64,000 nucleotides of DNA, taken from NCBI RefSeq assembly GCF_003610535.1, contig NZ_RAPN01000001.1:2839320-2903319 (forward strand), in the 5' to 3' direction. A program made the position numbers and the translations under genes. A model generated the notes under the pieces. It made no database searches and was not told the DNA's origin. It was given only the letters and a program-made list of their open reading frames with translations. The DNA comes from Mangrovibacterium diazotrophicum. Lineage in GTDB: Bacteria; Bacteroidota; Bacteroidia; Bacteroidales; Prolixibacteraceae. Below, in pieces: positions 1 to 64,000 of the stretch (positions are counted from its first letter, which is position 1; every line of letters begins with the position of its first letter).

Positions 1-2299
1 TGTATTGGCCGTTCAGGGCAGCTATCAGGGCGTCCAACTCGGCTTTTCCGGTTGCCTGCAGTTTCTGGCGAATGTTGTTCAGCCAGTCCTCTTTGGCTTT
101 TCCGCTCAGGTGGTCCTGTTGCGAAGCAATCGCTTTGGCCGTTTCTTCCAGGTACTTCGGAGCCGGGCTCTCGCCAAAGGAGTGCAGCCCCATCGGGCTT
201 TCCTGCTCCAGAATTTCTTCCACGTAATGCTCCAGCAGCTGAAAATCTTTCTCTTCCTTAATTTCCGTCAAGCCCAAATCCTTCAGCACGCCCGCCGCTT
301 TGGCTTTCTCGTTAATAGCGGCCAGCTTGGCTTGCGACAGCAGCTTACTCTTCGACTCAGCCACTTCGTACTCCGACATCAGCCGCGCAAGTTCTTTCAC
401 CTCGGGGTTAAGTTGAAGGCGGGTAAACGGCGGCGTCATGTGGGTCAGGATGATGGCGCCGCTCCGTCGTTTGGCCTGCAGCCCTTCACCCACATCATCC
501 ATAATGTAGGGGTAAATGTTGACCATGTGCCCGATCAGCGCCTCCGAAACATCCGATTCGCTCAGCCCTGTTTCCTTACCCGGCAGCCATTCCAGCGTAC
601 TGTGCGTTCCGATGTGCACCACCGCGTCTGCATGAAAGCTGTGCTGCAAATACAGGTAGAAGGCCAGGTACTGGTGGTGAGGCGGCAGCGTAATATCGTG
701 GTGCATCACATCAATGCCCTGCGTCCACCCGCGAACAGGTTGCGGCATCAGCAACACGTTTCCGCAGGGAACAGCCGGCAGCACAAAGAAGCGTTCCTTT
801 TTGCTGTTCTCCCAGGTCATGATCGAGGTCGTATCGGGCAAGCCCCAGTGGTGTTCCACTTCGGCAACCAGCTTGGGCGAAAGTTCACTCAGCCATTTTT
901 TGTAGAGGCTGATGGGCACCAACACGGCTTTGCCCGATTGGGCCAGCTTGGCCGTTTCGGCAGGCGCCCAGTCGCCCACATTGCGCCCGTGTTCCATCAC
1001 CTGCTTGTAAATATTGTCTTCGCGAATATCCATTCCGCCCAAATCGTAACCTTCGGTCTGCATCCGGTTCAGCATGTTGTGCAAACTTTGCGGCATCACG
1101 TTCAGGTAGCTCGCTCCCAGCGATTCCTTGCCCGGCGGGTGACTGTAGTAAATCAGCGCGACCCGTTTTTTGCTGTTGGGTTTGGTTTGAAGCAGGTGAA
1201 AGGCCTTCACCCGATCCACGAAGCGTTTCAACTGCCGTTGGGCCGGCACTTTTTCCTGTGCCCCGGTGGCCGGGTCAAAATCCTTCACCGAAGTCACGAT
1301 GGGCTGAATCATCCCCGATTGCTCCGGAATGCTGAGCGCGTTCGTCCGTTTATACAGGGCGATACCGGTTTCACTGTCTTCCCAGGCTTCCAGCGTATCA
1401 TTTACCTGCACCAGGTTGATGACCGGAACATTCAGCTCTTTGAATGTCTCGCGCTGCAAATCGGGGTTCACGCCCAACCACGACGACATGCCGGCAACTA
1501 CTGAAAGCAATGGCTTTCCATCCTGGCGGAAAAAGTAGGTTTTCAACTCGTCCAACGGAACCTGACCGAAATACGGCAATACATTGAAACCGGCCTCTTC
1601 CAGCTTTTGAATGTGGCTGTTCACCGACTCCATCTGCTCCGACAGGATATCGCTGCGCCAGATGTTGAGCCCCACCCAGGGGTTGCCCGCTTCCTGCGTC
1701 CGGCGATGAGCCTGGTAGTCAGCAAGTGTGCTGTAAAACTGACCATCTTCCGTGTTGTATAAACCATATTCAGGAATTTGCAGCACCTGTTGCTTTGCCA
1801 CCGGGTAGGCCAGGTCGGTTCGCAGCTTTTCGAGCACCATGCGCTTCAGGTTCTCCCTTCCCGACTGGCTGTAGAAATCCAGCACCTGCGCATCGTAGTT
1901 TAGCTGCACGCCCTCGGGGCTGTCGGCGAGTTTATCTGCACCGACAGCGTAGATTTTCGCACCATGCCGGCTTGCCTGTTTAAGCTCTTTCACCGCCTGG
2001 CTAACGATCTCGGCATGAAGTACGTCCGCAAAAATCAGATCACTTTCAGCAACAAACTGTTTTTCCTGCTGGTAATAACGGGAGTACGGAAACACCCGCA
2101 CTTCAATCGGCTTTCCATCCTTCGTTGCAACCTTAATCGCCTCCGCAGCCCGCTCTCCAAGCTGCGTGTACGAGTCGGACAGCAGCAGCGACACCCGCAA
2201 CGGCTTTGCTTCGGCCACAGTGCGACTGCTAAAAGCAAGTTGCAACAGCATAGCGAGCAGTAAAATCGTGTATTTTGTTTTATTCGTTCTCAGGCACAT
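1..2299 (-). CDS. cobN: Exported CobN/HmuS-like chelatase large subunit (3' end outside window)
   Basis: About 766 residues are visible; the gene continues past the left edge. Family assignment rests on the CobN/ChlH signature near residues 550-600: HIGTHSTLEWLPGKE, then NIYPYIMDDVGEGLQAKRR and HMTPPF. CobN/ChlH-type subunits insert or remove a metal in tetrapyrroles, normally in the cytoplasm with ATPase partners. Here the ATG at 2299 gives a signal peptide: basic n-region with Arg-Lys-Lys, hydrophobic ILLLAMLLQLAF core and an AEA cleavage site near residue 31, so a periplasmic location is inferred. This start overlaps the DUF2149 gene by 20 bp, which supports translational coupling; the ATG at 2251 would remove the basic n-region. 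It is the last visible gene of a unit behind a cobalamin riboswitch, which favours corrinoid over haem as substrate. HmuS-type haem dechelation is the main alternative. Confidence 0.88.
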   Translation of the reverse strand, partial: MCLRTNKTKYTILLLAMLLQLAFSSRTVAEAKPLRVSLLLSDSYTQLGERAAEAIKVATKDGKPIEVRVFPYSRYYQQEKQFVAESDLIFADVLHAEIVSQAVKELKQASRHGAKIYAVGADKLADSPEGVQLNYDAQVLDFYSQSGRENLKRMVLEKLRTDLAYPVAKQQVLQIPEYGLYNTEDGQFYSTLADYQAHRRTQEAGNPWVGLNIWRSDILSEQMESVNSHIQKLEEAGFNVLPYFGQVPLDELKTYFFRQDGKPLLSVVAGMSSWLGVNPDLQRETFKELNVPVINLVQVNDTLEAWEDSETGIALYKRTNALSIPEQSGMIQPIVTSVKDFDPATGAQEKVPAQRQLKRFVDRVKAFHLLQTKPNSKKRVALIYYSHPPGKESLGASYLNVMPQSLHNMLNRMQTEGYDLGGMDIREDNIYKQVMEHGRNVGDWAPAETAKLAQSGKAVLVPISLYKKWLSELSPKLVAEVEHHWGLPDTTSIMTWENSKKERFFVLPAVPCGNVLLMPQPVRGWTQGIDVMHHDITLPPHHQYLAFYLYLQHSFHADAVVHIGTHSTLEWLPGKETGLSESDVSEALIGHMVNIYPYIMDDVGEGLQAKRRSGAIILTHMTPPFTRLQLNPEVKELARLMSEYEVAESKSKLLSQAKLAAINEKAKAAGVLKDLGLTEIKEEKDFQLLEHYVEEILEQESPMGLHSFGESPAPKYLEETAKAIASQQDHLSGKAKEDWLNNIRQKLQATGKAELDALIAALNGQY

Positions 2300-2621
2300 A
2301 AATAACCTTTCCATTTTCGAGTTGGTAAGCCGTTCCCAAGCGGAGCCCTTTTCCCTCGGCTTCCTGCGGGGTGACTTTCTCAATTTTCACATCTTTTCCT
2401 TTCTTGGTGATGATCTGCATCTCGCCATTGGCGCCTTTCTTGGTAATCGTCACTTCCGAATTTGGGTCGAACATGTCGACCATATTGAAGGCCATGAACA
2501 AAGCGAAAATGAGCGCGACGATAAAGACCACACTGGCATCGAACAGGTTGGCAACACCGCTCATTGGGTCGTCGTCCAGCCCGTCTTCCGCCCTCTGCGT
2601 TTGTCTGTTTAATATGCGCAT
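2280..2621 (-). CDS. DUF2149 family single-pass membrane protein
   Basis: 113 residues. The N-terminus has the family pattern DDDPMSGVANLFDASVVF followed by one membrane segment (about residues 27-48) and a C-terminal domain of about 60 residues rich in charged beta-type sequence. The topology resembles ExbD/TolR: short cytoplasmic N-terminus, one helix, periplasmic domain. DUF2149 genes typically sit beside MotA/TolQ/ExbB channels and CobN-like genes in Bacteroidota, as here. It starts 2 bp after the channel gene stop and overlaps the chelatase start. An ExbD-like partner role in using proton motive force is an inference from context. Confidence 0.85.
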   Translation of the reverse strand: MRILNRQTQRAEDGLDDDPMSGVANLFDASVVFIVALIFALFMAFNMVDMFDPNSEVTITKKGANGEMQIITKKGKDVKIEKVTPQEAEGKGLRLGTAYQLENGKVIYVPENE

Positions 2622-2623
2622 GC

Positions 2624-3220
2624 TTAGTTGAATTGATTGTGTTTAACTTCCGATGATTGTTTCCCCTGAAAGTGACCATGCGCCTTCAGGTTGAGCAGCG
2701 CTTTCTCGGCAACAACCTCGCAATGCAGGCGGTCGGCGTTGTACCAGTTCTGCCGGATCATCACCAGCACATAGGCAACCAATCCGCAAGCCAGACCGAT
2801 GATGGTTGTGGTGAAGGCCGTAACCATGTTCACCGACATGACCATCATATCGCCCTGCGACAGCGATGCCAATGCCGTTCCCATCGGAATCAGGGTTCCC
2901 ATCAGCCCCAGCGTCGGACCGGCTTTGATGGCCAGCCGCAGTAATTTCAACGAATGATTCTGCTTCATTTCCCACAGGCGCAGGTACTGCACGACTTCAA
3001 TCTCGGCCAGCTCGACGCCGGGCTTCGATGCAAAAATCAACTCCAGTTGTTGGTTGAAACTGGCACCGGCTTCGAATGTCTTCGAACGGCGTACACGATA
3101 AAGGCGCAGGCTCTGCCCCGCCTGAAAAATGAGCCACAGGCCGCAAAGCACAATGCAGATCATTACAGGCACCAACAGCAATGTGGACGCCTGGTATAAA
3201 AGAGATTCCAGAAATTTCAT
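2624..3220 (-). CDS. MotA/TolQ/ExbB family proton channel protein
   Basis: 198 residues with three membrane segments: about 13-34, and the paired segments around 110-130 and 140-165. The family signature is visible as AGPTLGLMGTLIPMGTAL followed by VTAFTTTIIGLACGLVAY, the TolQ/ExbB region lining the ion path. Proteins of this family assemble with an ExbD/TolR-like partner and convert the proton gradient into work on a periplasmic or outer-membrane protein. The adjacent DUF2149 gene probably supplies the partner and the exported CobN-like protein the target or cargo handler (inference). The gene directly abuts the upstream membrane-protein gene. Confidence 0.88.
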   Translation of the reverse strand: MKFLESLLYQASTLLLVPVMICIVLCGLWLIFQAGQSLRLYRVRRSKTFEAGASFNQQLELIFASKPGVELAEIEVVQYLRLWEMKQNHSLKLLRLAIKAGPTLGLMGTLIPMGTALASLSQGDMMVMSVNMVTAFTTTIIGLACGLVAYVLVMIRQNWYNADRLHCEVVAEKALLNLKAHGHFQGKQSSEVKHNQFN

Positions 3221-3841
3221 CTATGATTTGTTTTGAGGTGTTTTTAAATAACCAAGGAGGAAGACAAGCAGCAAAATGCCCGAAAGGATCCAACCATTCA
3301 CGGTTTCGTAAGCTGTGGAGATCGGTTCCAGATCCGGTTTCTGATCGGCTCCGGCGAAAAGTTGCAGCGTTTCCGTGAATTGAAAAGCGGCCAAAATAAA
3401 AAGCAGAATGAGCGCAACCCGTAGCAATTGCAACTTCTTATTCCGAACCAGCACAAGCGCCAGCGCCGCTGTCAACACAAGCACAATTAACTGCCACATC
3501 AACGCCCGGACCTCCCGCTCCATTCCCATTTTCACCAGGTAAGTACCCAGAAAAACGGCGTAGTAAATCGTACTTCCAAGCGTCGCGTAGGCCGAAGCTC
3601 GTCCCAGTTGCCAAGCCGTCAAAATTGCCAGCACCAAAAAAGGAGCCGAAACCACAAATGCCGGAATTCCTTCTTGAAACAAGATAGTTGCACCGAGGAA
3701 AAACAAGCTCAAGAGCGTCCAGCCAAATGCGGACCAAAGTGCCGTGCCTCGTTTTATCACAAGCGTATTCAAATTGCTGCAACCAGCAACAATACCAATG
3801 ACGGTTAGAGCATCGATGCCCAAATTCAAATTGTTGATCAT
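3221..3841 (-). CDS. Polytopic membrane protein, first gene of the riboswitch-controlled unit
   Basis: 206 residues with about six hydrophobic segments (roughly 10-28, 35-53, 60-78, 85-105, 113-128, 137-155, and a C-terminal one at 183-200). I do not recognise the family with certainty. Its position, directly after the cobalamin riboswitch and directly before the ExbB-like, DUF2149 and CobN-like genes, is that of the HmuT-type membrane component in related Bacteroidota loci. A role in transport or in the energising complex is inferred from position only. The start lies about 120 bp downstream of the riboswitch B12 box. Confidence 0.6.
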   Translation of the reverse strand: MINNLNLGIDALTVIGIVAGCSNLNTLVIKRGTALWSAFGWTLLSLFFLGATILFQEGIPAFVVSAPFLVLAILTAWQLGRASAYATLGSTIYYAVFLGTYLVKMGMEREVRALMWQLIVLVLTAALALVLVRNKKLQLLRVALILLFILAAFQFTETLQLFAGADQKPDLEPISTAYETVNGWILSGILLLVFLLGYLKTPQNKS

Positions 3842-3934
3842 GTCCTGTTTGTTCGTTTCAAATCACACAAACAACAATATTCCGTCTATCAGAAAGTATA
3901 AAATTGGTTTCTGTTACAGCTGCTCTAACTCCCG

Positions 3935-4155
3935 AAAGCGTGGAATACTGTCGTCGTTTATGGCAGGTCTTCTGGCTTGTTCCGTTCAAAAAAGCCTTCC
4001 CGTTTCATTGGAGTTGAAACAGTGGCATCTTTTTTTTGAACACAAATGGAACTTACAGCTGCGGGTACAGCTCCGGAATTCCGGGATTTTTCATCACCGG
4101 GCACCGGATTCCCTTTTCATCCGAAACTCGTGAAAGATTCGGGAACCATAACGGC
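3935..4155 (-). promoter_or_regulatory. Cobalamin (AdoCbl) riboswitch
   Basis: Read on the minus strand, the conserved blocks occur in canonical order: GGGAATCCGGTGC (about 4101-4113), GGAGCTGTACCCGC then AGCTGTAAG (4051-4074), GATGCCACTG (4020-4031), GGGAAGGC (3994-4001) and the B12 box AAGCCAGAAGACCTGCC (3962-3978). Spacing and order match the Rfam Cobalamin class. It lies upstream of the membrane protein/ExbB-like/DUF2149/CobN-like genes and should repress them when the corrinoid is abundant (family knowledge). No strong intrinsic terminator was seen between it and the first gene. The outer boundaries are approximate. Confidence 0.93.
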
Positions 4156-4226
4156 ACAAAAATAGAAATTCTGGATTCTAATGGAGAAACAAAATTGAAT
4201 TCGTGGGAAAATTTAAGATAACCCGC

Positions 4227-4736
4227 CTATTTTGAAACCGAGGAACTGACGGTCATTGCAGGTGAATTTTTCAAGCTTTGCAGGACGACACAGTAGCGCT
4301 CTGTCAGCTCAACCAGCTTCGATACTTTCTCCGGATCGGCAGTTGTATCCAAGTCGAAAAACAACCGGATACCGGAAAAACCAACCGGAGCCTCTTTCGA
4401 AACACCAAGCGTTCCCCGGAAATCGAGATCGCCTTCTGCCCGCACAACCGCATCCTTCAGCTCTACACCAATGGCTGTCGCCACGGCATTCAGCGTTACT
4501 CCGGCACAGGCAGCCAAAGCCTCGAGCAACATATCGCCCGAACAAACAGCCATTCCATTCCCTCCCGTTGCCGGGTGCAATCCGGCGGTTACCAACGCTT
4601 TCCCCGTCTCCACACGGCAACTAATGCCATCGGCCAATCGAGCCTGCGCTTTCAAGGTAACCATCGCGGTATCTGGCTCTTCTTTGTATTTTGTTTTCAA
4701 AGGCGACTGCAGCCTTCTCAATTCTTCTGCATCCAT
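4227..4736 (-). CDS. OsmC/Ohr-family protein
   Basis: 169 residues. The OsmC fold is indicated by two conserved cysteines, one in the AACAGVTLNAVATAIG helix (near residue 77) and one in ELTERYCVVLQSL near the C-terminus (near residue 149). In OsmC/Ohr proteins these cysteines form the thiol peroxidase centre that reduces organic hydroperoxides. An additional cysteine precedes the first (VCSGDMLLE). It is the last gene of the minus-strand cluster with DUF1059, ABM-like and FAD oxidoreductase genes, after a 93-bp gap, so co-transcription is plausible but not proved. The substrate cannot be read from the sequence. Confidence 0.87.
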   Translation of the reverse strand: MDAEELRRLQSPLKTKYKEEPDTAMVTLKAQARLADGISCRVETGKALVTAGLHPATGGNGMAVCSGDMLLEALAACAGVTLNAVATAIGVELKDAVVRAEGDLDFRGTLGVSKEAPVGFSGIRLFFDLDTTADPEKVSKLVELTERYCVVLQSLKNSPAMTVSSSVSK

Positions 4737-4829
4737 AATGGTTTAGTTGTTTCAGTTTGACTAAAATGAAACCGGAACCTATAAAAGGCTCCGGCCAATC
4801 TCACTCACATCCTCATCAATACAAAACGC

Positions 4830-6212
4830 CTATGGTTTAATATTTTGATTCATATGAAACGTGTTGTGCGGGTCGTATTTTGCTTTAAGCTTTGCCAATC
4901 GCTCGTAGTTGACACCGTAAGCTGCTTTAATCCGGTCGTTTTCTTCTTCGGTCATAAAGTTCACGTAAGCCCCTCCCGACGCAAACGGAGCTGATGCTTT
5001 GAAGAAATTGCGGGACCAGGAGACACACTTTTCATCTTCGCTTTGGGTTTCCCACCGGCCGTGAACATTCATAACAAACTTCATGTCGCGGGCACTGTAG
5101 GCCGTGGCATCAGCAGGAACTTCGTTCATTTTACCTCCGACGACCCCGATAAAGATCTCGCAGTGCGGCGATGGTAGTTTGCCCGTGTATTCAATCATGG
5201 CATCAAACAAACCATCTTGCAGGTGTGTGAAATTATGCGACTTCCAATAGTTCCGGAAACCAGGGGTTAGCAGTGGATCAAACGCCTGCTGCCAGCCGAT
5301 GTAGGGAACCATTCCCAGATGTTCACCGACCGGAGTGCCAAAATCACGGATCGGGGCAGCCAGTTTCTCTCCGTGAGCACTGTCGCCAAAATAGCAGGTC
5401 GCCATTATTACGACCTCCGTTCCATGAACCGACTCCGGCAGGAACGGCAGCGGGGGTGCTTTACGCATGACTACCCAAGTGTTAAATTCGTCGGGTGTTG
5501 ACAGAATGAAATCGCGGTATTTGTGTAAAACCTGTTTTGCCTGTGCAATGGGAAATACGGTTAAACCGGCATACACTTCGGTGCCAATATAATTCAGGTT
5601 AAATTCGAACTGGGTGACAATTCCGAAGTTTCCGCCACCACCGCGAACTGCCCAAAACAGGTCTGCATTTTCATTATTACTGGCATGGAGCTTTTCACCT
5701 TCTGCTGTGACCATATCTACTGAAGCCAGACTATCGATGGTCATCCCGTATTTACGCGACAACCAGCCGAATCCGCCACCGAGTGTCAGCCCGGCAATTC
5801 CGGTTGTTGAGTTGATTCCCACAGGGAAAGCTAAGCCATAGGGTTGACAGGCCTGATCGACATCGCCCAAAGTGGCACCCGGTTCGATGTAAGCCTTCTT
5901 TTTACCGGCATCCACCCGAACATTCTTCATGGTTGAAAAATCGATAAGCAGCCCATTATCACAAAGCGAATTTCCCGCAATGTTGTGGCCAGCTCCGCGA
6001 ATGGACAAATCCAAATCGTTTTCCTTCGCATAACGAAGTGCCATGACTGCATCATTAGCATCCTTGCACTGGACAATCACTGCGGGTTTCCGGTCGATCA
6101 TGGCATTCCAGATCTGACGTGTTTCGTTGTATTCCCGATCCTGAGGCATGATCACTTTGCCTTTGACTTTCTTTTTTAGGGAGACAATTGATTCTGATAG
6201 TGTTTCTTTCAT
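4830..6212 (-). CDS. FAD-binding oxidoreductase, BBE (berberine-bridge-like) type
   Basis: 460 residues. The N-terminal PCMH/FAD_binding_4 domain contains RGAGHNIAGNS, whose His76 is the expected site of covalent FAD attachment, and the TLGGGFGWLSRKYG segment near residue 155. The C-terminal BBE domain ends with YDPHNTFHMNQNI. Bicovalent members carry a Cys in the loop before the GGG motif; here the loop reads VGINSTTGIAGLTLGGG with no cysteine, so single covalent attachment is expected. Members oxidise sugars, alcohols or secondary metabolites using O2; the substrate is unknown. It follows the ABM-like gene by 18 bp. Confidence 0.9.
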   Translation of the reverse strand: MKETLSESIVSLKKKVKGKVIMPQDREYNETRQIWNAMIDRKPAVIVQCKDANDAVMALRYAKENDLDLSIRGAGHNIAGNSLCDNGLLIDFSTMKNVRVDAGKKKAYIEPGATLGDVDQACQPYGLAFPVGINSTTGIAGLTLGGGFGWLSRKYGMTIDSLASVDMVTAEGEKLHASNNENADLFWAVRGGGGNFGIVTQFEFNLNYIGTEVYAGLTVFPIAQAKQVLHKYRDFILSTPDEFNTWVVMRKAPPLPFLPESVHGTEVVIMATCYFGDSAHGEKLAAPIRDFGTPVGEHLGMVPYIGWQQAFDPLLTPGFRNYWKSHNFTHLQDGLFDAMIEYTGKLPSPHCEIFIGVVGGKMNEVPADATAYSARDMKFVMNVHGRWETQSEDEKCVSWSRNFFKASAPFASGGAYVNFMTEEENDRIKAAYGVNYERLAKLKAKYDPHNTFHMNQNIKP

Positions 6213-6230
6213 TTTTAAGTCGTTAAAAGG

Positions 6231-6515
6231 TTAATGCACATTCTTTCGGAGATCTTCACCAAACCATATTTCAGGTGTTCCGGCGACACCTGCATTTTTC
6301 ATCGCATTTTTCAATTCCTCTGAACTGAAAAAATCATTAGCTTCTTCAATCGACTTAAACTCATGAGTGACGATTACCTGATCGGGCGCATTCGGGTCGC
6401 GAAAAACATGTTCGTGCCGAACGCCTTTTTCCTTAGCCATCGGCATAAACTTGTCGTAAACAGCCTTCCAACTGTCAAAGTCTTTGACCGCATGCTTAAC
6501 AAAGGTTGTTATCAT
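6231..6515 (-). CDS. ABM/cyclase-like dimeric alpha-beta barrel protein
   Basis: 94 residues. The pattern matches the ferredoxin-like ABM superfamily: an N-terminal strand MITTFVKHAVKDFDSWKAVYD, a middle strand PDQVIVTHEFKSIEEANDFF and a C-terminal PEIWFGEDL strand. Related small proteins include antibiotic-biosynthesis monooxygenase-like and cyclase-like proteins, which need no cofactor or whose function is unknown. It sits between DUF1059 and the BBE-type oxidoreductase in one minus-strand cluster, so a shared oxidative or detoxifying role is likely. No catalytic residue can be assigned. Confidence 0.75.
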   Translation of the reverse strand: MITTFVKHAVKDFDSWKAVYDKFMPMAKEKGVRHEHVFRDPNAPDQVIVTHEFKSIEEANDFFSSEELKNAMKNAGVAGTPEIWFGEDLRKNVH

Positions 6516-6599
6516 TAGATTTTCACTTTAGGTTGAGAACTTGGTAGAGCAGATTTATCAACACCTGGAGAAAAAACTGAAGGTGAGTTGGAGAGCGGT

Positions 6600-6647
6600 A
6601 AGAATAGTGGTATCCTAGGAGGGTGGAGATATGTCGCCGCTATTCTT
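6600..6647 (-). other. Hairpin between DUF1059 and ABM-like genes
   Basis: An 11-bp inverted repeat (6600-6610 with 6637-6647, one G-T pair) encloses a 26-base loop in the 165-bp spacer. There is no strong T tract, so it could be an RNA processing or attenuation element rather than a terminator. Confidence 0.4.
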
Positions 6648-6680
6648 GTTCGGCGTAGAAACAATTTAGCGAAGAACAGT

Positions 6681-6872
6681 TCAGCTAACATGTTCTTCTT
6701 CATGCATAATCGATCTCACTTTTTGAATTAACTCGTCGTTAATTTCCATCCCGTGAGCTTCCTTCGCATGCTTAGCTACTTGATTGAGTAATTCTTCTTC
6801 TGATTCGGAGCGACCTACAAAACTACAATCTAATCCTGCATCACTACAACGTACAACTTTCACTTTTCCCAT
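6681..6872 (-). CDS. DUF1059 family small protein
   Basis: 63 residues from the ATG at 6872, chosen because GGAGG (6881-6885) lies about 8 bases upstream; a further-upstream TTG would overlap that site. The DUF1059 pattern is complete: VVRCSDAGLDCSFVGRSESEEE with two cysteines, followed by AKHAKEAHGM containing two histidines. The paired Cys and His suggest a small metal or redox site, though the family function is unknown. It is the first gene of the ABM/BBE-oxidoreductase cluster and lies just downstream of a palindromic operator candidate. Confidence 0.85.
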   Translation of the reverse strand: MGKVKVVRCSDAGLDCSFVGRSESEEELLNQVAKHAKEAHGMEINDELIQKVRSIMHEEEHVS

Positions 6873-6964
6873 GATGATATCCTCCAAATTTTAATTAGCT
6901 GGAGTATTCATTTAACATCTATGGTACTGGCGCGTAAGTTCTAGTTGTATCTACGCCGGATTTC

Positions 6965-6990
6965 AAATTAAGATACTTTTGTCTTAATTT
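6965..6990 (-). promoter_or_regulatory. Palindromic operator candidate at the DUF1059-cluster promoter
   Basis: Perfect 9-bp arms AAATTAAGA and TCTTAATTT are separated by 8 bases. On the minus strand the left-hand arm provides TTAATTTG, one base from the Bacteroidota -7 consensus TAnnTTTG. Overlap of a dyad with the -7 element is the usual layout for a repressor of the MarR, HxlR or TetR kind. No regulator gene is adjacent. Confidence 0.5.
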
Positions 6991-7070
6991 ATTTTTCGAC
7001 GGAATGCGACCACATCGCTAGATCGCCCGCAGAACGTGCGACACACTAGATTTTAAAAAGCCAGAAGTGA

Positions 7071-9827
7071 CTAATCGACCTTGTAATTGAAGAAGCTATT
7101 ATCCTCGTTACCAACGAGAAGGTTGAAATAAGGATTTCCGCGGGTCATGTACCCAATGCTGAAATCGGTGTTCCCCTGCAACGGGAAGCCATTGTACAGC
7201 TTGCCATCGGAATTGACCAGATACACCCGGTTTTCGCCTTTGCACACCACCCCTACTTTTTTGTTGTTACCCGAGAAAGTGTAAATGTTCGGCCGGTTGG
7301 TAATCGGACTCGGGAATTCGCGGTCCATAATGTCTTTGCCCCTGTCGGAAAAAGCGTAAAGTTCTTTGCCGTCTGCAATGACAAAGTCCGATTGCCCGTC
7401 GTTATTCAGGTCTTCCGCCACAAAGAAGTGGTTGCTGCTAAACTTGCCCAAATCGACTGTTTTAGACTCGCCATTGAAATACTGAAGATGTACAATTCCC
7501 TTCACATCGGTTGTTGCAAGTGCAAATTGTCCGGCTTTAACCAAGTAGAGGTTGTTGCCCGAGTGTTCGAAATTATCGGTTGTTTTCACCCGAATACTCC
7601 CCTGACGGTCGAAAATATAGGTTTTATAGCGATCGGCACAAACAATGTAATCTTTGCCATCGACACGGAAATGCTGCAGCTGATCGGTGACCGTACCATC
7701 TGTTTTTTCAGGCTTCCACCCTTCAACGAGGCTTCCGTTGCGATCGTAGCCATAAATCTGCTTGTTCTCGCAGGCTACAAAATAGCGGTAATCTTTGTTG
7801 TTATCGTAGTCGCACACCGCCACGCCGTTGGTTGCCGGGGCCCGGAATGCAACCGGGAATTTACCCACGTGATTGCCGTTGCGGTCAATCAGGTATAGCT
7901 TGTCTTTTGTATTGAACAGGTACTGCAACTTCCCGTTTCGGTAAAGATCGACCTGGTAAACGTCGCCCAGGATTTTCTCAGAAAGCTTAATTTTCCACAA
8001 ACGAACACCTTCTTTGTTGATCAGGTAGAGGTTGTTCTTATTATCCTGAACGATCACCTCTTTATTCATGCGATCGTTGTGATTGGTCACAATCTGCGGC
8101 TTGATCGAAACTGTCGTATCCAGCTTACTTTGCCAAACGGTTTGCGGTTCTTCTTTCATCACCGGATCGAAGCGCAAATAAAGATTGTTAAGGAACGCTC
8201 CGGAGTTGGGTGCAATTTGCCATCCCAAAGCATAAAACTTGCGGAACAACTGCTCATATTCCTTCACTGTAGCAAAGGATTCCTCGTTCATGTAAAGGGC
8301 TCCAAGGTTGAATGCTTTCGAAAAGTTGATGTAGCAATACACGCTCGAACGCGAAGCCATTTGCTGATGGAATTTCCGGAAATTAACGTCTTTCGCCAGG
8401 GTTGACGACAACACCAAATCGTGAATATAACTTTTCAAAGCCGCTTCGTTATTCGCAAAAATCAGGTAGTTGTCGTAGAAGCAGAGATAATTGCAATCCA
8501 CTGCCGAGAATACTTTTCCGAAGAGCAAGCCGGCAAGCTCTTTCACCGGAAATTCATAGATCGAATAGGCCACGTCTTTTTGAAGCTGATATTTCGACTC
8601 TGTTTCGGCAAGCGTTTTCTTATTGACTTTGGCGAAATTTTCCAGGATCGGAAGAATCAACTCCTTCGCTGCCGACTGGCTTTTCACTTTCGCAATGAAG
8701 AAACGGTTTTGAGTTGGATCGTTTTGCAAAACCGGGCCAAAAGCCATGGCAAAGTCGTTATCCGATACCTCCCCGAAAAGTGCAGTCAGGCTCTTCTTAC
8801 CGGTTTTTTCAAAATTAATCAACGAGGTTTCGCGGTTATAGAAATCGCTTCCCTGTTTTTTCAGGAATTCAACGTAATCTTCCTCAAAACGGGAATAGCT
8901 ATCGAGGTTGAAATTGATAAACAAACTGGTATTCGACGACAGTGCCTCATCCATGTGAAAACGCTGCCCTTCCTGTTTGCGCAAAACCGAGAGAAAATTA
9001 TCGTAGGTATCCGCTGTAAAACTAAATCCGTTCAACCAAAACTCATTCCCTTTGGCGGTCACATCCAATTCGTTCCAATCCGAAAAGTTGGCAAATTCAC
9101 GAATGAATTTACGAAGCTCAGGCGTCACAACACGTTCCAAAAGCACCGAGATTTTCTTCTGATTGACAAACAAGTTAAAAGTTGAGCTGGAACTGACCGT
9201 GCTGTATAATTGCTTGAACTGATCCTGCGTCAACAGGTTTTCAGAGCTAATCTGCCGAATACCTTCTTCTACAAAAATGGCATTACGGCTCAACAGAAAA
9301 ATTCCTTTCGACTCCGCAAAATAGCAACCTCCATTTGGGCCCTGAAAGTGATAAATCTCCTGCCCGTCGTAATCACGCTTGTTCAGTTTACCGGATCCGG
9401 CTTGTTGCCGTTGTTTAAAAAAGCTGATCATGCCCTCGCGCTCTGCCCTGTTCTTCAAACTAAAGGCAAACAGCGCTTCCACCCCGGTTTTTCCTTCCGG
9501 GTTGAAGGCAATCAAAACCGACTTGCTTTGGATGGTTTGACGAAGCGTCTCATCTTCGCTCATCAGGTTTTCAATATCGTCGATATCTTTCCAAAAGCCT
9601 TTCAGAAATTCGGCTCCGCGCAGTTCTTCTGTCATCGGGTTACCCGACTTGCACTCCCTCAAAAAAGATTTCAGTTCAGGAACCTCAACAACCAGGGGCG
9701 TACGAACCGGAATCGACTGAAATGCCGAATTCTCGGAGTAGCTGGTTGTTTCCCTGGCCATAAAGTACCAGGTTAATCCTAAAGCGACGATCAAAACAAC
9801 AAGAAGAGGGAGAAGAAACTTACGCAT
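7071..9827 (-). CDS. Large membrane-anchored protein with propeller-like C-terminal half
   Basis: 918 residues. An N-terminal anchor or uncleaved signal (about 5-24, LLPLLVVLIVALGLTWYFMA) places the rest in the periplasm. Residues about 30-600 resemble the Bacteroidota DUF3352-type hypotheticals (tentative). The C-terminal 300 residues hold repeated blade-like units with Asp/Asn-rich turns: DYDNNKDYRYFVACENKQIY, DLNNDGQSDFVIADGKELY and DNKNNLYLINKEG, reminiscent of FG-GAP or PQQ-type propellers. No catalytic motif is visible. It stands alone between the DUF1059 cluster and the U32 gene. The function is unknown. Confidence 0.8.
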   Translation of the reverse strand: MRKFLLPLLVVLIVALGLTWYFMARETTSYSENSAFQSIPVRTPLVVEVPELKSFLRECKSGNPMTEELRGAEFLKGFWKDIDDIENLMSEDETLRQTIQSKSVLIAFNPEGKTGVEALFAFSLKNRAEREGMISFFKQRQQAGSGKLNKRDYDGQEIYHFQGPNGGCYFAESKGIFLLSRNAIFVEEGIRQISSENLLTQDQFKQLYSTVSSSSTFNLFVNQKKISVLLERVVTPELRKFIREFANFSDWNELDVTAKGNEFWLNGFSFTADTYDNFLSVLRKQEGQRFHMDEALSSNTSLFINFNLDSYSRFEEDYVEFLKKQGSDFYNRETSLINFEKTGKKSLTALFGEVSDNDFAMAFGPVLQNDPTQNRFFIAKVKSQSAAKELILPILENFAKVNKKTLAETESKYQLQKDVAYSIYEFPVKELAGLLFGKVFSAVDCNYLCFYDNYLIFANNEAALKSYIHDLVLSSTLAKDVNFRKFHQQMASRSSVYCYINFSKAFNLGALYMNEESFATVKEYEQLFRKFYALGWQIAPNSGAFLNNLYLRFDPVMKEEPQTVWQSKLDTTVSIKPQIVTNHNDRMNKEVIVQDNKNNLYLINKEGVRLWKIKLSEKILGDVYQVDLYRNGKLQYLFNTKDKLYLIDRNGNHVGKFPVAFRAPATNGVAVCDYDNNKDYRYFVACENKQIYGYDRNGSLVEGWKPEKTDGTVTDQLQHFRVDGKDYIVCADRYKTYIFDRQGSIRVKTTDNFEHSGNNLYLVKAGQFALATTDVKGIVHLQYFNGESKTVDLGKFSSNHFFVAEDLNNDGQSDFVIADGKELYAFSDRGKDIMDREFPSPITNRPNIYTFSGNNKKVGVVCKGENRVYLVNSDGKLYNGFPLQGNTDFSIGYMTRGNPYFNLLVGNEDNSFFNYKVD

Positions 9828-9969
9828 ACCACTGGCTTTTAGTCAAAAATAGAAAGTTTGGCAGGATTTATAAAATGAAACTGTCCCCTTAAACCAAGAA
9901 TTACATAGAATTAAGGTGAAACATAATTTCCGAACGACATTTTTAACCGATCAACACCGAATCGCAATT

Positions 9970-11229
9970 TTACTTGCGATGTTTAACTTCGCTCGCCGGC
10001 ACAATCTTATAAAGTTTGTCCGAACGCCGGATTTTCTCCGAAAGTTTAACCGAGAAAAGTTCGCCTTTCTTCGTTTCCTGCACCGGTTTCAAATCCACCC
10101 GGATCTCGTCAATAACAGTTTCGATGACACCTGAGCTTGGGCCGGTAACCAATATTTTGTCGCCCACTTTCAGCGAGCCTGTTTCCATTTTAAACTCGGC
10201 CACACCAATATTGGGGAAATAGTTCATGCCCTTTCCGATGTACATTTTGCGTTCGGTAGCCAGCGATCCGTAGTTTGCGCTCCACTCGCCCAAGCGTTGT
10301 CCCAGGTAGTAGCCGTCCCAAAAGCCACGATTGAAAACCGTTTGCAAACGAGTATCCCATTCCTCTATTTTTTCTTCGGTAAAGTTACCTTCAAAATAGG
10401 CGTCAACCGCTTCGCGATAGCACTGCACCACCGTTTTCACGTACTCGGGTGCCCGGGCACGTCCTTCCACCTTCAATACCGAAACACCGGCATCGAGCAG
10501 TTTATTCAGGAAATGAATGGTCTTCAAATCCTTTGGCGACATGATGTATTCGTTGTCAATCTCGAGTTCAGCGCCGGTTTCTTTGTCAGTCACCGTGTAG
10601 GCCCGGCGGCAGGTTTGCATGCAGCTTCCGCGGTTAGCCGAACTGCTCATTTCGTGCAAGCTGAGGTAACATTTGCCCGACACCGCCATGCAAAGCGCAC
10701 CGTGCACAAACATCTCAATCTGGATCAGCTCGCCTTTGGGGCCGCGAATATCCTGTTCCTTGATCTTGCGGCTGATTTCAGCCACCTTCTCCATGTCCAT
10801 TTCGCGCGCCAGCACCACCACATCGGCAAACTGCGCGTAAAATTTCACAGCCTCAAAGTTTGTAATGTTCACCTGTGTTGAAATGTGAACTTCAACACCA
10901 ACCGAACGGGCATATAAAATGGCTGAGATATCGCTGGCAATAATAGCCGAGATCCCGGCTTCCTTGGCAGCGTTGATCACTTCGTGAAGCTTGTCCAGCT
11001 CATGATCAAAAATGATAGTATTGACCGTCAGGTAGGTCTTTACGCCGTGGCTGTGCGCCTTTTCGGCAATCGAACGCAAGTCATCCAAGGTGAAGTTATT
11101 GGATGAGCGCGAACGCATGTTCAGGCCTTCAACACCAAAATAAACAGAACCGGCACCTCCCTGAATAGCTGCAGCCAGTGACTCGTACGAGCCAACGGGC
11201 GCCATTATTTCTATATCTCGTCTTTCCAT
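9970..11229 (-). CDS. U32 family protein (TrhP/RlhA/YhbU-like)
   Basis: 419 residues. The U32 signature EMFVHGALCMAVSGKCYLS spans about residues 172-190; further cysteines follow at about 203 and 207, giving the four-Cys set (180, 187, 203, 207) expected for an iron-sulphur site. The N-terminal barrel starts with EIMAPVGSYESLAAAIQGGA, as in other members. Characterised bacterial relatives mainly act in RNA hydroxylation (tRNA uridine-34 or 23S rRNA C2501) with prephenate as hydroxyl source; the old peptidase label is doubtful. Which RNA is modified here cannot be decided from sequence. Confidence 0.9.
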   Translation of the reverse strand: MERRDIEIMAPVGSYESLAAAIQGGAGSVYFGVEGLNMRSRSSNNFTLDDLRSIAEKAHSHGVKTYLTVNTIIFDHELDKLHEVINAAKEAGISAIIASDISAILYARSVGVEVHISTQVNITNFEAVKFYAQFADVVVLAREMDMEKVAEISRKIKEQDIRGPKGELIQIEMFVHGALCMAVSGKCYLSLHEMSSSANRGSCMQTCRRAYTVTDKETGAELEIDNEYIMSPKDLKTIHFLNKLLDAGVSVLKVEGRARAPEYVKTVVQCYREAVDAYFEGNFTEEKIEEWDTRLQTVFNRGFWDGYYLGQRLGEWSANYGSLATERKMYIGKGMNYFPNIGVAEFKMETGSLKVGDKILVTGPSSGVIETVIDEIRVDLKPVQETKKGELFSVKLSEKIRRSDKLYKIVPASEVKHRK

Positions 11230-11351
11230 TTTTTCAACTGAATCGCCACAAAATTACATTTAATTTGACGACATGCCAAAGAAGAATTCTGCGGATGGTT
11301 TGCAAAAACAGCAAGCTGCCAGTAGATTCTCGGAGCATCGGAAGCACAAAT

Positions 11352-11449
11352 CATCAAATTCCAACGGATCAAACACCAAATCCCAAACGGCCAATTGAAT
11401 CGAATCGCTTTGGATTTTGGAATTTCGTTGTTTGGAATTTATACACCTA
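11352..11449. repeat. Degenerate CCAAATCCC/GGATTTTGG spacer repeat
   Basis: The spacer between sprA2 and the U32 gene contains CACCAAATCCCAAACGG facing TTTGGATTTTGGAATTTC and TTTGGAATTT, a loose inverted, text-like repeat. Similar degenerate repeats occur in several other spacers of this window. Confidence 0.4.
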
Positions 11450-14400
11450 CTACTGTGCCAAGGTGAAGCGAAAGCTCATCCCAAAGCTGGTGGTTGAGCT
11501 CGGATAAGATGACGAGGTAAAAGGATTATTGATGACTTTATCGTAGTACAGTTTCAGCTGAAACCGGTCGCTCAGTTGGTAATCTGCTGAAGTTTTCAAA
11601 GTAACTGCATTCTGCCCTGCCGACAATTGATCGTCCTCTTCGGCAATGTCCCGCAAAACGGTTTTGTTCTTTTTGAAGGACATATCAATTTTAATATTGA
11701 GGTCGTTCGAGTAGGCTTTCTGCCCGCTTTTGGATTTCAAAATCAGGTCCATTCTCGGGAAACGGTAGCCAAGCCCCACTGAAATCTCCCGACTCTGAAC
11801 CTCTGTCAGCTGATCGGTTGAAAAACTCACCGTAAGGTTCCGGGTCCGGTTTATTTCAATACTCGTCGACAGGTCGTTCAGCCAGGTGACATCCAGGTTG
11901 ATCAACGGATTCAATTGCTCCGTGATACTGACCGAACTGATATCGTATTGGGAGACAAAGTCGCCGGTTGAGCTGTTCATCACGTAACTCCAGCCATCGC
12001 CGAATTCGGTGTCATCGTAATCCAGGTTAGTTGAATAACTCCCGATGTTATAAGTAGAACGATAGGAATGGCTCAGGCTGATCGACTTGGCAACCCGGTT
12101 CAAGCCTTTAATTTTCGAAACCAGACCATCGTAAGTAATCCGCCAGTTTGGCCGCAGGTATTTCAACGAGGGCAAAGGGTTAAGCGAAACTTTGTCGGGC
12201 GACTGCCCGGTGTAAGCGGCAATAAAAGCAGGAATCAACACTTCCTGCGATGTTGGCCCGTAGCCCCAGGGGAACTCGGTTTCGGGGTTGTTATCCTCCG
12301 GGTTGTAGCCAGCCTCTGCATTCGCTACTCTTCGGGCAGCCAGCCGCCGGGCAATGGTCTCGCGATAATCCAGCATGTTTTGATAGGCTTCCGGTGTTTC
12401 AACACTGGCGTCACCAATTTTCTCGAAAGCTGTTCGCCAGGTGTTGATTGACATGGTGAAGTTGCCGCTCACCGTCCGGTTTGAAGGATTGAAAACATCG
12501 TTTTCCACATCGTACAAATAGTATTCACTGGAGTTCTCCGAGGCTGAGCGACTTCCGCTCAAGTTCACATTTAGATTGGGGATCGGGACCAAGCTCGCCT
12601 GAAAACTCCAGGCCTCGTTATGGCTCATGATGTAGGGTGAATTGAGTGTCGTGTCTTTCGTAATCCAACCTTTCAAGGCTGCTTTGCGGGCAAAATCTTC
12701 GTCCTGCCATCCAAACAAAAATGGCAGCCCCGGCGCGTTGGTCGATGCAATTTCACCAAACATGGAAGGATCAGGATCGTAATGCGCTGAGCCGAAAACG
12801 GAGGGCTCCGGCATGAATCCCGGTAGGACTGTCCCGTCGGAAGATGAATAAACCGCACTGAAACTCTTCAACATCATCGCCGTCCGCGCCGAATACTGAG
12901 CAGCATTGTAGAGCCAGTTGTTTTCGATTTTGCGCTTTCCGTTAATCTCAACCTGCGCCTTATCAATCGGTTTGCGACTTTGAATACTCACCTCATTTTC
13001 GTTCAGCACCTTGGTTGTCACGCGAACTTGCAACCCTTCCTCATCAAAAACCTTCACCTGAACATCTTTGGTTTTTAAGTGGTGATGAATAACCGTTTCC
13101 TGATTCGCCTCAACCGGAACTTTTTTGTCCTTGTACGAAACCTCCCGAATGCGAACATCGGGCATTTGCGTTTGGCGGCTTTCTGCTGCCTTGGCACGGG
13201 CACTCGAGCTACGGGCCGAACTTGTTCCTGTTCCAAAACGTTGGTTCACGCTTTTCAGAAACGGAACTTTATTGTACAGCGTGTTAAAGTTCAGCTGCGC
13301 ATTTCCCTGCATCACCCTTGTGTTTTCAATCACGTTCCCCAACTCAACCGTTTCATCGGTCACCGAGCCGGCCGTCCAATCGTAGCCAGCCTGGTAGCGC
13401 GCAGTGGCGTTAGTCCAGTTTAAGAGGTCAATTTTATTCAACGGCAACTGGTAAGTCACATTCAGCACATGGTTGTATAAAATCGGTCGCCCCAGATTCA
13501 GCAAGTTCGACAGGATCGAGTCCTTCTTCAGCTGGTAATCGTCATCCGATTTATTGATCACCCCTTCCGGCTCGTCAATCCGGGCCGTTCCTTCCGACGA
13601 AAAACTAACGATCAGCGATTTGGTCAGATTATACCGCAAGTTGAAACTCCGCTTCCAAAGAAAATCTTTGTTCACCGTAACCGGAACCTCCACATCCGGA
13701 TCAGTCACATTCCGGGTTTGTGTTTCATTGTAATATCGGTACAGGTTGTTGATGTACGAAATCTGCGTTGGCATCAACGAAAAGTTGAAATCGCGAATCA
13801 GGCGGAAAGCATTCCCCTTTAACAGGTTTACTTTTTTAAAGGGTTCGTACACTTTCGGACGATTATTATAAACGTAGCTCAAAATCAACCGATAGCTCTT
13901 CTCAATGTCGTATTCGGTGTACACATCCCGATCCAGCTGCTTGTTGTAAGAAAACGATACCGAGAAATTAGCAGGGTCAATCAGGCTAGTTTTATTATCC
14001 TTTCGAATCTTCTTATCCACTTTCACATTGTTAAAAATAATGCTGCTCGATTTGGAATAGGTTTGCATGAGGTTCTTCAGTGAGTCTTTTTCCGATTTTG
14101 AACTGGCATTCGCCAGGGTCTCCGACATGGTCACATCGGGATCGAGCGGGTTGTAATACGGGTTGCTCACACTTTTCGAAAGGTTCAGAAAAACCGGGAT
14201 CTTCACCTGCGCTTTCGACGGGAAAAACTTACCCATATCAAAATTACCGGTGATATCGTAGGTGCTCACATCCTCATCCGAGCGCTCGCTGACGCTTTCG
14301 TCAATACTCCCGAAACCGGCAGAAGTATGGCTTCCGGCAAAAGTAACTGTTCCAAAGTCGGCCAGCTTAGCCGTCGTTCTCACATTTGCCGCCCAACCGC

Positions 14401-17400
14401 CGTTGTCCTCCAGCCCGGTTAAACGAAGCTCATCCGTCCAAACCTCAACCGATTTGTCGGTAGTTTGCAAGGTTGACGATTTATGCCGAATCCCCAGCAT
14501 CATCACCTGCACATTGCCCAGGTTGGGACTACCTTTAATTTTCACCAGATTTTTGCCGTCGTTCCAATCATCGTGCGCCACTTCATACACATCGGTGAGC
14601 GATAAAGTCGAGCCACTTTCGCGCATGTCTGCATTCCGCGCCAACTTGGTGTTGGTAAACAAGGTGAACGGAATATTGATCCGGTTTTCGTCGGGCCACA
14701 CAATGTAGCGGTCGGATTCGAGATTCCCGTTGTAGCTTCCGGCGGGCGTTAGTTTCAACGGAAGTTCGTACTCGTAGTAGTTGTCGTTGTAATCCGATCC
14801 GAGGCGCATGAAAAAATAGAGGTCATCGTCATCCAGATCTGATCCTTCAATTGCTTCGGCATGCACTTCCAGCTTCAACCGCTTGTAGGGTCGAAAATCC
14901 AGGTTGATATTTTTGTATGCAGCGCGCGAATCGCCTTGTTCCAAGTCCTCAACTTTCAGCAACAGCGATTGCTCATCCTCCTGCACCAGGTACGAACTAC
15001 TGTAGTCGACCTCCCGTTCAATATCGGGCGGCAAAATATAGTTAACCGGTTCCTTCTGGCTGTTTTCCTCGATGTTTACAGCCGAAACTTCAAACGAGGT
15101 ACTGGCTCCCAGGTTTGCGCTATTGTCTTCCAGGTTATCGCTGTATTGGCGCCATTCTGCCCTAACCAAATCCAGCGTTGCCAGGCGCAAAAAGGTTGGC
15201 TGCTCGAATCCCCGCATAAACATCCGGATAAAACGAATCGACGAAAAATCTCCAATATCACCGACAACCTCATCCGGCGAGTCAATCGGAATTTTAAACT
15301 GATACCACTTCACATCGCTCACTTGACCATTGGCCAGTTCAACGCTGGCAGTGCGAACATCGCTGATGTTATTCTGCCCAACCACCATGTCTTCTGGTCG
15401 CAGGCTAACGTGATACTGAAAGTAATTCTCCGTTTCGCTCAGCGTATTATCATCGTTAATATCCTCGCAGTTGGGCGTGGTTGATGCAGAGGTTGAATAA
15501 GACTCGGGCGAATACGAAGCCGGAACCGAGTTTCCCTCCGGCCCGTTGTATTTCTTATAGCGGTCCAGGATACTCAGCTCATTCTGGTCGTAATCGCTTC
15601 CCCTGAAATAGTGATAATCATCGGCTGACGGGTCCGTTGCAATTTCCTCATAGGCCGACTGAGACGTGATATTCTGGACGCTCTGCAAATACTGATCATG
15701 AAAAGTCATCTCATCTGCATCCGACAAGCCGTCGAAACCAACATCCTGGTTCAGGATCGTCTCGTCATCACTTACAAAAGCCGTGGTAAGTTGGTTTTGG
15801 GTTGAAACCCGCCCCCAAACAGTGGTGTCAACATCAGTAATCAATGCCGATTCCGGCAGACCATTCTCAAATGACTTGTAAGAATCTTTGAGGACGTCTT
15901 CGGAAATATCACCCAGGTTGAAATACAAATCTCCACCGGTGTCCGTTCCGTCATCGTTATTCACAAACGGGTCCATCATCCAAAAAGAGATGTATTCGAT
16001 GTTGGCCGATTCGAAATCGGTCGTTGTGATTTCCCGCATAATTCCCCCCCAACGAGTCGTTGGTTCGGCCAATGTCCCGTCCGGGTTCAAACCCGATGAA
16101 TAGGAAGACGAGTTTAAATCGAAGTTGTACGGCCCCCGCTCATTCGGATAAAACGCCATGTTCAATACGGAGAGTATGGAGGTTTCTCCCGCATCGAGCT
16201 CCTTGTCGGGATAAATTTCCTGCACGTATACCTCGCGCACCAGGTTGTCCGACTGTTGCTCCGTGTCCTGTTTGATATGCGAAGGTGTGAGTGTGGTGTT
16301 GCGCAAAAACAGCGGATCGATATTGTACCAGGCAAAACGGGCACGGTTATATCCGTAGGCCAAATCGTCGTAAAGGTCGCCTTCGGGAAACAGATCCGAC
16401 TGCCCCTGCGGCGTACTGGCCAACACCCAAGCCTGACGGGCACTGAGATCGATATCTGTTTCCGACGCTTCAAAATCGTCAATGTAGACCGTCCCGTCAG
16501 TTGCACTGGATTCGCCGACAATCAGCTTGGCAACCTCAGCCTGCACAGCAATCGACGACTTTTCCTTGGTCTCCAGAAAAGGTAATTTGTCGACCAGGTT
16601 GGTCAGGAACTGCGACTCGGTTGTATAATTCAAATCGAGCCCCAGCATGGTGTTGGAGACCGGTTCACTGCCGTAATTCACTTTTTGCGAGATGGGAGTT
16701 TCGTTGAGATAAAGGGCTGTTGCTCCCAAATTGAAATTGTCCGAAAAAGCATAGTTCATGTGCGTCCCCAACAAGGTTTTCGTTTGCACCGAATACAAAT
16801 CCTGGCTTTCCACCGAAATCTGGAGACTAGATCCGGAATCTAAATAGGTCGGGTTAATAATCTTCACCCTTCCCAACGTGTAGTCGACCGTGTAATCAAC
16901 ATACTCCGTCAGTGTAACCCCGCCGGAGGTGACGGTAACCGAACCTTGTGCCAGGTTGATCGTCCCCAGGGAGATCTCGGAACTGGATGATCCGGAATAG
17001 GTTCCTTTCAGCTTGTACTTGTCGTGCTCGGCATCCTGCTTGGCATAGGTTTTCGTCGTATCGTACAAACTTTGATAGCCGTACTTTTCCTTGTAAATAC
17101 TACTGTTCATCTGGTTGGTCAGGTAGCTGCCGAAAGGCTCCAGACATGGAAAAATGATGCGTCCTTTCTCGGCTTGCACGGTAATACCGTCAACAAAATC
17201 GAAAGCCCCGTTACTTCCCTTATCCAGATTGGCATCCAGGTTATCCAGGTTTAAAACACTCAGCAGCGTTTTGCCCGCCAGGTTCGACGACGGCAAATAA
17301 TTGACATAGCTTCCGGTAGAGTCGCTCAAAACAGTGACATTCATAACAAAGTCATCGCTGTTCAAATCGTAAGCATCCAGGCTGTAAACGTTCTTCATCA

Positions 17401-18991
17401 TCAGGTCCCAGGTCGGCAATGTCGGCGTAAAACTCGTTCCTTTCAGCAACTTCACCACCAGCACGCCGGGCGAAGTTACTTCGGAAGCAAACTCCCCGAC
17501 CTGGTAGGTCTTGCCGTTAGCGGTGTAGTTGTAAGCAACCGCCAGCACCTCATCCGAATTCAAGGCCGAATTCAGCGAGATGTAGCCCAAATTTGTGTTG
17601 ATCGTGTATTCCGAAGAACTCAGTTGTCGCGCTTGTTGCACCTTCTCGTAATCTTTACCCGACTTAAATCCATAAGATGAAAAAGCCGACATCGTCTTTG
17701 TTATCGACGATACGGTTCGGATATCGGAATAGTCCTCGGTAATGGAACTGTACATTTGGTTGGCATCATTGTACGGATAAACGCTTTCCGGGTACGTGTG
17801 CCCGGCCTGCTCCTGAAAGGAAGGAACCGAATTATAAATGTTATCGTCGTGTTCGCCAAGATCCATTAAGGCCAGAATATTTCGTGCGCTGGTGTAGCTC
17901 CCCGACTTGTTCGTCACCCAAACTTCAATTTTGTTGATGGTGATCGCCGAATTGACAACCGGCATATTTTTCAGGGCATTGTCGTAGGTATCGCGGAAGT
18001 ACTGCGAGAGAAAAAAGTGCTTGTTCGCATCGTAGTCCGAAGCATCAATCTCGAAAGTCGTTGTTTGCGCGCCGCCTTCAACCTGTATGGTTTTGGTTTC
18101 GCCTTTACTCTGCGACAGCACAGTCGACACACTCAGCTTCCCGAACTGCATATCGGTGCGCACACCAAACAGGTTGGTTGCTCCTTTAATCAGGCTTCCA
18201 TTCAGGGGGAGCGAAACATTGCCCGCCTCTATTTTTTTGATGATTTCGTCTTCATCGCCCGAATAATCGAGCTTCATTTTGTTCTCGTAATCGAATGTCG
18301 CTTCGGTGTTGTAGTTCACCTGCATCTTCATTTTGTCGCCGATGCTACCCGTCAGGTTCATCTGAATTTTCTGGTCGAAGTCGAAGGTAGGTACCTTGCG
18401 CTGACGTTCAGAAAGCGACGGATTATCGACCGTGTTCACCTGGTAACCAAAACTGACTTCCACAAAACCCTGGGTCCGGATGTCAATGTTATTCCCGCCG
18501 AAAATCTTGTTGAATGCCTCGCCGTTCACCGTCAAACTCGGGAACAAACCTCCCTGCCCCGTCGTTTCCTGTTCTGCAGATTTGGTTCTCCAATAATTCC
18601 GAATGGAGTTCTGCATGTCGTAACGGATATATTCCTGAAGTGACAAAACTTTGGGCAAGCGATAATCGAAATCACCAACTTTTTCAGTCAAAATGTATTG
18701 CCCGGTTACCGGATCGTATTCAACTTCAGTTCTGATATTGGAAGGTTTCTTCAGGTAAATCGCCGACTGCTGGCTTGAATCGGCGTACTCAAACGCCTGC
18801 TCATCTTCGAAAGGGTAAACCAGCACACCGGTTGTGTCCAGTCCTGCCGAAACCTGGTTCACGGAATCCATAGGTGCAAATGGGAAATCCGGCTTTCCAG
18901 CCGAACGACCGGTAGCCACAAAAGTTGAAGCGATAGCCAAAACTCCGGCTAAAACCATCTTGACCGATGAAATTCGTCCAATTGTTTTCAA
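11450..18991 (-). CDS. sprA: T9SS outer-membrane translocon SprA/Sov, second (downstream) paralog
   Basis: 2513 residues from a TTG at 18991, preceded by AGAAGGAG. That start gives MKTIGRIS, matching the MKTYLRNS start of the neighbouring paralog and equal total length; an earlier start at 19042 would add 17 residues without homology. A signal sequence (about 1-32) is followed by SprA hallmarks: EVEYDPVTGQY at 89-99, GEAFNKIFGGNNIDIR near 157-172, and a long run of beta strands ending in SFGMSFRFTLAQ. SprA/Sov forms the giant 36-strand pore through which T9SS cargo crosses the outer membrane; known proteins are about 2400-2500 residues. Two copies in tandem are unusual. A separate promoter is likely in the 506-bp AT-rich spacer upstream. 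Confidence 0.95.
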   Translation of the reverse strand: MKTIGRISSVKMVLAGVLAIASTFVATGRSAGKPDFPFAPMDSVNQVSAGLDTTGVLVYPFEDEQAFEYADSSQQSAIYLKKPSNIRTEVEYDPVTGQYILTEKVGDFDYRLPKVLSLQEYIRYDMQNSIRNYWRTKSAEQETTGQGGLFPSLTVNGEAFNKIFGGNNIDIRTQGFVEVSFGYQVNTVDNPSLSERQRKVPTFDFDQKIQMNLTGSIGDKMKMQVNYNTEATFDYENKMKLDYSGDEDEIIKKIEAGNVSLPLNGSLIKGATNLFGVRTDMQFGKLSVSTVLSQSKGETKTIQVEGGAQTTTFEIDASDYDANKHFFLSQYFRDTYDNALKNMPVVNSAITINKIEVWVTNKSGSYTSARNILALMDLGEHDDNIYNSVPSFQEQAGHTYPESVYPYNDANQMYSSITEDYSDIRTVSSITKTMSAFSSYGFKSGKDYEKVQQARQLSSSEYTINTNLGYISLNSALNSDEVLAVAYNYTANGKTYQVGEFASEVTSPGVLVVKLLKGTSFTPTLPTWDLMMKNVYSLDAYDLNSDDFVMNVTVLSDSTGSYVNYLPSSNLAGKTLLSVLNLDNLDANLDKGSNGAFDFVDGITVQAEKGRIIFPCLEPFGSYLTNQMNSSIYKEKYGYQSLYDTTKTYAKQDAEHDKYKLKGTYSGSSSSEISLGTINLAQGSVTVTSGGVTLTEYVDYTVDYTLGRVKIINPTYLDSGSSLQISVESQDLYSVQTKTLLGTHMNYAFSDNFNLGATALYLNETPISQKVNYGSEPVSNTMLGLDLNYTTESQFLTNLVDKLPFLETKEKSSIAVQAEVAKLIVGESSATDGTVYIDDFEASETDIDLSARQAWVLASTPQGQSDLFPEGDLYDDLAYGYNRARFAWYNIDPLFLRNTTLTPSHIKQDTEQQSDNLVREVYVQEIYPDKELDAGETSILSVLNMAFYPNERGPYNFDLNSSSYSSGLNPDGTLAEPTTRWGGIMREITTTDFESANIEYISFWMMDPFVNNDDGTDTGGDLYFNLGDISEDVLKDSYKSFENGLPESALITDVDTTVWGRVSTQNQLTTAFVSDDETILNQDVGFDGLSDADEMTFHDQYLQSVQNITSQSAYEEIATDPSADDYHYFRGSDYDQNELSILDRYKKYNGPEGNSVPASYSPESYSTSASTTPNCEDINDDNTLSETENYFQYHVSLRPEDMVVGQNNISDVRTASVELANGQVSDVKWYQFKIPIDSPDEVVGDIGDFSSIRFIRMFMRGFEQPTFLRLATLDLVRAEWRQYSDNLEDNSANLGASTSFEVSAVNIEENSQKEPVNYILPPDIEREVDYSSSYLVQEDEQSLLLKVEDLEQGDSRAAYKNINLDFRPYKRLKLEVHAEAIEGSDLDDDDLYFFMRLGSDYNDNYYEYELPLKLTPAGSYNGNLESDRYIVWPDENRINIPFTLFTNTKLARNADMRESGSTLSLTDVYEVAHDDWNDGKNLVKIKGSPNLGNVQVMMLGIRHKSSTLQTTDKSVEVWTDELRLTGLEDNGGWAANVRTTAKLADFGTVTFAGSHTSAGFGSIDESVSERSDEDVSTYDITGNFDMGKFFPSKAQVKIPVFLNLSKSVSNPYYNPLDPDVTMSETLANASSKSEKDSLKNLMQTYSKSSSIIFNNVKVDKKIRKDNKTSLIDPANFSVSFSYNKQLDRDVYTEYDIEKSYRLILSYVYNNRPKVYEPFKKVNLLKGNAFRLIRDFNFSLMPTQISYINNLYRYYNETQTRNVTDPDVEVPVTVNKDFLWKRSFNLRYNLTKSLIVSFSSEGTARIDEPEGVINKSDDDYQLKKDSILSNLLNLGRPILYNHVLNVTYQLPLNKIDLLNWTNATARYQAGYDWTAGSVTDETVELGNVIENTRVMQGNAQLNFNTLYNKVPFLKSVNQRFGTGTSSARSSSARAKAAESRQTQMPDVRIREVSYKDKKVPVEANQETVIHHHLKTKDVQVKVFDEEGLQVRVTTKVLNENEVSIQSRKPIDKAQVEINGKRKIENNWLYNAAQYSARTAMMLKSFSAVYSSSDGTVLPGFMPEPSVFGSAHYDPDPSMFGEIASTNAPGLPFLFGWQDEDFARKAALKGWITKDTTLNSPYIMSHNEAWSFQASLVPIPNLNVNLSGSRSASENSSEYYLYDVENDVFNPSNRTVSGNFTMSINTWRTAFEKIGDASVETPEAYQNMLDYRETIARRLAARRVANAEAGYNPEDNNPETEFPWGYGPTSQEVLIPAFIAAYTGQSPDKVSLNPLPSLKYLRPNWRITYDGLVSKIKGLNRVAKSISLSHSYRSTYNIGSYSTNLDYDDTEFGDGWSYVMNSSTGDFVSQYDISSVSITEQLNPLINLDVTWLNDLSTSIEINRTRNLTVSFSTDQLTEVQSREISVGLGYRFPRMDLILKSKSGQKAYSNDLNIKIDMSFKKNKTVLRDIAEEDDQLSAGQNAVTLKTSADYQLSDRFQLKLYYDKVINNPFTSSSYPSSTTSFGMSFRFTLAQ

Positions 18992-19497
18992 CACCTTTCT
19001 CCTTCTGCAAAATAGTGCGCCAATCGCTGGCGAAAACCCCAACCCTGTTTTTCAGAAGGTTGTCGATCCGAGACCTATTTCGCCTTTAACTTGCTTTCTG
19101 TTTTTCCTGTAAATCGCGGGTATTACTGATGCTGAAAACGCACTTCAGAAGCTGGTATTGTATGCGAAAATCGTCGAAATCGAACACTCAAAAAGCCTAT
19201 TTACAATTGAAAATCAATCAATTGATCATAACCATAGAGATCAAACAACAAAGATGTTCGCTGATCAACCTAATTCAATTTGATAGATTAAATCACCCTA
19301 AATAAAAGGCATTCAACTGTATTATAATAAAATATGATAAATCAGAGGCATTTTATTATGACAACTATTGCTGTGGAAAAATGAATAGAGGAAAAGATTT
19401 GTAGTAAATAATATCACAAGATATTAGTTTACATAACTCATCAGATAAAGAGATTGAAAAAAATTCAAAAAATTTTACTGGTGTAATTTGCCCGCAT
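18992..19497. other. AT-rich spacer between the two sprA genes
   Basis: No ORF of coding character was found. The region is clearly richer in A and T than the flanking genes, with runs such as AAAATTTTTTGAATTTTTTT near the end of sprA1, and probably holds the terminator of sprA1 and the promoter of sprA2. No clear GC-rich hairpin and no exact TAnnTTTG element was identified on the minus strand. Confidence 0.5.
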
Positions 19498-22400
19498 CTA
19501 TTGGGCCAAAGTGAAGCGGAAGCTCATACCAAAACTGGTGGTTGCCGTTGGGAAAGCGGAGGAAGTGAAAGGCTTGTTCACAACTTTATCGTAATACAAA
19601 CGCAACTGGAAACGGTCGCTCAACATGTAATCAGCCGTTGTTTTCAAGGTAACTGCATTCTGACCTGCAGTCAGCTGGTTATCGTTTTCTTCCAGCTTCC
19701 GGAGTATCGTTTTGTTTTTACGCAATGCCAGGTCGGCCCGAATATTCAGGTCGTTCGAGTAGGCTTTTTGGCTACTTTTCGATTTAATAATTAAATCCAT
19801 GCGCGGGAAACGGTAGCCAAAGCCAAACGAAATCTCGTTGCTCAACACTTCGGTCAACTGGTTATTGGCAAAGTTCAGCGTCAGGTTACGGGCACGTTTA
19901 ATTTCAACCCGTGTCGACATGTCGTTCAACCAGGTCACATCCACGTTAATCAGCGGGCTGAACATCTCTGAAATACTGACCGAATTGATATCGTATTTCG
20001 AAACGAAGTCGCCGTTCAACTCATTCATCTCGTAACTCCACCCGTCACCAAAAGATTGGTCGTCGTAGTTGAGATTGGTAATGTACGAACCGATGTTGTA
20101 GGACGAGCGGAACGCATGATTCAGGTTCACCGACTTAGCCACCTTATTCAATCCCTTAATTTTTGAAACGACACCGTCGTAGGTAATTCGCCAATTTGGC
20201 CGCATGTATTTCAAGGACGGGAACGGGTTCAGCGAAACTTTCTCAGGCGCCTGACCTGTGTATGCCGCGATAAAGGCCGGTATCAACACCTCCTGCGAAG
20301 TTGGTCCGTAGCCAACAGGGAATCCTGTTTCCGGGTTGTTGTCACCGGGAACGTAACCAGCCTCGGCATTCGCAACACGTCGGGCATCCAACCTCCGGGC
20401 AATGACCTCGCGATAATCCAGCATATTTTGGTAAGCTTCCGGAATCTCGACACTGGCATCGCCAACTTTCGAGAAGGCAGTACTCCAGGTATTCACCGAC
20501 ATGGTGAAGTTCCCCTTCAACGTGCGGTTTTGAGCGTTGAAGTCGCCGGTATTGATATCGTAGATGTAATATTCACTGGCATTTTCAGAGAACGATCTGT
20601 TGGCTTCCAGGTCGATCCGCAGGAATGGAATTGGTTCCAGGTTTGCGCGGAAAGCCCAGGTTTCATTGTGACTCATCACATAAGGTGCATTCAGGGTTGT
20701 GTCTTTGGTAATCCAGCCTTTCAGCGCAGCCTTGCGGGCAAAGTCATCATCCTGCCATCCGAACAGGAACGGGAATCCCGGAGCACTGGTCGAGGCAATC
20801 TGCCCAAACATCGCCGGATCCGGGTTATAATGTCCCGAACCGAAAATAGCCGGTTCAGGCATAAATCCGGGCAGTAAAGTACCATCCGAAGAAGAATAGG
20901 TTACATTAAAGTTTTTCACCATCATCGCGGTGCGGGCCGTGTATTGGGCAACCGTGTACATCCAGTCATTTTCAATGCGGCGCTTTCCGGTAATCTCAAT
21001 GCGCCCGGCATCAATATCGGAACGGGACTGGAAGCTAACCTGGTTTTCATCGATCACTTTTACGGTGCCCCTCACCTGCTGCCCTTCCGCATTGTATACT
21101 TTCACCTGAACATCGGTGGTCTTTAACTTATGGTTGACAACCTTCGCTGCGTTGGCTTCAAACTTAATCCGATTGTCTTTGAATTCCACATCGCGGATGC
21201 GGAACTCGGCTTTGCTCTGAGCCTGAGAACTGGCCATCCGGGCACGGGAACTCGAGCTTCTGGCTGAGCGGCTACCCCCTCCGAATTTCTGGTTCACCTC
21301 TTTCAGGAAGGGAACTTTATTGTACAGGTTGATGAACGAAGCCTGACCGTTGAACTGCATCACGCGCGAGTTTTCCATCACGTTACCCAACTCAATGGTT
21401 TCATCGGTAATAGTACCGGCCGTCCAGTCGTACATCGCCTGGTAGCGTCCCGTTGCCGTCACCCAGTTTAGCAGATTGATTTTATTAATCGGCAGCTGAT
21501 AAGTTGCATTCAGCACGTGATGATAAAGCACGGGGCGTCCCAAATCAAAAAGGTTTCGAAGAATCGAGTCCTTCTTCAACTGGTAGTCATCATCGTTGCG
21601 GTTGATTCGGCCCAGCGGCTCATCAATTCGTGCTGTTCCCTGCGATGAAAAATCAATTTTCAACGAACGGGTCAGGTTGTATCGTAAATCGAAATTCCGG
21701 CGCCAGATAAAGTCTTTTTCCACTGTCAATGGAATTTTCAGATCCGGGTTCGAAATATTGCGTGTTTGAACTTCTTTGTAGTAACGGTACAACTCGTTTC
21801 TGTACGAAATCTGGGTCGGCATCAAGTAGAAGTTGAAATCACGAATCAAACGGAATGCATTCCCCCGGAGCGCCTTCGTTTGCCGGAAAGGCTCATAGAG
21901 TTTCGGCCTGTTATTGAAATTGTAACTCAGAGCCACGCGGTAACTTTTTTCGACACTGTAGGCTGTATTCACATCTCGGTCCCGCTGCTTGTTAAAGGCA
22001 AAAGAGCCGGAGAAGTTCGTCGGATCCCAAAGTTTCGGTGTTCCCGACTTATTCATTTTATCCACCTTCACATTATTCAGCACAATGGTCGTTCGCTTCG
22101 AATAATCCTGCGCCATTCGTTTTATCGAATCGCGCTCCGACTTCGTTTCGGCGGCAGCCAAGGTCTGTTCCATCGTAATATCCGGGTTCAGCGGATCGTA
22201 TTCCGGGTTGCTCACGCTTTTCGAGACACCAACGTAAAGTGGAATTCTCACCTGAGCTTGTTTCGGGAAGAAACGTCCGAGCTCGAAGTTCGAAGAAATA
22301 TCATATTCGGTCAGGGCCTCCTGCGAACGTTCATTGGCGTTTTGATCAATACTTCCAAAACCAACCGAACGATGTCGTCCGGCAACCACTACCGATCCAA

Positions 22401-25400
22401 AATCGGCCAAGCGAGTCGAAACACGCATATTGGCAGCCCAGCCTCCATTGTTATCCAGTTCGCTCAAACGCAGTTCATTGGCCCAAACTTCAATCGACTT
22501 TGGAGGAGTTATCAAGGTTCCCGCTTTATTCCGGATCCCCATCATCATCACCTCAACATAGCCCAGGTTTGGATTACCTTTTACCTTAATCAGGTTCTGG
22601 TTATTGTTATAATCTTCATGAACAAGTTCATATATATCAGTCAACTGCAAGTTCGAATCCGCCGACCTCATGATGGCATTGCGCTCCAATTTTGCATCGG
22701 TGAAAATTGAAAGCGGGATATTAATCCGGTTTTCGTCAGGCCAAACAGCTATTCGGTCCGCTTCAATGCTACCGTTGTAAACACCCGGATCAGTCAGCTT
22801 CAGCGGAACTTCGTATTCGTAATAGTTGTAATTATAATCCGATCCCATCCGAATGAAAAAATACAAGTCGTCATCCTGTAATTCTTCCCCCTCAATCGCT
22901 TCTGCGTGAACTTCCAGCTTCAGTCGTTTGTACCGACGGAAATCCATGTTGATCGATTTGTAAGCAGCACGGGCATCGCCTTGTTCAAGGTCCGTTACTT
23001 TAAGAGTCATCGACTGTTCATTCAGCTGCAACAACTGAGCGTTTGCAGGGTCAATCACCCGGTCAATTCCCGGAGGCAACACATAATTGACCGGCTGGCG
23101 ATCGCTGTTTTCTTCAATGTTGACAGCAGAAACATCGAATGTCGTATTTGTTCCCAGGTTATTGCTGTTCTCTTCCAGATCGTCGGTGTATCGGCGCCAG
23201 TCGGCCCGAACCAGATCCAAAGTTGCAAAACGCAAAATCACAGGATCCTGGAATTGGCGCAGGAACATACGCATGAAACGAATAGACGAGAAATCAGAAA
23301 TACTTCCGACCGTCGCTTCCGGCTGTTTCACCGGAACCTTAAACTGGTACCATTTTACCTCTCCCACATTCCCGTTAGCCAAGGTGACCCGGGCAGTACG
23401 GACATCGGTAATGTAGTTGTTCCCCAACTGCATATCGCCCGGGCGGATACTCAAACGGTACTGATAGTAGCGCTCGTATTCGCTCAAGGTATTATCATTG
23501 TTAATGTCCTCTCCATCCGGTAAAGTTGAAGCAGACGTTGTGTACGACTCGGTTGAGCGGGAAGCCGGCCGCGAGTTACCTTCAGGGCCATTGTATTTTT
23601 TATAACGATCGAGGATACTCACCTCATCATTGTCATAGTCGGTTCCGCGATAATAGTGATAGTCGTCCCCCGAGGGGTCTTCGGCAAAATTCACATAGGT
23701 CTGCGGATCCAAAATATTTTTAAGGACAGCCAGATAGCCGTCGTAAAAACTCTGTTCATCTGTGTCCGACAAGCCATCGAAACCAACATCCTGACGAAGA
23801 ATCACATCCGGATCGGTCACAAAGCTTTTGGTGATTTGGGTTTTGGTTGAAACACGCCCCCAGATAGTTGTGTCAACATCCGAGATCAAATCCGTTTCCG
23901 GCAATCCATTTTCATAAGACTTCCGGGAGTCTTTCAGGACGTCTTCAGAAATATCACCAAGATCAAAATACAGATCCCCTCCGGACATGGTGCCGGTACT
24001 GTCGTTCACAAAAGGATCCATCATCCAGAACTCGATGTATTCGATATTCGCCGCTTCAAAGTCGGTTGTTTCAATCTTCCGCATGATACCGCCCCAACGC
24101 GATTCCGGATCAGCCAGCGTACCGTCCGGGTTCAAACCGGCCGAATAAGGGCTCGGGTCGGTATCGAAGTTGTACGGACCGCGTTCTTCCGGGTAATAGG
24201 CCAAATCCAAAACCGAGATGTTTGTTGGCACACCAATTTCAACATCTTTGTCGGGCCAGATTTCCTGTTGATAAACCTCGCGCACCAAGTGATTGGACTG
24301 CTGGTCCAGGTCGTTTTTGATGTGCGATGGCGTTTGCGCGGTATTCCTCAGGAAGAGTGGGTCGATGACATACCAGGCTAGTTTTGCCCGGTTGAAACCG
24401 TAAGCCAGGTCATCGTCCAGATCCCCTTCCGGGAACAGCGATGGTTGATTCTGCGGCGTACTGGCCAGCATCCATGCCTGGCGAGCACGCAGGTCAATGG
24501 AAGTTTGCGTTGACTCAAAGTCATCGATATATACAGTACCATCCGTCACGCTCGAATTGCCGACAATCAACTTGGCGACTTCAGCCTCTACGGCAACCGA
24601 TGATTTTTCTTTCGTCTCGATGAAGGGCAACTTATCGACCAGCCGCGTCAGCAACTGCGACTCGGTATTGTAGGTCAGATCCAAGCCGAGCATGGTGTTC
24701 GATATCGGATCTTCACCGTAATTCACTTTCTGTGTCAACGGGCGTTCGCTCATGTGCAAAACGGTACCCCCAAGGTTGAAGTTATCTGAGAATGCATAGT
24801 TCATATGCGTTCCCAGCAAAGTCTTTCGCTGAACCGAGAACAGGTCTTCACTTTCGGTAGAAACCTGAAGCGACGTTCCCGATTCAAGGTAAGTTGGGTT
24901 AATGATTTTTACCCGGCCAAGCGTGTAGTCAACTGTGTAATCCAAACCTTCGGTCAGTGTGATCCCCCCGGCTGTTACCTTTACCGATCCCTGTGCAAGG
25001 TTGACTGTTCCAAGGGAAATCTCGGAGCTGGATGCCCCGCTGTAGCTTCCTTTCAGCACGTATTTGTTGTGCTCTGCATCTTGTTGCGCGTAAGTTCTTG
25101 TTGAGTCGTAAAGACTTTGGTAAACGTATTTGTTGCGGTAAGCCTGATCTGTGATTGAATCGCCCAGAAAGCTGCCAAAGGGTTCGACAGATGGAAATAC
25201 AATTCGTCCGGTTGACGACTGCACCGTCACCCCATCGATAAAGTCGAAAGCACCATTGCTACCCGGATCGAGCTGCGAATTGAGGTTATCCAGGTTCAAC
25301 ACATTCAGCAAAATGTGACCTTCCAGGTTCGACTCCGGCAAGTAGTTGATCAGCGTTCCGGTGGTTTCATTCTGGTATAGCACATGCAACTCAAAATCTT

Positions 25401-27039
25401 CACTGTTCAGCGAATAGGCATTCAGGTTGTAGATGTTCTTCATCATCAACTTCCAGGTAGGAAGTTTCGGCGACAAGTTGGTTCCTTTCAACAGTTTCAG
25501 CACCAAAGTTTCCGGTGCGTCAATCCCGTCAGTCGAAAATTCACCAACCTGGTACGTTTTTCCGTTTGCCGTGTAGTTGTAGGCAACCGCCAACACCTCG
25601 TCGGTATTCAAAGCCGAGTTCAGCGAGATGTATCCCAACTGAAGGTTCACGGTATATTCTGACGAGCTCAGTTTCCGCGCCTGTTCAATCTTCTCAAAAT
25701 CCTGCCCGCCATTAAATCCGTAGCCCGAAAAACTGTTCATCGTTTTCGTGATCTGCGACACATCGCGAATGGCAGCGTAGTTGTCAATCAACTCGCGGTA
25801 CATTTTATTCGCGTCGTTGTACGGATAGATGTTGTCCGGGTAGGGCAAACCGGTATTCCCTTCGAAACCGGGAACACTGTTGTAAATATTTTTGCTTTGT
25901 TCAGCCAGGTCCATCAGCGCCAAAATGTTTCGCGACTCGCTGTAATTACCCGACTTGTTGGTCACCCAAACTTCTATTTTGTTGATTGTAATCGCTGACT
26001 GAACCACAGGCAGGTTGCTCAAGGCTTTATCGTAAGTATCCCTGAAATATTGCGAAAGGAAGAAGTGGCGGTTGGCATCGTATTCCGACGCTTTCAACTC
26101 GAAAGATGTCTTCTGGGCTCCCCCCTCAATATCCACAACTTTCGTTTCACCCTTGTTTTGCGAGAAGATGGTCGAAACGAAAAGTTTGCCAAACTGCATG
26201 TCGGTTTTTACACCAAACAGGTTGGTGGCACCGGTTATCAGCGATCCGTTCAATGGCAATGACACGTTACCCGCTTCAACCTTCTTGATAATCTCATCTT
26301 CATCACCCGAGTACTCCAGGTTCATTTTGTTTTCGTAATCGAAGGTCGCTTCGGTATTGTAATTCACCCGCATCTTCATCTTTTCGCCGATGCTGCCGTT
26401 CACGTTCATCTGGATCTTCTGATCGAAGTCGAAGGAGGGAACTTTTCGCAGACGCTCGGGGATTGACGGGTTCTCGGTTGAATTCATCTGGTAACCGAAG
26501 CTGACTTCCACAAATCCCTGGGGACGAATGTCGATATTATTACCGCCAAAAATCCGGTTGAAAGCTTCTCCCCCTACCGAAAGACGAGGAATCAAGCCTT
26601 CGCGTAGTTCCTGATCCTGTTCTCCGGAACGTTGACGCCAGTAATTGCGGATTGAATTTTGAAAATCGTAGTGAACATATTCCTCAAGCGACATCGCCCT
26701 CGGCATGCGATAATTTATGTCACCGACCTTTTCGGTCATGATATACTGCCCTGTTACGGGGTCATATTCAACCTCTGTGGTAATATTTGAAGGTTGCTTC
26801 AGAAATAGCCCCGATTGGGACTCCGGATCGGAATAATCGAACTCTTTGCGGTCGTCGAAAGGGAAAATCAAGACACCCGTGGTATCAACTTCAAGGGTGT
26901 CAACCCAGCTTGAATCAGCCGTTTGTGAAAATTCTGAGGAACGCTGAGCATACTCAATACCCGGCACCGAAGTCCAGCCCATCGCCAGAACCCCCGCAAA
27001 AATGACCAGAAGTAATGAATTTCTCAGATATGTTTTCAA
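19498..27039 (-). CDS. sprA: T9SS outer-membrane translocon SprA/Sov, first (ruvA-linked) paralog
   Basis: 2513 residues from TTG at 27039; an in-frame TAA four codons upstream leaves this TTG as the only start before Met20, and it yields a normal signal peptide (MKTYLRNSLLLVIFAGVLAMG). Key segments: EVEYDPVTGQY at 89-99, GEAFNRIFGGNNIDIR at 157-172, a DEDEIIKKVEAGNVSLPLNG segment near 265, and a C-terminus SFGMSFRFTLAQ. The protein is the outer-membrane pore of the type IX secretion system. It begins 19 bp after ruvA, a linkage common for sprA in Bacteroidota, which suggests that this is the ancestral copy and the downstream gene the duplicate. The two copies are similar along their full length. 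Confidence 0.96.
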   Translation of the reverse strand: MKTYLRNSLLLVIFAGVLAMGWTSVPGIEYAQRSSEFSQTADSSWVDTLEVDTTGVLIFPFDDRKEFDYSDPESQSGLFLKQPSNITTEVEYDPVTGQYIMTEKVGDINYRMPRAMSLEEYVHYDFQNSIRNYWRQRSGEQDQELREGLIPRLSVGGEAFNRIFGGNNIDIRPQGFVEVSFGYQMNSTENPSIPERLRKVPSFDFDQKIQMNVNGSIGEKMKMRVNYNTEATFDYENKMNLEYSGDEDEIIKKVEAGNVSLPLNGSLITGATNLFGVKTDMQFGKLFVSTIFSQNKGETKVVDIEGGAQKTSFELKASEYDANRHFFLSQYFRDTYDKALSNLPVVQSAITINKIEVWVTNKSGNYSESRNILALMDLAEQSKNIYNSVPGFEGNTGLPYPDNIYPYNDANKMYRELIDNYAAIRDVSQITKTMNSFSGYGFNGGQDFEKIEQARKLSSSEYTVNLQLGYISLNSALNTDEVLAVAYNYTANGKTYQVGEFSTDGIDAPETLVLKLLKGTNLSPKLPTWKLMMKNIYNLNAYSLNSEDFELHVLYQNETTGTLINYLPESNLEGHILLNVLNLDNLNSQLDPGSNGAFDFIDGVTVQSSTGRIVFPSVEPFGSFLGDSITDQAYRNKYVYQSLYDSTRTYAQQDAEHNKYVLKGSYSGASSSEISLGTVNLAQGSVKVTAGGITLTEGLDYTVDYTLGRVKIINPTYLESGTSLQVSTESEDLFSVQRKTLLGTHMNYAFSDNFNLGGTVLHMSERPLTQKVNYGEDPISNTMLGLDLTYNTESQLLTRLVDKLPFIETKEKSSVAVEAEVAKLIVGNSSVTDGTVYIDDFESTQTSIDLRARQAWMLASTPQNQPSLFPEGDLDDDLAYGFNRAKLAWYVIDPLFLRNTAQTPSHIKNDLDQQSNHLVREVYQQEIWPDKDVEIGVPTNISVLDLAYYPEERGPYNFDTDPSPYSAGLNPDGTLADPESRWGGIMRKIETTDFEAANIEYIEFWMMDPFVNDSTGTMSGGDLYFDLGDISEDVLKDSRKSYENGLPETDLISDVDTTIWGRVSTKTQITKSFVTDPDVILRQDVGFDGLSDTDEQSFYDGYLAVLKNILDPQTYVNFAEDPSGDDYHYYRGTDYDNDEVSILDRYKKYNGPEGNSRPASRSTESYTTSASTLPDGEDINNDNTLSEYERYYQYRLSIRPGDMQLGNNYITDVRTARVTLANGNVGEVKWYQFKVPVKQPEATVGSISDFSSIRFMRMFLRQFQDPVILRFATLDLVRADWRRYTDDLEENSNNLGTNTTFDVSAVNIEENSDRQPVNYVLPPGIDRVIDPANAQLLQLNEQSMTLKVTDLEQGDARAAYKSINMDFRRYKRLKLEVHAEAIEGEELQDDDLYFFIRMGSDYNYNYYEYEVPLKLTDPGVYNGSIEADRIAVWPDENRINIPLSIFTDAKLERNAIMRSADSNLQLTDIYELVHEDYNNNQNLIKVKGNPNLGYVEVMMMGIRNKAGTLITPPKSIEVWANELRLSELDNNGGWAANMRVSTRLADFGSVVVAGRHRSVGFGSIDQNANERSQEALTEYDISSNFELGRFFPKQAQVRIPLYVGVSKSVSNPEYDPLNPDITMEQTLAAAETKSERDSIKRMAQDYSKRTTIVLNNVKVDKMNKSGTPKLWDPTNFSGSFAFNKQRDRDVNTAYSVEKSYRVALSYNFNNRPKLYEPFRQTKALRGNAFRLIRDFNFYLMPTQISYRNELYRYYKEVQTRNISNPDLKIPLTVEKDFIWRRNFDLRYNLTRSLKIDFSSQGTARIDEPLGRINRNDDDYQLKKDSILRNLFDLGRPVLYHHVLNATYQLPINKINLLNWVTATGRYQAMYDWTAGTITDETIELGNVMENSRVMQFNGQASFINLYNKVPFLKEVNQKFGGGSRSARSSSSRARMASSQAQSKAEFRIRDVEFKDNRIKFEANAAKVVNHKLKTTDVQVKVYNAEGQQVRGTVKVIDENQVSFQSRSDIDAGRIEITGKRRIENDWMYTVAQYTARTAMMVKNFNVTYSSSDGTLLPGFMPEPAIFGSGHYNPDPAMFGQIASTSAPGFPFLFGWQDDDFARKAALKGWITKDTTLNAPYVMSHNETWAFRANLEPIPFLRIDLEANRSFSENASEYYIYDINTGDFNAQNRTLKGNFTMSVNTWSTAFSKVGDASVEIPEAYQNMLDYREVIARRLDARRVANAEAGYVPGDNNPETGFPVGYGPTSQEVLIPAFIAAYTGQAPEKVSLNPFPSLKYMRPNWRITYDGVVSKIKGLNKVAKSVNLNHAFRSSYNIGSYITNLNYDDQSFGDGWSYEMNELNGDFVSKYDINSVSISEMFSPLINVDVTWLNDMSTRVEIKRARNLTLNFANNQLTEVLSNEISFGFGYRFPRMDLIIKSKSSQKAYSNDLNIRADLALRKNKTILRKLEENDNQLTAGQNAVTLKTTADYMLSDRFQLRLYYDKVVNKPFTSSAFPTATTSFGMSFRFTLAQ

Positions 27040-27058
27040 TACCGCGCTTTATGAAATG

Positions 27059-27643
27059 TTACAGGCTTTTTAGGGCCGCTTTAATCATCTGCTCGACGGT
27101 GATTCCCGGATTTGTTTTTAAAATTTTATCCAGTTCTTTCTCAACACTTTTACGTGCGAAACCGAGCATAACTAAAGCAGATAACGCTTCATCGCGGATA
27201 GTATTGTCTGCGCCGGTCATTAAAATTTGGTCGCTAACCGGCTGTTTTCCTATTTTATCTTTCAAATCGATGATGACCCGCTGAGCAGTCTTAGCTCCAA
27301 TACCTTTGATGCTTTTCAACAGGTTCACATTTTCCTCCAAAATCGCCCTTTTTATCTCATCCGGGGTCAAAGATGAGAGCATCATCAAGGCTGTGCTCGA
27401 GCCAATTCCATTCACCGAAATCAACAAGCGAAACAGCTCACGTTCAGCCTGATCGGCGAATCCATAAAGCAAGTGTGCATCTTCGCGAACGACTTGATGC
27501 AAATACAGAATAACGGACTGTTTTCCGTTAATTGCGGAGTATGTATTTAACGAAATGTGTATAAAATAACCAATCGATCCGGCTTCAATTACGGCGTTTG
27601 CCGGTGTCAATCCGGTGATTTTTCCGGAAATATATTCATACAT
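27059..27643 (-). CDS. ruvA: Holliday junction branch migration protein RuvA
   Basis: 194 residues, the usual size. The N-terminal OB fold begins MYEYISGKITGL; two helix-hairpin-helix motifs read SVNGIGSSTALMML (about 76-89) and SIKGIGAKTAQRVI (about 111-124); a C-terminal UBA-like domain (about 150-194) contacts RuvB. RuvA tetramers bind four-way junctions and guide RuvB-driven branch migration. It sits between pdxA (53 bp upstream) and sprA (19 bp downstream), probably in one transcript. Confidence 0.97.
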   Translation of the reverse strand: MYEYISGKITGLTPANAVIEAGSIGYFIHISLNTYSAINGKQSVILYLHQVVREDAHLLYGFADQAERELFRLLISVNGIGSSTALMMLSSLTPDEIKRAILEENVNLLKSIKGIGAKTAQRVIIDLKDKIGKQPVSDQILMTGADNTIRDEALSALVMLGFARKSVEKELDKILKTNPGITVEQMIKAALKSL

Positions 27644-27696
27644 AGAAGAGAGATATTTTTAGACCGAAGCCCGTGGGCTCCGGTCATTTTATCCAA

Positions 27697-28791
27697 TTAA
27701 AGAGTTGGTTCTTCGTCTACAAAATCAACGCTTTCATCAACCTGGTTCGGGTTGATCTCATAGCGTTTTAGCGGATTCTGGCTAATTTCTTTGTACAACT
27801 CACGGTTCTTGTGCACATCAATCGCCAGGTACAAAGCTTCGCGGAATGACTCCGGAGACGCCTTACCTTCACCCGCAATATCAAATGCGGTACCGTGAGC
27901 CGGAGATGTACGAATAACCGGCAAACCAGCCGTGAAATTCACGCCACGTTCGAACGAAATCACTTTGAAAGGTGTCAAGCCCTGATCGTGGTACATCGCC
28001 AAAATAGCATCGAACTTGGTGTAATCGCCCGAACCAAAGAAACCGTCGCAAGGATATGGCCCGATGGCCAGAATACCTTCTTCTTTCGCCTGTTCAATTG
28101 CCGGGATGATAATTTCTTTTTCTTCGCTACCCAACAAACCACCGTCGCCGGCGTGCGGGTTCAAGCCCAATACGGCAATACGAGGTTTTTTAATGCTGAA
28201 GTCTTGTTCCATTGAAGCTGAAATGATCCGCAATTTGCGAACGATCGCTTCTTTGGTAATCAGGCCCGCAACTTTTGTCAGCGGCACGTGTGTGGTAACC
28301 ACCCCGATTTTCATCATCTCGCTCACCATCAACATCACATAGTTGTTGGTATTGAATTGCTCTGCCAAAAATTCGGTGTGACCAGGAAAATTGAATTTTT
28401 CGCTTTGGATATTGTCCTTGCTGATCGGACCGGTAACCAAGGCATCAATGTTTCCGGCTTTCAAATCGTTCACCGCTGCATCGAGGGCCATGTACGAGGC
28501 TTCACCAGCTACATCTGAAATTTTCCCAAGCTCTACACGAATGTTATCGTCAATACAATTGATGATATTCGGTTTGCGGAAATCGGCTTCTCCCGGGTGC
28601 TTAATCGTATTAAAGTTGAAATGCTCCATGTCCAACGCTTTGCGGTGGTAAGCTGCCACTTTGGGCGATCCGTAAACAATTGGAGTACACATTTCAAGGA
28701 TCCGGGGATCACTCAGTGTCTTCATAATCACTTCGTAACCAATACCGTTAATATCACCTTGAGAAATACCTATTTTTATTTTTTTGCTCAT
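27697..28791 (-). CDS. pdxA: 4-hydroxythreonine-4-phosphate dehydrogenase PdxA
   Basis: 364 residues. Metal-binding histidines lie in FPGHTEF (about 137), NPHAGDGG (about 211) and MYHDQGLTPFK (about 266). PdxA oxidises 4-phosphohydroxy-L-threonine with NAD and the product is condensed by PdxJ to pyridoxine 5'-phosphate. An acidic C-terminal extension (FVDEEPTL) is visible. It leads the pdxA-ruvA-sprA string. Confidence 0.96.
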   Translation of the reverse strand: MSKKIKIGISQGDINGIGYEVIMKTLSDPRILEMCTPIVYGSPKVAAYHRKALDMEHFNFNTIKHPGEADFRKPNIINCIDDNIRVELGKISDVAGEASYMALDAAVNDLKAGNIDALVTGPISKDNIQSEKFNFPGHTEFLAEQFNTNNYVMLMVSEMMKIGVVTTHVPLTKVAGLITKEAIVRKLRIISASMEQDFSIKKPRIAVLGLNPHAGDGGLLGSEEKEIIIPAIEQAKEEGILAIGPYPCDGFFGSGDYTKFDAILAMYHDQGLTPFKVISFERGVNFTAGLPVIRTSPAHGTAFDIAGEGKASPESFREALYLAIDVHKNRELYKEISQNPLKRYEINPNQVDESVDFVDEEPTL

Positions 28792-28954
28792 TGCGTTCTA
28801 TTGCTAATCGTTTATTCTAAAAAACTTACAACCACTACCGGTTGTTTAAGTAACCCGTAAATTTAATTCTTAAATCGAGTTTATCAAAAAAGGCGCTGTT
28901 TATTTAAAAGCAGTCATTCGAGTGTCGATCCCTATGAAATCTCGATCCTTGTTC

Positions 28955-29485
28955 TTATTCCTTTACGCCGAACTTGTTGGAATGGATCTTCTCCCACTGC
29001 AAATCCGCCGTCTCAACCGGACGTCTTTCCTGGGCAGGATAACCAACGGCGATTATGCTCAACACACTTAAATTTGAAGGAATTTCCAGCACCTCGCGGA
29101 CATATTCTTCCGCCGTCTTTTCATCCGAATGATTCCGTCCCCGGATTTGCACCCAACAACTTCCCAAACCCAACGCTTGCGCTGTAAGTTGTAAAAAGAC
29201 GGATGCAACAGAGCAGTCTTCGATCCAGGCTTCTGTTTTTGTCTCATCGGCAGTGATTACGATGGCCAATGGCGCTGTTTCCAATAATTTGCTGCCAAAT
29301 GGTTTCGACGTTGCCAATTGCTGAATCAGGCTGCGGTCCTGCACCACAACAAACTCCCAGGCATTAGCACTTTTCGATGCAGGTGAGCGCAGTGCTGCCT
29401 CCTGCAGTAACTTCAGTTTATCTTCTTCAACAACTTGTTCGGTAAATTTGCGGATACTCCGTCTTTGGCGAATAATATCGATCAT
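28955..29485 (-). CDS. Nitroreductase family protein
   Basis: 176 residues from ATG at 29485 (MIDIIRQRRSIRKF); a TTG ten codons upstream gives only a Lys-rich extension. The FMN-binding pattern RRSIRKF is at the N-terminus, followed by SPASKSANAWEFVVV and the LGLGSCWVQIRG segment near residue 115. Members are FMN-dependent NAD(P)H oxidoreductases acting on quinones, nitro compounds or flavins; the physiological substrate is not evident. It is monocistronic or follows the 166-residue membrane protein upstream. Confidence 0.9.
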   Translation of the reverse strand: MIDIIRQRRSIRKFTEQVVEEDKLKLLQEAALRSPASKSANAWEFVVVQDRSLIQQLATSKPFGSKLLETAPLAIVITADETKTEAWIEDCSVASVFLQLTAQALGLGSCWVQIRGRNHSDEKTAEEYVREVLEIPSNLSVLSIIAVGYPAQERRPVETADLQWEKIHSNKFGVKE

Positions 29486-29604
29486 GATTTTTGCTTTTTT
29501 CTTTTGGAGTAGCAAAACAAATACATTTCAACGACATATCCATAAATCAACGCAGAGAAGCCCGCTCTGAGCTTTCTTTTTCCGAAACAGAATGAAATCT
29601 AAAA

Positions 29605-30105
29605 TCAGATAAGAATAAAGAGGATGACCAGTGCGATAAAGAGCATGAACAACACCAACTGGTTGCGAATAAAAAGTCCCAGCAGAATGAGCACTTCAAT
29701 CTCCTCGGTGTCTGCCATGTAAATATCCACCGAGCCACGGTCTTTAGTCAAAAACTCGTGACTCTGAAAAACGATAATCTCTTGTCCATTGTATTTCCAG
29801 GCCCAACGCGACTGCCAAAAATTCTTGATCTCGAGTTCAAAACGCTTGCCGTTCAACACTAAATCGCTTTTGGGGCTGAACAAGTTGATCATGATTGTCG
29901 CCAGCGGCGCCTGGTTGGTGGCATCTGAAATTTCCAGTTTCGAGAGGAAGAAATCGCGGCTCAACAGAAAACGCCGCCCATTGATTGTAGCCAAAGCATC
30001 GGAGCTGAAAAAACTGTTCCAATCAATCACACCAATCTGCTCGCTGTTTCGTGCAATTGTCAGCCGGTTTTTCAATAATCCTTTAGACCAAACCAATCTA
30101 TCCAT
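29605..30105 (-). CDS. Hypothetical protein with C-terminal membrane hairpin
   Basis: 166 residues from ATG at 30105 (MDRLVWSKGLL), chosen over an upstream TTG because AGAG lies just before it. Residues 1-130 are a beta-rich soluble domain with repeated NGxxF motifs (INGRRFLLSR, LNGKRFELEI, YNGQEIIVF), somewhat like LURP-one/Tubby C-type folds (tentative). The last 35 residues contain a hydrophobic segment (LLGLFIRNQLVLFMLFIALVI). No function is assigned. Confidence 0.7.
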   Translation of the reverse strand: MDRLVWSKGLLKNRLTIARNSEQIGVIDWNSFFSSDALATINGRRFLLSRDFFLSKLEISDATNQAPLATIMINLFSPKSDLVLNGKRFELEIKNFWQSRWAWKYNGQEIIVFQSHEFLTKDRGSVDIYMADTEEIEVLILLGLFIRNQLVLFMLFIALVILFILI

Positions 30106-30441
30106 ATTCTCTTTTTTCTGAAAATTGAACTGCAATTTAAGTAATTTAAAACAATTCTACGCTGCGGTTTCACCAACCTGCGTGCTTAAAAATGTTAAAA
30201 AATGCTATCATAATCAGCTGAAAACATCGACAATTCAAGCGATCGAAAAGGACGTTCCTTCCCGACATTTCGATCAATAATAAAACGAGGAAACAGTCGC
30301 TGCTACAAAACCAACACGGCGACTATAAATATGAGACACCAGACTCGAGTAAAAGGAACAAAGAGGAATCACCCACCAGGACATACGAAAAGCAACCAGC
30401 GCCAATTGCATCGAAGATGGGCACCATCTTCCTTTGTAGGA
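30106..30441. other. Spacer without recognised gene
   Basis: About 330 bp between rlmN and the upstream-facing hypothetical gene. A perfect 8-bp stem with a 3-base loop (30413-30431, GAAGATGG/CCATCTTC) lies just after the rlmN stop on the minus strand and may end that transcript, although no T tract follows. Nothing else was recognised. Confidence 0.45.
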
Positions 30442-31467
30442 TCAATTTTTTACCAATGCCTTTGTGCTCAACAAGCCACAAGCAGCGTAAATGTCCTGTC
30501 CACGACTGGCACGGATGGTTGTTGTGATACCTTTTTTCTCCAGGCCTTCTTTGAATTCGACCAAAGTTGCTTCGTCGGTTCCTTTCAACGGCGTATCCGG
30601 AATCGGGTGGAAACGAATCAGGTTGATGCGGCACTTGATGCCTTCAAGAATACGAGCCATTTCCCGAACATGGGCCGGAGTATCATTCAGCCCGTGGAAA
30701 ACGATGTATTCGAAGGACACTCGACGTTGACGGCCAAAGTCCCAGTTGCGGATTTCAGCCAAAACTTCATCCAGCGGGTAGGCAATTTCGACGGGCATCA
30801 GTCGCTGACGTTCGTCGTGAAAAGGCGTGTGTAAGCTAATAGCGAGGTGACATTCGCTCTCGTTCAGGAAGCGAACCAAACCGGGCACGATACCAATCGA
30901 CGAAACGGTAATCCGGCGTGGGCTCATGGCAAATCCCCATTCCGAAGTCAGAATCTGCGTACTTTTCAGCACTTCATCCAAATTGTCGAACGGCTCACCC
31001 ATTCCCATGTAAACGATGTTCGTCACCTCTTCCCACTCGGGAATATTGCGAATTTGGTTGACAATTTCACCGGCTGTCAACTGTCCCTGGAAACCTTGCT
31101 TCCCGGTCATACAAAAAAGGCAGCCCATTTTGCAACCTACCTGCGACGATACACAGACCGTCTTCCGATCCTTGTCGGGAATCATCGCGGTCTCTACAAA
31201 TTTTCCCTTTGCAGTTGGGAACAGGTACTTCTTTGTACCATCGATACTCTCCTGAACTTTCGTCGTATCAACCAGTCCGAAAGTATATTTCTCATTCAGC
31301 AGTTCGCGTGCTTTCTTTGAAAGGTTACTCATCTCGTCGATCGAGGACACTTTCTTCTTGTACAACCAATCGGTGATTTGTTTGGCTGTAAATTTCGGCA
31401 AAGCGAGTTCCGCGCAAACGCCTTGCAATTCTTCTAGTGTCTTCCCAAATAAAGCTTCTTTCTGCAT
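30442..31467 (-). CDS. rlmN: Dual-specificity RNA methyltransferase RlmN
   Basis: 341 residues from ATG at 31467 (MQKEALFGKT); a TTG six codons earlier is less likely. The radical-SAM motif C-x3-C-x2-C (GCKMGCLFC) is at Cys112, 116 and 119. The C-terminal cysteine in YAACGLLS near 332 is the methyl-carrying residue in the family. RlmN methylates C2 of A2503 in 23S rRNA and A37 in some tRNAs. It lies 20 bp after the flavoprotein gene and probably shares its transcript. Confidence 0.96.
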   Translation of the reverse strand: MQKEALFGKTLEELQGVCAELALPKFTAKQITDWLYKKKVSSIDEMSNLSKKARELLNEKYTFGLVDTTKVQESIDGTKKYLFPTAKGKFVETAMIPDKDRKTVCVSSQVGCKMGCLFCMTGKQGFQGQLTAGEIVNQIRNIPEWEEVTNIVYMGMGEPFDNLDEVLKSTQILTSEWGFAMSPRRITVSSIGIVPGLVRFLNESECHLAISLHTPFHDERQRLMPVEIAYPLDEVLAEIRNWDFGRQRRVSFEYIVFHGLNDTPAHVREMARILEGIKCRINLIRFHPIPDTPLKGTDEATLVEFKEGLEKKGITTTIRASRGQDIYAACGLLSTKALVKN

Positions 31468-31487
31468 CCTGAAAATTTTCTGCAAAG

Positions 31488-32168
31488 TTAGAAATAAATC
31501 TCCGCAATGATGTTATCGTAAGGCACGCCCTTGTTGATCAGCAAATCGCGCACCTCGACCACCATGATGGCTTTGCCGCACAAAAAGTACTGCACATCTT
31601 TTGGCAGCTCGTCCAGGCTTTTCAGGTAATCAGTTACGCGGCCCGGAAAAACATCGCACGACTGCTCACGAGAACAACAACGCTGGTAGTTCTTCCCCAA
31701 CGACCAATCCAGTTCATCTTCAAAATAAAACTGGTTCAGGTAGCTGGCGCCATGAATCAACTTCTTATCCTCGAACAAACCCGATTGAAACATCGCGTAG
31801 AACGGCGCGATTCCGGTTCCGGTGGCAATCCACCAAGCCGGTTTCTGACTACCAATAAAACTGCCGTAAGGTTCGGTCAGCAAAACTTTATCGCCCGGAA
31901 CCAGTGCTGCCAACTTGGGCGTCAGATAACCATCTTCTTTTATATTGAAGAGTACCCGTAGCTCCTGTTCGTGGTTTCCGCTACAAATACTGTAAATACG
32001 CGGAGGCTGCACCCGGTCAACCCCCAGTTTCACCACCTGTCCGGGCTGAAAATCCCACTTCCGCTTCACGGAAAGCAAAAATACCCCCGGCGAAATTTCC
32101 TCGTTACTCAACACTGTTTCTTCCAACAGCTCACGATCTTTCTTAATATATTCTTCGGCTTTAGCCAT
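31488..32168 (-). CDS. Ferredoxin-NADP(+) reductase-like flavoprotein
   Basis: 226 residues. The FAD-binding barrel contains [11 protein letters not shown] (RxYS motif, about 55-65); the NAD(P)-binding domain begins with [19 protein letters not shown] (about 112-130) and ends AEIYF, the aromatic C-terminus that stacks on the flavin in this family. A Cys pair (RCCSREQSC, about 162-170) and [10 protein letters not shown] complete the pattern. It transfers electrons between NAD(P)H and an iron-sulphur or flavin partner; the partner is unknown. It is divergent from yidD. Confidence 0.9.
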
Positions 32169-32261
32169 GTTTTCAATTTTGTCTGCCTCTTAAACACGAA
32201 GACATCCGTTTGGTTCTTCGCCATGCCGTTTTTTCGCTTCGGTTAAACCATTCTATTTATG

Positions 32262-32269
32262 TAACTTTG
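32262..32269 (+). promoter_or_regulatory. -7 promoter element of yidD
   Basis: TAACTTTG fits the Bacteroidota consensus TAnnTTTG exactly and lies 18 bases before the yidD ATG, implying a very short leader. No clear -33 TTG was found at the expected distance. Confidence 0.5.
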
Positions 32270-32287
32270 CCCATTAATAAAGAAAAA

Positions 32288-32572
32288 ATGCGGCGCGTCG
32301 TTAAATTCATATTGAAAATCCTGAGCTGGATCCTGCTGATCCCCATCTACTTTTATCGGGCTGCTATTTCCCCGATTCTGCCCAACTCGTGCCGCCACAT
32401 CCCCACCTGTTCACAATATGCCATCGAGGCCATTAAAATTCACGGACCATTCAAAGGCTTTTATTTAGCCACCAAGCGCATCCTGCATTGTCACCCCTGG
32501 GGAACACATGGCTACGATCCCGTTCCTCCACGCGGGAAAATCAAAGTCGAAAAAATGGATTTGAAGAAGTAA
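32288..32572 (+). CDS. yidD: Membrane protein insertion efficiency factor YidD
   Basis: 94 residues from ATG at 32288 ([12 protein letters not shown]); the open frame extends upstream only through a promoter-like region. The family signature is complete: [26 protein letters not shown] with the conserved Cys, and [12 protein letters not shown]. YidD is a small amphipathic protein at the inner membrane face that aids YidC/Sec-dependent insertion. It is not next to rnpA or yidC here. Confidence 0.95.
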
Positions 32573-32575
32573 TTT

Positions 32576-32669
32576 GAGCTCCAAGTTTCAAGTTTTAAGC
32601 TCCAAGTATTCTCCCTCTCTGCTCTCAGTGCCGCTTGCTCCACGCCCTTTGCTCTCTGCTCTCTACCAT
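32576..32669. repeat. Degenerate spacer repeats (AGCTCCAAGT and GCTCTCTGC types)
   Basis: AGCTCCAAGT occurs twice (separated by TTCAAGTTTTA), followed by several CTCTCTGCTCTC-type near-repeats. The tract is non-coding and lies between yidD and the TSUP gene. It belongs to a set of loose repeat tracts found in several spacers of the window. Confidence 0.6.
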
Positions 32670-32783
32670 CAGATTTAACATTCCATTAACCATAAATTTT
32701 GTTTTTCATTTGTTTTTAAATAAGTACTTCAACTACCTTTGATAAGTATTTATACTTACCTCGAATTTTTAAAAGACAATTTT

Positions 32784-33518
32784 ATGGAATGGGCGATTAG
32801 TGTTGTTGTTATTCTGATGGCGTCGTTGTTAAAAGGGATGACCGGTTTTGGGTTTGCGTTGCTGGCTTTGCCAATACTCACGGTTTTCTTCCCCATGCAG
32901 GCTCTGGTGCCGGCCATGACGATTTTCAACCTGGCAACTTCACTCTACATTTTGGCGAACATTAAAATGAAGATTGACTACAAATACCTTCTGCCCATGC
33001 TACTTGCCAGCTTTATTGGTATTCCTGCGGGGGTCAACATTCTTCAATACCTTCCTGAGCGTACAATGGAGCTGGCTACCGGTATCAGTATTTTTTCGTT
33101 GTCAATGGTATTCCTGCTGAGCGGCAACAAAGAAATTCCGGAATCGCGCAAAAAGAAACCCATTGTTTTTGCCGGCTTTCTAAGCGGCTTCATGGCTTCG
33201 AGCATGTCAATCGGCGGCCCTCCCATTGCCTTAGCCATGAACAGAAAAGGTTACACCAAAGAGCTTTTCCGTAAAATGTTTGCGCTGGTAAGCGTAGTGA
33301 ACGCCGTAATTGCCATCATTCTTTACGTCAGCAAAGGCATGTTTATGATATTTTCGCTGAAATTTGCAGCCTTCCTTTTTCCAGTCATGCTTATCGGATC
33401 AAAGATTGGCGACCTGCTCTCCAAACGGGTCAACCAGATGCAGTTTAAACGCACGATTCTCTATTTAAACATGCTGCTGGGACTTTTCATCGTTGTCCGA
33501 ATCTTGCTTCAACACTAA
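32784..33518 (+). CDS. TSUP (TauE/SafE) family permease
   Basis: 244 residues from ATG at 32784 (MEWAISVVVILMASLLKG); a TTG 15 codons upstream is an alternative. About eight membrane segments are visible. The family pattern SLLKGMTGFGFALLALPIL (about 13-31) and its internal repeat GFLSGFMASSMSIGGPPIA (about 132-150) are clear. TSUP proteins move sulphite, sulphonates or other organic anions across the inner membrane; the substrate cannot be inferred from neighbours. Confidence 0.9.
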   Translation: MEWAISVVVILMASLLKGMTGFGFALLALPILTVFFPMQALVPAMTIFNLATSLYILANIKMKIDYKYLLPMLLASFIGIPAGVNILQYLPERTMELATGISIFSLSMVFLLSGNKEIPESRKKKPIVFAGFLSGFMASSMSIGGPPIALAMNRKGYTKELFRKMFALVSVVNAVIAIILYVSKGMFMIFSLKFAAFLFPVMLIGSKIGDLLSKRVNQMQFKRTILYLNMLLGLFIVVRILLQH

Positions 33519-33550
33519 AAAAGTTCGCTGCGTTCAACAAATCAGACATT

Positions 33551-33570
33551 TGTCGGTTATTAACCGGACA
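33551..33570. promoter_or_regulatory. Imperfect dyad upstream of the metal-ABC operon
   Basis: TGTCGGTTAT and TAACCGGACA form an inverted repeat with one bulged base, about 120 bp before the znuA-like ATG. It may be the end of the TSUP transcript or a metalloregulator site. An exact TAnnTTTG element (TATCTTTG, 33656-33663) lies nearer the gene. Confidence 0.3.
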
Positions 33571-33693
33571 ACAGATAAAATTAGCCACGAGAACAATTTA
33601 TGATAATTCGACAACCTGTGCCTGTTCGGATTTCTAATTATTTGACCGGGCATATTATCTTTGATCTGTAATTGGAGAACACGGAAAACATTC

Positions 33694-34560
33694 ATGAGAA
33701 AACTTTTAGCATTCATTTTTATCGTCGCTCTGGCTTGTAGCGGCCCAAATAAAACGGACAAGCCAACCATTGCCGTCACCATTCTTCCGCAAAAATATTT
33801 TGTTGAAAAAATTGCCGGTGACCTTGTACAGGTCAATGTATTGGTACCACCGGGAGCCAGCCCCGAGCTTTACTCGCTGATGCCATCGCAGATGACCGGC
33901 CTATCGACCACGTTGGCATGGCTGGGAATCGGACAAGTCGGCTTCGAGCAAGGCTGGGTCGACAAGATCCGGACGAGCAATCCCAAACTCGCCTATTTCG
34001 ACACTTCGGAACAGGCCGACTGGATTGCAGGAGAGGAAGAAATTCACGGCGACCACGTGCATCTTCATGGAATCGATCCGCACATCTGGTCGTCGCCGGA
34101 GGAAGTGAAGAAGATCGCGACAGAAACATACAAAGCTTTAGCGCAGGTACTACCCGAGCATAAAGAAACTTTCGAGGCTAATCTTGCCAAATTTCAAGCT
34201 GAAATTGATTCGCTGGATGAAGAGCTAAAACAAACTTTTGAGCAACTGCCTTCCAAAAAGTTCCTGATTTTCCATCCCGCGCTCACTTATTTGGCTCGTC
34301 AATACGGGCTTGAGCAGGTGGCCATGGAGGTTGACGGCAAAGAACCTTCGCCTAAACACCTGAAAGAATTGGCAGAAATGGCTAAAAATGAAAATATAAA
34401 AGCCATTTTTGTACAAAAGGAATTCAACATGGACAACGCCCGTCAAATGGCAAAAGAAATTGGCGGTGAAGTAATCCAGGTTGACCCGCTGAGTGAAAAC
34501 TGGGCTGACGAGCTGCGAACAATCGCGAAGAAAATTGCTCAAGCAGAAGAAATTCAGTAA
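33694..34560 (+). CDS. znuA: Zinc/manganese-type ABC transporter substrate-binding lipoprotein
   Basis: 288 residues from ATG at 33694 (MRKLLAFIFIVALACSG), which gives a lipobox with Cys15; the longer open frame starts with TTG and lacks a signal. The cluster A-I (ZnuA/TroA) fold shows a His-rich metal loop (HGDHVHLHG, about 118-126) followed by DPHIW, then FHPALTYLARQYGL and the C-terminal VDPL segment. The His ligands and His-rich loop favour zinc. It is the first gene of a substrate-binding/ATPase/permease operon. Confidence 0.93.
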   Translation: MRKLLAFIFIVALACSGPNKTDKPTIAVTILPQKYFVEKIAGDLVQVNVLVPPGASPELYSLMPSQMTGLSTTLAWLGIGQVGFEQGWVDKIRTSNPKLAYFDTSEQADWIAGEEEIHGDHVHLHGIDPHIWSSPEEVKKIATETYKALAQVLPEHKETFEANLAKFQAEIDSLDEELKQTFEQLPSKKFLIFHPALTYLARQYGLEQVAMEVDGKEPSPKHLKELAEMAKNENIKAIFVQKEFNMDNARQMAKEIGGEVIQVDPLSENWADELRTIAKKIAQAEEIQ

Positions 34561-34587
34561 TCAGTCGCAGTGATCTGTATTCTGAAT

Positions 34588-34639
34588 CATTGACCAGTCT
34601 CAGCAACCAGAAACAAGAAACCAGCAACGAGTATCCAGC
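34588..34639. repeat. Degenerate CCAGAAAC/AGCAAC spacer repeat
   Basis: The znuA-znuC spacer contains CAACCAGAAACAAGAAACC and CAGCAACGAGTATCCAGC, loose variants of one short unit. It is non-coding. Confidence 0.4.
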
Positions 34640-35422
34640 ATGACCAAACTGCTCGAAATACGGGACCTGACAGTTAGTTACGATCACGAGGTGATTCTGC
34701 GAAATGCCAACCTGACCATCAACCAAGGAGATTTCCTGGGTGTGATTGGCCCGAACGGCGGCGGAAAGACAACCTTCATCAAAGCACTGCTGGGATTAGT
34801 AAAACCGGCCAAGGGAGAAATTGTCTTTCACATTCCCGAAAACCGGATTGGCTATCTTCCGCAAATCAACCAGATCGATAAACGTTTCCCGATTACCGTC
34901 CTCGACGTAGTGCGCTCGGGGAAATCCGATCATCGCAATTTCAGTCTTTTCAGCAAAAACAGAGAAGAAATTGCCCATGCCGAAAGTTTGCTGAAAGAAA
35001 TGGGCGTGTTGCACCTGCGCGACAAAGCCATTGGCGAACTTTCGGGCGGGCAAATGCAACGGGTATTCCTGTGTCGCTCGCTGATGAACAAGCCGGAACT
35101 CCTGATCTTGGACGAACCCGACACTTTTGTCGATAACCAGTTTGAAAGCGAGTTGTACGACAAACTGAAAGAGTTGAACGAGCGCATGGCCATCATCCTG
35201 GTTTCGCACGATGTGGGGACAATCTCCTACTATGTGAAAACCATTGCCTGCGTCAACCGCTCGCTGCATTATCATCCAAGCAACATCATCAGCACCGAAC
35301 AGCTGGCTTCGTACAACTGCCCGCTGCAAATTATAACCCACGGCGAAATTCCGCATACCGTTTTAGGCCAGCACGGCGAACACGATCACAAGCACGACCA
35401 CAACCATGGACACCATCATTGA
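34640..35422 (+). CDS. znuC: Metal ABC transporter ATP-binding protein with His-rich tail
   Basis: 260 residues. Walker A is GPNGGGKTT (37-45), the signature LSGGQMQR lies near 137-144 and Walker B is LLILDEPD (about 155-162), followed by the switch histidine in LVSHD (about 190). Unusually, the C-terminus ends in a histidine- and aspartate-rich tail (HGEHDHKHDHNHGHHH, about 245-260) not needed for ATPase activity; metal binding or sensing of cytoplasmic zinc is an inference. It overlaps the permease gene by 17 bp. Confidence 0.95.
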   Translation: MTKLLEIRDLTVSYDHEVILRNANLTINQGDFLGVIGPNGGGKTTFIKALLGLVKPAKGEIVFHIPENRIGYLPQINQIDKRFPITVLDVVRSGKSDHRNFSLFSKNREEIAHAESLLKEMGVLHLRDKAIGELSGGQMQRVFLCRSLMNKPELLILDEPDTFVDNQFESELYDKLKELNERMAIILVSHDVGTISYYVKTIACVNRSLHYHPSNIISTEQLASYNCPLQIITHGEIPHTVLGQHGEHDHKHDHNHGHHH

Positions 35423-36242
35423 GCTATTTCAATACGACTTCTTTTTAAATGCCTTCTGGGCATCGCTTTTTGCGGCCATTACCTGCGGCATTGTGGGAAC
35501 GTACATCGTTGCGCGCCGCATTGTTTTCATCAGTGGTGGTATCACACACGCCTCATTTGGCGGAATCGGCATCGGTTATTTCCTGGGCTGGAATCCCTTG
35601 TTGGGGGCAGCAATCTTCTCGGTGCTTTCCGGACTGGGAATTCAATATTTCACCCGCACGGCCAAGCTGCGCGAGGACTCGAGCATCGCTATCTGGTGGT
35701 CGCTGGGGATGGCGATTGGTATCATCTTCATTTACCTGTCGCCGGGGTATGCGCCCAACCTGATGAGCTACCTGTTCGGAAGTATTCTGACGGTTTCAAC
35801 AACCGAGATCTGGATCATGGCAGGCTTATCATTGGTGTTGGTAACCTTTTTTGCGCTGATGTACCGCGCCATTTTATACGTGGCATTTAACGAAGAATTT
35901 GCAAAAACCACGGGGCTGCCGGTTAACCTGATCAACTACATCCTGATCAGCCTCATTGCTGTCACCATTGTGATGAATATCCGCGTGGTAGGCATCATCC
36001 TGATCATGTCGCTGTTGACCTTGCCGCAAGCAACGGCCAACTTGTTTACCCATGATTTCCGGCACATGATGCTCTACTCTGTTGGCTTTGCCTTTATCGG
36101 TTCATTTGCCGGACTGCTCTTCTCTTTTTTCGCAGACATTCCGTCGGGCGCATCAATCATCTTCACCCTGGTTTTGTTGTTTGGAATCATGAAAGGCGTA
36201 ACTTTAATCCTGAAACGCCAAAAACGAAAACATGCCGGCTGA
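35406..36242 (+). CDS. znuB: Metal ABC transporter permease (ABC-3 family)
   Basis: 278 residues, about eight membrane segments. ABC-3 hallmarks: GIVGTYIVARRIVFISGGITHASFGGIG (about 28-55, in the substrate path) and TGLPVNLINYILISLIAVTIV (about 165-185), followed by VVGIILIMSLLTLPQATA (about 196-213). It forms the inner-membrane channel with the adjacent ATPase. Its start lies inside the ATPase gene and its end overlaps the next mini-gene, indicating translational coupling. Confidence 0.95.
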   Translation: MDTIIELFQYDFFLNAFWASLFAAITCGIVGTYIVARRIVFISGGITHASFGGIGIGYFLGWNPLLGAAIFSVLSGLGIQYFTRTAKLREDSSIAIWWSLGMAIGIIFIYLSPGYAPNLMSYLFGSILTVSTTEIWIMAGLSLVLVTFFALMYRAILYVAFNEEFAKTTGLPVNLINYILISLIAVTIVMNIRVVGIILIMSLLTLPQATANLFTHDFRHMMLYSVGFAFIGSFAGLLFSFFADIPSGASIIFTLVLLFGIMKGVTLILKRQKRKHAG

Positions 36243-36411
36243 CGAACATATTTCCTGCTCAAACTGCGACACACAGTATCTGAAAGAAGAACTGGACCGC
36301 GACTGCGGAAACTGCTTTAGCTGCACCGGATGCGAAATTTATATCTGTCCCAACTGCCGTCACGAAATCGTAGTGAAGCCGATGAAAAAGCCAGTGCTTA
36401 AAAAGGATTAG
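36232..36411 (+). CDS. 59-residue Cys-rich zinc-ribbon-like mini-protein
   Basis: ATG at 36232 overlaps the last 11 bases of the permease gene. The sequence contains eight cysteines in CSNC (9-12), CGNC (25-28), CTGC (31-34) and CPNC (40-43), plus a basic C-terminus (KPMKKPVLKKD). Four CxxC pairs are typical of small zinc- or iron-binding ribbons. Position behind a zinc-type importer suggests zinc binding, storage or sensing (inference); I do not recognise a named family. Confidence 0.8.
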   Translation: MPADEHISCSNCDTQYLKEELDRDCGNCFSCTGCEIYICPNCRHEIVVKPMKKPVLKKD

Positions 36412-36489
36412 ATCGGAAATCCACCGAACGGCCTGTTATCGTTGTTGTCATTCGTTATCGAGTTGTCGTAACAATCGTCTAAAACAAAG

Positions 36490-36530
36490 AGCTACTTAGC
36501 GACTTGGCGTCTCTGCGTGCGTCCGATAAT
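36490..36530. repeat. Degenerate TTAGCGACTTGGCGTCTCTGCGTG-type tract
   Basis: Between the mini-protein and the esterase lies a short tract of GCG-plus-pyrimidine units (TTAGCGACTTGGCGTC, TCTGCGTGCG). Loose repeats of this kind recur in non-coding DNA of many bacteria. It has no coding character. Confidence 0.35.
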
Positions 36531-36679
36531 ACGCCGAAGAATTAATACCTCAACAAAATCAATTCCCCCCTTCGACCAAAATTTGGACATCCATTCTACG
36601 CAATTGCCTAAAAGTTGGTAAATTCGGGCTTCACAATTCAACCAATCCTATTTTAACAAAAATACCCAACAAACATATC

Positions 36680-37771
36680 ATGAAAATTTTCAACGGAACA
36701 CTCTTCCTCGTAGCAGTCCTGCTGTTTACCACAGCCTGCGCCAAAAAACAAGATTTAGTCGTTAACTACAATAACCCTGAGATCGCTTATTCAGGACGGA
36801 TTGACACAACCACACAAGCGGGCGCCGAACTGTTTTGGTCGGGAACCCGTATCCGCATCAACTTTGAAGGTGAATCAATCTCAGCCCTGTTCCGGGAAGA
36901 AAGAGGCGACAACTACTACAATGTGTTTGTGGATAACGACAGCGCCTTTATGCTGCGTCCCGACGCCACAAAACAATATTACGAACTGGCCTCGAAACTG
37001 GCTCCCGGAAAACACACCGTAGAGATTTTTAAACGTACCGAATGGGATCGCGGTGTGAGCACTTTCTTCGGATTCAAGATTTCCGGAGATGCCAAAGTAC
37101 TCGCCAAACCCGAGCCGAAAAAACGAAAAATTGAATTCTACGGCAACTCCATTACAGCTGGTTATGCAGTAGATGATTTTTCGGGGGAAGACCGTTCCGA
37201 CAGTATTTTCACCAACAATTACGAAAGTTACGCCCGCATTACAGCCGATCATTTCGACGCCGAGTACCGCTGCATTTGCAAGAGCGGCATTGGTATTACC
37301 ATCAGCTGGTTTCCGCTGATTATGCCCGAAATGTACAATCGCCTCAACCCGAATGATCCGGACAGCCGCTGGGACTTTTCGCTGTACACGCCCGATGTGG
37401 TGGTCATCAACCTGTTTCAAAACGACTCGTGGCTGGTAAACCTTCCCAATCACGAACAGTTTAAAGCCCGCTTTGGCACCGAAAAACCAACTCCCGAATT
37501 CATCATCAACGCTTATGCCGACTTTGTGCGTTCCATCCGGGCCGAATATCCCGATGCGCAAATCGTCTGCATCCTTGGAAGCATGGACGCCACCCGCGAA
37601 GGATCGGAATGGCCGGGCTACGTGCAACAGGCTGTTGCCCAATTGGACGATGCGAAAATTTACACGCATTTCATCCCGTTCAAAAACACTTCGGGGCACC
37701 CAAGCATTGCCGAACAGCAAACCATGGCCGACAGCCTGATCCGGTTTATCGACGAAAACATCAACTGGTAA
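36680..37771 (+). CDS. CE2-like SGNH/GDSL esterase lipoprotein
   Basis: 363 residues. A lipobox (LFTTAC, Cys20) marks a lipoprotein. Residues about 30-140 form a beta jelly-roll, and the SGNH domain starts with FYGNSITAGYA (nucleophile Ser157). The C-terminal SGHPSIAEQ holds the catalytic His near 341. The jelly-roll plus SGNH arrangement is typical of carbohydrate esterase family 2, which removes acetyl groups from plant or algal polysaccharides. No polysaccharide locus is adjacent. Confidence 0.88.
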   Translation: MKIFNGTLFLVAVLLFTTACAKKQDLVVNYNNPEIAYSGRIDTTTQAGAELFWSGTRIRINFEGESISALFREERGDNYYNVFVDNDSAFMLRPDATKQYYELASKLAPGKHTVEIFKRTEWDRGVSTFFGFKISGDAKVLAKPEPKKRKIEFYGNSITAGYAVDDFSGEDRSDSIFTNNYESYARITADHFDAEYRCICKSGIGITISWFPLIMPEMYNRLNPNDPDSRWDFSLYTPDVVVINLFQNDSWLVNLPNHEQFKARFGTEKPTPEFIINAYADFVRSIRAEYPDAQIVCILGSMDATREGSEWPGYVQQAVAQLDDAKIYTHFIPFKNTSGHPSIAEQQTMADSLIRFIDENINW

Positions 37772-37814
37772 GGCCAGCCACAACAACACAATACACACCT
37801 ATTCCCAAAAGCAC

Positions 37815-38318
37815 ATGTTTAAAACAACAACAAGCAGAACATTCACTGACGAGCAGGTACGCGGAAGCGGCCTTCCCCTTTCTGAAGCCATTACCGGCAC
37901 GCTCGGCAAGCTGGGTTTCGCCGACATCAAGCAGCGCGGCAATACCATTAAGTTCAAGTCGAACCAACAGGAGGACGAGCTCGAATCGCTACAGCGCCGG
38001 TTCGGGAAAGCTTACATCCAAATCTCGCTGGGTACAACACCAACTGTCAGCGTGGTAACTGACCAACGCGTTGAGAAGCTGCTCAACCTGTTCGGAAACC
38101 TGTTTATACTTACAGCCTTCAATATTATGGCCTTTCGTAAAATGAAAGACCAACCGCTGTTTGTCGGGGCCATCAACATCATCTTTCTGGTTATCCTGGT
38201 ACTGCAACTGTTGCGTACCCGCTGTAACTGCAAAAGCAAACACAAGGAATTGCTCGACCAAATTGAAAAAGATCTGGAAAGCCGCGCCGAAACTGCCAGC
38301 CAGGCAATGATTGTCTAG
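37815..38318 (+). CDS. Hypothetical protein with two membrane segments
   Basis: 167 residues. An N-terminal cytoplasmic region of about 90 residues (predicted beta-rich: GFADIKQRGNTIKFKSNQ) precedes two hydrophobic segments around 92-107 and 117-135 (VGAINIIFLVILVLQLL), then a basic, Cys-containing tail (RTRCNCKSKHKE) and a short coiled region. I do not recognise a family. It is followed by a hairpin-T terminator (38340-38378). Confidence 0.65.
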   Translation: MFKTTTSRTFTDEQVRGSGLPLSEAITGTLGKLGFADIKQRGNTIKFKSNQQEDELESLQRRFGKAYIQISLGTTPTVSVVTDQRVEKLLNLFGNLFILTAFNIMAFRKMKDQPLFVGAINIIFLVILVLQLLRTRCNCKSKHKELLDQIEKDLESRAETASQAMIV

Positions 38319-38339
38319 CATATAAAAACATTTATTCCG

Positions 38340-38378
38340 AACTGACCTGGTGACCTTGAGTTTCCCGGTCAGTTTTGT
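38340..38378 (+). terminator. Terminator after the two-segment membrane protein
   Basis: Stem AACTGACC/GGTCAGTT with a 19-base loop, followed by TTGTTT. A closely similar hairpin occurs again at 38984-39013. Confidence 0.65.
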
Positions 38379-38506
38379 TTACAGCTTTAATTCTTTCGTT
38401 TTTGTCTTCCCCACAACGCAACCATGTACAATTCATAACATCTATACAACAATTCACCAAGGGAATTACTCAGGCAACGTACCAGTAAAACCATAAACCC
38501 TCGACA

Positions 38507-38953
38507 ATGAAAAAATTACTGATTCTGCTAATCACAATCAGCGCGCTTTTTTCGTGCAGCGACACCGAGGACGCTCCCCAAGCCAAGTTGTTTGACAGCG
38601 ACCACTACCCACAAAAATGGATACTCGTTGAAATGTCGGGACAGATCCCGAACTCAGTTACAACCGGCAGCGACATGCCCTGGCAGGAATACTACATACT
38701 TAAGTCCGACGGAACTTTTCTGAAACACCGAGATGACTCGGGTAACAGCCTCGAAGGAACTGGCACTTTCCATTTTACGACCGACGAGAACGGTGAATTA
38801 CTGGAACTCAACTACAGCGAATCCAACGCTATTGTGGGAACCTGCAGCTCGGTAAAACAAGCCGAAGAACTAAGATTGGATGCGAGCGACAAGCTGATTG
38901 GGACCTGGTCGGCCTGCGACGGCCCGGGCTTGAAATACGAACGCTTTGAATAA
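38507..38953 (+). CDS. Small lipoprotein, lipocalin-like hypothetical
   Basis: 148 residues. The N-terminus (MKKLLILLITISALFSCSD) is a lipoprotein signal with Cys17. The mature part is predicted beta-rich with WILVEMSG, YYILKSDGTFLKH and TGTFHFTTDENGE, similar in layout to lipocalin-like domains of Bacteroidota lipoproteins. The gene is flanked on both sides by nearly identical hairpins, as if it were a self-contained unit. The function is unknown. Confidence 0.75.
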   Translation: MKKLLILLITISALFSCSDTEDAPQAKLFDSDHYPQKWILVEMSGQIPNSVTTGSDMPWQEYYILKSDGTFLKHRDDSGNSLEGTGTFHFTTDENGELLELNYSESNAIVGTCSSVKQAEELRLDASDKLIGTWSACDGPGLKYERFE

Positions 38954-38983
38954 ACCGGCTACAATGGATGAAAATACGACTAC

Positions 38984-39013
38984 TGACCGGGTGACTTCGA
39001 AGTCACCCGGTCA
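38984..39013 (+). terminator. Perfect 30-base palindromic hairpin after the lipoprotein gene
   Basis: Two 15-base arms beginning TGACCGGGTGACTTC are exactly complementary. A T-containing tract (GTTTGCTT) follows. The arms resemble the hairpin at 38340-38378. Confidence 0.65.
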
Positions 39014-39314
39014 GTTTGCTTAGAAAACACTTTAAATTACGATAACAGGGGAATATCTTTCGTATCGCTTTTAAGTTGTAAGACACATTTATTAGCCCTC
39101 CTCATCGGGACCGATGTCAGAAACTACAATAATACTTCCGCACAACAAAACCGAAAGAAACAGGCACAATATACTGTCCTTTAATAAAATGCAAGGCATC
39201 AAACCATTCGACCTGATGAAAAAAATGTAGAGAGAAGATTACCACCATGCAGCGAATGTAGCCAAGACACATCACACAACTTTTTCGGTGCACCTGAAAC
39301 ATAGAATAACATTC

Positions 39315-39366
39315 TAACCCCGGGTAAGCGAAGTGCCACCCCGGGCTACAACAGTTCACCCCGCCG
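39315..39366. repeat. REP-like CG-rich inverted element
   Basis: Two copies of CCCCGGG separated by 15 bases, then CCCCGCCGGGG about 20 bases on. This contrasts with its AT-rich surroundings and resembles REP units mobilised by RAYT transposases in other bacteria (tentative). No transposase is adjacent. Confidence 0.35.
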
Positions 39367-39578
39367 GGGTAAATGAACAACACAATGGAGTAACTAAATT
39401 TGAATTGGTGTTGTTAACTCGAAACAGATCACGTACATCCACCACCCCACCCTTCTGCTTTTCAACACAAAGCGTTGTTTTTCGAAAAATGAATGCGCGA
39501 GTTTTGATAAATTAGACGATCAAACCAACTGACAGCAGTTGAAACGAACTGCGACGGAGACTAACCAATAAAAACTGA

Positions 39579-39890
39579 ATGCTTATGGTACGAAATTACA
39601 ACACGGATGAAAACGGGAATTCGTGGAGCGAGCAGACGAAACTCGCGGTTTGGGAGAAAGGAAGGATGATTCCTGATTTCTCGCCCGAAGAATGGCGCTG
39701 GGATGTTTGTGGTAAAGTGATGAAATATTCAGAATACGGCAACCGCGAATCGGAGCAAGGCTGGGAAATTGATCACATTAACCCGGTAACCAACGGTGGC
39801 ACCGACGAGCTGAGTAACCTGCAGCCACTGAACTGGAAAAACAATACCCACAAAGGCGACGTCCCCAACTGGACGCTGGCACAAGAGTAA
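39579..39890 (+). CDS. HNH endonuclease domain protein
   Basis: 103 residues. The HNH motif is complete: WEIDHINPVTNGGTDELSN (about 66-84) with the catalytic His, then LQPLNWKNNTHKGD containing the second Asn and final His. The region before it, PEEWRWDVCGKVMKYSEYG, matches solitary HNH proteins in which the CxxC zinc pairs are reduced; here only one Cys is present. The role could be DNA repair, restriction or a remnant of a mobile element; no partner gene is adjacent. A strong terminator follows. Confidence 0.85.
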   Translation: MLMVRNYNTDENGNSWSEQTKLAVWEKGRMIPDFSPEEWRWDVCGKVMKYSEYGNRESEQGWEIDHINPVTNGGTDELSNLQPLNWKNNTHKGDVPNWTLAQE

Positions 39891-40251
39891 GAAAAACGTC
39901 ATAACACCAGTGCTTTTTGCATTAACGTAAAAGAAAGGATATCATCGGGTTGACGATGGTATCCTTTTTTATTCGTTTTCGGCCTCCTGCAAAACCAAAG
40001 TAGGGCGACACCGTATATCAACTACGAAACGATTCACCTAAGTATTTTAAAAAAAGTGAATCCAAACGAGCTAACCGAGAAAAAGACTTTTAAAAATCCT
40101 ACCTGCAAAACGGAAAATTAAGAGCATTGAATGTCGTAAGTTTTGAATGACATTTATCGGCTCATCGATAGAAATAGCCAACCTCCAAATGACCGATTAG
40201 GCGAAATGAGTTCACGCTAATAATCTATAAATCACTAAAAGGAGGATTGTT
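39891..40251. other. 361-bp spacer before the exported ABM-like gene
   Basis: Contains the terminator of the HNH gene (39934-39971). The rest is AT-rich and carries an inverted repeat AATGTC/GACATT (about 40130-40160), a promoter candidate region and, at its end, an exceptionally good Shine-Dalgarno AAGGAGGA. No ORF above 20 codons looks real. Confidence 0.5.
39934..39971 (+). terminator. Terminator after HNH gene
   Basis: A 14-bp stem (AAAGGATATCATCG with CGATGGTATCCTTT, one G-T pair) and a T6 tract. Confidence 0.85.
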
Positions 40252-41013
40252 ATGAAAAACAAAAAGTTACTTTTAAGCTTGCTCGCCGTTCTTTTCCTAT
40301 GCCCCGTTAGTCAAAACGCTTTTGCGCAAGACGGAAATCTTGCTAAGTTGTATCAAATAAAGGTCAAACCAGGCCAGGGAGCGGAGTTCGTTTCAGCACT
40401 GAAAGCGCATGCTGAATGGCGCAAACAGGAAGGTGATCCCTGGACATGGAATGTTTACCAGGTCGTCAATGGGCAAAACCTCGGGGATTACCTCATTCGC
40501 TCGGGCAATCACAGTTGGGCCGACCTGGACAGTTACGAAGATTTCCTGGCCAAAGGATCTGTTGATTTTAACAAAAACGTTGGCCCACACATCGCATCCA
40601 TCACCAGTGCAATAACATCCGTTGACACCAGCTGTGTTAACTGGCCATCCAATAATGATGACGCGAAACTACTATCAATCCTTATCTTTTACCTGAAACC
40701 GGGCCACGAGTGGACTTTTTCGCAAACCATCAAGAAGTTCGACAAAGCTGTTAAAGAAAATAACCGCGAAGGGCACTATCTCTTTATCTGGCCCGAAAAC
40801 GGACTGCCAGGTCCCCGGGTGACTCTGGTGATGCCTCATAAAAACTGGGCAGACATGGAGGGACCTAAAGAGTCGTTAGGCGATTTTATTTACCGTGTTA
40901 TGGGAGCCGATGAAGCGCAGAAGTTTTGGGACGACATCAACAGTGCCATCCGTTCAACAGAAAGCTTTGTGCTAAAAGTACGCCCGGATCTCTCTGTACT
41001 CCATGACAATTAG
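40252..41013 (+). CDS. Exported protein with two ABM-like (dimeric alpha-beta barrel) halves
   Basis: 253 residues. The signal peptide is clear (MKNKKLLLSLLAVLFLC, cleavage after AFA near 25). Residues about 30-125 begin LAKLYQIKVKPGQGAEFVSAL, and 140-250 begin KLLSILIFYLKPGHEWTFSQ; both show the strand-helix pattern of ABM/EthD-like folds, so the protein may be an internal duplication. Tryptophans at equivalent places (SWADLDSYEDF, NWADMEGPKES) support this. AGGAGG lies 6 bases before the start. The exported location is unusual for this fold. No function can be assigned. Confidence 0.75.
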   Translation: MKNKKLLLSLLAVLFLCPVSQNAFAQDGNLAKLYQIKVKPGQGAEFVSALKAHAEWRKQEGDPWTWNVYQVVNGQNLGDYLIRSGNHSWADLDSYEDFLAKGSVDFNKNVGPHIASITSAITSVDTSCVNWPSNNDDAKLLSILIFYLKPGHEWTFSQTIKKFDKAVKENNREGHYLFIWPENGLPGPRVTLVMPHKNWADMEGPKESLGDFIYRVMGADEAQKFWDDINSAIRSTESFVLKVRPDLSVLHDN

Positions 41014-41039
41014 AATTGACACGACCTTCAATTTGCACA

Positions 41040-41079
41040 AAAAAAGATGTCATCTTTTCGAAAAGATGACATCTTTTTT
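41040..41079. terminator. Perfect 40-base palindromic bidirectional terminator
   Basis: Two 20-base arms (A6, then GATGTCATC, then T4C, centred between 41059 and 41060) are exactly complementary. It lies between convergent genes (exported ABM-like and GH20), providing a T6 tract in both directions. Confidence 0.9.
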
Positions 41080-41135
41080 AATTGACAGAAGATCCGGAAA
41101 CGAGTTCAGGATGGCCTTATAATCAGCGCTTTCAC

Positions 41136-43418
41136 TTACTTTCTAAAGTAGTTTTCGCCAGGGAAAACTTCCAGTTTATCGCTTCCCGGCTTTTTATAGC
41201 TCAGCTTAATGCTTTGCCCGTAAATGGTGTTGAAATACTTCACCGTCACCGGGTAATAACCCGCCTTCAACTCTACTTTCCCTGATTGCATGCAGTCGTA
41301 GTTGAAGCCATTATTGTCAATCACCAACTGGTCGCCAATGTACAATCCTGCTCCACACGAGCTATTCAAGAGGAAGAAATAAACACCGTCGGTAGGCACT
41401 TTGATGTAGCCGGTAAATTCCCAGCCCTTCATTTTTCCCATAATCTCTGCAGGGATCACCAGCCAATCAACCGTTCCGGTTTTCTCCGGTTCGCCGCCTA
41501 CTTCCTCAAACGAATCAAACGGCCCGTTGTAGAATTTGTAGTCCAGCCCCTTTTCCGGGTTCTTCAGTTTCACAGGTTTCACCTCGCGTTTTTTCAATAC
41601 AGAAGTTACCGTGTAACTGCGGCTGTCGTCGCGCAGGTAAGCAGCAACCTTCAGCGTGATATCACTATCGAGTTTCAGTGTAAGCGGCCCCTCGTAAACT
41701 TTCGAGAACTCGGTTGGCTCGCTGCCGTCCGTCGTATAACGCATCACGGCAGTTTCAGCAGCACAGCTCAGCGAAATGGTTGCTTCTTTCGAGTTGTAAA
41801 TCTGCACCGGGCTCAATCCCTCCGGCGGCGGCACGCGGAAATGAATGCCATTGTTCGCCAAGCGCAGGTAATTGTCGTCCATGCGCATCTCGAAGTCAGC
41901 AAAATCTTTGTTCTCCGGCTGTGTCCACTGCACCTCCGACAAGGCACATAAGCGCGGATAAATCATGTACTCCAAATGCGCTGCAGTAGGTATGTATTCG
42001 GTCCAGACGTTCGCCTGGGTTCCCAAAATCAGCTTTTGCTTTTCCTTATCCAAATGTGACGGAACCGGATCGTAGCTGTACACTTCCTCGAGGTCAGTCA
42101 ACCCGCCAATGGCTGTTGGCTCGTTTGGATCAGTTGACTGGTAGTGGTCGAAGTAGCACCAGTTACCGGGAGTCATCACCACTTTATGCCCCAGCTCAGC
42201 AGCTTCAATACCGCCTTGCTCGCCACGCCACGACATCACCGCCGCATTTTCAGCCAATCCACCTTCGAGGATCTCATCCCAACCGATCAGTTTTTTGCCT
42301 TTTTTCTCGAGGTAATGCTCCATACGCTGAATGAAATAGCTTTGCAGCTCATGCTCGTCTTTGCAACCTTCTTCTTTCATACGCTTCTGGCACAACGGAC
42401 ACTTCTTCCAGTTCTCTTTCGGACACTCGTCGCCCCCAACGTGGAAATACGCACCGGGGAAAAGCGGAATCACCTCGTCCAAAACATCTTCCAAAAACTT
42501 GAAGGTCGATTCCTTTCCGGCGCAGTATACATTCTCCGAAACACCCCAAATCGTCCAGGGACGAAGCGTATCGTTGAAACATCCCAGCCAGGGATAAGCA
42601 GCCAGAGCCGCCTGCGCGTGTCCGGGCATTTCAATCTCGGGAATGATGGTAATATGACGAGCCTGTGCATAGGCCACCACATCTTTCACCTGCTCCTGCG
42701 TGTAGAAACCACCACTCTTTTCACCCTCCCAGGTGCGCGGGTAGTTGGACATGTGCCCAACCACAGTAGAGTCGCGCCATGCACCAACCTCAGTCAATAG
42801 CGGGTACTTCTTAATTTCAATCCGCCAGCCCTGATCTTCGGTTAAATGCCAATGGAAGGTATTCAGTTTGTAACGCGACATTTGGTCGATCAACTTTTTA
42901 ACCACGTCAACCGAGTAAAAATGCCGGCATACATCCAGGTGCATTCCACGCCATTCGAAGCGCGGCTCGTCATCAATCTTTACCAATGGTAGTTCCACCG
43001 CACCTTTCTCCAGAGGAGGCAACAGCTGAAGGAAAGTTTGGATTCCGTAAAATACACCTGCCGACGTTTTCGCTACTATTTCATATTGTTTGGCTGAAGA
43101 ACGAATCTTGTAAGCTTCGTCACCCTCGATACTGGAATCAATATCGAGAACGATCGCAGTGTTGGCGGACACACTTTTTGATATTAGAAAAGGGAAACCA
43201 GTAGCTTCTGAAAGTGCCATTTTCAGATATTCAGCTTCATTTTCCAGATATTTGTTCGCGCAAACAATCTGCACATCTCCGCCCAGTTGAAAACTTCCCT
43301 GAAGGACTTCCAACTGGTTCGGCTTTGGCACCAAACTCAAGGTTTTACTGGTATTCTGGGCAATCAGCTGTACCGTAAAACAAAGGCTCAAAACCGTTAA
43401 AATCAAGAATTTTCTCAT
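41136..43418 (-). CDS. Beta-N-acetylhexosaminidase, GH20, with PA14-like C-terminal domain
   Basis: 760 residues. A signal peptide (about 1-20, VQLIAQ) is followed by the GH20b N-terminal domain (30-150) and the catalytic barrel from about 155: EWRGMHLDVCRHFYSVD, HWHLTEDQGWR and the catalytic pair in HVGGDECPKENW (Asp330-Glu331). A small beta-sandwich around 525-605 with CHB_HEX_C-type DGSEPTEFS follows, then a PA14-like carbohydrate-binding domain (about 620-755). The enzyme removes terminal GlcNAc or GalNAc from glycans in the periplasm or outside. The C-terminus lacks an obvious T9SS sorting domain. Confidence 0.95.
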   Translation of the reverse strand: MRKFLILTVLSLCFTVQLIAQNTSKTLSLVPKPNQLEVLQGSFQLGGDVQIVCANKYLENEAEYLKMALSEATGFPFLISKSVSANTAIVLDIDSSIEGDEAYKIRSSAKQYEIVAKTSAGVFYGIQTFLQLLPPLEKGAVELPLVKIDDEPRFEWRGMHLDVCRHFYSVDVVKKLIDQMSRYKLNTFHWHLTEDQGWRIEIKKYPLLTEVGAWRDSTVVGHMSNYPRTWEGEKSGGFYTQEQVKDVVAYAQARHITIIPEIEMPGHAQAALAAYPWLGCFNDTLRPWTIWGVSENVYCAGKESTFKFLEDVLDEVIPLFPGAYFHVGGDECPKENWKKCPLCQKRMKEEGCKDEHELQSYFIQRMEHYLEKKGKKLIGWDEILEGGLAENAAVMSWRGEQGGIEAAELGHKVVMTPGNWCYFDHYQSTDPNEPTAIGGLTDLEEVYSYDPVPSHLDKEKQKLILGTQANVWTEYIPTAAHLEYMIYPRLCALSEVQWTQPENKDFADFEMRMDDNYLRLANNGIHFRVPPPEGLSPVQIYNSKEATISLSCAAETAVMRYTTDGSEPTEFSKVYEGPLTLKLDSDITLKVAAYLRDDSRSYTVTSVLKKREVKPVKLKNPEKGLDYKFYNGPFDSFEEVGGEPEKTGTVDWLVIPAEIMGKMKGWEFTGYIKVPTDGVYFFLLNSSCGAGLYIGDQLVIDNNGFNYDCMQSGKVELKAGYYPVTVKYFNTIYGQSIKLSYKKPGSDKLEVFPGENYFRK

Positions 43419-43680
43419 GTCTAATTTTTAGGATTAAGGATGCAGCAATATACAATTAAAATACGACGGACTCAAAAAAGCACCACGATAGGTGCTTGAA
43501 AAACCGACAAAAATCCGCCCAAATGAACGACAGGAAAAATGAAGAATTGCTAACTAACCACGAGCAAACAAATGATGAAATTGCACCAATGATAGTTCAA
43601 ACCGTACAAAAAACAATTTCTTCACACTGCTAATTCCATCAAACCAAAGCTTTTATATAAATTGCAGCAAAATTGCTTTC

Positions 43681-44805
43681 ATGAAAATGCTTATTCGCTT
43701 TGGGATTATTGTATACCTGGCTTTTTTATTCGTGGTACCGACGGCCAAAGGCCAAATTCGAAAAGAAATTCGAATCCCCGACATTTTGGGTTACCAGACC
43801 CTAAAATGCGACTTTCATATGCACACGGTTTTCTCCGACGGCGACGTCTGGCCAACAGTTCGTGTACAGGAAGCCTGGCGCGAAGGACTGGATGTGATTG
43901 CCATTAGCGATCACATCGAATACCGGCCTCACTCCGAGGATATTGATGCTGACCTCAACCGTTCGTACGAAGTGGCAAAACCGCTGGCAGACCAGATGGG
44001 AATTGTTTTGGTTCCCGCAGTAGAAATAACACGCAACATGCCGCCGGGACACCTGAATGCCCTGTTTGTGAAAAACGCCAACTTGCTGGAACGCGAAGAC
44101 TGGTACGAGGCCTGCGTTGAAGCCAAAGAACAGGGAGCTTTCGTTTTTTGGAATCATCCAGGTTGGGAAGTTCAGCAACCCGACACAATGAAATGGTGGC
44201 CGGAACACAGCAGGCTTTTAAATGCCGGCATTCTAAAAGGGATTGAAATTTATAATGATAAACAATTCTACCCAAAAGCCTTAAACTGGGCCCAGGAAAA
44301 GAATTTGGTCATCCTTGGCAATTCAGACCTGCACGAACCAAGCCAGCAACAATATAACGGAGAAGACCAAAAACGGCCGATGACCCTGGTTTTCTCGCTC
44401 GATAAAACGGAAGCGGCTATTAAAGCTGCCCTGCTGGATAATCGCACGGCTGTATTGTTCAACGACACGTTGATCGGTGATCGTCGTTTTCTGACTCCGA
44501 TCTTTATTGGAGCCATTCAGCTAAAAAGCAAAAAGCTGAACCTCCAAAATCAGGACATCAAATACCTGCAAATTTATAACAACAGCGATATTCCGTTCAA
44601 ACTGCAACAGCGCCAGCCATCGGTTGGCTTTTCGTGCCCGAAGGAAATTATTCTTCCACCTAACCGGACTGTTTCAATTGAACTGACCGGAATTTCCGAT
44701 GAAGTTGCTCAGATGACAACACTGAAAATGTTTTACGAAGCAACCAACCTGATCACGAAAAGAGGGGAAAATCTACCGGTGAATATTGACGTGCCGAACA
44801 AGTAA
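43681..44805 (+). CDS. PHP-domain exported phosphodiesterase (Sb-PDE type)
   Basis: 374 residues with a signal peptide (about 1-24, ending TAKG). The PHP metal site is visible: CDFHMHTVFSDGD (His46, His48), AISDHIEYRPH (about 75-85), WNHPGWEV (about 158) and NSDLHEP (about 219). These bind two or three metal ions for phosphoester hydrolysis. The C-terminal 100 residues are a beta domain. The closest named group is the Sphingobacterium Sb-PDE family. It is divergent from the GH20 gene. Confidence 0.88.
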   Translation: MKMLIRFGIIVYLAFLFVVPTAKGQIRKEIRIPDILGYQTLKCDFHMHTVFSDGDVWPTVRVQEAWREGLDVIAISDHIEYRPHSEDIDADLNRSYEVAKPLADQMGIVLVPAVEITRNMPPGHLNALFVKNANLLEREDWYEACVEAKEQGAFVFWNHPGWEVQQPDTMKWWPEHSRLLNAGILKGIEIYNDKQFYPKALNWAQEKNLVILGNSDLHEPSQQQYNGEDQKRPMTLVFSLDKTEAAIKAALLDNRTAVLFNDTLIGDRRFLTPIFIGAIQLKSKKLNLQNQDIKYLQIYNNSDIPFKLQQRQPSVGFSCPKEIILPPNRTVSIELTGISDEVAQMTTLKMFYEATNLITKRGENLPVNIDVPNK

Positions 44806-44839
44806 AAAGCATAGAATACGGGCGTTTGGAACAAGACAT

Positions 44840-44871
44840 AAAAAAAGCGGTGGAACCCGATCCACCGCTTA
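44840..44871 (-). terminator. Minus-strand intrinsic terminator
   Basis: A 10-bp stem AAGCGGTGGA/TCCACCGCTT with a 6-base loop; on the minus strand it is followed by T7. No T tract follows on the plus strand. It therefore ends a minus-strand transcript, matching the 39-codon ORF 22 bases upstream. Confidence 0.75.
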
Positions 44872-44893
44872 CCTCCAAACAAACAACTAAAAT

Positions 44894-45013
44894 TACCTTT
44901 CATACTTTGCAGTGCTCAACCAATCAACCCCAATAAATAATGATAAAAAAGAATAAAAAAGAACTGCAAAGCTGTACAGCTTATTACGGCCCCATTTTTC
45001 AGATAGTTTCATA
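44894..45013 (-). CDS. 39-residue putative membrane peptide
   Basis: ATG at 45013, TAA at 44894-44896. The peptide starts MKLSEKWGRNKLYSF with a basic front part, then one hydrophobic segment (FAVLFYSFLSLFIGV, about residues 15-29) and a polar end (LSTAKYER). A minus-strand terminator lies 22 bases after the stop. There is no Shine-Dalgarno, as often in this phylum. It lies upstream of and opposite to the trp leader. Coding status is inferred from the ORF-plus-terminator arrangement and membrane-like composition. Confidence 0.5.
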
Positions 45014-45124
45014 ATAAAACATACTCTACAACAGCATATTTCCGTAAACCTTTTTCACCCTTGCCGTATAGTAGGAAAATCAAAAGTGTTTGAAAATTTG
45101 CTTTTAACTGAAATATTTTCTTCT

Positions 45125-45158
45125 TTTGAAACTCGTTTTACGACTTAATGTATAAATA
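45125..45158 (+). promoter_or_regulatory. Putative trp operon promoter
   Basis: TTTG at 45125-45128 and TATAAATA at 45151-45158 with 22 bases between them approximate the Bacteroidota -33/-7 pair. The predicted start would place the hairpin AATATGGCT/AGCCATATT (45160-45168 and 45205-45213) at the very 5' end of the leader RNA. Confidence 0.4.
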
Positions 45159-45234
45159 CAATATGGCTTCCGTGGTGGGGTCTTCTTTTCGACGAGAAGT
45201 TTATAGCCATATTGGTATTTTTAAAAATATAACA

Positions 45235-45303
45235 ATGCATACAAGAATGACAACAATTTGGTGGTGGCGCAAAAACTTTTCACAATACCGTGGAGAGGCG
45301 TAA
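45235..45303 (+). CDS. trpL: trp leader peptide with three consecutive tryptophan codons
   Basis: A 22-codon ORF from ATG at 45235 (or the in-frame ATG at 45247) to TAA at 45301. The peptide reads MHTRMTTIWWWRKNF, then SQYRGEA. Three TGG codons in a row (45259-45267) are the diagnostic feature of transcription attenuation: ribosome stalling when Trp-tRNA is scarce. An alternative pairing and a terminator follow, before trpE. Confidence 0.9.
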   Translation: MHTRMTTIWWWRKNFSQYRGEA

Positions 45304-45326
45304 CTGTCATGTCAATCATGTATGAG

Positions 45327-45367
45327 AAAGCGGCTTATCGGACACGGTAAGCCGCTTTTTTGTTTTT
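45327..45367 (+). terminator. trp attenuator (intrinsic terminator in the leader)
   Basis: An 11-bp stem AAAGCGGCTTA/TAAGCCGCTTT (45327-45337 and 45348-45358) followed by a long T tract. TACCGTG at 45286-45292, near the end of the leader peptide, is complementary to CACGGTA at 45343-45349, which covers the loop and the start of the 3' arm. That pairing could compete with the terminator when the ribosome stalls at the Trp codons. Confidence 0.9.
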
Positions 45368-45396
45368 TATCCGTACAAATTGAAAAATAACCAAAT

Positions 45397-46803
45397 ATGA
45401 AACCAATTCAAGTTAAAGTCGACGTTAAAAAGATCTTGGGCGACACGCTTACTCCGGTGAGTGTTTACCTGAAGTTCCGTGATCTTTTCCCTAAATCGGT
45501 GCTATTGGAAAGCTCCGACTACCATGGCAACGAAAATGCCTACTCATTCATCTGCATCAAGCCACTGGCTGGTTTTGAGGCCAATGAAGGCGAAATTACG
45601 GTTGAGTATCCCGGAGGAGTGATTGAGAAACTACAGGTTGAAGACCATTTCTCAGTTGCTAAAGAACTGAACAACTTTTACAAAACGTTCCAGCTGTCAG
45701 GCAAGACCAAGGAAGCTCCGGCCAACGGATTGTTCGGTTACCTCAGTTACGACTCGGTGAAGTATTTCGAGAAGATTGAAATTAAAACCGAGAAGAAAGA
45801 TGCCTACGCAATCCCTGAAGTTCGGTACCATTTCTACAAATATATCCTGGCAATCGATCACGCAAAAGACATGATTTCGTTGATCGAGAATCTACCTGAA
45901 GGAGAAATTTCGGAAATGAGCCAGATTGAATCGTTGTTGAAAAACCTGACCTTCCCTTCTACAACTTTTGAACCGGTTGGCGAGGAAGTATCCAACATTA
46001 CCGACGATGAATATCGCCACATGGTAACCAAAGGTAAAGAACACTGTTTCCGGGGCGACGTTTTCCAGATTGTTTTGTCCCGCCAGTTTTCGCAAAAATA
46101 TAAAGGTGATGAATTCCAATTGTACCGCGCGCTGCGGACTGTGAATCCATCACCTTATTTGTTTTTCTTCGATTATGGTGATTACCGCATCTTTGGCTCA
46201 AGCCCGGAAGCTGAGTTGCGCATCAAGAAAGGTCGTGCCATTATCAACCCGATTGCCGGAACTTTCCGCCGCACCGGAAACGATGAGCAGGATCGTCTGC
46301 TGGCCGAAAAGCTTTGTGCCGATCCAAAAGAAAATGCAGAACATGTGATGCTGGTTGATCTGGCCCGCAACGACCTGAGCCGCAATGCCGACGATGTACG
46401 CGTGGACAACTACCGCGAAGTGCAATACTTTTCACATGTCATCCACCTGGTTTCGGAAGTTTCGGGCAAGCTCCCGGACGACACCAACATGATCTCGGTA
46501 TTGGGGAACTCATTTCCGGCCGGAACACTATCCGGAGCACCGAAGCACATGGCCATGCAGCTGATCGATCGCTACGAAAATCAACGCCGTAGCTATTATG
46601 GAGGTACCATTGGTTTCATCGGATTCGACGATAGCCTGAACCATGCCATCATGATTCGTTCGTTCCTCGCCAAAGGAAATACGCTGTTCTACCAGGCAGG
46701 CGCGGGAATCGTTGCCGGATCGGTTGAAGAAAATGAGTTACAGGAAGTAAATAACAAGCTGGCTGCATTGAAGAAGGCCATTGAAATTGCTAAAGAATTA
46801 TAA
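45397..46803 (+). CDS. trpE: Anthranilate synthase component I
   Basis: 468 residues. The N-terminal LLESS (36-40) is the motif that binds tryptophan for feedback inhibition. The chorismate-binding domain shows NPIAGTFRRTGNDEQD, ENAEHVMLVDLARNDLSR and SFPAGTLSGAPK. It converts chorismate to anthranilate with ammonia from TrpG. It starts about 30 bases after the attenuator and is 12 bases from trpG. Confidence 0.97.
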   Translation: MKPIQVKVDVKKILGDTLTPVSVYLKFRDLFPKSVLLESSDYHGNENAYSFICIKPLAGFEANEGEITVEYPGGVIEKLQVEDHFSVAKELNNFYKTFQLSGKTKEAPANGLFGYLSYDSVKYFEKIEIKTEKKDAYAIPEVRYHFYKYILAIDHAKDMISLIENLPEGEISEMSQIESLLKNLTFPSTTFEPVGEEVSNITDDEYRHMVTKGKEHCFRGDVFQIVLSRQFSQKYKGDEFQLYRALRTVNPSPYLFFFDYGDYRIFGSSPEAELRIKKGRAIINPIAGTFRRTGNDEQDRLLAEKLCADPKENAEHVMLVDLARNDLSRNADDVRVDNYREVQYFSHVIHLVSEVSGKLPDDTNMISVLGNSFPAGTLSGAPKHMAMQLIDRYENQRRSYYGGTIGFIGFDDSLNHAIMIRSFLAKGNTLFYQAGAGIVAGSVEENELQEVNNKLAALKKAIEIAKEL

Positions 46804-46815
46804 TCTACCACTGTT

Positions 46816-47385
46816 ATGAAAATAGTAGTCATCGATAATTACGATTCATTCACCTACAACCTGGTGCATGCAATCAAAAAAATATCCGGCCAGCCTGTTG
46901 ATGTGATCCGCAACGACGAATTGGAGCTGAGCGACCTTGAAAAATACGACAAGATTGTGCTTTCACCCGGACCAGGTATTCCAACCGAAGCCGGCCTGCT
47001 GATGGATATTATCAAAGAATTTGCCCCGCGAAAAAGCATGTTGGGCGTTTGCCTCGGGCATCAAGCAATTGGAGAATCATTTGGTGCTAAATTAACGAAC
47101 ATGAGTCATGTTTTGCATGGTATAGCAACACCAATTTCTGTAACTTCGCCCGACCCCATTCTTTTTGAGGAGCTTCCTGAGAAATTCGACGTTGGCCGTT
47201 ACCACTCTTGGATTGTAGACCAGGAAGGATTACCCGACTGCCTGCAAATAACCAGTCTGGACGAAAACGGACAAATCATGTCGCTGAAGCACAAACAATA
47301 CGATGTGCGCGGCGTACAATTTCACCCGGAATCGGTGTTGACACCACTCGGAGAGAAGATAATTGCCAACTGGCTAAAGAACTAG
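46816..47385 (+). CDS. trpG: Anthranilate synthase component II (glutamine amidotransferase)
   Basis: 189 residues. A class I amidotransferase: NYDSFTYNLVH at the start, LSPGPGIP (oxyanion region), LGVCLGHQAIGESFG with the nucleophile Cys near 79, and FHPESVLT with the catalytic His. It supplies ammonia to TrpE. The gene is separate, not fused to trpD. Confidence 0.97.
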   Translation: MKIVVIDNYDSFTYNLVHAIKKISGQPVDVIRNDELELSDLEKYDKIVLSPGPGIPTEAGLLMDIIKEFAPRKSMLGVCLGHQAIGESFGAKLTNMSHVLHGIATPISVTSPDPILFEELPEKFDVGRYHSWIVDQEGLPDCLQITSLDENGQIMSLKHKQYDVRGVQFHPESVLTPLGEKIIANWLKN

Positions 47386-47416
47386 AAAATTAGACTTTTA
47401 GATATCAGATAACAGA

Positions 47417-47462
47417 CAAATAAAGTTTTCAACTTGAAACTTTAAACCTGAAATTCGAAACT
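47417..47462. repeat. Degenerate AAACTTxAAAC spacer repeat (trpG-trpD)
   Basis: The spacer has CAACTTGAAACTTTAAACC and GAAATTCGAAACT, loose near-repeats with no coding frame. A similar tract precedes trpC. Confidence 0.5.
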
Positions 47463-47466
47463 AATT

Positions 47467-48459
47467 ATGAAAGATACCCTGAATTACCTGTTTACAGGAA
47501 ACAATTTGACGCAAGAACAGGCACGCGATGTGCTGACTCAAATAGCAGAAGGCAAATATACTGATGCGGAAATCGCAGCCTTTTTAACCGTATACCGCAT
47601 GCGCCTGGTGAAGGCAGAAGAACTAATTGGTTTCCGCGAGGCATTGTTAGACCTTTGCGTGAAAGTTGACTTTTCGGAGTTCGACACCATCGACGTAGTA
47701 GGAACCGGTGGTGACGGCAAGAACACATTCAACATATCAACCGCCAGCTGCTTTGTAATTGCCGGTGCAGGCTACAAGGTGACCAAACACGGCAATTATG
47801 GTTTGTCATCGGTGAGCGGTGCCTCTAACATGTTTGAATACTTCGGCTACAAATTCAGCAACGATGTGGACAAACTGCGCCGCGAGGTTGATGAAATCGG
47901 CATTTGCTTCTTCCATGCACCGCTGTTCCACCCGGCCATGAAAAATGTTGGCCCGGTGCGTCGTGCCTTGAAAGTGCGAACGCTGTTCAACATGATGGGC
48001 CCAATCATCAACCCATGCTCGCCGAAAAACCAGTTGGTGGGCGTATCCGATTTACAAATTATGGACCTCTACAACCAGGTGTTTAAGGATGGCGACCAAA
48101 GTTACATGCTGGTACACGCACTCGACGGTTACGATGAAGTTTCGTTGACCGGCGATACCCGCTACATCGACAACGGTATGGAAGACAACCTTTCGCCGGA
48201 TGACTTTGGCTTCTCCGTTTTAACTCCGGAAGAGCTTTCGGGCGGAGCTACCATCGAGGACGCTGCTGCGATTTTCAAAAACATTATGAATGCAACAGCT
48301 ACAGAAGCACAGATGAACGTGGTGATTGCCAATGCAGCACTTGCGATCAAATGCATGCACCCCGGCAAAACACTAAGCGACTGTGTTGCCGAAGCGAATG
48401 AATCGCTGAAAGGTAAAAAAGCACTGGCTGTCTTCACAAAATTAATGAACTCAAATTAA
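47467..48459 (+). CDS. trpD: Anthranilate phosphoribosyltransferase
   Basis: 330 residues. The PRPP-binding loop VVGTGGDGKNTFNIST (about 76-91) and KHGNYGLSSVSGASNMFEYFG (about 103-123) are family-defining, as is the later VRRALKVRTLFNMMGP stretch. It transfers the phosphoribosyl group of PRPP to anthranilate. Gene size is normal. Confidence 0.97.
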   Translation: MKDTLNYLFTGNNLTQEQARDVLTQIAEGKYTDAEIAAFLTVYRMRLVKAEELIGFREALLDLCVKVDFSEFDTIDVVGTGGDGKNTFNISTASCFVIAGAGYKVTKHGNYGLSSVSGASNMFEYFGYKFSNDVDKLRREVDEIGICFFHAPLFHPAMKNVGPVRRALKVRTLFNMMGPIINPCSPKNQLVGVSDLQIMDLYNQVFKDGDQSYMLVHALDGYDEVSLTGDTRYIDNGMEDNLSPDDFGFSVLTPEELSGGATIEDAAAIFKNIMNATATEAQMNVVIANAALAIKCMHPGKTLSDCVAEANESLKGKKALAVFTKLMNSN

Positions 48460-48477
48460 GGCTTCCACCTGGTAAGC

Positions 48478-48510
48478 TTGATACTTGAAACTTAAAATTT
48501 GGAACTTTAC
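48478..48510. repeat. Degenerate TTGAAACTTAAAA spacer repeat (trpD-trpC)
   Basis: CTTGATACTTGAAACTT and AAAATTTGGAACTTT form a loose repeat like that before trpD. Confidence 0.45.
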
Positions 48511-48512
48511 CC

Positions 48513-49301
48513 ATGACAATATTAGACGAAATAAATAACAACAAACGCCGGGAGGTGGCTGCTGCCAAGGAAAAGATCAGTTTGGAAGATTTGAAAAAAT
48601 CGCCATTCTTTGGTCGGAAAACCAACTCGCTGAAAGCAGCTTTACGCACTCCGGGGGCAAGCGGCATTATTGCCGAATTTAAAACCAAGTCGCCTTCCAA
48701 AGGGATGATTAACGAGAACGCAGAGGTTACCGAAGTGACTTCGGGCTACGTTGCGGCTGGTGTTAGCGGACTCTCAGTGTTAACAGACCGCAACTATTTT
48801 GGAGGGTCGTTCGAAAATCTGGCCAAAGCCCGTTTCACCAACCCGAAAACACCAATTCTGCGGAAGGACTTCATGCTCGATCCCTACCAGGTTTACGAGG
48901 CCAAAGCACACGGAGCTGACCTTATTTTGCTGATTGCTGCCAGCCTGAGCAAAGATGAGATGTTAAAGCTGACCGAATTGGCCAAAGAACTCGAATTGGA
49001 AGTTCTGGTTGAAGTTCATACTGAAGAAGAAATTGAAAAGCTGAACCCGATGGTTGATTTGGTTGGTGTGAACAACCGTAACCTGAAAACCTTCGAAGTC
49101 GATGTAGAAACTTCTATTCGTTTGGGAAAACTTCTACCGGAAGACATGATCCGCATTTCGGAAAGCGGCTTGTCGTCTATCGACAACATTCAATACCTGC
49201 GTGCGAACGGTTACGAAGGCTTTTTGATGGGTGAGAATTTCATGAAAACCGAAAACCCGGCGCAAGCTTGTGCGGATTTCATTTCAAAACTAAAGGCCTA
49301 A
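48513..49301 (+). CDS. trpC: Indole-3-glycerol phosphate synthase
   Basis: 262 residues. TIM-barrel motifs: AEFKTKSPSKGMI (about 56-68, with a catalytic Lys), LRKDFMLDPYQVYEA (about 115), GVNNRNLKTF and ISESGL near the end. It cyclises carboxyphenylamino-deoxyribulose phosphate to indole-glycerol phosphate. It is not fused to trpF, whose ATG follows after one base. Confidence 0.97.
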   Translation: MTILDEINNNKRREVAAAKEKISLEDLKKSPFFGRKTNSLKAALRTPGASGIIAEFKTKSPSKGMINENAEVTEVTSGYVAAGVSGLSVLTDRNYFGGSFENLAKARFTNPKTPILRKDFMLDPYQVYEAKAHGADLILLIAASLSKDEMLKLTELAKELELEVLVEVHTEEEIEKLNPMVDLVGVNNRNLKTFEVDVETSIRLGKLLPEDMIRISESGLSSIDNIQYLRANGYEGFLMGENFMKTENPAQACADFISKLKA

Positions 49302-49302
49302 A

Positions 49303-49953
49303 ATGACTGGTTTAAAAATAAAAGTGTGCGGCATGCGTGACCCGAAAAACATTGATGCTGTTTGTTCGGCGTCACCGGATTACATCGGCTTCATCTTTTA
49401 CCCGAAATCCAAGCGCTATGTCGGCGACAATCCCGACGAATCGATCTTCAGCCGCGTACCCGCTACGACAATAAAAGTTGGCGTATTCGTGAATGAAGAT
49501 GCCCCAAAAGTGATCGAAATCTGCCAAAAATATAAGCTGCAGGTGGCGCAACTTCACGGGCACGAGTCGGTAGACTATTGCAGAGAAATCAAAAATGCAG
49601 GACTGACGGTTTTTAAAGCGTTCTCGGTTTTTGATGACTTTGACTTTGGTCAGTTGAACGCTTATAAAGAAGTTGTCGATTTCTTCCTGTTCGATACGAA
49701 AGGAAAACTTCCGGGCGGAACAGGAGAGAAATTTAATTGGGGAATTTTAGATCAGTACAAGCTCGATACCCCATTCTTTTTAAGTGGCGGAATACGGCCC
49801 GAAGACTGCGAAGATCTAAACAATCTTATATTCGAACACCTATTCGCAGTCGACATAAATAGCGGATTTGAATCAGAACCAGCAGTAAAAGAAACAGATA
49901 AAGTATCAAGCTTTATTCTTCAAATCAGAAAAAAACAAAAACACACGATATGA
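49303..49953 (+). CDS. trpF: Phosphoribosylanthranilate isomerase
   Basis: 216 residues. Motifs: IKVCGMRDPKNIDA (catalytic Cys near 9), QLHGHES and FDTKGKLPGGTGEKFNW (catalytic Asp), then SGGIRPED. It performs the Amadori rearrangement before trpC. Its end overlaps the trpB start by four bases. Confidence 0.97.
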   Translation: MTGLKIKVCGMRDPKNIDAVCSASPDYIGFIFYPKSKRYVGDNPDESIFSRVPATTIKVGVFVNEDAPKVIEICQKYKLQVAQLHGHESVDYCREIKNAGLTVFKAFSVFDDFDFGQLNAYKEVVDFFLFDTKGKLPGGTGEKFNWGILDQYKLDTPFFLSGGIRPEDCEDLNNLIFEHLFAVDINSGFESEPAVKETDKVSSFILQIRKKQKHTI

Positions 49954-51131
49954 GCTATCAAGTCAACAAAAAAGGATATTACGGAGAGTTTGGCGGGGCG
50001 TTCATTCCCGAAATGATGCACCCGAACATTGAAGAATTGCAGGAAAAATACATGGAGATCATCAACTCCTACAATTTCCGTCAGGACTTCATCAGCTTGC
50101 TGAAACACTATGTGGGACGGCCGTCTCCACTTTACTTAGCCAAGCGGATGTCCGAAAAATATCAAACCAACATTTTCCTGAAACGGGAAGATTTGAACCA
50201 CACCGGATCGCACAAAGTGAACAATACCATCGGACAAATTCTGTTGGCGAAGGCCTTGGGCAAAACCCGAATTATTGCCGAAACCGGCGCCGGTCAGCAC
50301 GGCGTTGCCACAGCGACAGTTTGTGCCTTAATGAACATGAAATGTATTGTTTACATGGGCGCGTTGGACGTTCAACGGCAAGCTCCGAATGTGAAGAAAA
50401 TGCGCATGCTCGGTGCCGAAGTGATTCCGGCCGAATCGGGAAACAAAACACTTAAAGACGCGACCAACGAAGCCATGCGCGACTGGATCAACAACCCGGT
50501 TGACACGCACTACATCATCGGTTCGGTTGTGGGGCCACATCCCTACCCCGACATGGTAGCCCGCTTTCAATCGGTTATCAGCGAAGAAATCAAATGGCAG
50601 CTCGACGAGCAAATGGGGCGCGAACTACCAACCCGTGTGATTGCCTGCGTGGGTGGCGGAAGTAACGCAGCCGGTGCTTTTTACCATTTCCTCGATACCG
50701 ATAGTGTTGAATTGATTGGCGTGGAAGCTGCTGGAAAAGGTGTTGACACCGATGAAACCGCGGCGACATTAACACTTGGAAAACCAGGTGTGCTCCACAG
50801 TTCCCGTTCATACGTGATGCAGACAGAAGATGGTCAAATTATTGAACCTTATTCTATTTCTGCTGGTCTAGACTATCCGGGGATTGGGCCGATGCACGCT
50901 AACCTGCACGCTACCAAACGTGCCAAATACTTGTGGGCAACCGACGAAGAAGTGCTCGAGGCTGCATTGGAACTGACTCAATTGGAAGGTATCATCCCGG
51001 CACTTGAATCGGCACATGCTTTGGCCGCGTTGAAAAAAATCGATCTGAAACCGGAAGATATCAATGTAATCAACCTCTCGGGCCGTGGCGACAAAGACAT
51101 GGAGACTTACTTAAATTACTTTGGCTATTGA
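49950..51131 (+). CDS. trpB: Tryptophan synthase beta subunit
   Basis: 393 residues. The PLP lysine lies in LNHTGSHKVNN (about Lys90); the phosphate-binding loop is GGGSNAAGAF (about 230-239); ETGAGQHGVATA is the catalytic region near residue 112. It converts indole and serine to tryptophan and belongs to the TrpB1 type that pairs with TrpA, encoded 59 bases downstream. Confidence 0.98.
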   Translation: MSYQVNKKGYYGEFGGAFIPEMMHPNIEELQEKYMEIINSYNFRQDFISLLKHYVGRPSPLYLAKRMSEKYQTNIFLKREDLNHTGSHKVNNTIGQILLAKALGKTRIIAETGAGQHGVATATVCALMNMKCIVYMGALDVQRQAPNVKKMRMLGAEVIPAESGNKTLKDATNEAMRDWINNPVDTHYIIGSVVGPHPYPDMVARFQSVISEEIKWQLDEQMGRELPTRVIACVGGGSNAAGAFYHFLDTDSVELIGVEAAGKGVDTDETAATLTLGKPGVLHSSRSYVMQTEDGQIIEPYSISAGLDYPGIGPMHANLHATKRAKYLWATDEEVLEAALELTQLEGIIPALESAHALAALKKIDLKPEDINVINLSGRGDKDMETYLNYFGY

Positions 51132-51190
51132 CGACAACCTTAGTCCGGGCTTGACTTCAAATTAAAGCCGGACTGGAAAACACATCTATC

Positions 51191-51973
51191 ATGAAAAACA
51201 GAATAAATCAACTATTTCAAGATAAAAAGGAAAATATCCTTTCCGTTTACTTTACTGCAGGATATCCGAAACTGGATGATACCGTTTCAATCATTGAAAA
51301 ACTAGTTGCCAACGGTGTTGACCTGATTGAAATTGGGATGCCATTCTCGGATCCCGTGGCCGACGGTCCGGTCATTCAACACAGCAGCTTGATCGCGTTG
51401 AAAAACGGTATGACCATTAAAACGCTTTTTGAACAACTAAAAGGCATTCGCGAGAAAGTGAATATTCCTCTGATTCTGATGGGCTACCTCAACCCGGTGA
51501 TTCAATTCGGCGTGGAGAAATTTTGCGAAAAGTGTTCAGAAGTCGGAATCGACGGCCTCATCCTGCCCGACCTTCCGCTAAATGAATACCAGGAAAACTA
51601 CCGCGAGGTGTTTGCCAAATATAATCTGCACAACATTCTGCTAATAACACCGCAAACTTCGGAAAAGCGACTAGTCGAAATCGACGAAGCTTCAAGCGGC
51701 TTCATCTATATGGTTTCCAGCTCTTCAACAACCGGGGCAAAAAACAGTGTAGCCGATTTCCATATCGACTATTTTGAGCGTATTCAGAACATGAAACTAA
51801 AGAATCCCCGCGTGATCGGGTTTGGTATTTCGAACCAAGAAACCTTTTATAATGCCTGTAAATACGCGCAAGGTGCTATCATTGGAAGTGCCTTTGTAAA
51901 AGCTTTGGAAGGTGAAACAACACTTGATGAGAAGATTTCAAATTTTGTTAATCAAGTTGTAAAAACAGTGTAA
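51191..51973 (+). CDS. trpA: Tryptophan synthase alpha subunit
   Basis: 260 residues. FTAGYPKLDDT and VDLIEIGMPFSDPVADGPVIQ contain the catalytic Glu (about 48) and Asp (about 61) pair; the phosphate-binding SSSTTGAK is near 180 and GFGISNQE near 215. It cleaves indole-glycerol phosphate and channels indole to TrpB. It is the last gene of the trp operon. Confidence 0.97.
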   Translation: MKNRINQLFQDKKENILSVYFTAGYPKLDDTVSIIEKLVANGVDLIEIGMPFSDPVADGPVIQHSSLIALKNGMTIKTLFEQLKGIREKVNIPLILMGYLNPVIQFGVEKFCEKCSEVGIDGLILPDLPLNEYQENYREVFAKYNLHNILLITPQTSEKRLVEIDEASSGFIYMVSSSSTTGAKNSVADFHIDYFERIQNMKLKNPRVIGFGISNQETFYNACKYAQGAIIGSAFVKALEGETTLDEKISNFVNQVVKTV

Positions 51974-52187
51974 TCGCACTGCCGTTACTTTGCGCTGAAT
52001 CAAAAACGTTAATGTTTTAAAACAACAAAGACGTTGTACTCAAAAATTAAACTGTAATACAAAGATTTAGCGTTCAATAAATTTTTCAGACACGGTTAAA
52101 CAATGTTAAGTACAAATAAATCGTTGGATAATCGTATTGAACCGAGTAAATTTATGCAAGTAACAACTAAAAAAAAACGTTCAAACC

Positions 52188-52382
52188 ATGAATGAGTATG
52201 CTAAAGTGATTCTTCCAAAGGTAAGTTTCAGCAAAGACTTGTTCCGCAAAGAACTTTCAAAATGTGTAAACTGGGTGGAACATCCCGAAGAACTGGATGA
52301 ATTAAACAAGTGGTGCTATGAAAATTTCGGGGAAATATACCCGGAAATACTCGATGAAGTTTTTTCACATAACGCTGCATAA
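52188..52382 (+). CDS. 64-residue hypothetical protein
   Basis: The acidic protein (MNEYAKVILPKVSFSKDL) contains two Cys and a helix-rich pattern (WVEHPEELDELNKWCYENFG, PEILDEVF). I do not recognise a family, but it has its own upstream region of 215 bp and a strong terminator, so it is probably a real gene. No membrane segment or signal. Confidence 0.75.
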   Translation: MNEYAKVILPKVSFSKDLFRKELSKCVNWVEHPEELDELNKWCYENFGEIYPEILDEVFSHNAA

Positions 52383-52383
52383 T

Positions 52384-52407
52384 AAAGGCTCCCTACAGGG
52401 GGCCTTT
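52384..52407 (+). terminator. Terminator after 64-residue gene
   Basis: Stem AAAGGC-CCC / GGG-GCCTTT with a TACA loop, one mismatch, followed by TCTC and an AT-rich stretch. It separates convergent genes. Confidence 0.75.
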
Positions 52408-52415
52408 CTCATTTC

Positions 52416-53183
52416 TTAGCGGTCCATCCACTCTTTGAACGCATTGACTTTTTCGCGGCTAACCAGAATATCGCCGGGCTGGTGCCCATTTTTCAATTTC
52501 ACTTTTAAGCGACTTCCGGAATATATAATGACATCGGAAACGAAATTGAGATTCACCAGGAAATTCCGATTAACGCGGAAAAAGCGCTGCGGATCCAACT
52601 GCTTTCCCAGCTGATCAAGCGATGAATCGATCGCCAGCATCTTCTCTTCCCGATCCAGAATGAAGGTACTTTTCTCCTCCACAAAAAAACAGGCAACCTC
52701 ATCAACAGACACCGACTTATACCGTTGTCCAACTTTGACAAAAAAACGGGATTTATACGTTTGATTGAATTGCGCCAATAATTGGTTCAATTTGGTTTGG
52801 AAGCCTTTCAAGTCCGACTGCGAGTTTTGGTACAACGACCGAAATTTCTCCAAAGCCGCTCCCAAATCGTCACGGCTAATCGGCTTAAGCAGGTAATCGA
52901 CGCTATTCACCTTAAAGGCCTTCATAGCGTATTCATTGTAAGCCGTAGTGAAAATAACCGGAGCTTCCACTTTAACCAACTCAAAAATCTCGAAGCTAAG
53001 TCCATCTGCCAGCCGGATGTCCATAAAAATGAGATCGGGGGACGAGTTGACCACGAACCATTCAGCAGCCTGGCTAACCGACTCCAAACAAGCGATCACT
53101 TCGATCCTGTCGTCAACTTCCGAAATCAACTTCTTCAGTCGGATTACTGCCGGTTCTTCATCTTCAACGATTACGACTTTCAT
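52416..53183 (-). CDS. LytTR family response regulator
   Basis: 255 residues. The receiver domain has the phospho-acceptor in DLIFMDIRL (about Asp56), TTAYNEYAMKAF and the Lys in YLLKPISRDD. The LytTR DNA-binding domain (about 145-250) includes FFRVNRNFLVNLNFV and KVNAFKEWM. It binds DNA as a LytTR activator after phosphorylation by its partner kinase. Its start overlaps the kinase gene end by 20 bases. Confidence 0.95.
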   Translation of the reverse strand: MKVVIVEDEEPAVIRLKKLISEVDDRIEVIACLESVSQAAEWFVVNSSPDLIFMDIRLADGLSFEIFELVKVEAPVIFTTAYNEYAMKAFKVNSVDYLLKPISRDDLGAALEKFRSLYQNSQSDLKGFQTKLNQLLAQFNQTYKSRFFVKVGQRYKSVSVDEVACFFVEEKSTFILDREEKMLAIDSSLDQLGKQLDPQRFFRVNRNFLVNLNFVSDVIIYSGSRLKVKLKNGHQPGDILVSREKVNAFKEWMDR

Positions 53184-54222
53184 CTGATTCCATTATTGGT
53201 ATTTTCACTGTAAACTCATCGTAGGTCTCCCTCAAAACCAAGTCTCGGCCACAAATCTGCCGAACCCGTTCAGCCAGGTTATTCAAGCCGGTTCCGGTTG
53301 AATGCTCGAGCGTTTGCATGGCTTGTTTATTATTTGAAACCCGAATATAACCGTCGGTATCTGCAGAAATATTGATCACCAACGGCTTTTCGTTGGTCGC
53401 CGCATTATGCTTCAGCGCATTCTCGACCAACAACTGAATAGAGACCGGCAGTACAAAGAGCTTTTCCGGAATATCTGCATCGATATTCAACCTAAATTTT
53501 TCCTTCCCGCGCAACTGGTGCAGGTAAAAATACGACTGCACAAAGCGCAGTTCCTCTTCAATCTGAACCAAAACCTGTTGATTGTGATCGAGCACATAGC
53601 GATAGGTTGACGCCAGTTTTTGTATAAACTCGTCGGCCAAATCAGCATCGGTATGAACCAGCGTTGAAAGTGTGTTCAGGCTATTAAATAGAAAGTGCGG
53701 GTTAACCTGGTTTTTCAACGTCTGGTACTGGTAGATCAGCTTCTCTTCCTGAAGTTTTTGCATCCTTCGGATTGCACTGAATAACTGAGCAACAAAGAAA
53801 ATAACACTGCCCAGCAGTAAGCCAATACCTGATCCCAGAATAAATCCACGGGACTCGCTCCAGAGAATATTGCGAATAAAAATCATCGGGTCGATTCCAT
53901 CCACGACAGAACTCAACACACCTACCATGACGAATAAACAAATGCTGATTAGTATGACCAATACATAAAACATAACCAACTTGACCAGCACAATCCTTGT
54001 AAACTCCCTCACACTGTTGTACTCCAGCTTCTCCAGCATTCGTTTTCCAATCCAACCATAGATTTCGATCTGTGCGATCATCAATAGAAAGATCGAAATG
54101 AAATAGTCGCTGAAGAACCTTCGGCCAGACATGAATTCGAACAGCAGGGTGAACAAAAAACTACCCACAACGATCCAAATTTGAATCTTGATTAGTTTGG
54201 TTTTTTCGACTTGCGGCTTCAT
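53164..54222 (-). CDS. LytS-type sensor histidine kinase
   Basis: 352 residues. Four membrane segments occupy about residues 14-160. The His_kinase domain has NPHFLFNSLNTLSTL (phospho-His near 176) and a YRYVLDHNQ segment; the ATPase part shows LLVENALKHN (N box) and GTGLNNLAERV (G box). It autophosphorylates and signals to the LytTR regulator encoded directly after it. No extracytoplasmic sensor domain is present, so sensing is probably within the membrane or through the exported protein encoded upstream. Confidence 0.94.
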   Translation of the reverse strand: MKPQVEKTKLIKIQIWIVVGSFLFTLLFEFMSGRRFFSDYFISIFLLMIAQIEIYGWIGKRMLEKLEYNSVREFTRIVLVKLVMFYVLVILISICLFVMVGVLSSVVDGIDPMIFIRNILWSESRGFILGSGIGLLLGSVIFFVAQLFSAIRRMQKLQEEKLIYQYQTLKNQVNPHFLFNSLNTLSTLVHTDADLADEFIQKLASTYRYVLDHNQQVLVQIEEELRFVQSYFYLHQLRGKEKFRLNIDADIPEKLFVLPVSIQLLVENALKHNAATNEKPLVINISADTDGYIRVSNNKQAMQTLEHSTGTGLNNLAERVRQICGRDLVLRETYDEFTVKIPIMESDESRNR

Positions 54223-54231
54223 CTCTGAAAT

Positions 54232-55062
54232 TTAGTAAATTTTCGAAACGGTAATTTCGCGAACAACATCAATCTGTTGTTTAGCAGGCTGATCATCGAA
54301 TCCAATTTCCATCACAACATCCTCATACAACTTCGCTCGGTCGATGCATTTCTCATCCACATCCAACCAAATTGTTCCCCAATAGTGACTGCGCCCTTTC
54401 GTTGAGAAATGCCGGTCGCCCATATCCATTTCAACACCCAGGGGGTTGTTTAGTGTTCGGTATTCAATCAGCGCAAGCGGTTTTCCGTTTTCCACGCTCA
54501 TCCCCAGCCAGGTTAAAACCACATCCCTGTTTTCGAAATGTCCCAAACCGGCAAGATCCAAATCTACATTGGCCTCCTCTGCCCGAAAAGGCTGATTCAA
54601 TTTTAACTGATCTGAATTACCCCACGTGAAGAACTCCAGTGCTGCCATATCCCAAACCAGGTTTTTGGCTTCAACGGCCTCCATCGGGAACGAACTAAAA
54701 AATTCCGGAGCAAGCAAATCCTGTTGATAGCTGTACTCAAAACCATTCATGTACGAAAGACTGTCAACAGCTCCGACCCCATCGGCTGGAAAGCTGGTTT
54801 TACAAACATCTTCCCATTGCACTGTTCCATCGGTCAAACCAATTGAGTACTTCCCTTCAAAACGCTGGCCTCCGGTAGAATTTCCAAACAGATCATAGTT
54901 TCGGTATTCCGTTACAACCTGGTATTGATGGCACTCTCTGGAATTCAAATCAACCGAAGGTAACTGACCGGGAAACTCAACATGCTGACTAAACGAGCTT
55001 TCAGAAATAAACAACAGGGAAATAAGAACTGCGAAATAATGAATTTGATTTTTTGTTTTCAT
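54232..55062 (-). CDS. Exported protein co-encoded with LytS/LytTR pair
   Basis: 276 residues with a signal peptide (about 1-25, ending SSFS). The mature protein is beta-rich; it has ECHQYQVVTEYRNYDLFGN near the start, RFEGKYSIGLTDG, and a long strand-rich end (RSHYWGTIWLDVDEKC). Two cysteines in the mature part could form a disulphide. Its stop is 9 bases before the kinase start, so it is probably co-transcribed and may be sensed by, or regulate, the kinase (inference). No named family was recognised. Confidence 0.75.
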   Translation of the reverse strand: MKTKNQIHYFAVLISLLFISESSFSQHVEFPGQLPSVDLNSRECHQYQVVTEYRNYDLFGNSTGGQRFEGKYSIGLTDGTVQWEDVCKTSFPADGVGAVDSLSYMNGFEYSYQQDLLAPEFFSSFPMEAVEAKNLVWDMAALEFFTWGNSDQLKLNQPFRAEEANVDLDLAGLGHFENRDVVLTWLGMSVENGKPLALIEYRTLNNPLGVEMDMGDRHFSTKGRSHYWGTIWLDVDEKCIDRAKLYEDVVMEIGFDDQPAKQQIDVVREITVSKIY

Positions 55063-55310
55063 GACTTTTAGGCTTTAAAGTTTTCATGAATCAAAATTAG
55101 CCGAGTCCCTTCCCGTTTAAAAATTAATATCCCCGAGGGGGCGAAGGTTTTCGCTGAACTGTAGTTTCCCGATGCTGAACCGAAACCGAACGAATGATCA
55201 AATTATCCAGGCAACAACGGATTCCATCTAAAATTCTCTTTCTTAAAATGTTGGAATCCTGCGAACATTATTACAGACTAATTTGTCTTATTTAGGCATT
55301 ACACGTTAAA

Positions 55311-55658
55311 ATGACACAATTTCTTCGTATAGCAGGATGTATTTGGGTGTTTTTTGTATTGGTTTTAACCGTACCAACACCAACTCTGAATTTGCAAAAG
55401 AACAATCTCTTTGCAGACGAGGGTTCGCATGTCCAGCTTGCGAAAGATCGGGCCGTTTCTTCAATCTACCTGAATGAAGAAAGTAAAAATGAGCAGCAGG
55501 AAAAGAATGAAATTCCGACCACTCCGTTCCAGGCTGTGAGCGGATACAATTCTCAGTCTCGCACCGATCTGTATATCACCAAGCATTTAAATCTTCAATT
55601 TCAAACGAGCAGGACGCTTGTGCCTTTGTACATCAAAGGACAGGCCTTTCTTTGTTAG
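55311..55658 (+). CDS. Hypothetical small protein with N-terminal hydrophobic segment
   Basis: 115 residues. The first 26 residues (FLRIAGCIWVFFVLVLTVP) could be a signal peptide or anchor. The rest is polar, with QNNLFADEGSHVQLAKDR-like and Glu/Lys-rich parts (NEESKNEQQEKNE). Family unknown; it starts with ATG but has no Shine-Dalgarno. Real but unassigned is the best reading. Confidence 0.5.
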   Translation: MTQFLRIAGCIWVFFVLVLTVPTPTLNLQKNNLFADEGSHVQLAKDRAVSSIYLNEESKNEQQEKNEIPTTPFQAVSGYNSQSRTDLYITKHLNLQFQTSRTLVPLYIKGQAFLC

Positions 55659-55760
55659 CCAACCCGGGAATTCTTTTCCACGATCGAATTAATCAGGACA
55701 TTGATTGATCGGTGATGTGTTAGGTATTATTTCATGTTATTTACTTTTAATTCCTTGGGT

Positions 55761-55865
55761 ATGGAAACAAAGACAAAAGGGAGTAAAGGACAGGAACAAT
55801 CCAAAGATTTCGTTTGGAACCTCTTCGACTCCATCTTAGAAAACGCCGTACGGGTGTTTAAATAA
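55761..55865 (+). CDS. 34-residue hypothetical peptide
   Basis: An ORF from ATG at 55761 to TAA at 55863. The peptide has a basic polar N-terminus (METKTKGSKGQEQSKD) and an amphipathic end (FVWNLFDSILENAVRVF). It lies about 50 bases before a strong terminator. Coding is plausible but unproved. Confidence 0.4.
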   Translation: METKTKGSKGQEQSKDFVWNLFDSILENAVRVFK

Positions 55866-55917
55866 ACCTCCAGACCACAAGCAATAAACTAATCCACAAA
55901 CAAAATCTGTATATAAC

Positions 55918-55947
55918 AAGAGGCCGTCCCAACTGAGACGGCCTCTT
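55918..55947. terminator. Bidirectional terminator
   Basis: An 11-bp perfect stem AAGAGGCCGTC/GACGGCCTCTT with an 8-base loop, between the convergent 34-codon ORF and DUF3332 gene. The T tracts are short. Confidence 0.75.
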
Positions 55948-55976
55948 TACTATTGTATCATTTTGAACAAACTAAC

Positions 55977-56543
55977 TCACTGCAATGCATAGGTCATGTT
56001 AGTTTGCACATCCTTCTGCATCGCAACCGGGTCGAATCCAGGTTGAACTTCCTGAACACTTCCGTCAGGATAATACAAATTGTATGAAATTACCTTGCCA
56101 TCCTGAATTTCGACACCTACTAATTTTTGTAGTTTTTTGCCTTTTACCAAATACCAGCTGTTATCGTCTTCATTGAAAATCATCTCGGTTTTAGCCTTTG
56201 AGTCGTTCAGATCTTCAATGGTCATTTTATCTTTCTCGGCAGTCAGACGATACGTTTTGCCGTCAATCTCAACAACCTTCTGTTCTTTCTCGCCTTCTTT
56301 CATGCTCATTGGATTGCTTCCGCCCCAAAACTCGATGGTGTTTAACACAACCGCGTCAACAAAGGCTGCAACTTCGTAAACGGGAATAATTACAAAAGCA
56401 AGAAACACCAGCTCGTTGACGAATTTATCGCCGACAGTTCCATTCCAATCCCACAGAGAAGTTGTTAACTTAAAGCTACCGTAACAGCCGTTCAGTACTA
56501 CTGCTACCAGCAGTAAAGCAATTGTTTGTTTTACTTTCTTCAT
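55977..56543 (-). CDS. DUF3332 family lipoprotein
   Basis: 188 residues. The lipobox VLNGC (Cys20) is followed by YGSFKLTTSLWDWNGTVGDK, the DUF3332 pattern. A hydrophobic region NELVFLAFVIIPVYEVAAF (about 43-61) and DAVVLNTIEFWGGSNPM complete the family core. The C-terminal 100 residues are polar (KVVEIDGKTYRLTAEKD). The function is unknown. Confidence 0.88.
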   Translation of the reverse strand: MKKVKQTIALLLVAVVLNGCYGSFKLTTSLWDWNGTVGDKFVNELVFLAFVIIPVYEVAAFVDAVVLNTIEFWGGSNPMSMKEGEKEQKVVEIDGKTYRLTAEKDKMTIEDLNDSKAKTEMIFNEDDNSWYLVKGKKLQKLVGVEIQDGKVISYNLYYPDGSVQEVQPGFDPVAMQKDVQTNMTYALQ

Positions 56544-56740
56544 AGAATGATTTTTTAAAGGATTTTGTACGTTGTAAACGACTTTTAAATTGAAGTTCTA
56601 ATTAAAATTAAGGCACTGAGTGCTCAAATCAAAATTTATTTTAACAGAACACTTATTATTAAACCAAATATAAAACTGCCACTGTCGTATTTTCAGCGGA
56701 CGATTTTCGACCAAACAAGCTCGTTTAATTCGTTTTTGCA

Positions 56741-56748
56741 TATTTTTG
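56741..56748 (+). promoter_or_regulatory. -7 element immediately before aguA, possible leaderless start
   Basis: TATTTTTG fits TAnnTTTG exactly and ends four bases before the aguA ATG, so the mRNA would begin at or near the start codon. Confidence 0.45.
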
Positions 56749-56752
56749 AGCC

Positions 56753-57781
56753 ATGAAAACTGAAGGAAACTTTTTACCGGCCGAATGGGTTGAACAAAGT
56801 GGTGTGCAACTGACCTGGCCCGATGCTGAAACCGACTGGGTCGATCTTCTCGACGAGGTCGTTCCTGTTTACGAACAGATGGCCCGCGCTATTTTAGAGC
56901 GTGAAAAGCTGTTGATTGTTTGCCGCGACAAATCGAACCTCCCTGAGTTTTTGCAGGCTGAAAACGAACGGCTGCTCATTCACGAAATGCCGATCAACGA
57001 TACCTGGGCACGCGACCATGCTGCTTTGACCATCATGGAAGAAGGAGAGCCGGTTTTGTTGAACTTCCGCTTCAATGGCTGGGGAATGAAATTCGCTGCC
57101 TGCGACGACAACCAGATTACACCGACACTTTTTGAACAGGCTGCTTTCCAACCCGGAGTCCCAATGGTCGATTATTCCTATTTCACCTTTGAAGGCGGAG
57201 CCATTGAGAGCAACGATGCCGGCTGCATTTTAACGACCAGCGAGTGTTTGCTGTCGAAAAACCGAAATGAGCATTTAAGTAAATCCGAAATAGAAGGTTT
57301 TCTGAAGAACACCCTGGAAGCCGGGAAAATCCTGTGGCTTGACCACGGTTTCCTGGAAGGAGACGACACCGACAGCCACATTGACACACTGGCCCGTTTT
57401 TGCAGTGAGGATACGATTGCCTATGTGAAATGCGACGATGAAACGGATATGCACTTTGAGGCCTTGAAAAAGATGAAAGAACAGTTGCAAACCTTGACTG
57501 ATTTGGAAAACAAACCGTTCAAACTGGTTGCGCTGCCTTTCGCCGATGCTGTTTTTGCTGAAGATGGGCACCGGATTCCGGCAACCTATGCAAATTTTTT
57601 AATCATTAACGGGGCTGTTTTGTTTCCGATATACGGGGTGAAACAAGACAAAGAAGCAATCGAAGTGATGCAAAGTCTTTTCCCCGACCGGGAAATCATT
57701 CCAATCAACAGTGTTCCGTTGATTAAACAACACGGTTCCATTCACTGCATCAGCATGCAATTCCCCTTGGGAGTTTTATAA
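56753..57781 (+). CDS. aguA: Agmatine deiminase
   Basis: 342 residues. The PPAD/agmatine-deiminase fold shows WARDHAALTI (about 84), NGWGMKF (substrate region), FEGGAIESND (about 144), WLDHGFLEGDDTDSHID (about 195-211) and the catalytic Cys332 in GSIHCISMQ. It converts agmatine to N-carbamoylputrescine and ammonia. The next gene, 12 bases away, hydrolyses the product, so this is a putrescine pathway. Confidence 0.96.
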   Translation: MKTEGNFLPAEWVEQSGVQLTWPDAETDWVDLLDEVVPVYEQMARAILEREKLLIVCRDKSNLPEFLQAENERLLIHEMPINDTWARDHAALTIMEEGEPVLLNFRFNGWGMKFAACDDNQITPTLFEQAAFQPGVPMVDYSYFTFEGGAIESNDAGCILTTSECLLSKNRNEHLSKSEIEGFLKNTLEAGKILWLDHGFLEGDDTDSHIDTLARFCSEDTIAYVKCDDETDMHFEALKKMKEQLQTLTDLENKPFKLVALPFADAVFAEDGHRIPATYANFLIINGAVLFPIYGVKQDKEAIEVMQSLFPDREIIPINSVPLIKQHGSIHCISMQFPLGVL

Positions 57782-57793
57782 AAAGAAAGAATT

Positions 57794-58687
57794 ATGGCAA
57801 AAAAAGAAATACGAGTTGGATTGATCCAGCAAAGCAATACAGGAGATGTAGAAGCAAACAAAGCAAAACTGGCGAAAAACATTGCCGACTGCGCCGAAAA
57901 GGGTGCGGAACTAGTCGTGCTGCAAGAGCTTCACAACAGCCTGTACTTTTGTCAAACCGAGGATGTTGATTTGTTTGATTTGGCCGAGCCTATTCCCGGA
58001 CCATCAACCGACTTTTACAGCGAAATTGCAAGCAAACATGGCATCGTGTTGGTCACCTCCTTGTTCGAAAAGCGTGCTCCCGGGTTGTATCACAACACAG
58101 CCGTTGTATTTGAAAAAGACGGCACATTGGCCGGTAAGTACCGCAAAATGCACATCCCCGACGACCCGGGCTTTTACGAAAAATTCTATTTCACCCCTGG
58201 CGATTTAGGATTCAAACCCATCCAAACCTCGGTGGGTAAATTGGGCGTATTGGTTTGCTGGGACCAGTGGTATCCGGAAGCTGCCCGCCTGATGGCAATG
58301 GCCGGAGCCGAGATGCTGATCTATCCCACCGCCATTGGCTGGGATCCGCGCGATACCGATGATGAGAAAAGCCGTCAGCAAAATGCCTGGATCACAATTC
58401 AGCGCTCGCATGCTGTTGCCAACGGCATCCCGGTTATCAGCGTAAACCGTGTTGGCCACGAAGCGGATCCGTCGGCAAATTCTGAAGGAATTCAGTTTTG
58501 GGGACACAGCTTTGTGGCAGGCCCGCAAGGCGAAATTATTGCCAACACTAGCAGCTCTGAAGAGGAAAACATCCTGGTACAAGCAGACCTGGCTCGATCT
58601 GAAGATGTTCGCCGCATTTGGCCATTTCTTCGCGATCGCCGGATCGAAAACTACGGTGAGATAACAAAACGATTCCTGAACGACTAG
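57794..58687 (+). CDS. aguB: N-carbamoylputrescine amidase
   Basis: 297 residues of the nitrilase superfamily. The Glu-Lys-Cys triad is visible: VVLQELHN (Glu), GKYRKMHIPDD (Lys) and GVLVCWDQWYPEAARL (Cys, about 155). FWGHSFVAGPQGEI is the conserved C-terminal stretch. It releases putrescine, CO2 and ammonia. A strong hairpin follows at 58703-58739. Confidence 0.96.
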   Translation: MAKKEIRVGLIQQSNTGDVEANKAKLAKNIADCAEKGAELVVLQELHNSLYFCQTEDVDLFDLAEPIPGPSTDFYSEIASKHGIVLVTSLFEKRAPGLYHNTAVVFEKDGTLAGKYRKMHIPDDPGFYEKFYFTPGDLGFKPIQTSVGKLGVLVCWDQWYPEAARLMAMAGAEMLIYPTAIGWDPRDTDDEKSRQQNAWITIQRSHAVANGIPVISVNRVGHEADPSANSEGIQFWGHSFVAGPQGEIIANTSSSEEENILVQADLARSEDVRRIWPFLRDRRIENYGEITKRFLND

Positions 58688-58702
58688 TTCGAAATGAGAT
58701 AA

Positions 58703-58739
58703 AAAAATCCCCGCAGGTTAAATACTTGCGGGGATTTTT
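58703..58739. terminator. Bidirectional terminator between aguB and PBP1A
   Basis: A 12-bp stem AAAAATCCCCGC/GCGGGGATTTTT with a 13-base loop between convergent genes; T5 tracts in both directions. Confidence 0.9.
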
Positions 58740-58758
58740 CATTTATCGTATTTTGTTC

Positions 58759-61104
58759 TTAGAAGAAATCTTCGAATTCAGCCGGTTTCTCATCCGAGCC
58801 ATTCACGTCGTCACAATCGAGGTTCATAATGAAGTTCATTGGTTTCTCAAACTCATGATCGGGCTTATACTCCAGCGTTTTGTCGGCATAAACTTTCTTC
58901 ATGAATCGTCCCCAAATCGGCAGCGCCATGTTCGCACCCTGCCCGTAGCGGATGTTGTCGAAACGGATACTCCGTAAATCACCACCTGTCCAGACACCGG
59001 CAACCAACTGCGGCGTAACACCCATAAACCAACCATCGGAGTGATTCTGAGTCGTTCCCGTTTTTCCGGCAATTGGCCCCTGAATTTCACCGTAAACTTT
59101 GTTCCAGCGCAAACGGGTACCGGTTCCGTTGTCAATAACCCCACGCAACAGGCTAATCATCAAATAAGCGGTTTTCTCATCGATGGCATCGTGTCTCTCC
59201 GGGCGAAAAGTTGCAATCACGTTGCCGTACTTATCTTCAATACGTGTTACAAAAATCGGCTGTGTATAAACTCCTTTGTTTCCAAAGGTTCCGTAAGCTC
59301 CCACCATTTCGTACAGCGTAATATCTGACGTTCCAAGGAACATAGAAGGTACCGGGTCAATGTAGCTGTAGACACCCATCTTGTGCATTACATCAGCCAC
59401 TGATTGTGGGTTGAATTGCTTCATCACCCATGCCGAGATCTGGTTAACCGAGTTCGCCAAGCCCCATTTGAGTGTAACCATCTTTCCATCGTATTCGGAC
59501 TCACCCGAGTTTTTCGCTTCCCAAACGGTACCGTCGCCCAAAATAAACTGCTGCTTCACGTTCGGCACTTTAGTACAAGGCGTCAAACCATTTTGCATAG
59601 CCAGCGTGTAAAGGAATGGTTTCACGGTAGAACCCACCTGGCGTTTTCCGCCCAAAACCATGTCGTACATAAAATGACGATAGTTAGGCCCACCAACATA
59701 GGCGCGCACCTGGCCGGTTTCCAAATCCATGGCCATCATCGACGAACGCAAATAGCTCAGGTTATAACGAATCGAGTCCAGCGGACTCATGATGGTGTCG
59801 CGGTCTCCCTTCCACGAAAAGACAGTCATTTCAACCTTTTCGTTAAAGTTCTTCTTAATCTGTTCTGCATTTAGCCCTTGCAAACGAAGCACCCGGTAAC
59901 GCTCGCTTTGGCGCATCGACAGGGCGAGCAAATGTTCCACGTCGTCGTTGCTCATATCGTCTGAGAAAGGTGGGTTCCGAAGTGTTTTCAGGTGACGTTC
60001 AAATCCCGGTTGCAAATCCAGCTTCAGGTGATCTTCAACCGCCTCTTCTGCATACTGCTGCATGCGTGAGTCAATCGTTGTGTAAATCCGCAATCCATCC
60101 TGATACAAATCGTAATTCGTGCCATCCGGTTTGAAATTCTTCTTACACCAGCCATAAAGCGGATTGGTCTCCCAGGCAACTGAGTCCTCTTTAAACTTCA
60201 CCGTTTGCCACGATGCATATTTTGAACGATCAGGCTTGCTTGCTCCCATTGTAATCCGCAAGTACTCGCGAAAATAAGGAGCCAAACCTTCTTTAAAATC
60301 TTCACGGGTAAATTCGAGTTCCATCGGGAGAGCCGACAACGAATCACGTTCGGCTTTGCTGATGTAACCGTAGCGCTGCATCTGAGCCAATACCACGTTG
60401 CGGCGGTTTTTGGTCAGTTCGGGACGACGAACCGGGTTAAACAGGGCCGAGTTCTTTGCCATCCCTACAAGCATCGCCGATTGCTCAATTGTCAACGAAT
60501 CGGGAACCGTATTGAAATAAATACGGGCTGCAGATTTAATACCAACAGCCAGGTTCAGAAAGTCGTATTTATTAAGGTACATGGTGATAATCTCTTCCTT
60601 CGTGTAACTCTTTTCGAGCTTCACCGCAATCACCCACTCCTTGAATTTACGCAGCACAAGATCCATCTTGCTCTCCATGTCAATACGCGGGAACAACATC
60701 TTTGCCAACTGCTGGCTCAAAGTACTACCTCCACCACTACTGCTGTCACCGGTCAAAACACCTTTCAACACACGGAATAGGCCTCGCAAATCGATTCCCG
60801 AGTGTTCGTAAAAACGAACGTCCTCAGTGGCCAGCAAAGCTTCCACGAGGTTTTCAGGCAATTGCTCGTAAGTAACAAAGCTTCTGTTTTCGCGGAAGTA
60901 GCGCCCGATACTGACATTGTCACGCGAAAGCACTTCCGAAGCCAATAAGCTCTGCGGATTTTCAAGATCTTCAAACGAAGGCATCTCACCCATTTTCCCC
61001 TCAGCAATCAGGTAGAAAAATAAGGCCACGGCAATCACACCAACGGCAAAGAGACTCCAGAATCCGATCAAGTATTTCTTAAATCCTGTTTTATCTTTTT
61101 TCAT
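58759..61104 (-). CDS. mrcA: Penicillin-binding protein 1A (bifunctional)
   Basis: 781 residues from ATG at 61104. An N-terminal membrane anchor (about 10-32) precedes the GT51 transglycosylase domain: ALLATEDVRFYEHSG (catalytic Glu), GGGSTLSQQLAK and KILKEW-like helix. The transpeptidase has SxxK in GSTVKPF, SVN in NSVNQISAW and KTG in AGKTGTTQ. It polymerises and cross-links peptidoglycan. The acidic C-terminus (SDEKPAEFEDFF) is not part of a domain. Divergent from topA. Confidence 0.96.
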   Translation of the reverse strand: MKKDKTGFKKYLIGFWSLFAVGVIAVALFFYLIAEGKMGEMPSFEDLENPQSLLASEVLSRDNVSIGRYFRENRSFVTYEQLPENLVEALLATEDVRFYEHSGIDLRGLFRVLKGVLTGDSSSGGGSTLSQQLAKMLFPRIDMESKMDLVLRKFKEWVIAVKLEKSYTKEEIITMYLNKYDFLNLAVGIKSAARIYFNTVPDSLTIEQSAMLVGMAKNSALFNPVRRPELTKNRRNVVLAQMQRYGYISKAERDSLSALPMELEFTREDFKEGLAPYFREYLRITMGASKPDRSKYASWQTVKFKEDSVAWETNPLYGWCKKNFKPDGTNYDLYQDGLRIYTTIDSRMQQYAEEAVEDHLKLDLQPGFERHLKTLRNPPFSDDMSNDDVEHLLALSMRQSERYRVLRLQGLNAEQIKKNFNEKVEMTVFSWKGDRDTIMSPLDSIRYNLSYLRSSMMAMDLETGQVRAYVGGPNYRHFMYDMVLGGKRQVGSTVKPFLYTLAMQNGLTPCTKVPNVKQQFILGDGTVWEAKNSGESEYDGKMVTLKWGLANSVNQISAWVMKQFNPQSVADVMHKMGVYSYIDPVPSMFLGTSDITLYEMVGAYGTFGNKGVYTQPIFVTRIEDKYGNVIATFRPERHDAIDEKTAYLMISLLRGVIDNGTGTRLRWNKVYGEIQGPIAGKTGTTQNHSDGWFMGVTPQLVAGVWTGGDLRSIRFDNIRYGQGANMALPIWGRFMKKVYADKTLEYKPDHEFEKPMNFIMNLDCDDVNGSDEKPAEFEDFF

Positions 61105-61429
61105 CAAAGGTCATTTGAATGTTACGCGACAAATATAACGAAAGGATTAAAATTATTATTTCAGCACCGCATTAGGTATTCTTTCAGGCGAACTGAAGCA
61201 GCTTTTTGACATACGGGAACACCGATCGTGAAAACAGGTGCAAAATACTGTATTTCTGCCTTATACCATTCGTCCAAATGACACATAAAAGCAGCCTTTC
61301 CAGGTCGAGAAGAACCAATAAAATAATCATTTTCAAAGATATAAAGGAGATAATTTTGTTGTGCCAAAATTTGAAGAAAGACAGACATTTTCTTTTATTT
61401 GCAGAAATTTTCATAGTCTGGAGGATATT
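61105..61429. other. Divergent promoter region ponA/topA
   Basis: About 325 bp without a supported gene. The plus strand has an exact TAnnTTTG element (TAATTTTG, 61351-61358) about 70 bases before the topA ATG. Minus-strand ORFs here overlap the topA leader and have no coding support. Confidence 0.5.
61351..61358 (+). promoter_or_regulatory. -7 promoter element of topA
   Basis: TAATTTTG fits the Bacteroidota consensus. It lies three bases before a GTG that could extend the topA frame, so that GTG would lie at or before the transcription start; this favours the ATG at 61430. Confidence 0.55.
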
Positions 61430-63754
61430 ATGCAAGACAATTTGGTTATCGTTGAGTCTCCCGCAAAAGCAAAAACAATTGAGAAATTCCTGGGAAAAGA
61501 TTTTCACGTAACATCGAGCATGGGGCATATTCGCGACCTCGAAAAGAAGGACGCCGGCATCGACCTCGAAAACAACTACGTTCCCAAATACGTGGTGTCG
61601 CCCGATAAAAAGAAGATTGTTACTGAACTGAAGAAATTAGCCAAGGATGCCAAGCAGGTATGGATCGCATCCGATGAGGACCGCGAAGGAGAAGCCATTG
61701 CCTGGCACTTGCAGGAAGTTCTGAAGTTGAAACCCGAAAAGACCAAACGAATTGTTTTCCACGAAATTACCAAAGACGCTATTCTCAAGGCCGTAAAAAA
61801 TCCCCGACCAATCGATATCAACTTAGTGAATGCGCAACAGGCCCGACGGGTTCTCGACCGCCTGGTTGGTTTCGAAGTTTCGCCGGTACTATGGAAAAAA
61901 GTAAAACCTTCGCTTTCGGCAGGGCGTGTACAGTCGGTTGCTGTTCGCCTGATTGTTGAACGCGAACGGGAGATCATCAACTTTGAAAGCACTTCAGCCT
62001 TCCGCGTTACCGCAGTTTTCCTGGTTCCAGATGACAAAGGAAATACCGTTGAACTGAAAGCGGAACTGAACAAACGATTCGAGACAAAGGCCGAAGCGCA
62101 GAAGTTCCTGGAGAAATGCCAAACAGCTGAATTCAGCATTGCCGACATTCAAACCAGGCCGTCGAAAAGAACGCCGGCAGCGCCATTTACAACTTCGACC
62201 TTGCAACAGGAAGCCAGCCGCAAACTGGGATTTTCGGTTTCGCAAACCATGTCGGTTGCTCAGCGCTTGTACGAATCCGGAAAGATCACCTACATGCGTA
62301 CCGACTCGGTAAACCTGTCGGACCTGGCGATCAACACATCCAAAAGCACTATTATTAATACACACGGCGAGAAATACCACAAGTATCGTCAATATACGAC
62401 CAAATCAAAAGGAGCGCAGGAAGCGCACGAGGCTATCCGTCCTACCTACATGGACCAGGAAGAGGTTTCGGGAACTGCACAGGAAAAACGCCTGTACGAA
62501 TTGATTTGGAAAAGAACAATCGCCTCGCAAATGGCCGATGCCGAGTTGGAACGCACAACCGTTTCCATTAAAGTATCGAACACCAGCGAAGTTTTCCAGG
62601 CAACCGGCGAGGTGATCAAGTTCGACGGTTTCCTCCGGGTTTACCTCGAGTCGACCGATAACGAAGACGAAGGTTCCGATGCAAAAAGCTTGCTTCCACC
62701 GGTTAAAACAAACCAGGTATTGCGCGCTAACTTCATCGAAGCCACCGAGCGTTTCAGCCAAAAGCCACCACGATACACTGAAGCGAGTTTGGTTAAAAAA
62801 CTGGAAGAGCAAGGCATTGGCCGTCCTTCAACTTACGCGCCAACGATTACAACGATCCAAAACCGCGGTTACGTGGTGAAGGAAGATCGTCCGGGCGTTG
62901 AACGCGAGTATATCCAACTGACGCTGAAAAACGGAAAGCTTTCCGACAAAACGAAGGTGGAGACGACCGGTGCTGAAAAATCGAAACTGTTCCCGACCGA
63001 CATCGGCATGGTTGTGAACGACTTCCTGATGAAATACTTCGACCAGATCATGGATTACAGCTTCACGGCAAATGTTGAAGTTGAATTCGACGAGATTGCA
63101 GACGGCAAGCGCGTTTGGAACGAAGTGATTGACGAGTTCTACAAACCATTCCACCAACATATTGAAAATGCCCTGGAGGTATCGGAACGTACAAACGGCG
63201 AACGCGTACTGGGTGATGACCCCAAAACGGGACTGCCCGTTTCGGTGAAAATTGGCCGCTACGGCCCGTTGGCACAATTGGGCGAAGCAACCGAGGAAGG
63301 CGAAAAACCTCAATTTGCGAGCCTCCGTCCGGGACAAATTCTGGAAACCATTACCTTGGAAGAAGCATTGGAGCTGTTCAAACTTCCGCGCGAAATTGGC
63401 GAGTACGAAGGCAAAAAGGTGAAAGTAAATATTGGTCGTTTTGGCCCTTACATTCAGCACGACAGCAAATTCGTATCGTTGGAGAAAAATGTGGATGACC
63501 CCTACTCGGTGGAACTTCCACGGGCAATCGAACTGATTGAAGCCAAGCGGGAAAAAGACCGAAATGCGCTGATAAAAACCTTCGAAGAAGAACCGGAACT
63601 TCGCATTCTGAATGGGCGGTGGGGACCGTACATTTCTTATAAAAAGAAAAACTACAAGATTGCAAAAGGAACTGAAGCCGAAAAACTTAGTCTGGAGGAC
63701 TGCATGAAAATTATTGAAGCAGGCCCGGCACCTAAGAAAGGCCGAAAAAAATAA
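61430..63754 (+). CDS. topA: DNA topoisomerase I
   Basis: 774 residues from ATG at 61430, with GGAGG shortly before it. The TOPRIM domain shows IVESPAKAKTIEKFLG and SDEDREGEAIAWHL (acid triad); the active-site Tyr lies in ITYMRTDSVNLS. The C-terminal part has three Topo_C_Rpt modules: IGRYGPLAQLG, IGRFGPYIQHD and NGRWGPYISYKKKNY, without the four-Cys zinc fingers of the E. coli enzyme. It relaxes negative supercoils. A terminator follows at 63758. Confidence 0.97.
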   Translation: MQDNLVIVESPAKAKTIEKFLGKDFHVTSSMGHIRDLEKKDAGIDLENNYVPKYVVSPDKKKIVTELKKLAKDAKQVWIASDEDREGEAIAWHLQEVLKLKPEKTKRIVFHEITKDAILKAVKNPRPIDINLVNAQQARRVLDRLVGFEVSPVLWKKVKPSLSAGRVQSVAVRLIVEREREIINFESTSAFRVTAVFLVPDDKGNTVELKAELNKRFETKAEAQKFLEKCQTAEFSIADIQTRPSKRTPAAPFTTSTLQQEASRKLGFSVSQTMSVAQRLYESGKITYMRTDSVNLSDLAINTSKSTIINTHGEKYHKYRQYTTKSKGAQEAHEAIRPTYMDQEEVSGTAQEKRLYELIWKRTIASQMADAELERTTVSIKVSNTSEVFQATGEVIKFDGFLRVYLESTDNEDEGSDAKSLLPPVKTNQVLRANFIEATERFSQKPPRYTEASLVKKLEEQGIGRPSTYAPTITTIQNRGYVVKEDRPGVEREYIQLTLKNGKLSDKTKVETTGAEKSKLFPTDIGMVVNDFLMKYFDQIMDYSFTANVEVEFDEIADGKRVWNEVIDEFYKPFHQHIENALEVSERTNGERVLGDDPKTGLPVSVKIGRYGPLAQLGEATEEGEKPQFASLRPGQILETITLEEALELFKLPREIGEYEGKKVKVNIGRFGPYIQHDSKFVSLEKNVDDPYSVELPRAIELIEAKREKDRNALIKTFEEEPELRILNGRWGPYISYKKKNYKIAKGTEAEKLSLEDCMKIIEAGPAPKKGRKK

Positions 63755-63757
63755 TTG

Positions 63758-63786
63758 AAAGGCAAACAAGTTGATTGTTTGCCTTT
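63758..63786 (+). terminator. Terminator after topA
   Basis: A 12-bp stem AAAGGCAAACAA/TTGTTTGCCTTT with loop GTTGA, then TCTTTTG. Confidence 0.85.
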
Positions 63787-63828
63787 TCTTTTGAAAAGAC
63801 TAATTTCAAGCTGAGAAATAATAAACTG

Positions 63829-64000
63829 ATGAACCTCCAAGATTACCTAAAACCGGTTGATTTTTCCGGCTTCACCCTTCCCCAATGGGTGCAAAAGAAA
63901 TATGCGCTGGGCACATTGCTCGAAAAAAACAGCGAAAAGCTGGCAGTCGACAAAGCCAAGATTGTCCTGATTGGTGTTGAAGAAGACCGAAACTCGGTTC
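63829..64000 (+). CDS. Probable arginase/formimidoylglutamase-family gene (5' end only)
   Basis: 57 residues are visible from ATG at 63829: MNLQDYLKPVDFSGF, then VDKAKIVLIGVEEDRNSV. The pattern AKIVLIGVEEDRNS at the edge resembles the first barrel strand of ureohydrolase-like proteins (formimidoylglutamase/arginase) found next to topA in many Bacteroidota. The rest lies outside the window; the identification is tentative. Confidence 0.55.
   Translation, partial: MNLQDYLKPVDFSGFTLPQWVQKKYALGTLLEKNSEKLAVDKAKIVLIGVEEDRNSV

Follow-up and report, generated by a model that had tools for sequence, protein, structure and literature searches.

Two full-length genes for SprA/Sov, the giant pore that exports proteins in the Bacteroidota and is described as the sole cargo pore of the T9SS, lie head to tail after ruvA on the minus strand of the Mangrovibacterium diazotrophicum window (the whole stretch of 64,000 nucleotides that was analysed), in the order ruvA, copy A, copy B. 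Site-by-site comparison with other SprA proteins shows a shift of constraint in copy B that recurs in the second copy of another tandem of the same family. The parts are already known; what is new is the tandem arrangement and the parallel shift.

The equivalog model of the T9SS outer membrane translocon Sov/SprA (TIGR04189, 2319 positions, curated cut-off of 200 bits) matches copy A from position 4 to position 2318 with 2725.1 bits and copy B, taken in the frame from 19042, from position 3 to position 2318 with 2621.6 bits; Pfam SprA_N (PF14349) matches two stretches of each copy. Together with the Pfam families of the neighbours (Table 1), these matches bear out the sequence-only reading, according to which two full-length SprA genes follow one another after ruvA, and the full-length matches and the lack of frame damage agree with its view that neither copy is broken. 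The two proteins align over 2514 columns with an identity of 69% and 2 gaps (BLAST), and by eye both N-termini have a charged start and a hydrophobic stretch. The SprA of Flavobacterium johnsoniae (PDB 6h3i, 6h3j, 8gl6 and 8gl8) is a homolog of copy A (phmmer E-value of 0), the homology spanning A residues 78-1892 and 2040-2510. The fold expected of this translocon is a barrel of 36 strands that opens laterally and carries a cap, and a predicted model of A residues 1095-1655 (561 residues) matches the SprA fold of 8gl8 with a TM-score of 0.58 by query and an rmsd of 8.9. In their accessible parts, papers on the T9SS mention one SprA, whereas the genome of the window has two.

Table 1. Coordinates of the features of the tandem sprA locus, in window positions.
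Feature	Position	Strand	Basis or remark
ruvA	27059-27643	-	Pfam RuvA_N/HHH_5/RuvA_C; directly upstream of copy A
Copy A, SprA/Sov translocon, 2513 aa	19498-27039	-	TIGR04189, 2725.1 bits
Copy B, second SprA/Sov translocon, 2513 aa, TTG at 18991	11450-18991	-	TIGR04189 and translation
A-B spacer, AT-rich, 506 bp, 34% GC	18992-19497	no strand	Sequence
Peptidase U32 family gene, neighbour downstream of copy B	9970-11229	-	Pfam PF01136
Hot segment of A, residues 1326-1350	22990-23064	-	Strongest hot spot common to both second copies
Hot segment counterpart in B	14945-15019	-	Changes specific to B at 12 of the 25 residues, against 3.1 expected

The complete SprA frames of the ORF listing run from 11450 to 19042 and from 19498 to 27039, both on the minus strand. 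The TTG start of copy A (27039) is conserved, since 'GCGGTATTGAAAAC' is also found 5' of sprA in two other genomes of the genus, G001 and G002; it lies 19 nt past the ruvA stop, and from this gap we infer that A is probably co-transcribed with ruvA. For copy B, the TTG that matches that of A leads to a protein of 2513 residues and an alternative TTG further upstream, at 19042, to one of 2530 residues. Counted on the A-B alignment, EVEYD (89-93) and IFGG (163-166) do occupy the same positions in both copies, as had been pointed out. The exactly equal length that had been stressed alongside is right as a count, both proteins having 2513 residues from TTG, but it carries no significance: it is due to chance, because the two gaps of the alignment cancel and the single copies of the congeners, read from the same start, have 2510 (G001, 7530 nt) and 2514 residues (G002, 7542 nt). 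The peptidase U32 gene is also found 3' of sprA in G001, G002 and a third congener, G003. The two SprA matches of the window genome (G000; 10 contigs, 5.8 Mb, 100% complete) are A and B, and both are on one contig.

Such a pair is rare. Among the matches listed, two full-length copies were found in 2 of the 140 genomes of the family, the genome of the window and G089, a copy-number survey that upholds the statement that SprA is usually encoded once; G001, G002 and G003, the remaining genomes of the genus, have one SprA each, the G003 one in pieces. The survey of the order comprised 392 genomes. Rescanning took in 24 that had several hits and 80 that had candidates without a score, another 5 were settled separately, and about 40 fell outside the settled set (tally by eye); no second full copy was present among the rescanned or settled genomes, the window genome apart. 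In the class (296 genomes, no more than two candidates being scored per genome) a second full copy was found in none of the 30 multi-hit genomes that were rescanned. Three genomes (G140, G127 and G027) were rejected as two-copy genomes: each has a full copy and a large piece, at contig ends, that was read as a foreign contig. Each piece has an identity of 35-50% with the full copy of its own genome and is closer to other lineages, one of them being 91% identical to the first copy of G089. G092 and G113 were also rejected because their second matches are weak. Searches of the openly licensed literature brought up no paper that deals by its title with a second SprA, and the available part of PMC11354047 names a single one.

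The survey also brought up partial SprA frames. In the single-contig genome G488 (C1:158871-164700) SprA is seemingly split into separate frames. Three genomes of the order have frames whose match is confined to the central part of SprA (about 764-1190 of the model) in addition to a longer SprA match, which in G332 has one internal TGA: G201 (C32:27193-28470, 570 aa), G425 (C54:20911-22185, 476 aa) and G332 (C8:28146-29374, 350 plus 135 aa). Their boundaries are much alike, and a free-standing protein of the SprA mid-domain is possible. A frame of about 750-1330 aa that weakly matches model positions of about 604-653 was present in 37 of the 54 multi-hit genomes that were rescanned in the order and class, hinting at a motif shared with another protein.

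The two copies are old. Synonymous sites between A and B are saturated (pS of 0.705, pN of 0.200, dN/dS of about 0.11 or less) and no identical run exceeds 20 nt; by these substitution values both copies are under purifying selection. Copy A has an identity of 86% with the lone SprA of G002 and of 75% with that of G001, copy B one of 68% with either, and the mixture-model tree joins A with G002 (100/99) and B with G001 (100/99). The AU test rejected A and B as sisters (p of 2e-10), a group of A, B and G002 (0.0003) and a group of A, G002 and G001 without B (0.006). When the two pieces of G003 were added, G003 joined G001 and B stayed with both (100 and 91). The single SprA of G001 and G003 is thus the closest relative of B in the tree, although these genomes, unlike the window, have one copy, found directly after ruvA. 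The grouping of B with G001 had a support of 99 on the slowest 60% of sites, on the slowest 80% and without the hot windows, and it was recovered in all four quarters of the protein (56, 92, 96 and 98, the first being weak). Long-branch attraction was rejected as its cause, since it holds on slow sites, under the mixture model and with the G003 pieces; recent gene conversion between A and B was rejected as well, given the 20-nt longest run and the result in the four quarters.

Derived states that B has in common with one copy only amount to 43 sites for G001, 9 for A and 10 for G002, part of the 43 necessarily being due to chance because the G001 branch is longer. There is also a counter-signal of 19 sites at which A, G001 and G002 have the same derived state and B the outgroup state, and in a larger set of sequences the exclusive sharing of B was no higher with G001 (7/66) than with G002 (4/39). 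In the flanking genes, G000, G001 and G002 lie at almost the same distance from one another (81.6-84.5%, four genes), and the tree of these genes joins the window genome weakly with G002 (59/49). With equidistant flanks, the difference between 86% and 75% is as expected if the G001 copy is not the ortholog of A. Position and tree make A the ortholog of the single SprA of G002, and the groupings place the split of A and B before that of A and G002. The data thus point to one of two histories: in the first, B disappeared from G002 and A from G001/G003; in the second, B was transferred. The second, in which B came from the G001/G003 lineage and was inserted beside the native copy, is a possibility that we take seriously without holding it to be the probable one. 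B groups with G001/G003 and the flanking genes put its genome, weakly, with G002; however, the GC make-up of B is that of A (GC3 of 0.597 and 0.578) and differential loss accounts for the tree equally well. A lateral origin would in any case be compatible with the function proposed below.

G089 is a 7.8-Mb single-contig genome of another genus (code g11) of the family, and its tandem resembles that of the window: two full-length copies are arranged head to tail after ruvA, they are 64% identical to each other, and the second one (L064) is the more diverged and is changed at sites overlapping those of B. Unlike B, L064 belongs to a different clade of the family, where the placement of its long branch is uncertain (support of 76), and the sister grouping of the two G089 copies was rejected weakly (AU p of 0.034, compared with 2e-10 for A and B).

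We then looked at where B and L064 have changed. Site rates were taken from 57 other SprA sequences, and the changes of the two second copies were compared with those predicted by the rates. On the slowest 40% of sites the ratio of change to expectation was 1.61 for B and 1.40 for L064, that of 39 other SprA sequences, including A and the first copy of G089, ranging from 0.33 to 1.41 (0.91 for G001). At fast sites, B had 162 changes where 212 were expected. The excess profiles of B and L064 along the protein were correlated (rho of 0.565 over fifty windows, with references named by us), and all of the 741 control pairs among the 39 sequences remained below this value (maximum of 0.528). With the nearest four sequences as references and ten window settings, rho for B and L064 ranged from 0.375 to 0.676 and 0 to 2 of the 741 control pairs were as high.

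States new to 33 sequences of the family occurred in both B and L064 at 51 sites, where 23.9±4.4 were expected, a count reached by none of 2000 shuffles. The state was identical at 19 of the 51, mildly above the controls (276/1005). Pooled over 150 control pairs, common novel sites were 1.22 times as many as expected. One control pair, L033-L019, had 26 sites against 9.4, with a z of 5.91 (6.21 for B and L064) and a higher ratio of observed to expected; the novel-site measure taken alone is therefore not unique to tandems. Common ancestry of B and L064, or exchange between them, was considered and is not favoured, the share of identical states being near that of the controls and the two proteins belonging to different clades.

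The strongest hot spot common to both second copies is at residues 1326-1350 (Table 1), where L064 has 10 changes against 3.7 expected, followed by residues 919-943. In the model of A 1095-1655 this hot segment comprises a loop and, after it, the first strand of a beta domain; the mean pLDDT of the model is 78, but it is 56-57 in the hot loop and below 50 for seven of its residues. G001 and G003 retain the family states at 1328, 1331, 1333 and 1335, which places the changes of B at these sites after its split from G001/G003. A mild excess is also seen in G001, in two windows that are hot in B and L064 (1301-1350, 8 against 4; 2351-2400, 11 against 5), so that some of the release may predate this split; the G001 profile is weakly correlated with those of B (rho of 0.24, p of 0.095) and L064 (rho of 0.27, p of 0.054). 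Of the 259 sites that are invariant in SprA, A being among the sequences that define invariance, B keeps 257 and thus changes 2, while about 48 changes would be expected from an even spread (469/2513, simple proportion); L064 changes 4. At residue 1328 both second copies have reached E, which is present in 27 of 143 SprA segments (B, counted twice, and L064 among them). The few invariant sites hit and the occurrence of E1328 elsewhere speak for an alternative working state, not decay. B also has cysteines at residues 616 and 1175, 45 of 59 SprA sequences having none after residue 30. The accessible part of PMC12635249 describes SprF-GldK and PorG-GldK disulfides, and no connection of the B cysteines to these was found in it.

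We hold it moderately probable that a single T9SS runs two translocon isoforms in this organism, B being the one with shifted constraint. A would be the copy of the ruvA unit and B a second isoform kept under selection as a working translocon, whose constraint would have shifted at normally slow sites after the split from the G001/G003 copies. Each isoform would be inserted in the outer membrane and interact with the single PorV, and one motor would power the two, the sharing of motor and shuttle forming part of the proposal. B would accordingly be expressed, assemble and export cargo, and its shift would be functional and not a relaxation by redundancy. Relaxation driven by redundancy could likewise raise change at slow sites, which counts against the isoform reading: B would then serve as a backup or for dosage, its constraint having loosened as A does the work, and a dispensable interaction served by the same segments in both tandems would explain why these loosened twice. 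Such a spare copy, to which the excess of substitutions at slow sites and the patchy retention (a lone copy in G001, G002 and G003 alike, fragmented in the last) would both be congenial, is in our view unlikely. Indeed, only two invariant sites have changed and no frame damage has appeared after silent saturation, and the deficit at fast sites (162 against 212) indicates a shift towards slow sites, with an excess that is patterned along the protein.

The PorV shuttle and CTD cargo of a T9SS are both present in the genome of the window. Its PorV family search gave one strong match (460.9 bits) and a weaker one (183.7 bits) taken for a putative PorQ, and revealed no PorV duplicate in this genome or in G089. 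CTD cargo (TIGR04183) has 32 matches in the window genome, 36 and 18 (two near-complete genomes) and 13 (genome 85% complete) in the congeners, 71 in G089 and 26-92 in four single-copy genomes of genus code g11. The shuttle and cargo counts thus give no sign of a second route. G158 (L198, L200) presents the reverse of the window: PorV has strong matches of 441.0 and 341.7 bits there, next to a single SprA, which is a member of the L033-L019 pair with its excess of common novel sites.

The sequence-only reading had also suggested that two pores could divide the cargo, A and B exporting different sets of proteins, and this we consider rather improbable. According to the available part of PMC10994853, the CTD of type A cargo of F. 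johnsoniae binds PorV loops and the SprA cavity, with about 1,000 square angstroms of its surface buried against SprA, so that changes in the pore could alter its preference. However, the genome has one strong PorV match and an ordinary number of CTD matches (32, next to 36, 18 and 13), and in F. johnsoniae sorting is done by the shuttle, type A cargo going through PorV and type B cargo depending on shuttles of its own, as far as the accessible part of PMC12618676 goes.

The A-B spacer is AT-rich as had been said, with 34% GC over 506 bp compared with 47% for the window. The -7 consensus of the Bacteroidetes is TAnnTTTG. No such element was present in the 506 bp, and separate control of the two genes, for which the spacer had been thought to leave room, is therefore without sequence support. 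Sigma-70-like matches in the spacer were near chance (3, with 2.2 expected). A short hairpin (19018-19032, minus strand) lies just 5' of the B start; there was one terminator-like match (0.5 expected), and the folding of its region was no better than that of shuffles. That the tandem is an assembly artefact or a recent copy can be dismissed, no point in its favour having been found, while the check for it returned 31% protein divergence, silent saturation, a longest identical run of 20 nt, both genes on one contig of a genome that is 100% complete in 10 contigs and a similar tandem in a single-contig genome.

Returning to the two isoforms, it is a tentative and rather doubtful extension that some Bacteroidota would run one T9SS on such a pair and that 'SprA2' would be a repeatable functional type and not a spare, the extra pore having been reshaped at least twice at many of the same sites, for instance so as to prefer a different cargo, shuttle or mode of sealing. 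A natural pair of SprA proteins in one cell, together with a single-copy sister of each and a parallel tandem, makes an informative comparison, which could show the parts of the pore that are relevant to cargo, shuttle docking or sealing. The changed sites common to B and L064 form a short list for mutagenesis, and the parallel changes of the second tandem make the question of two pore versions in one cell testable.
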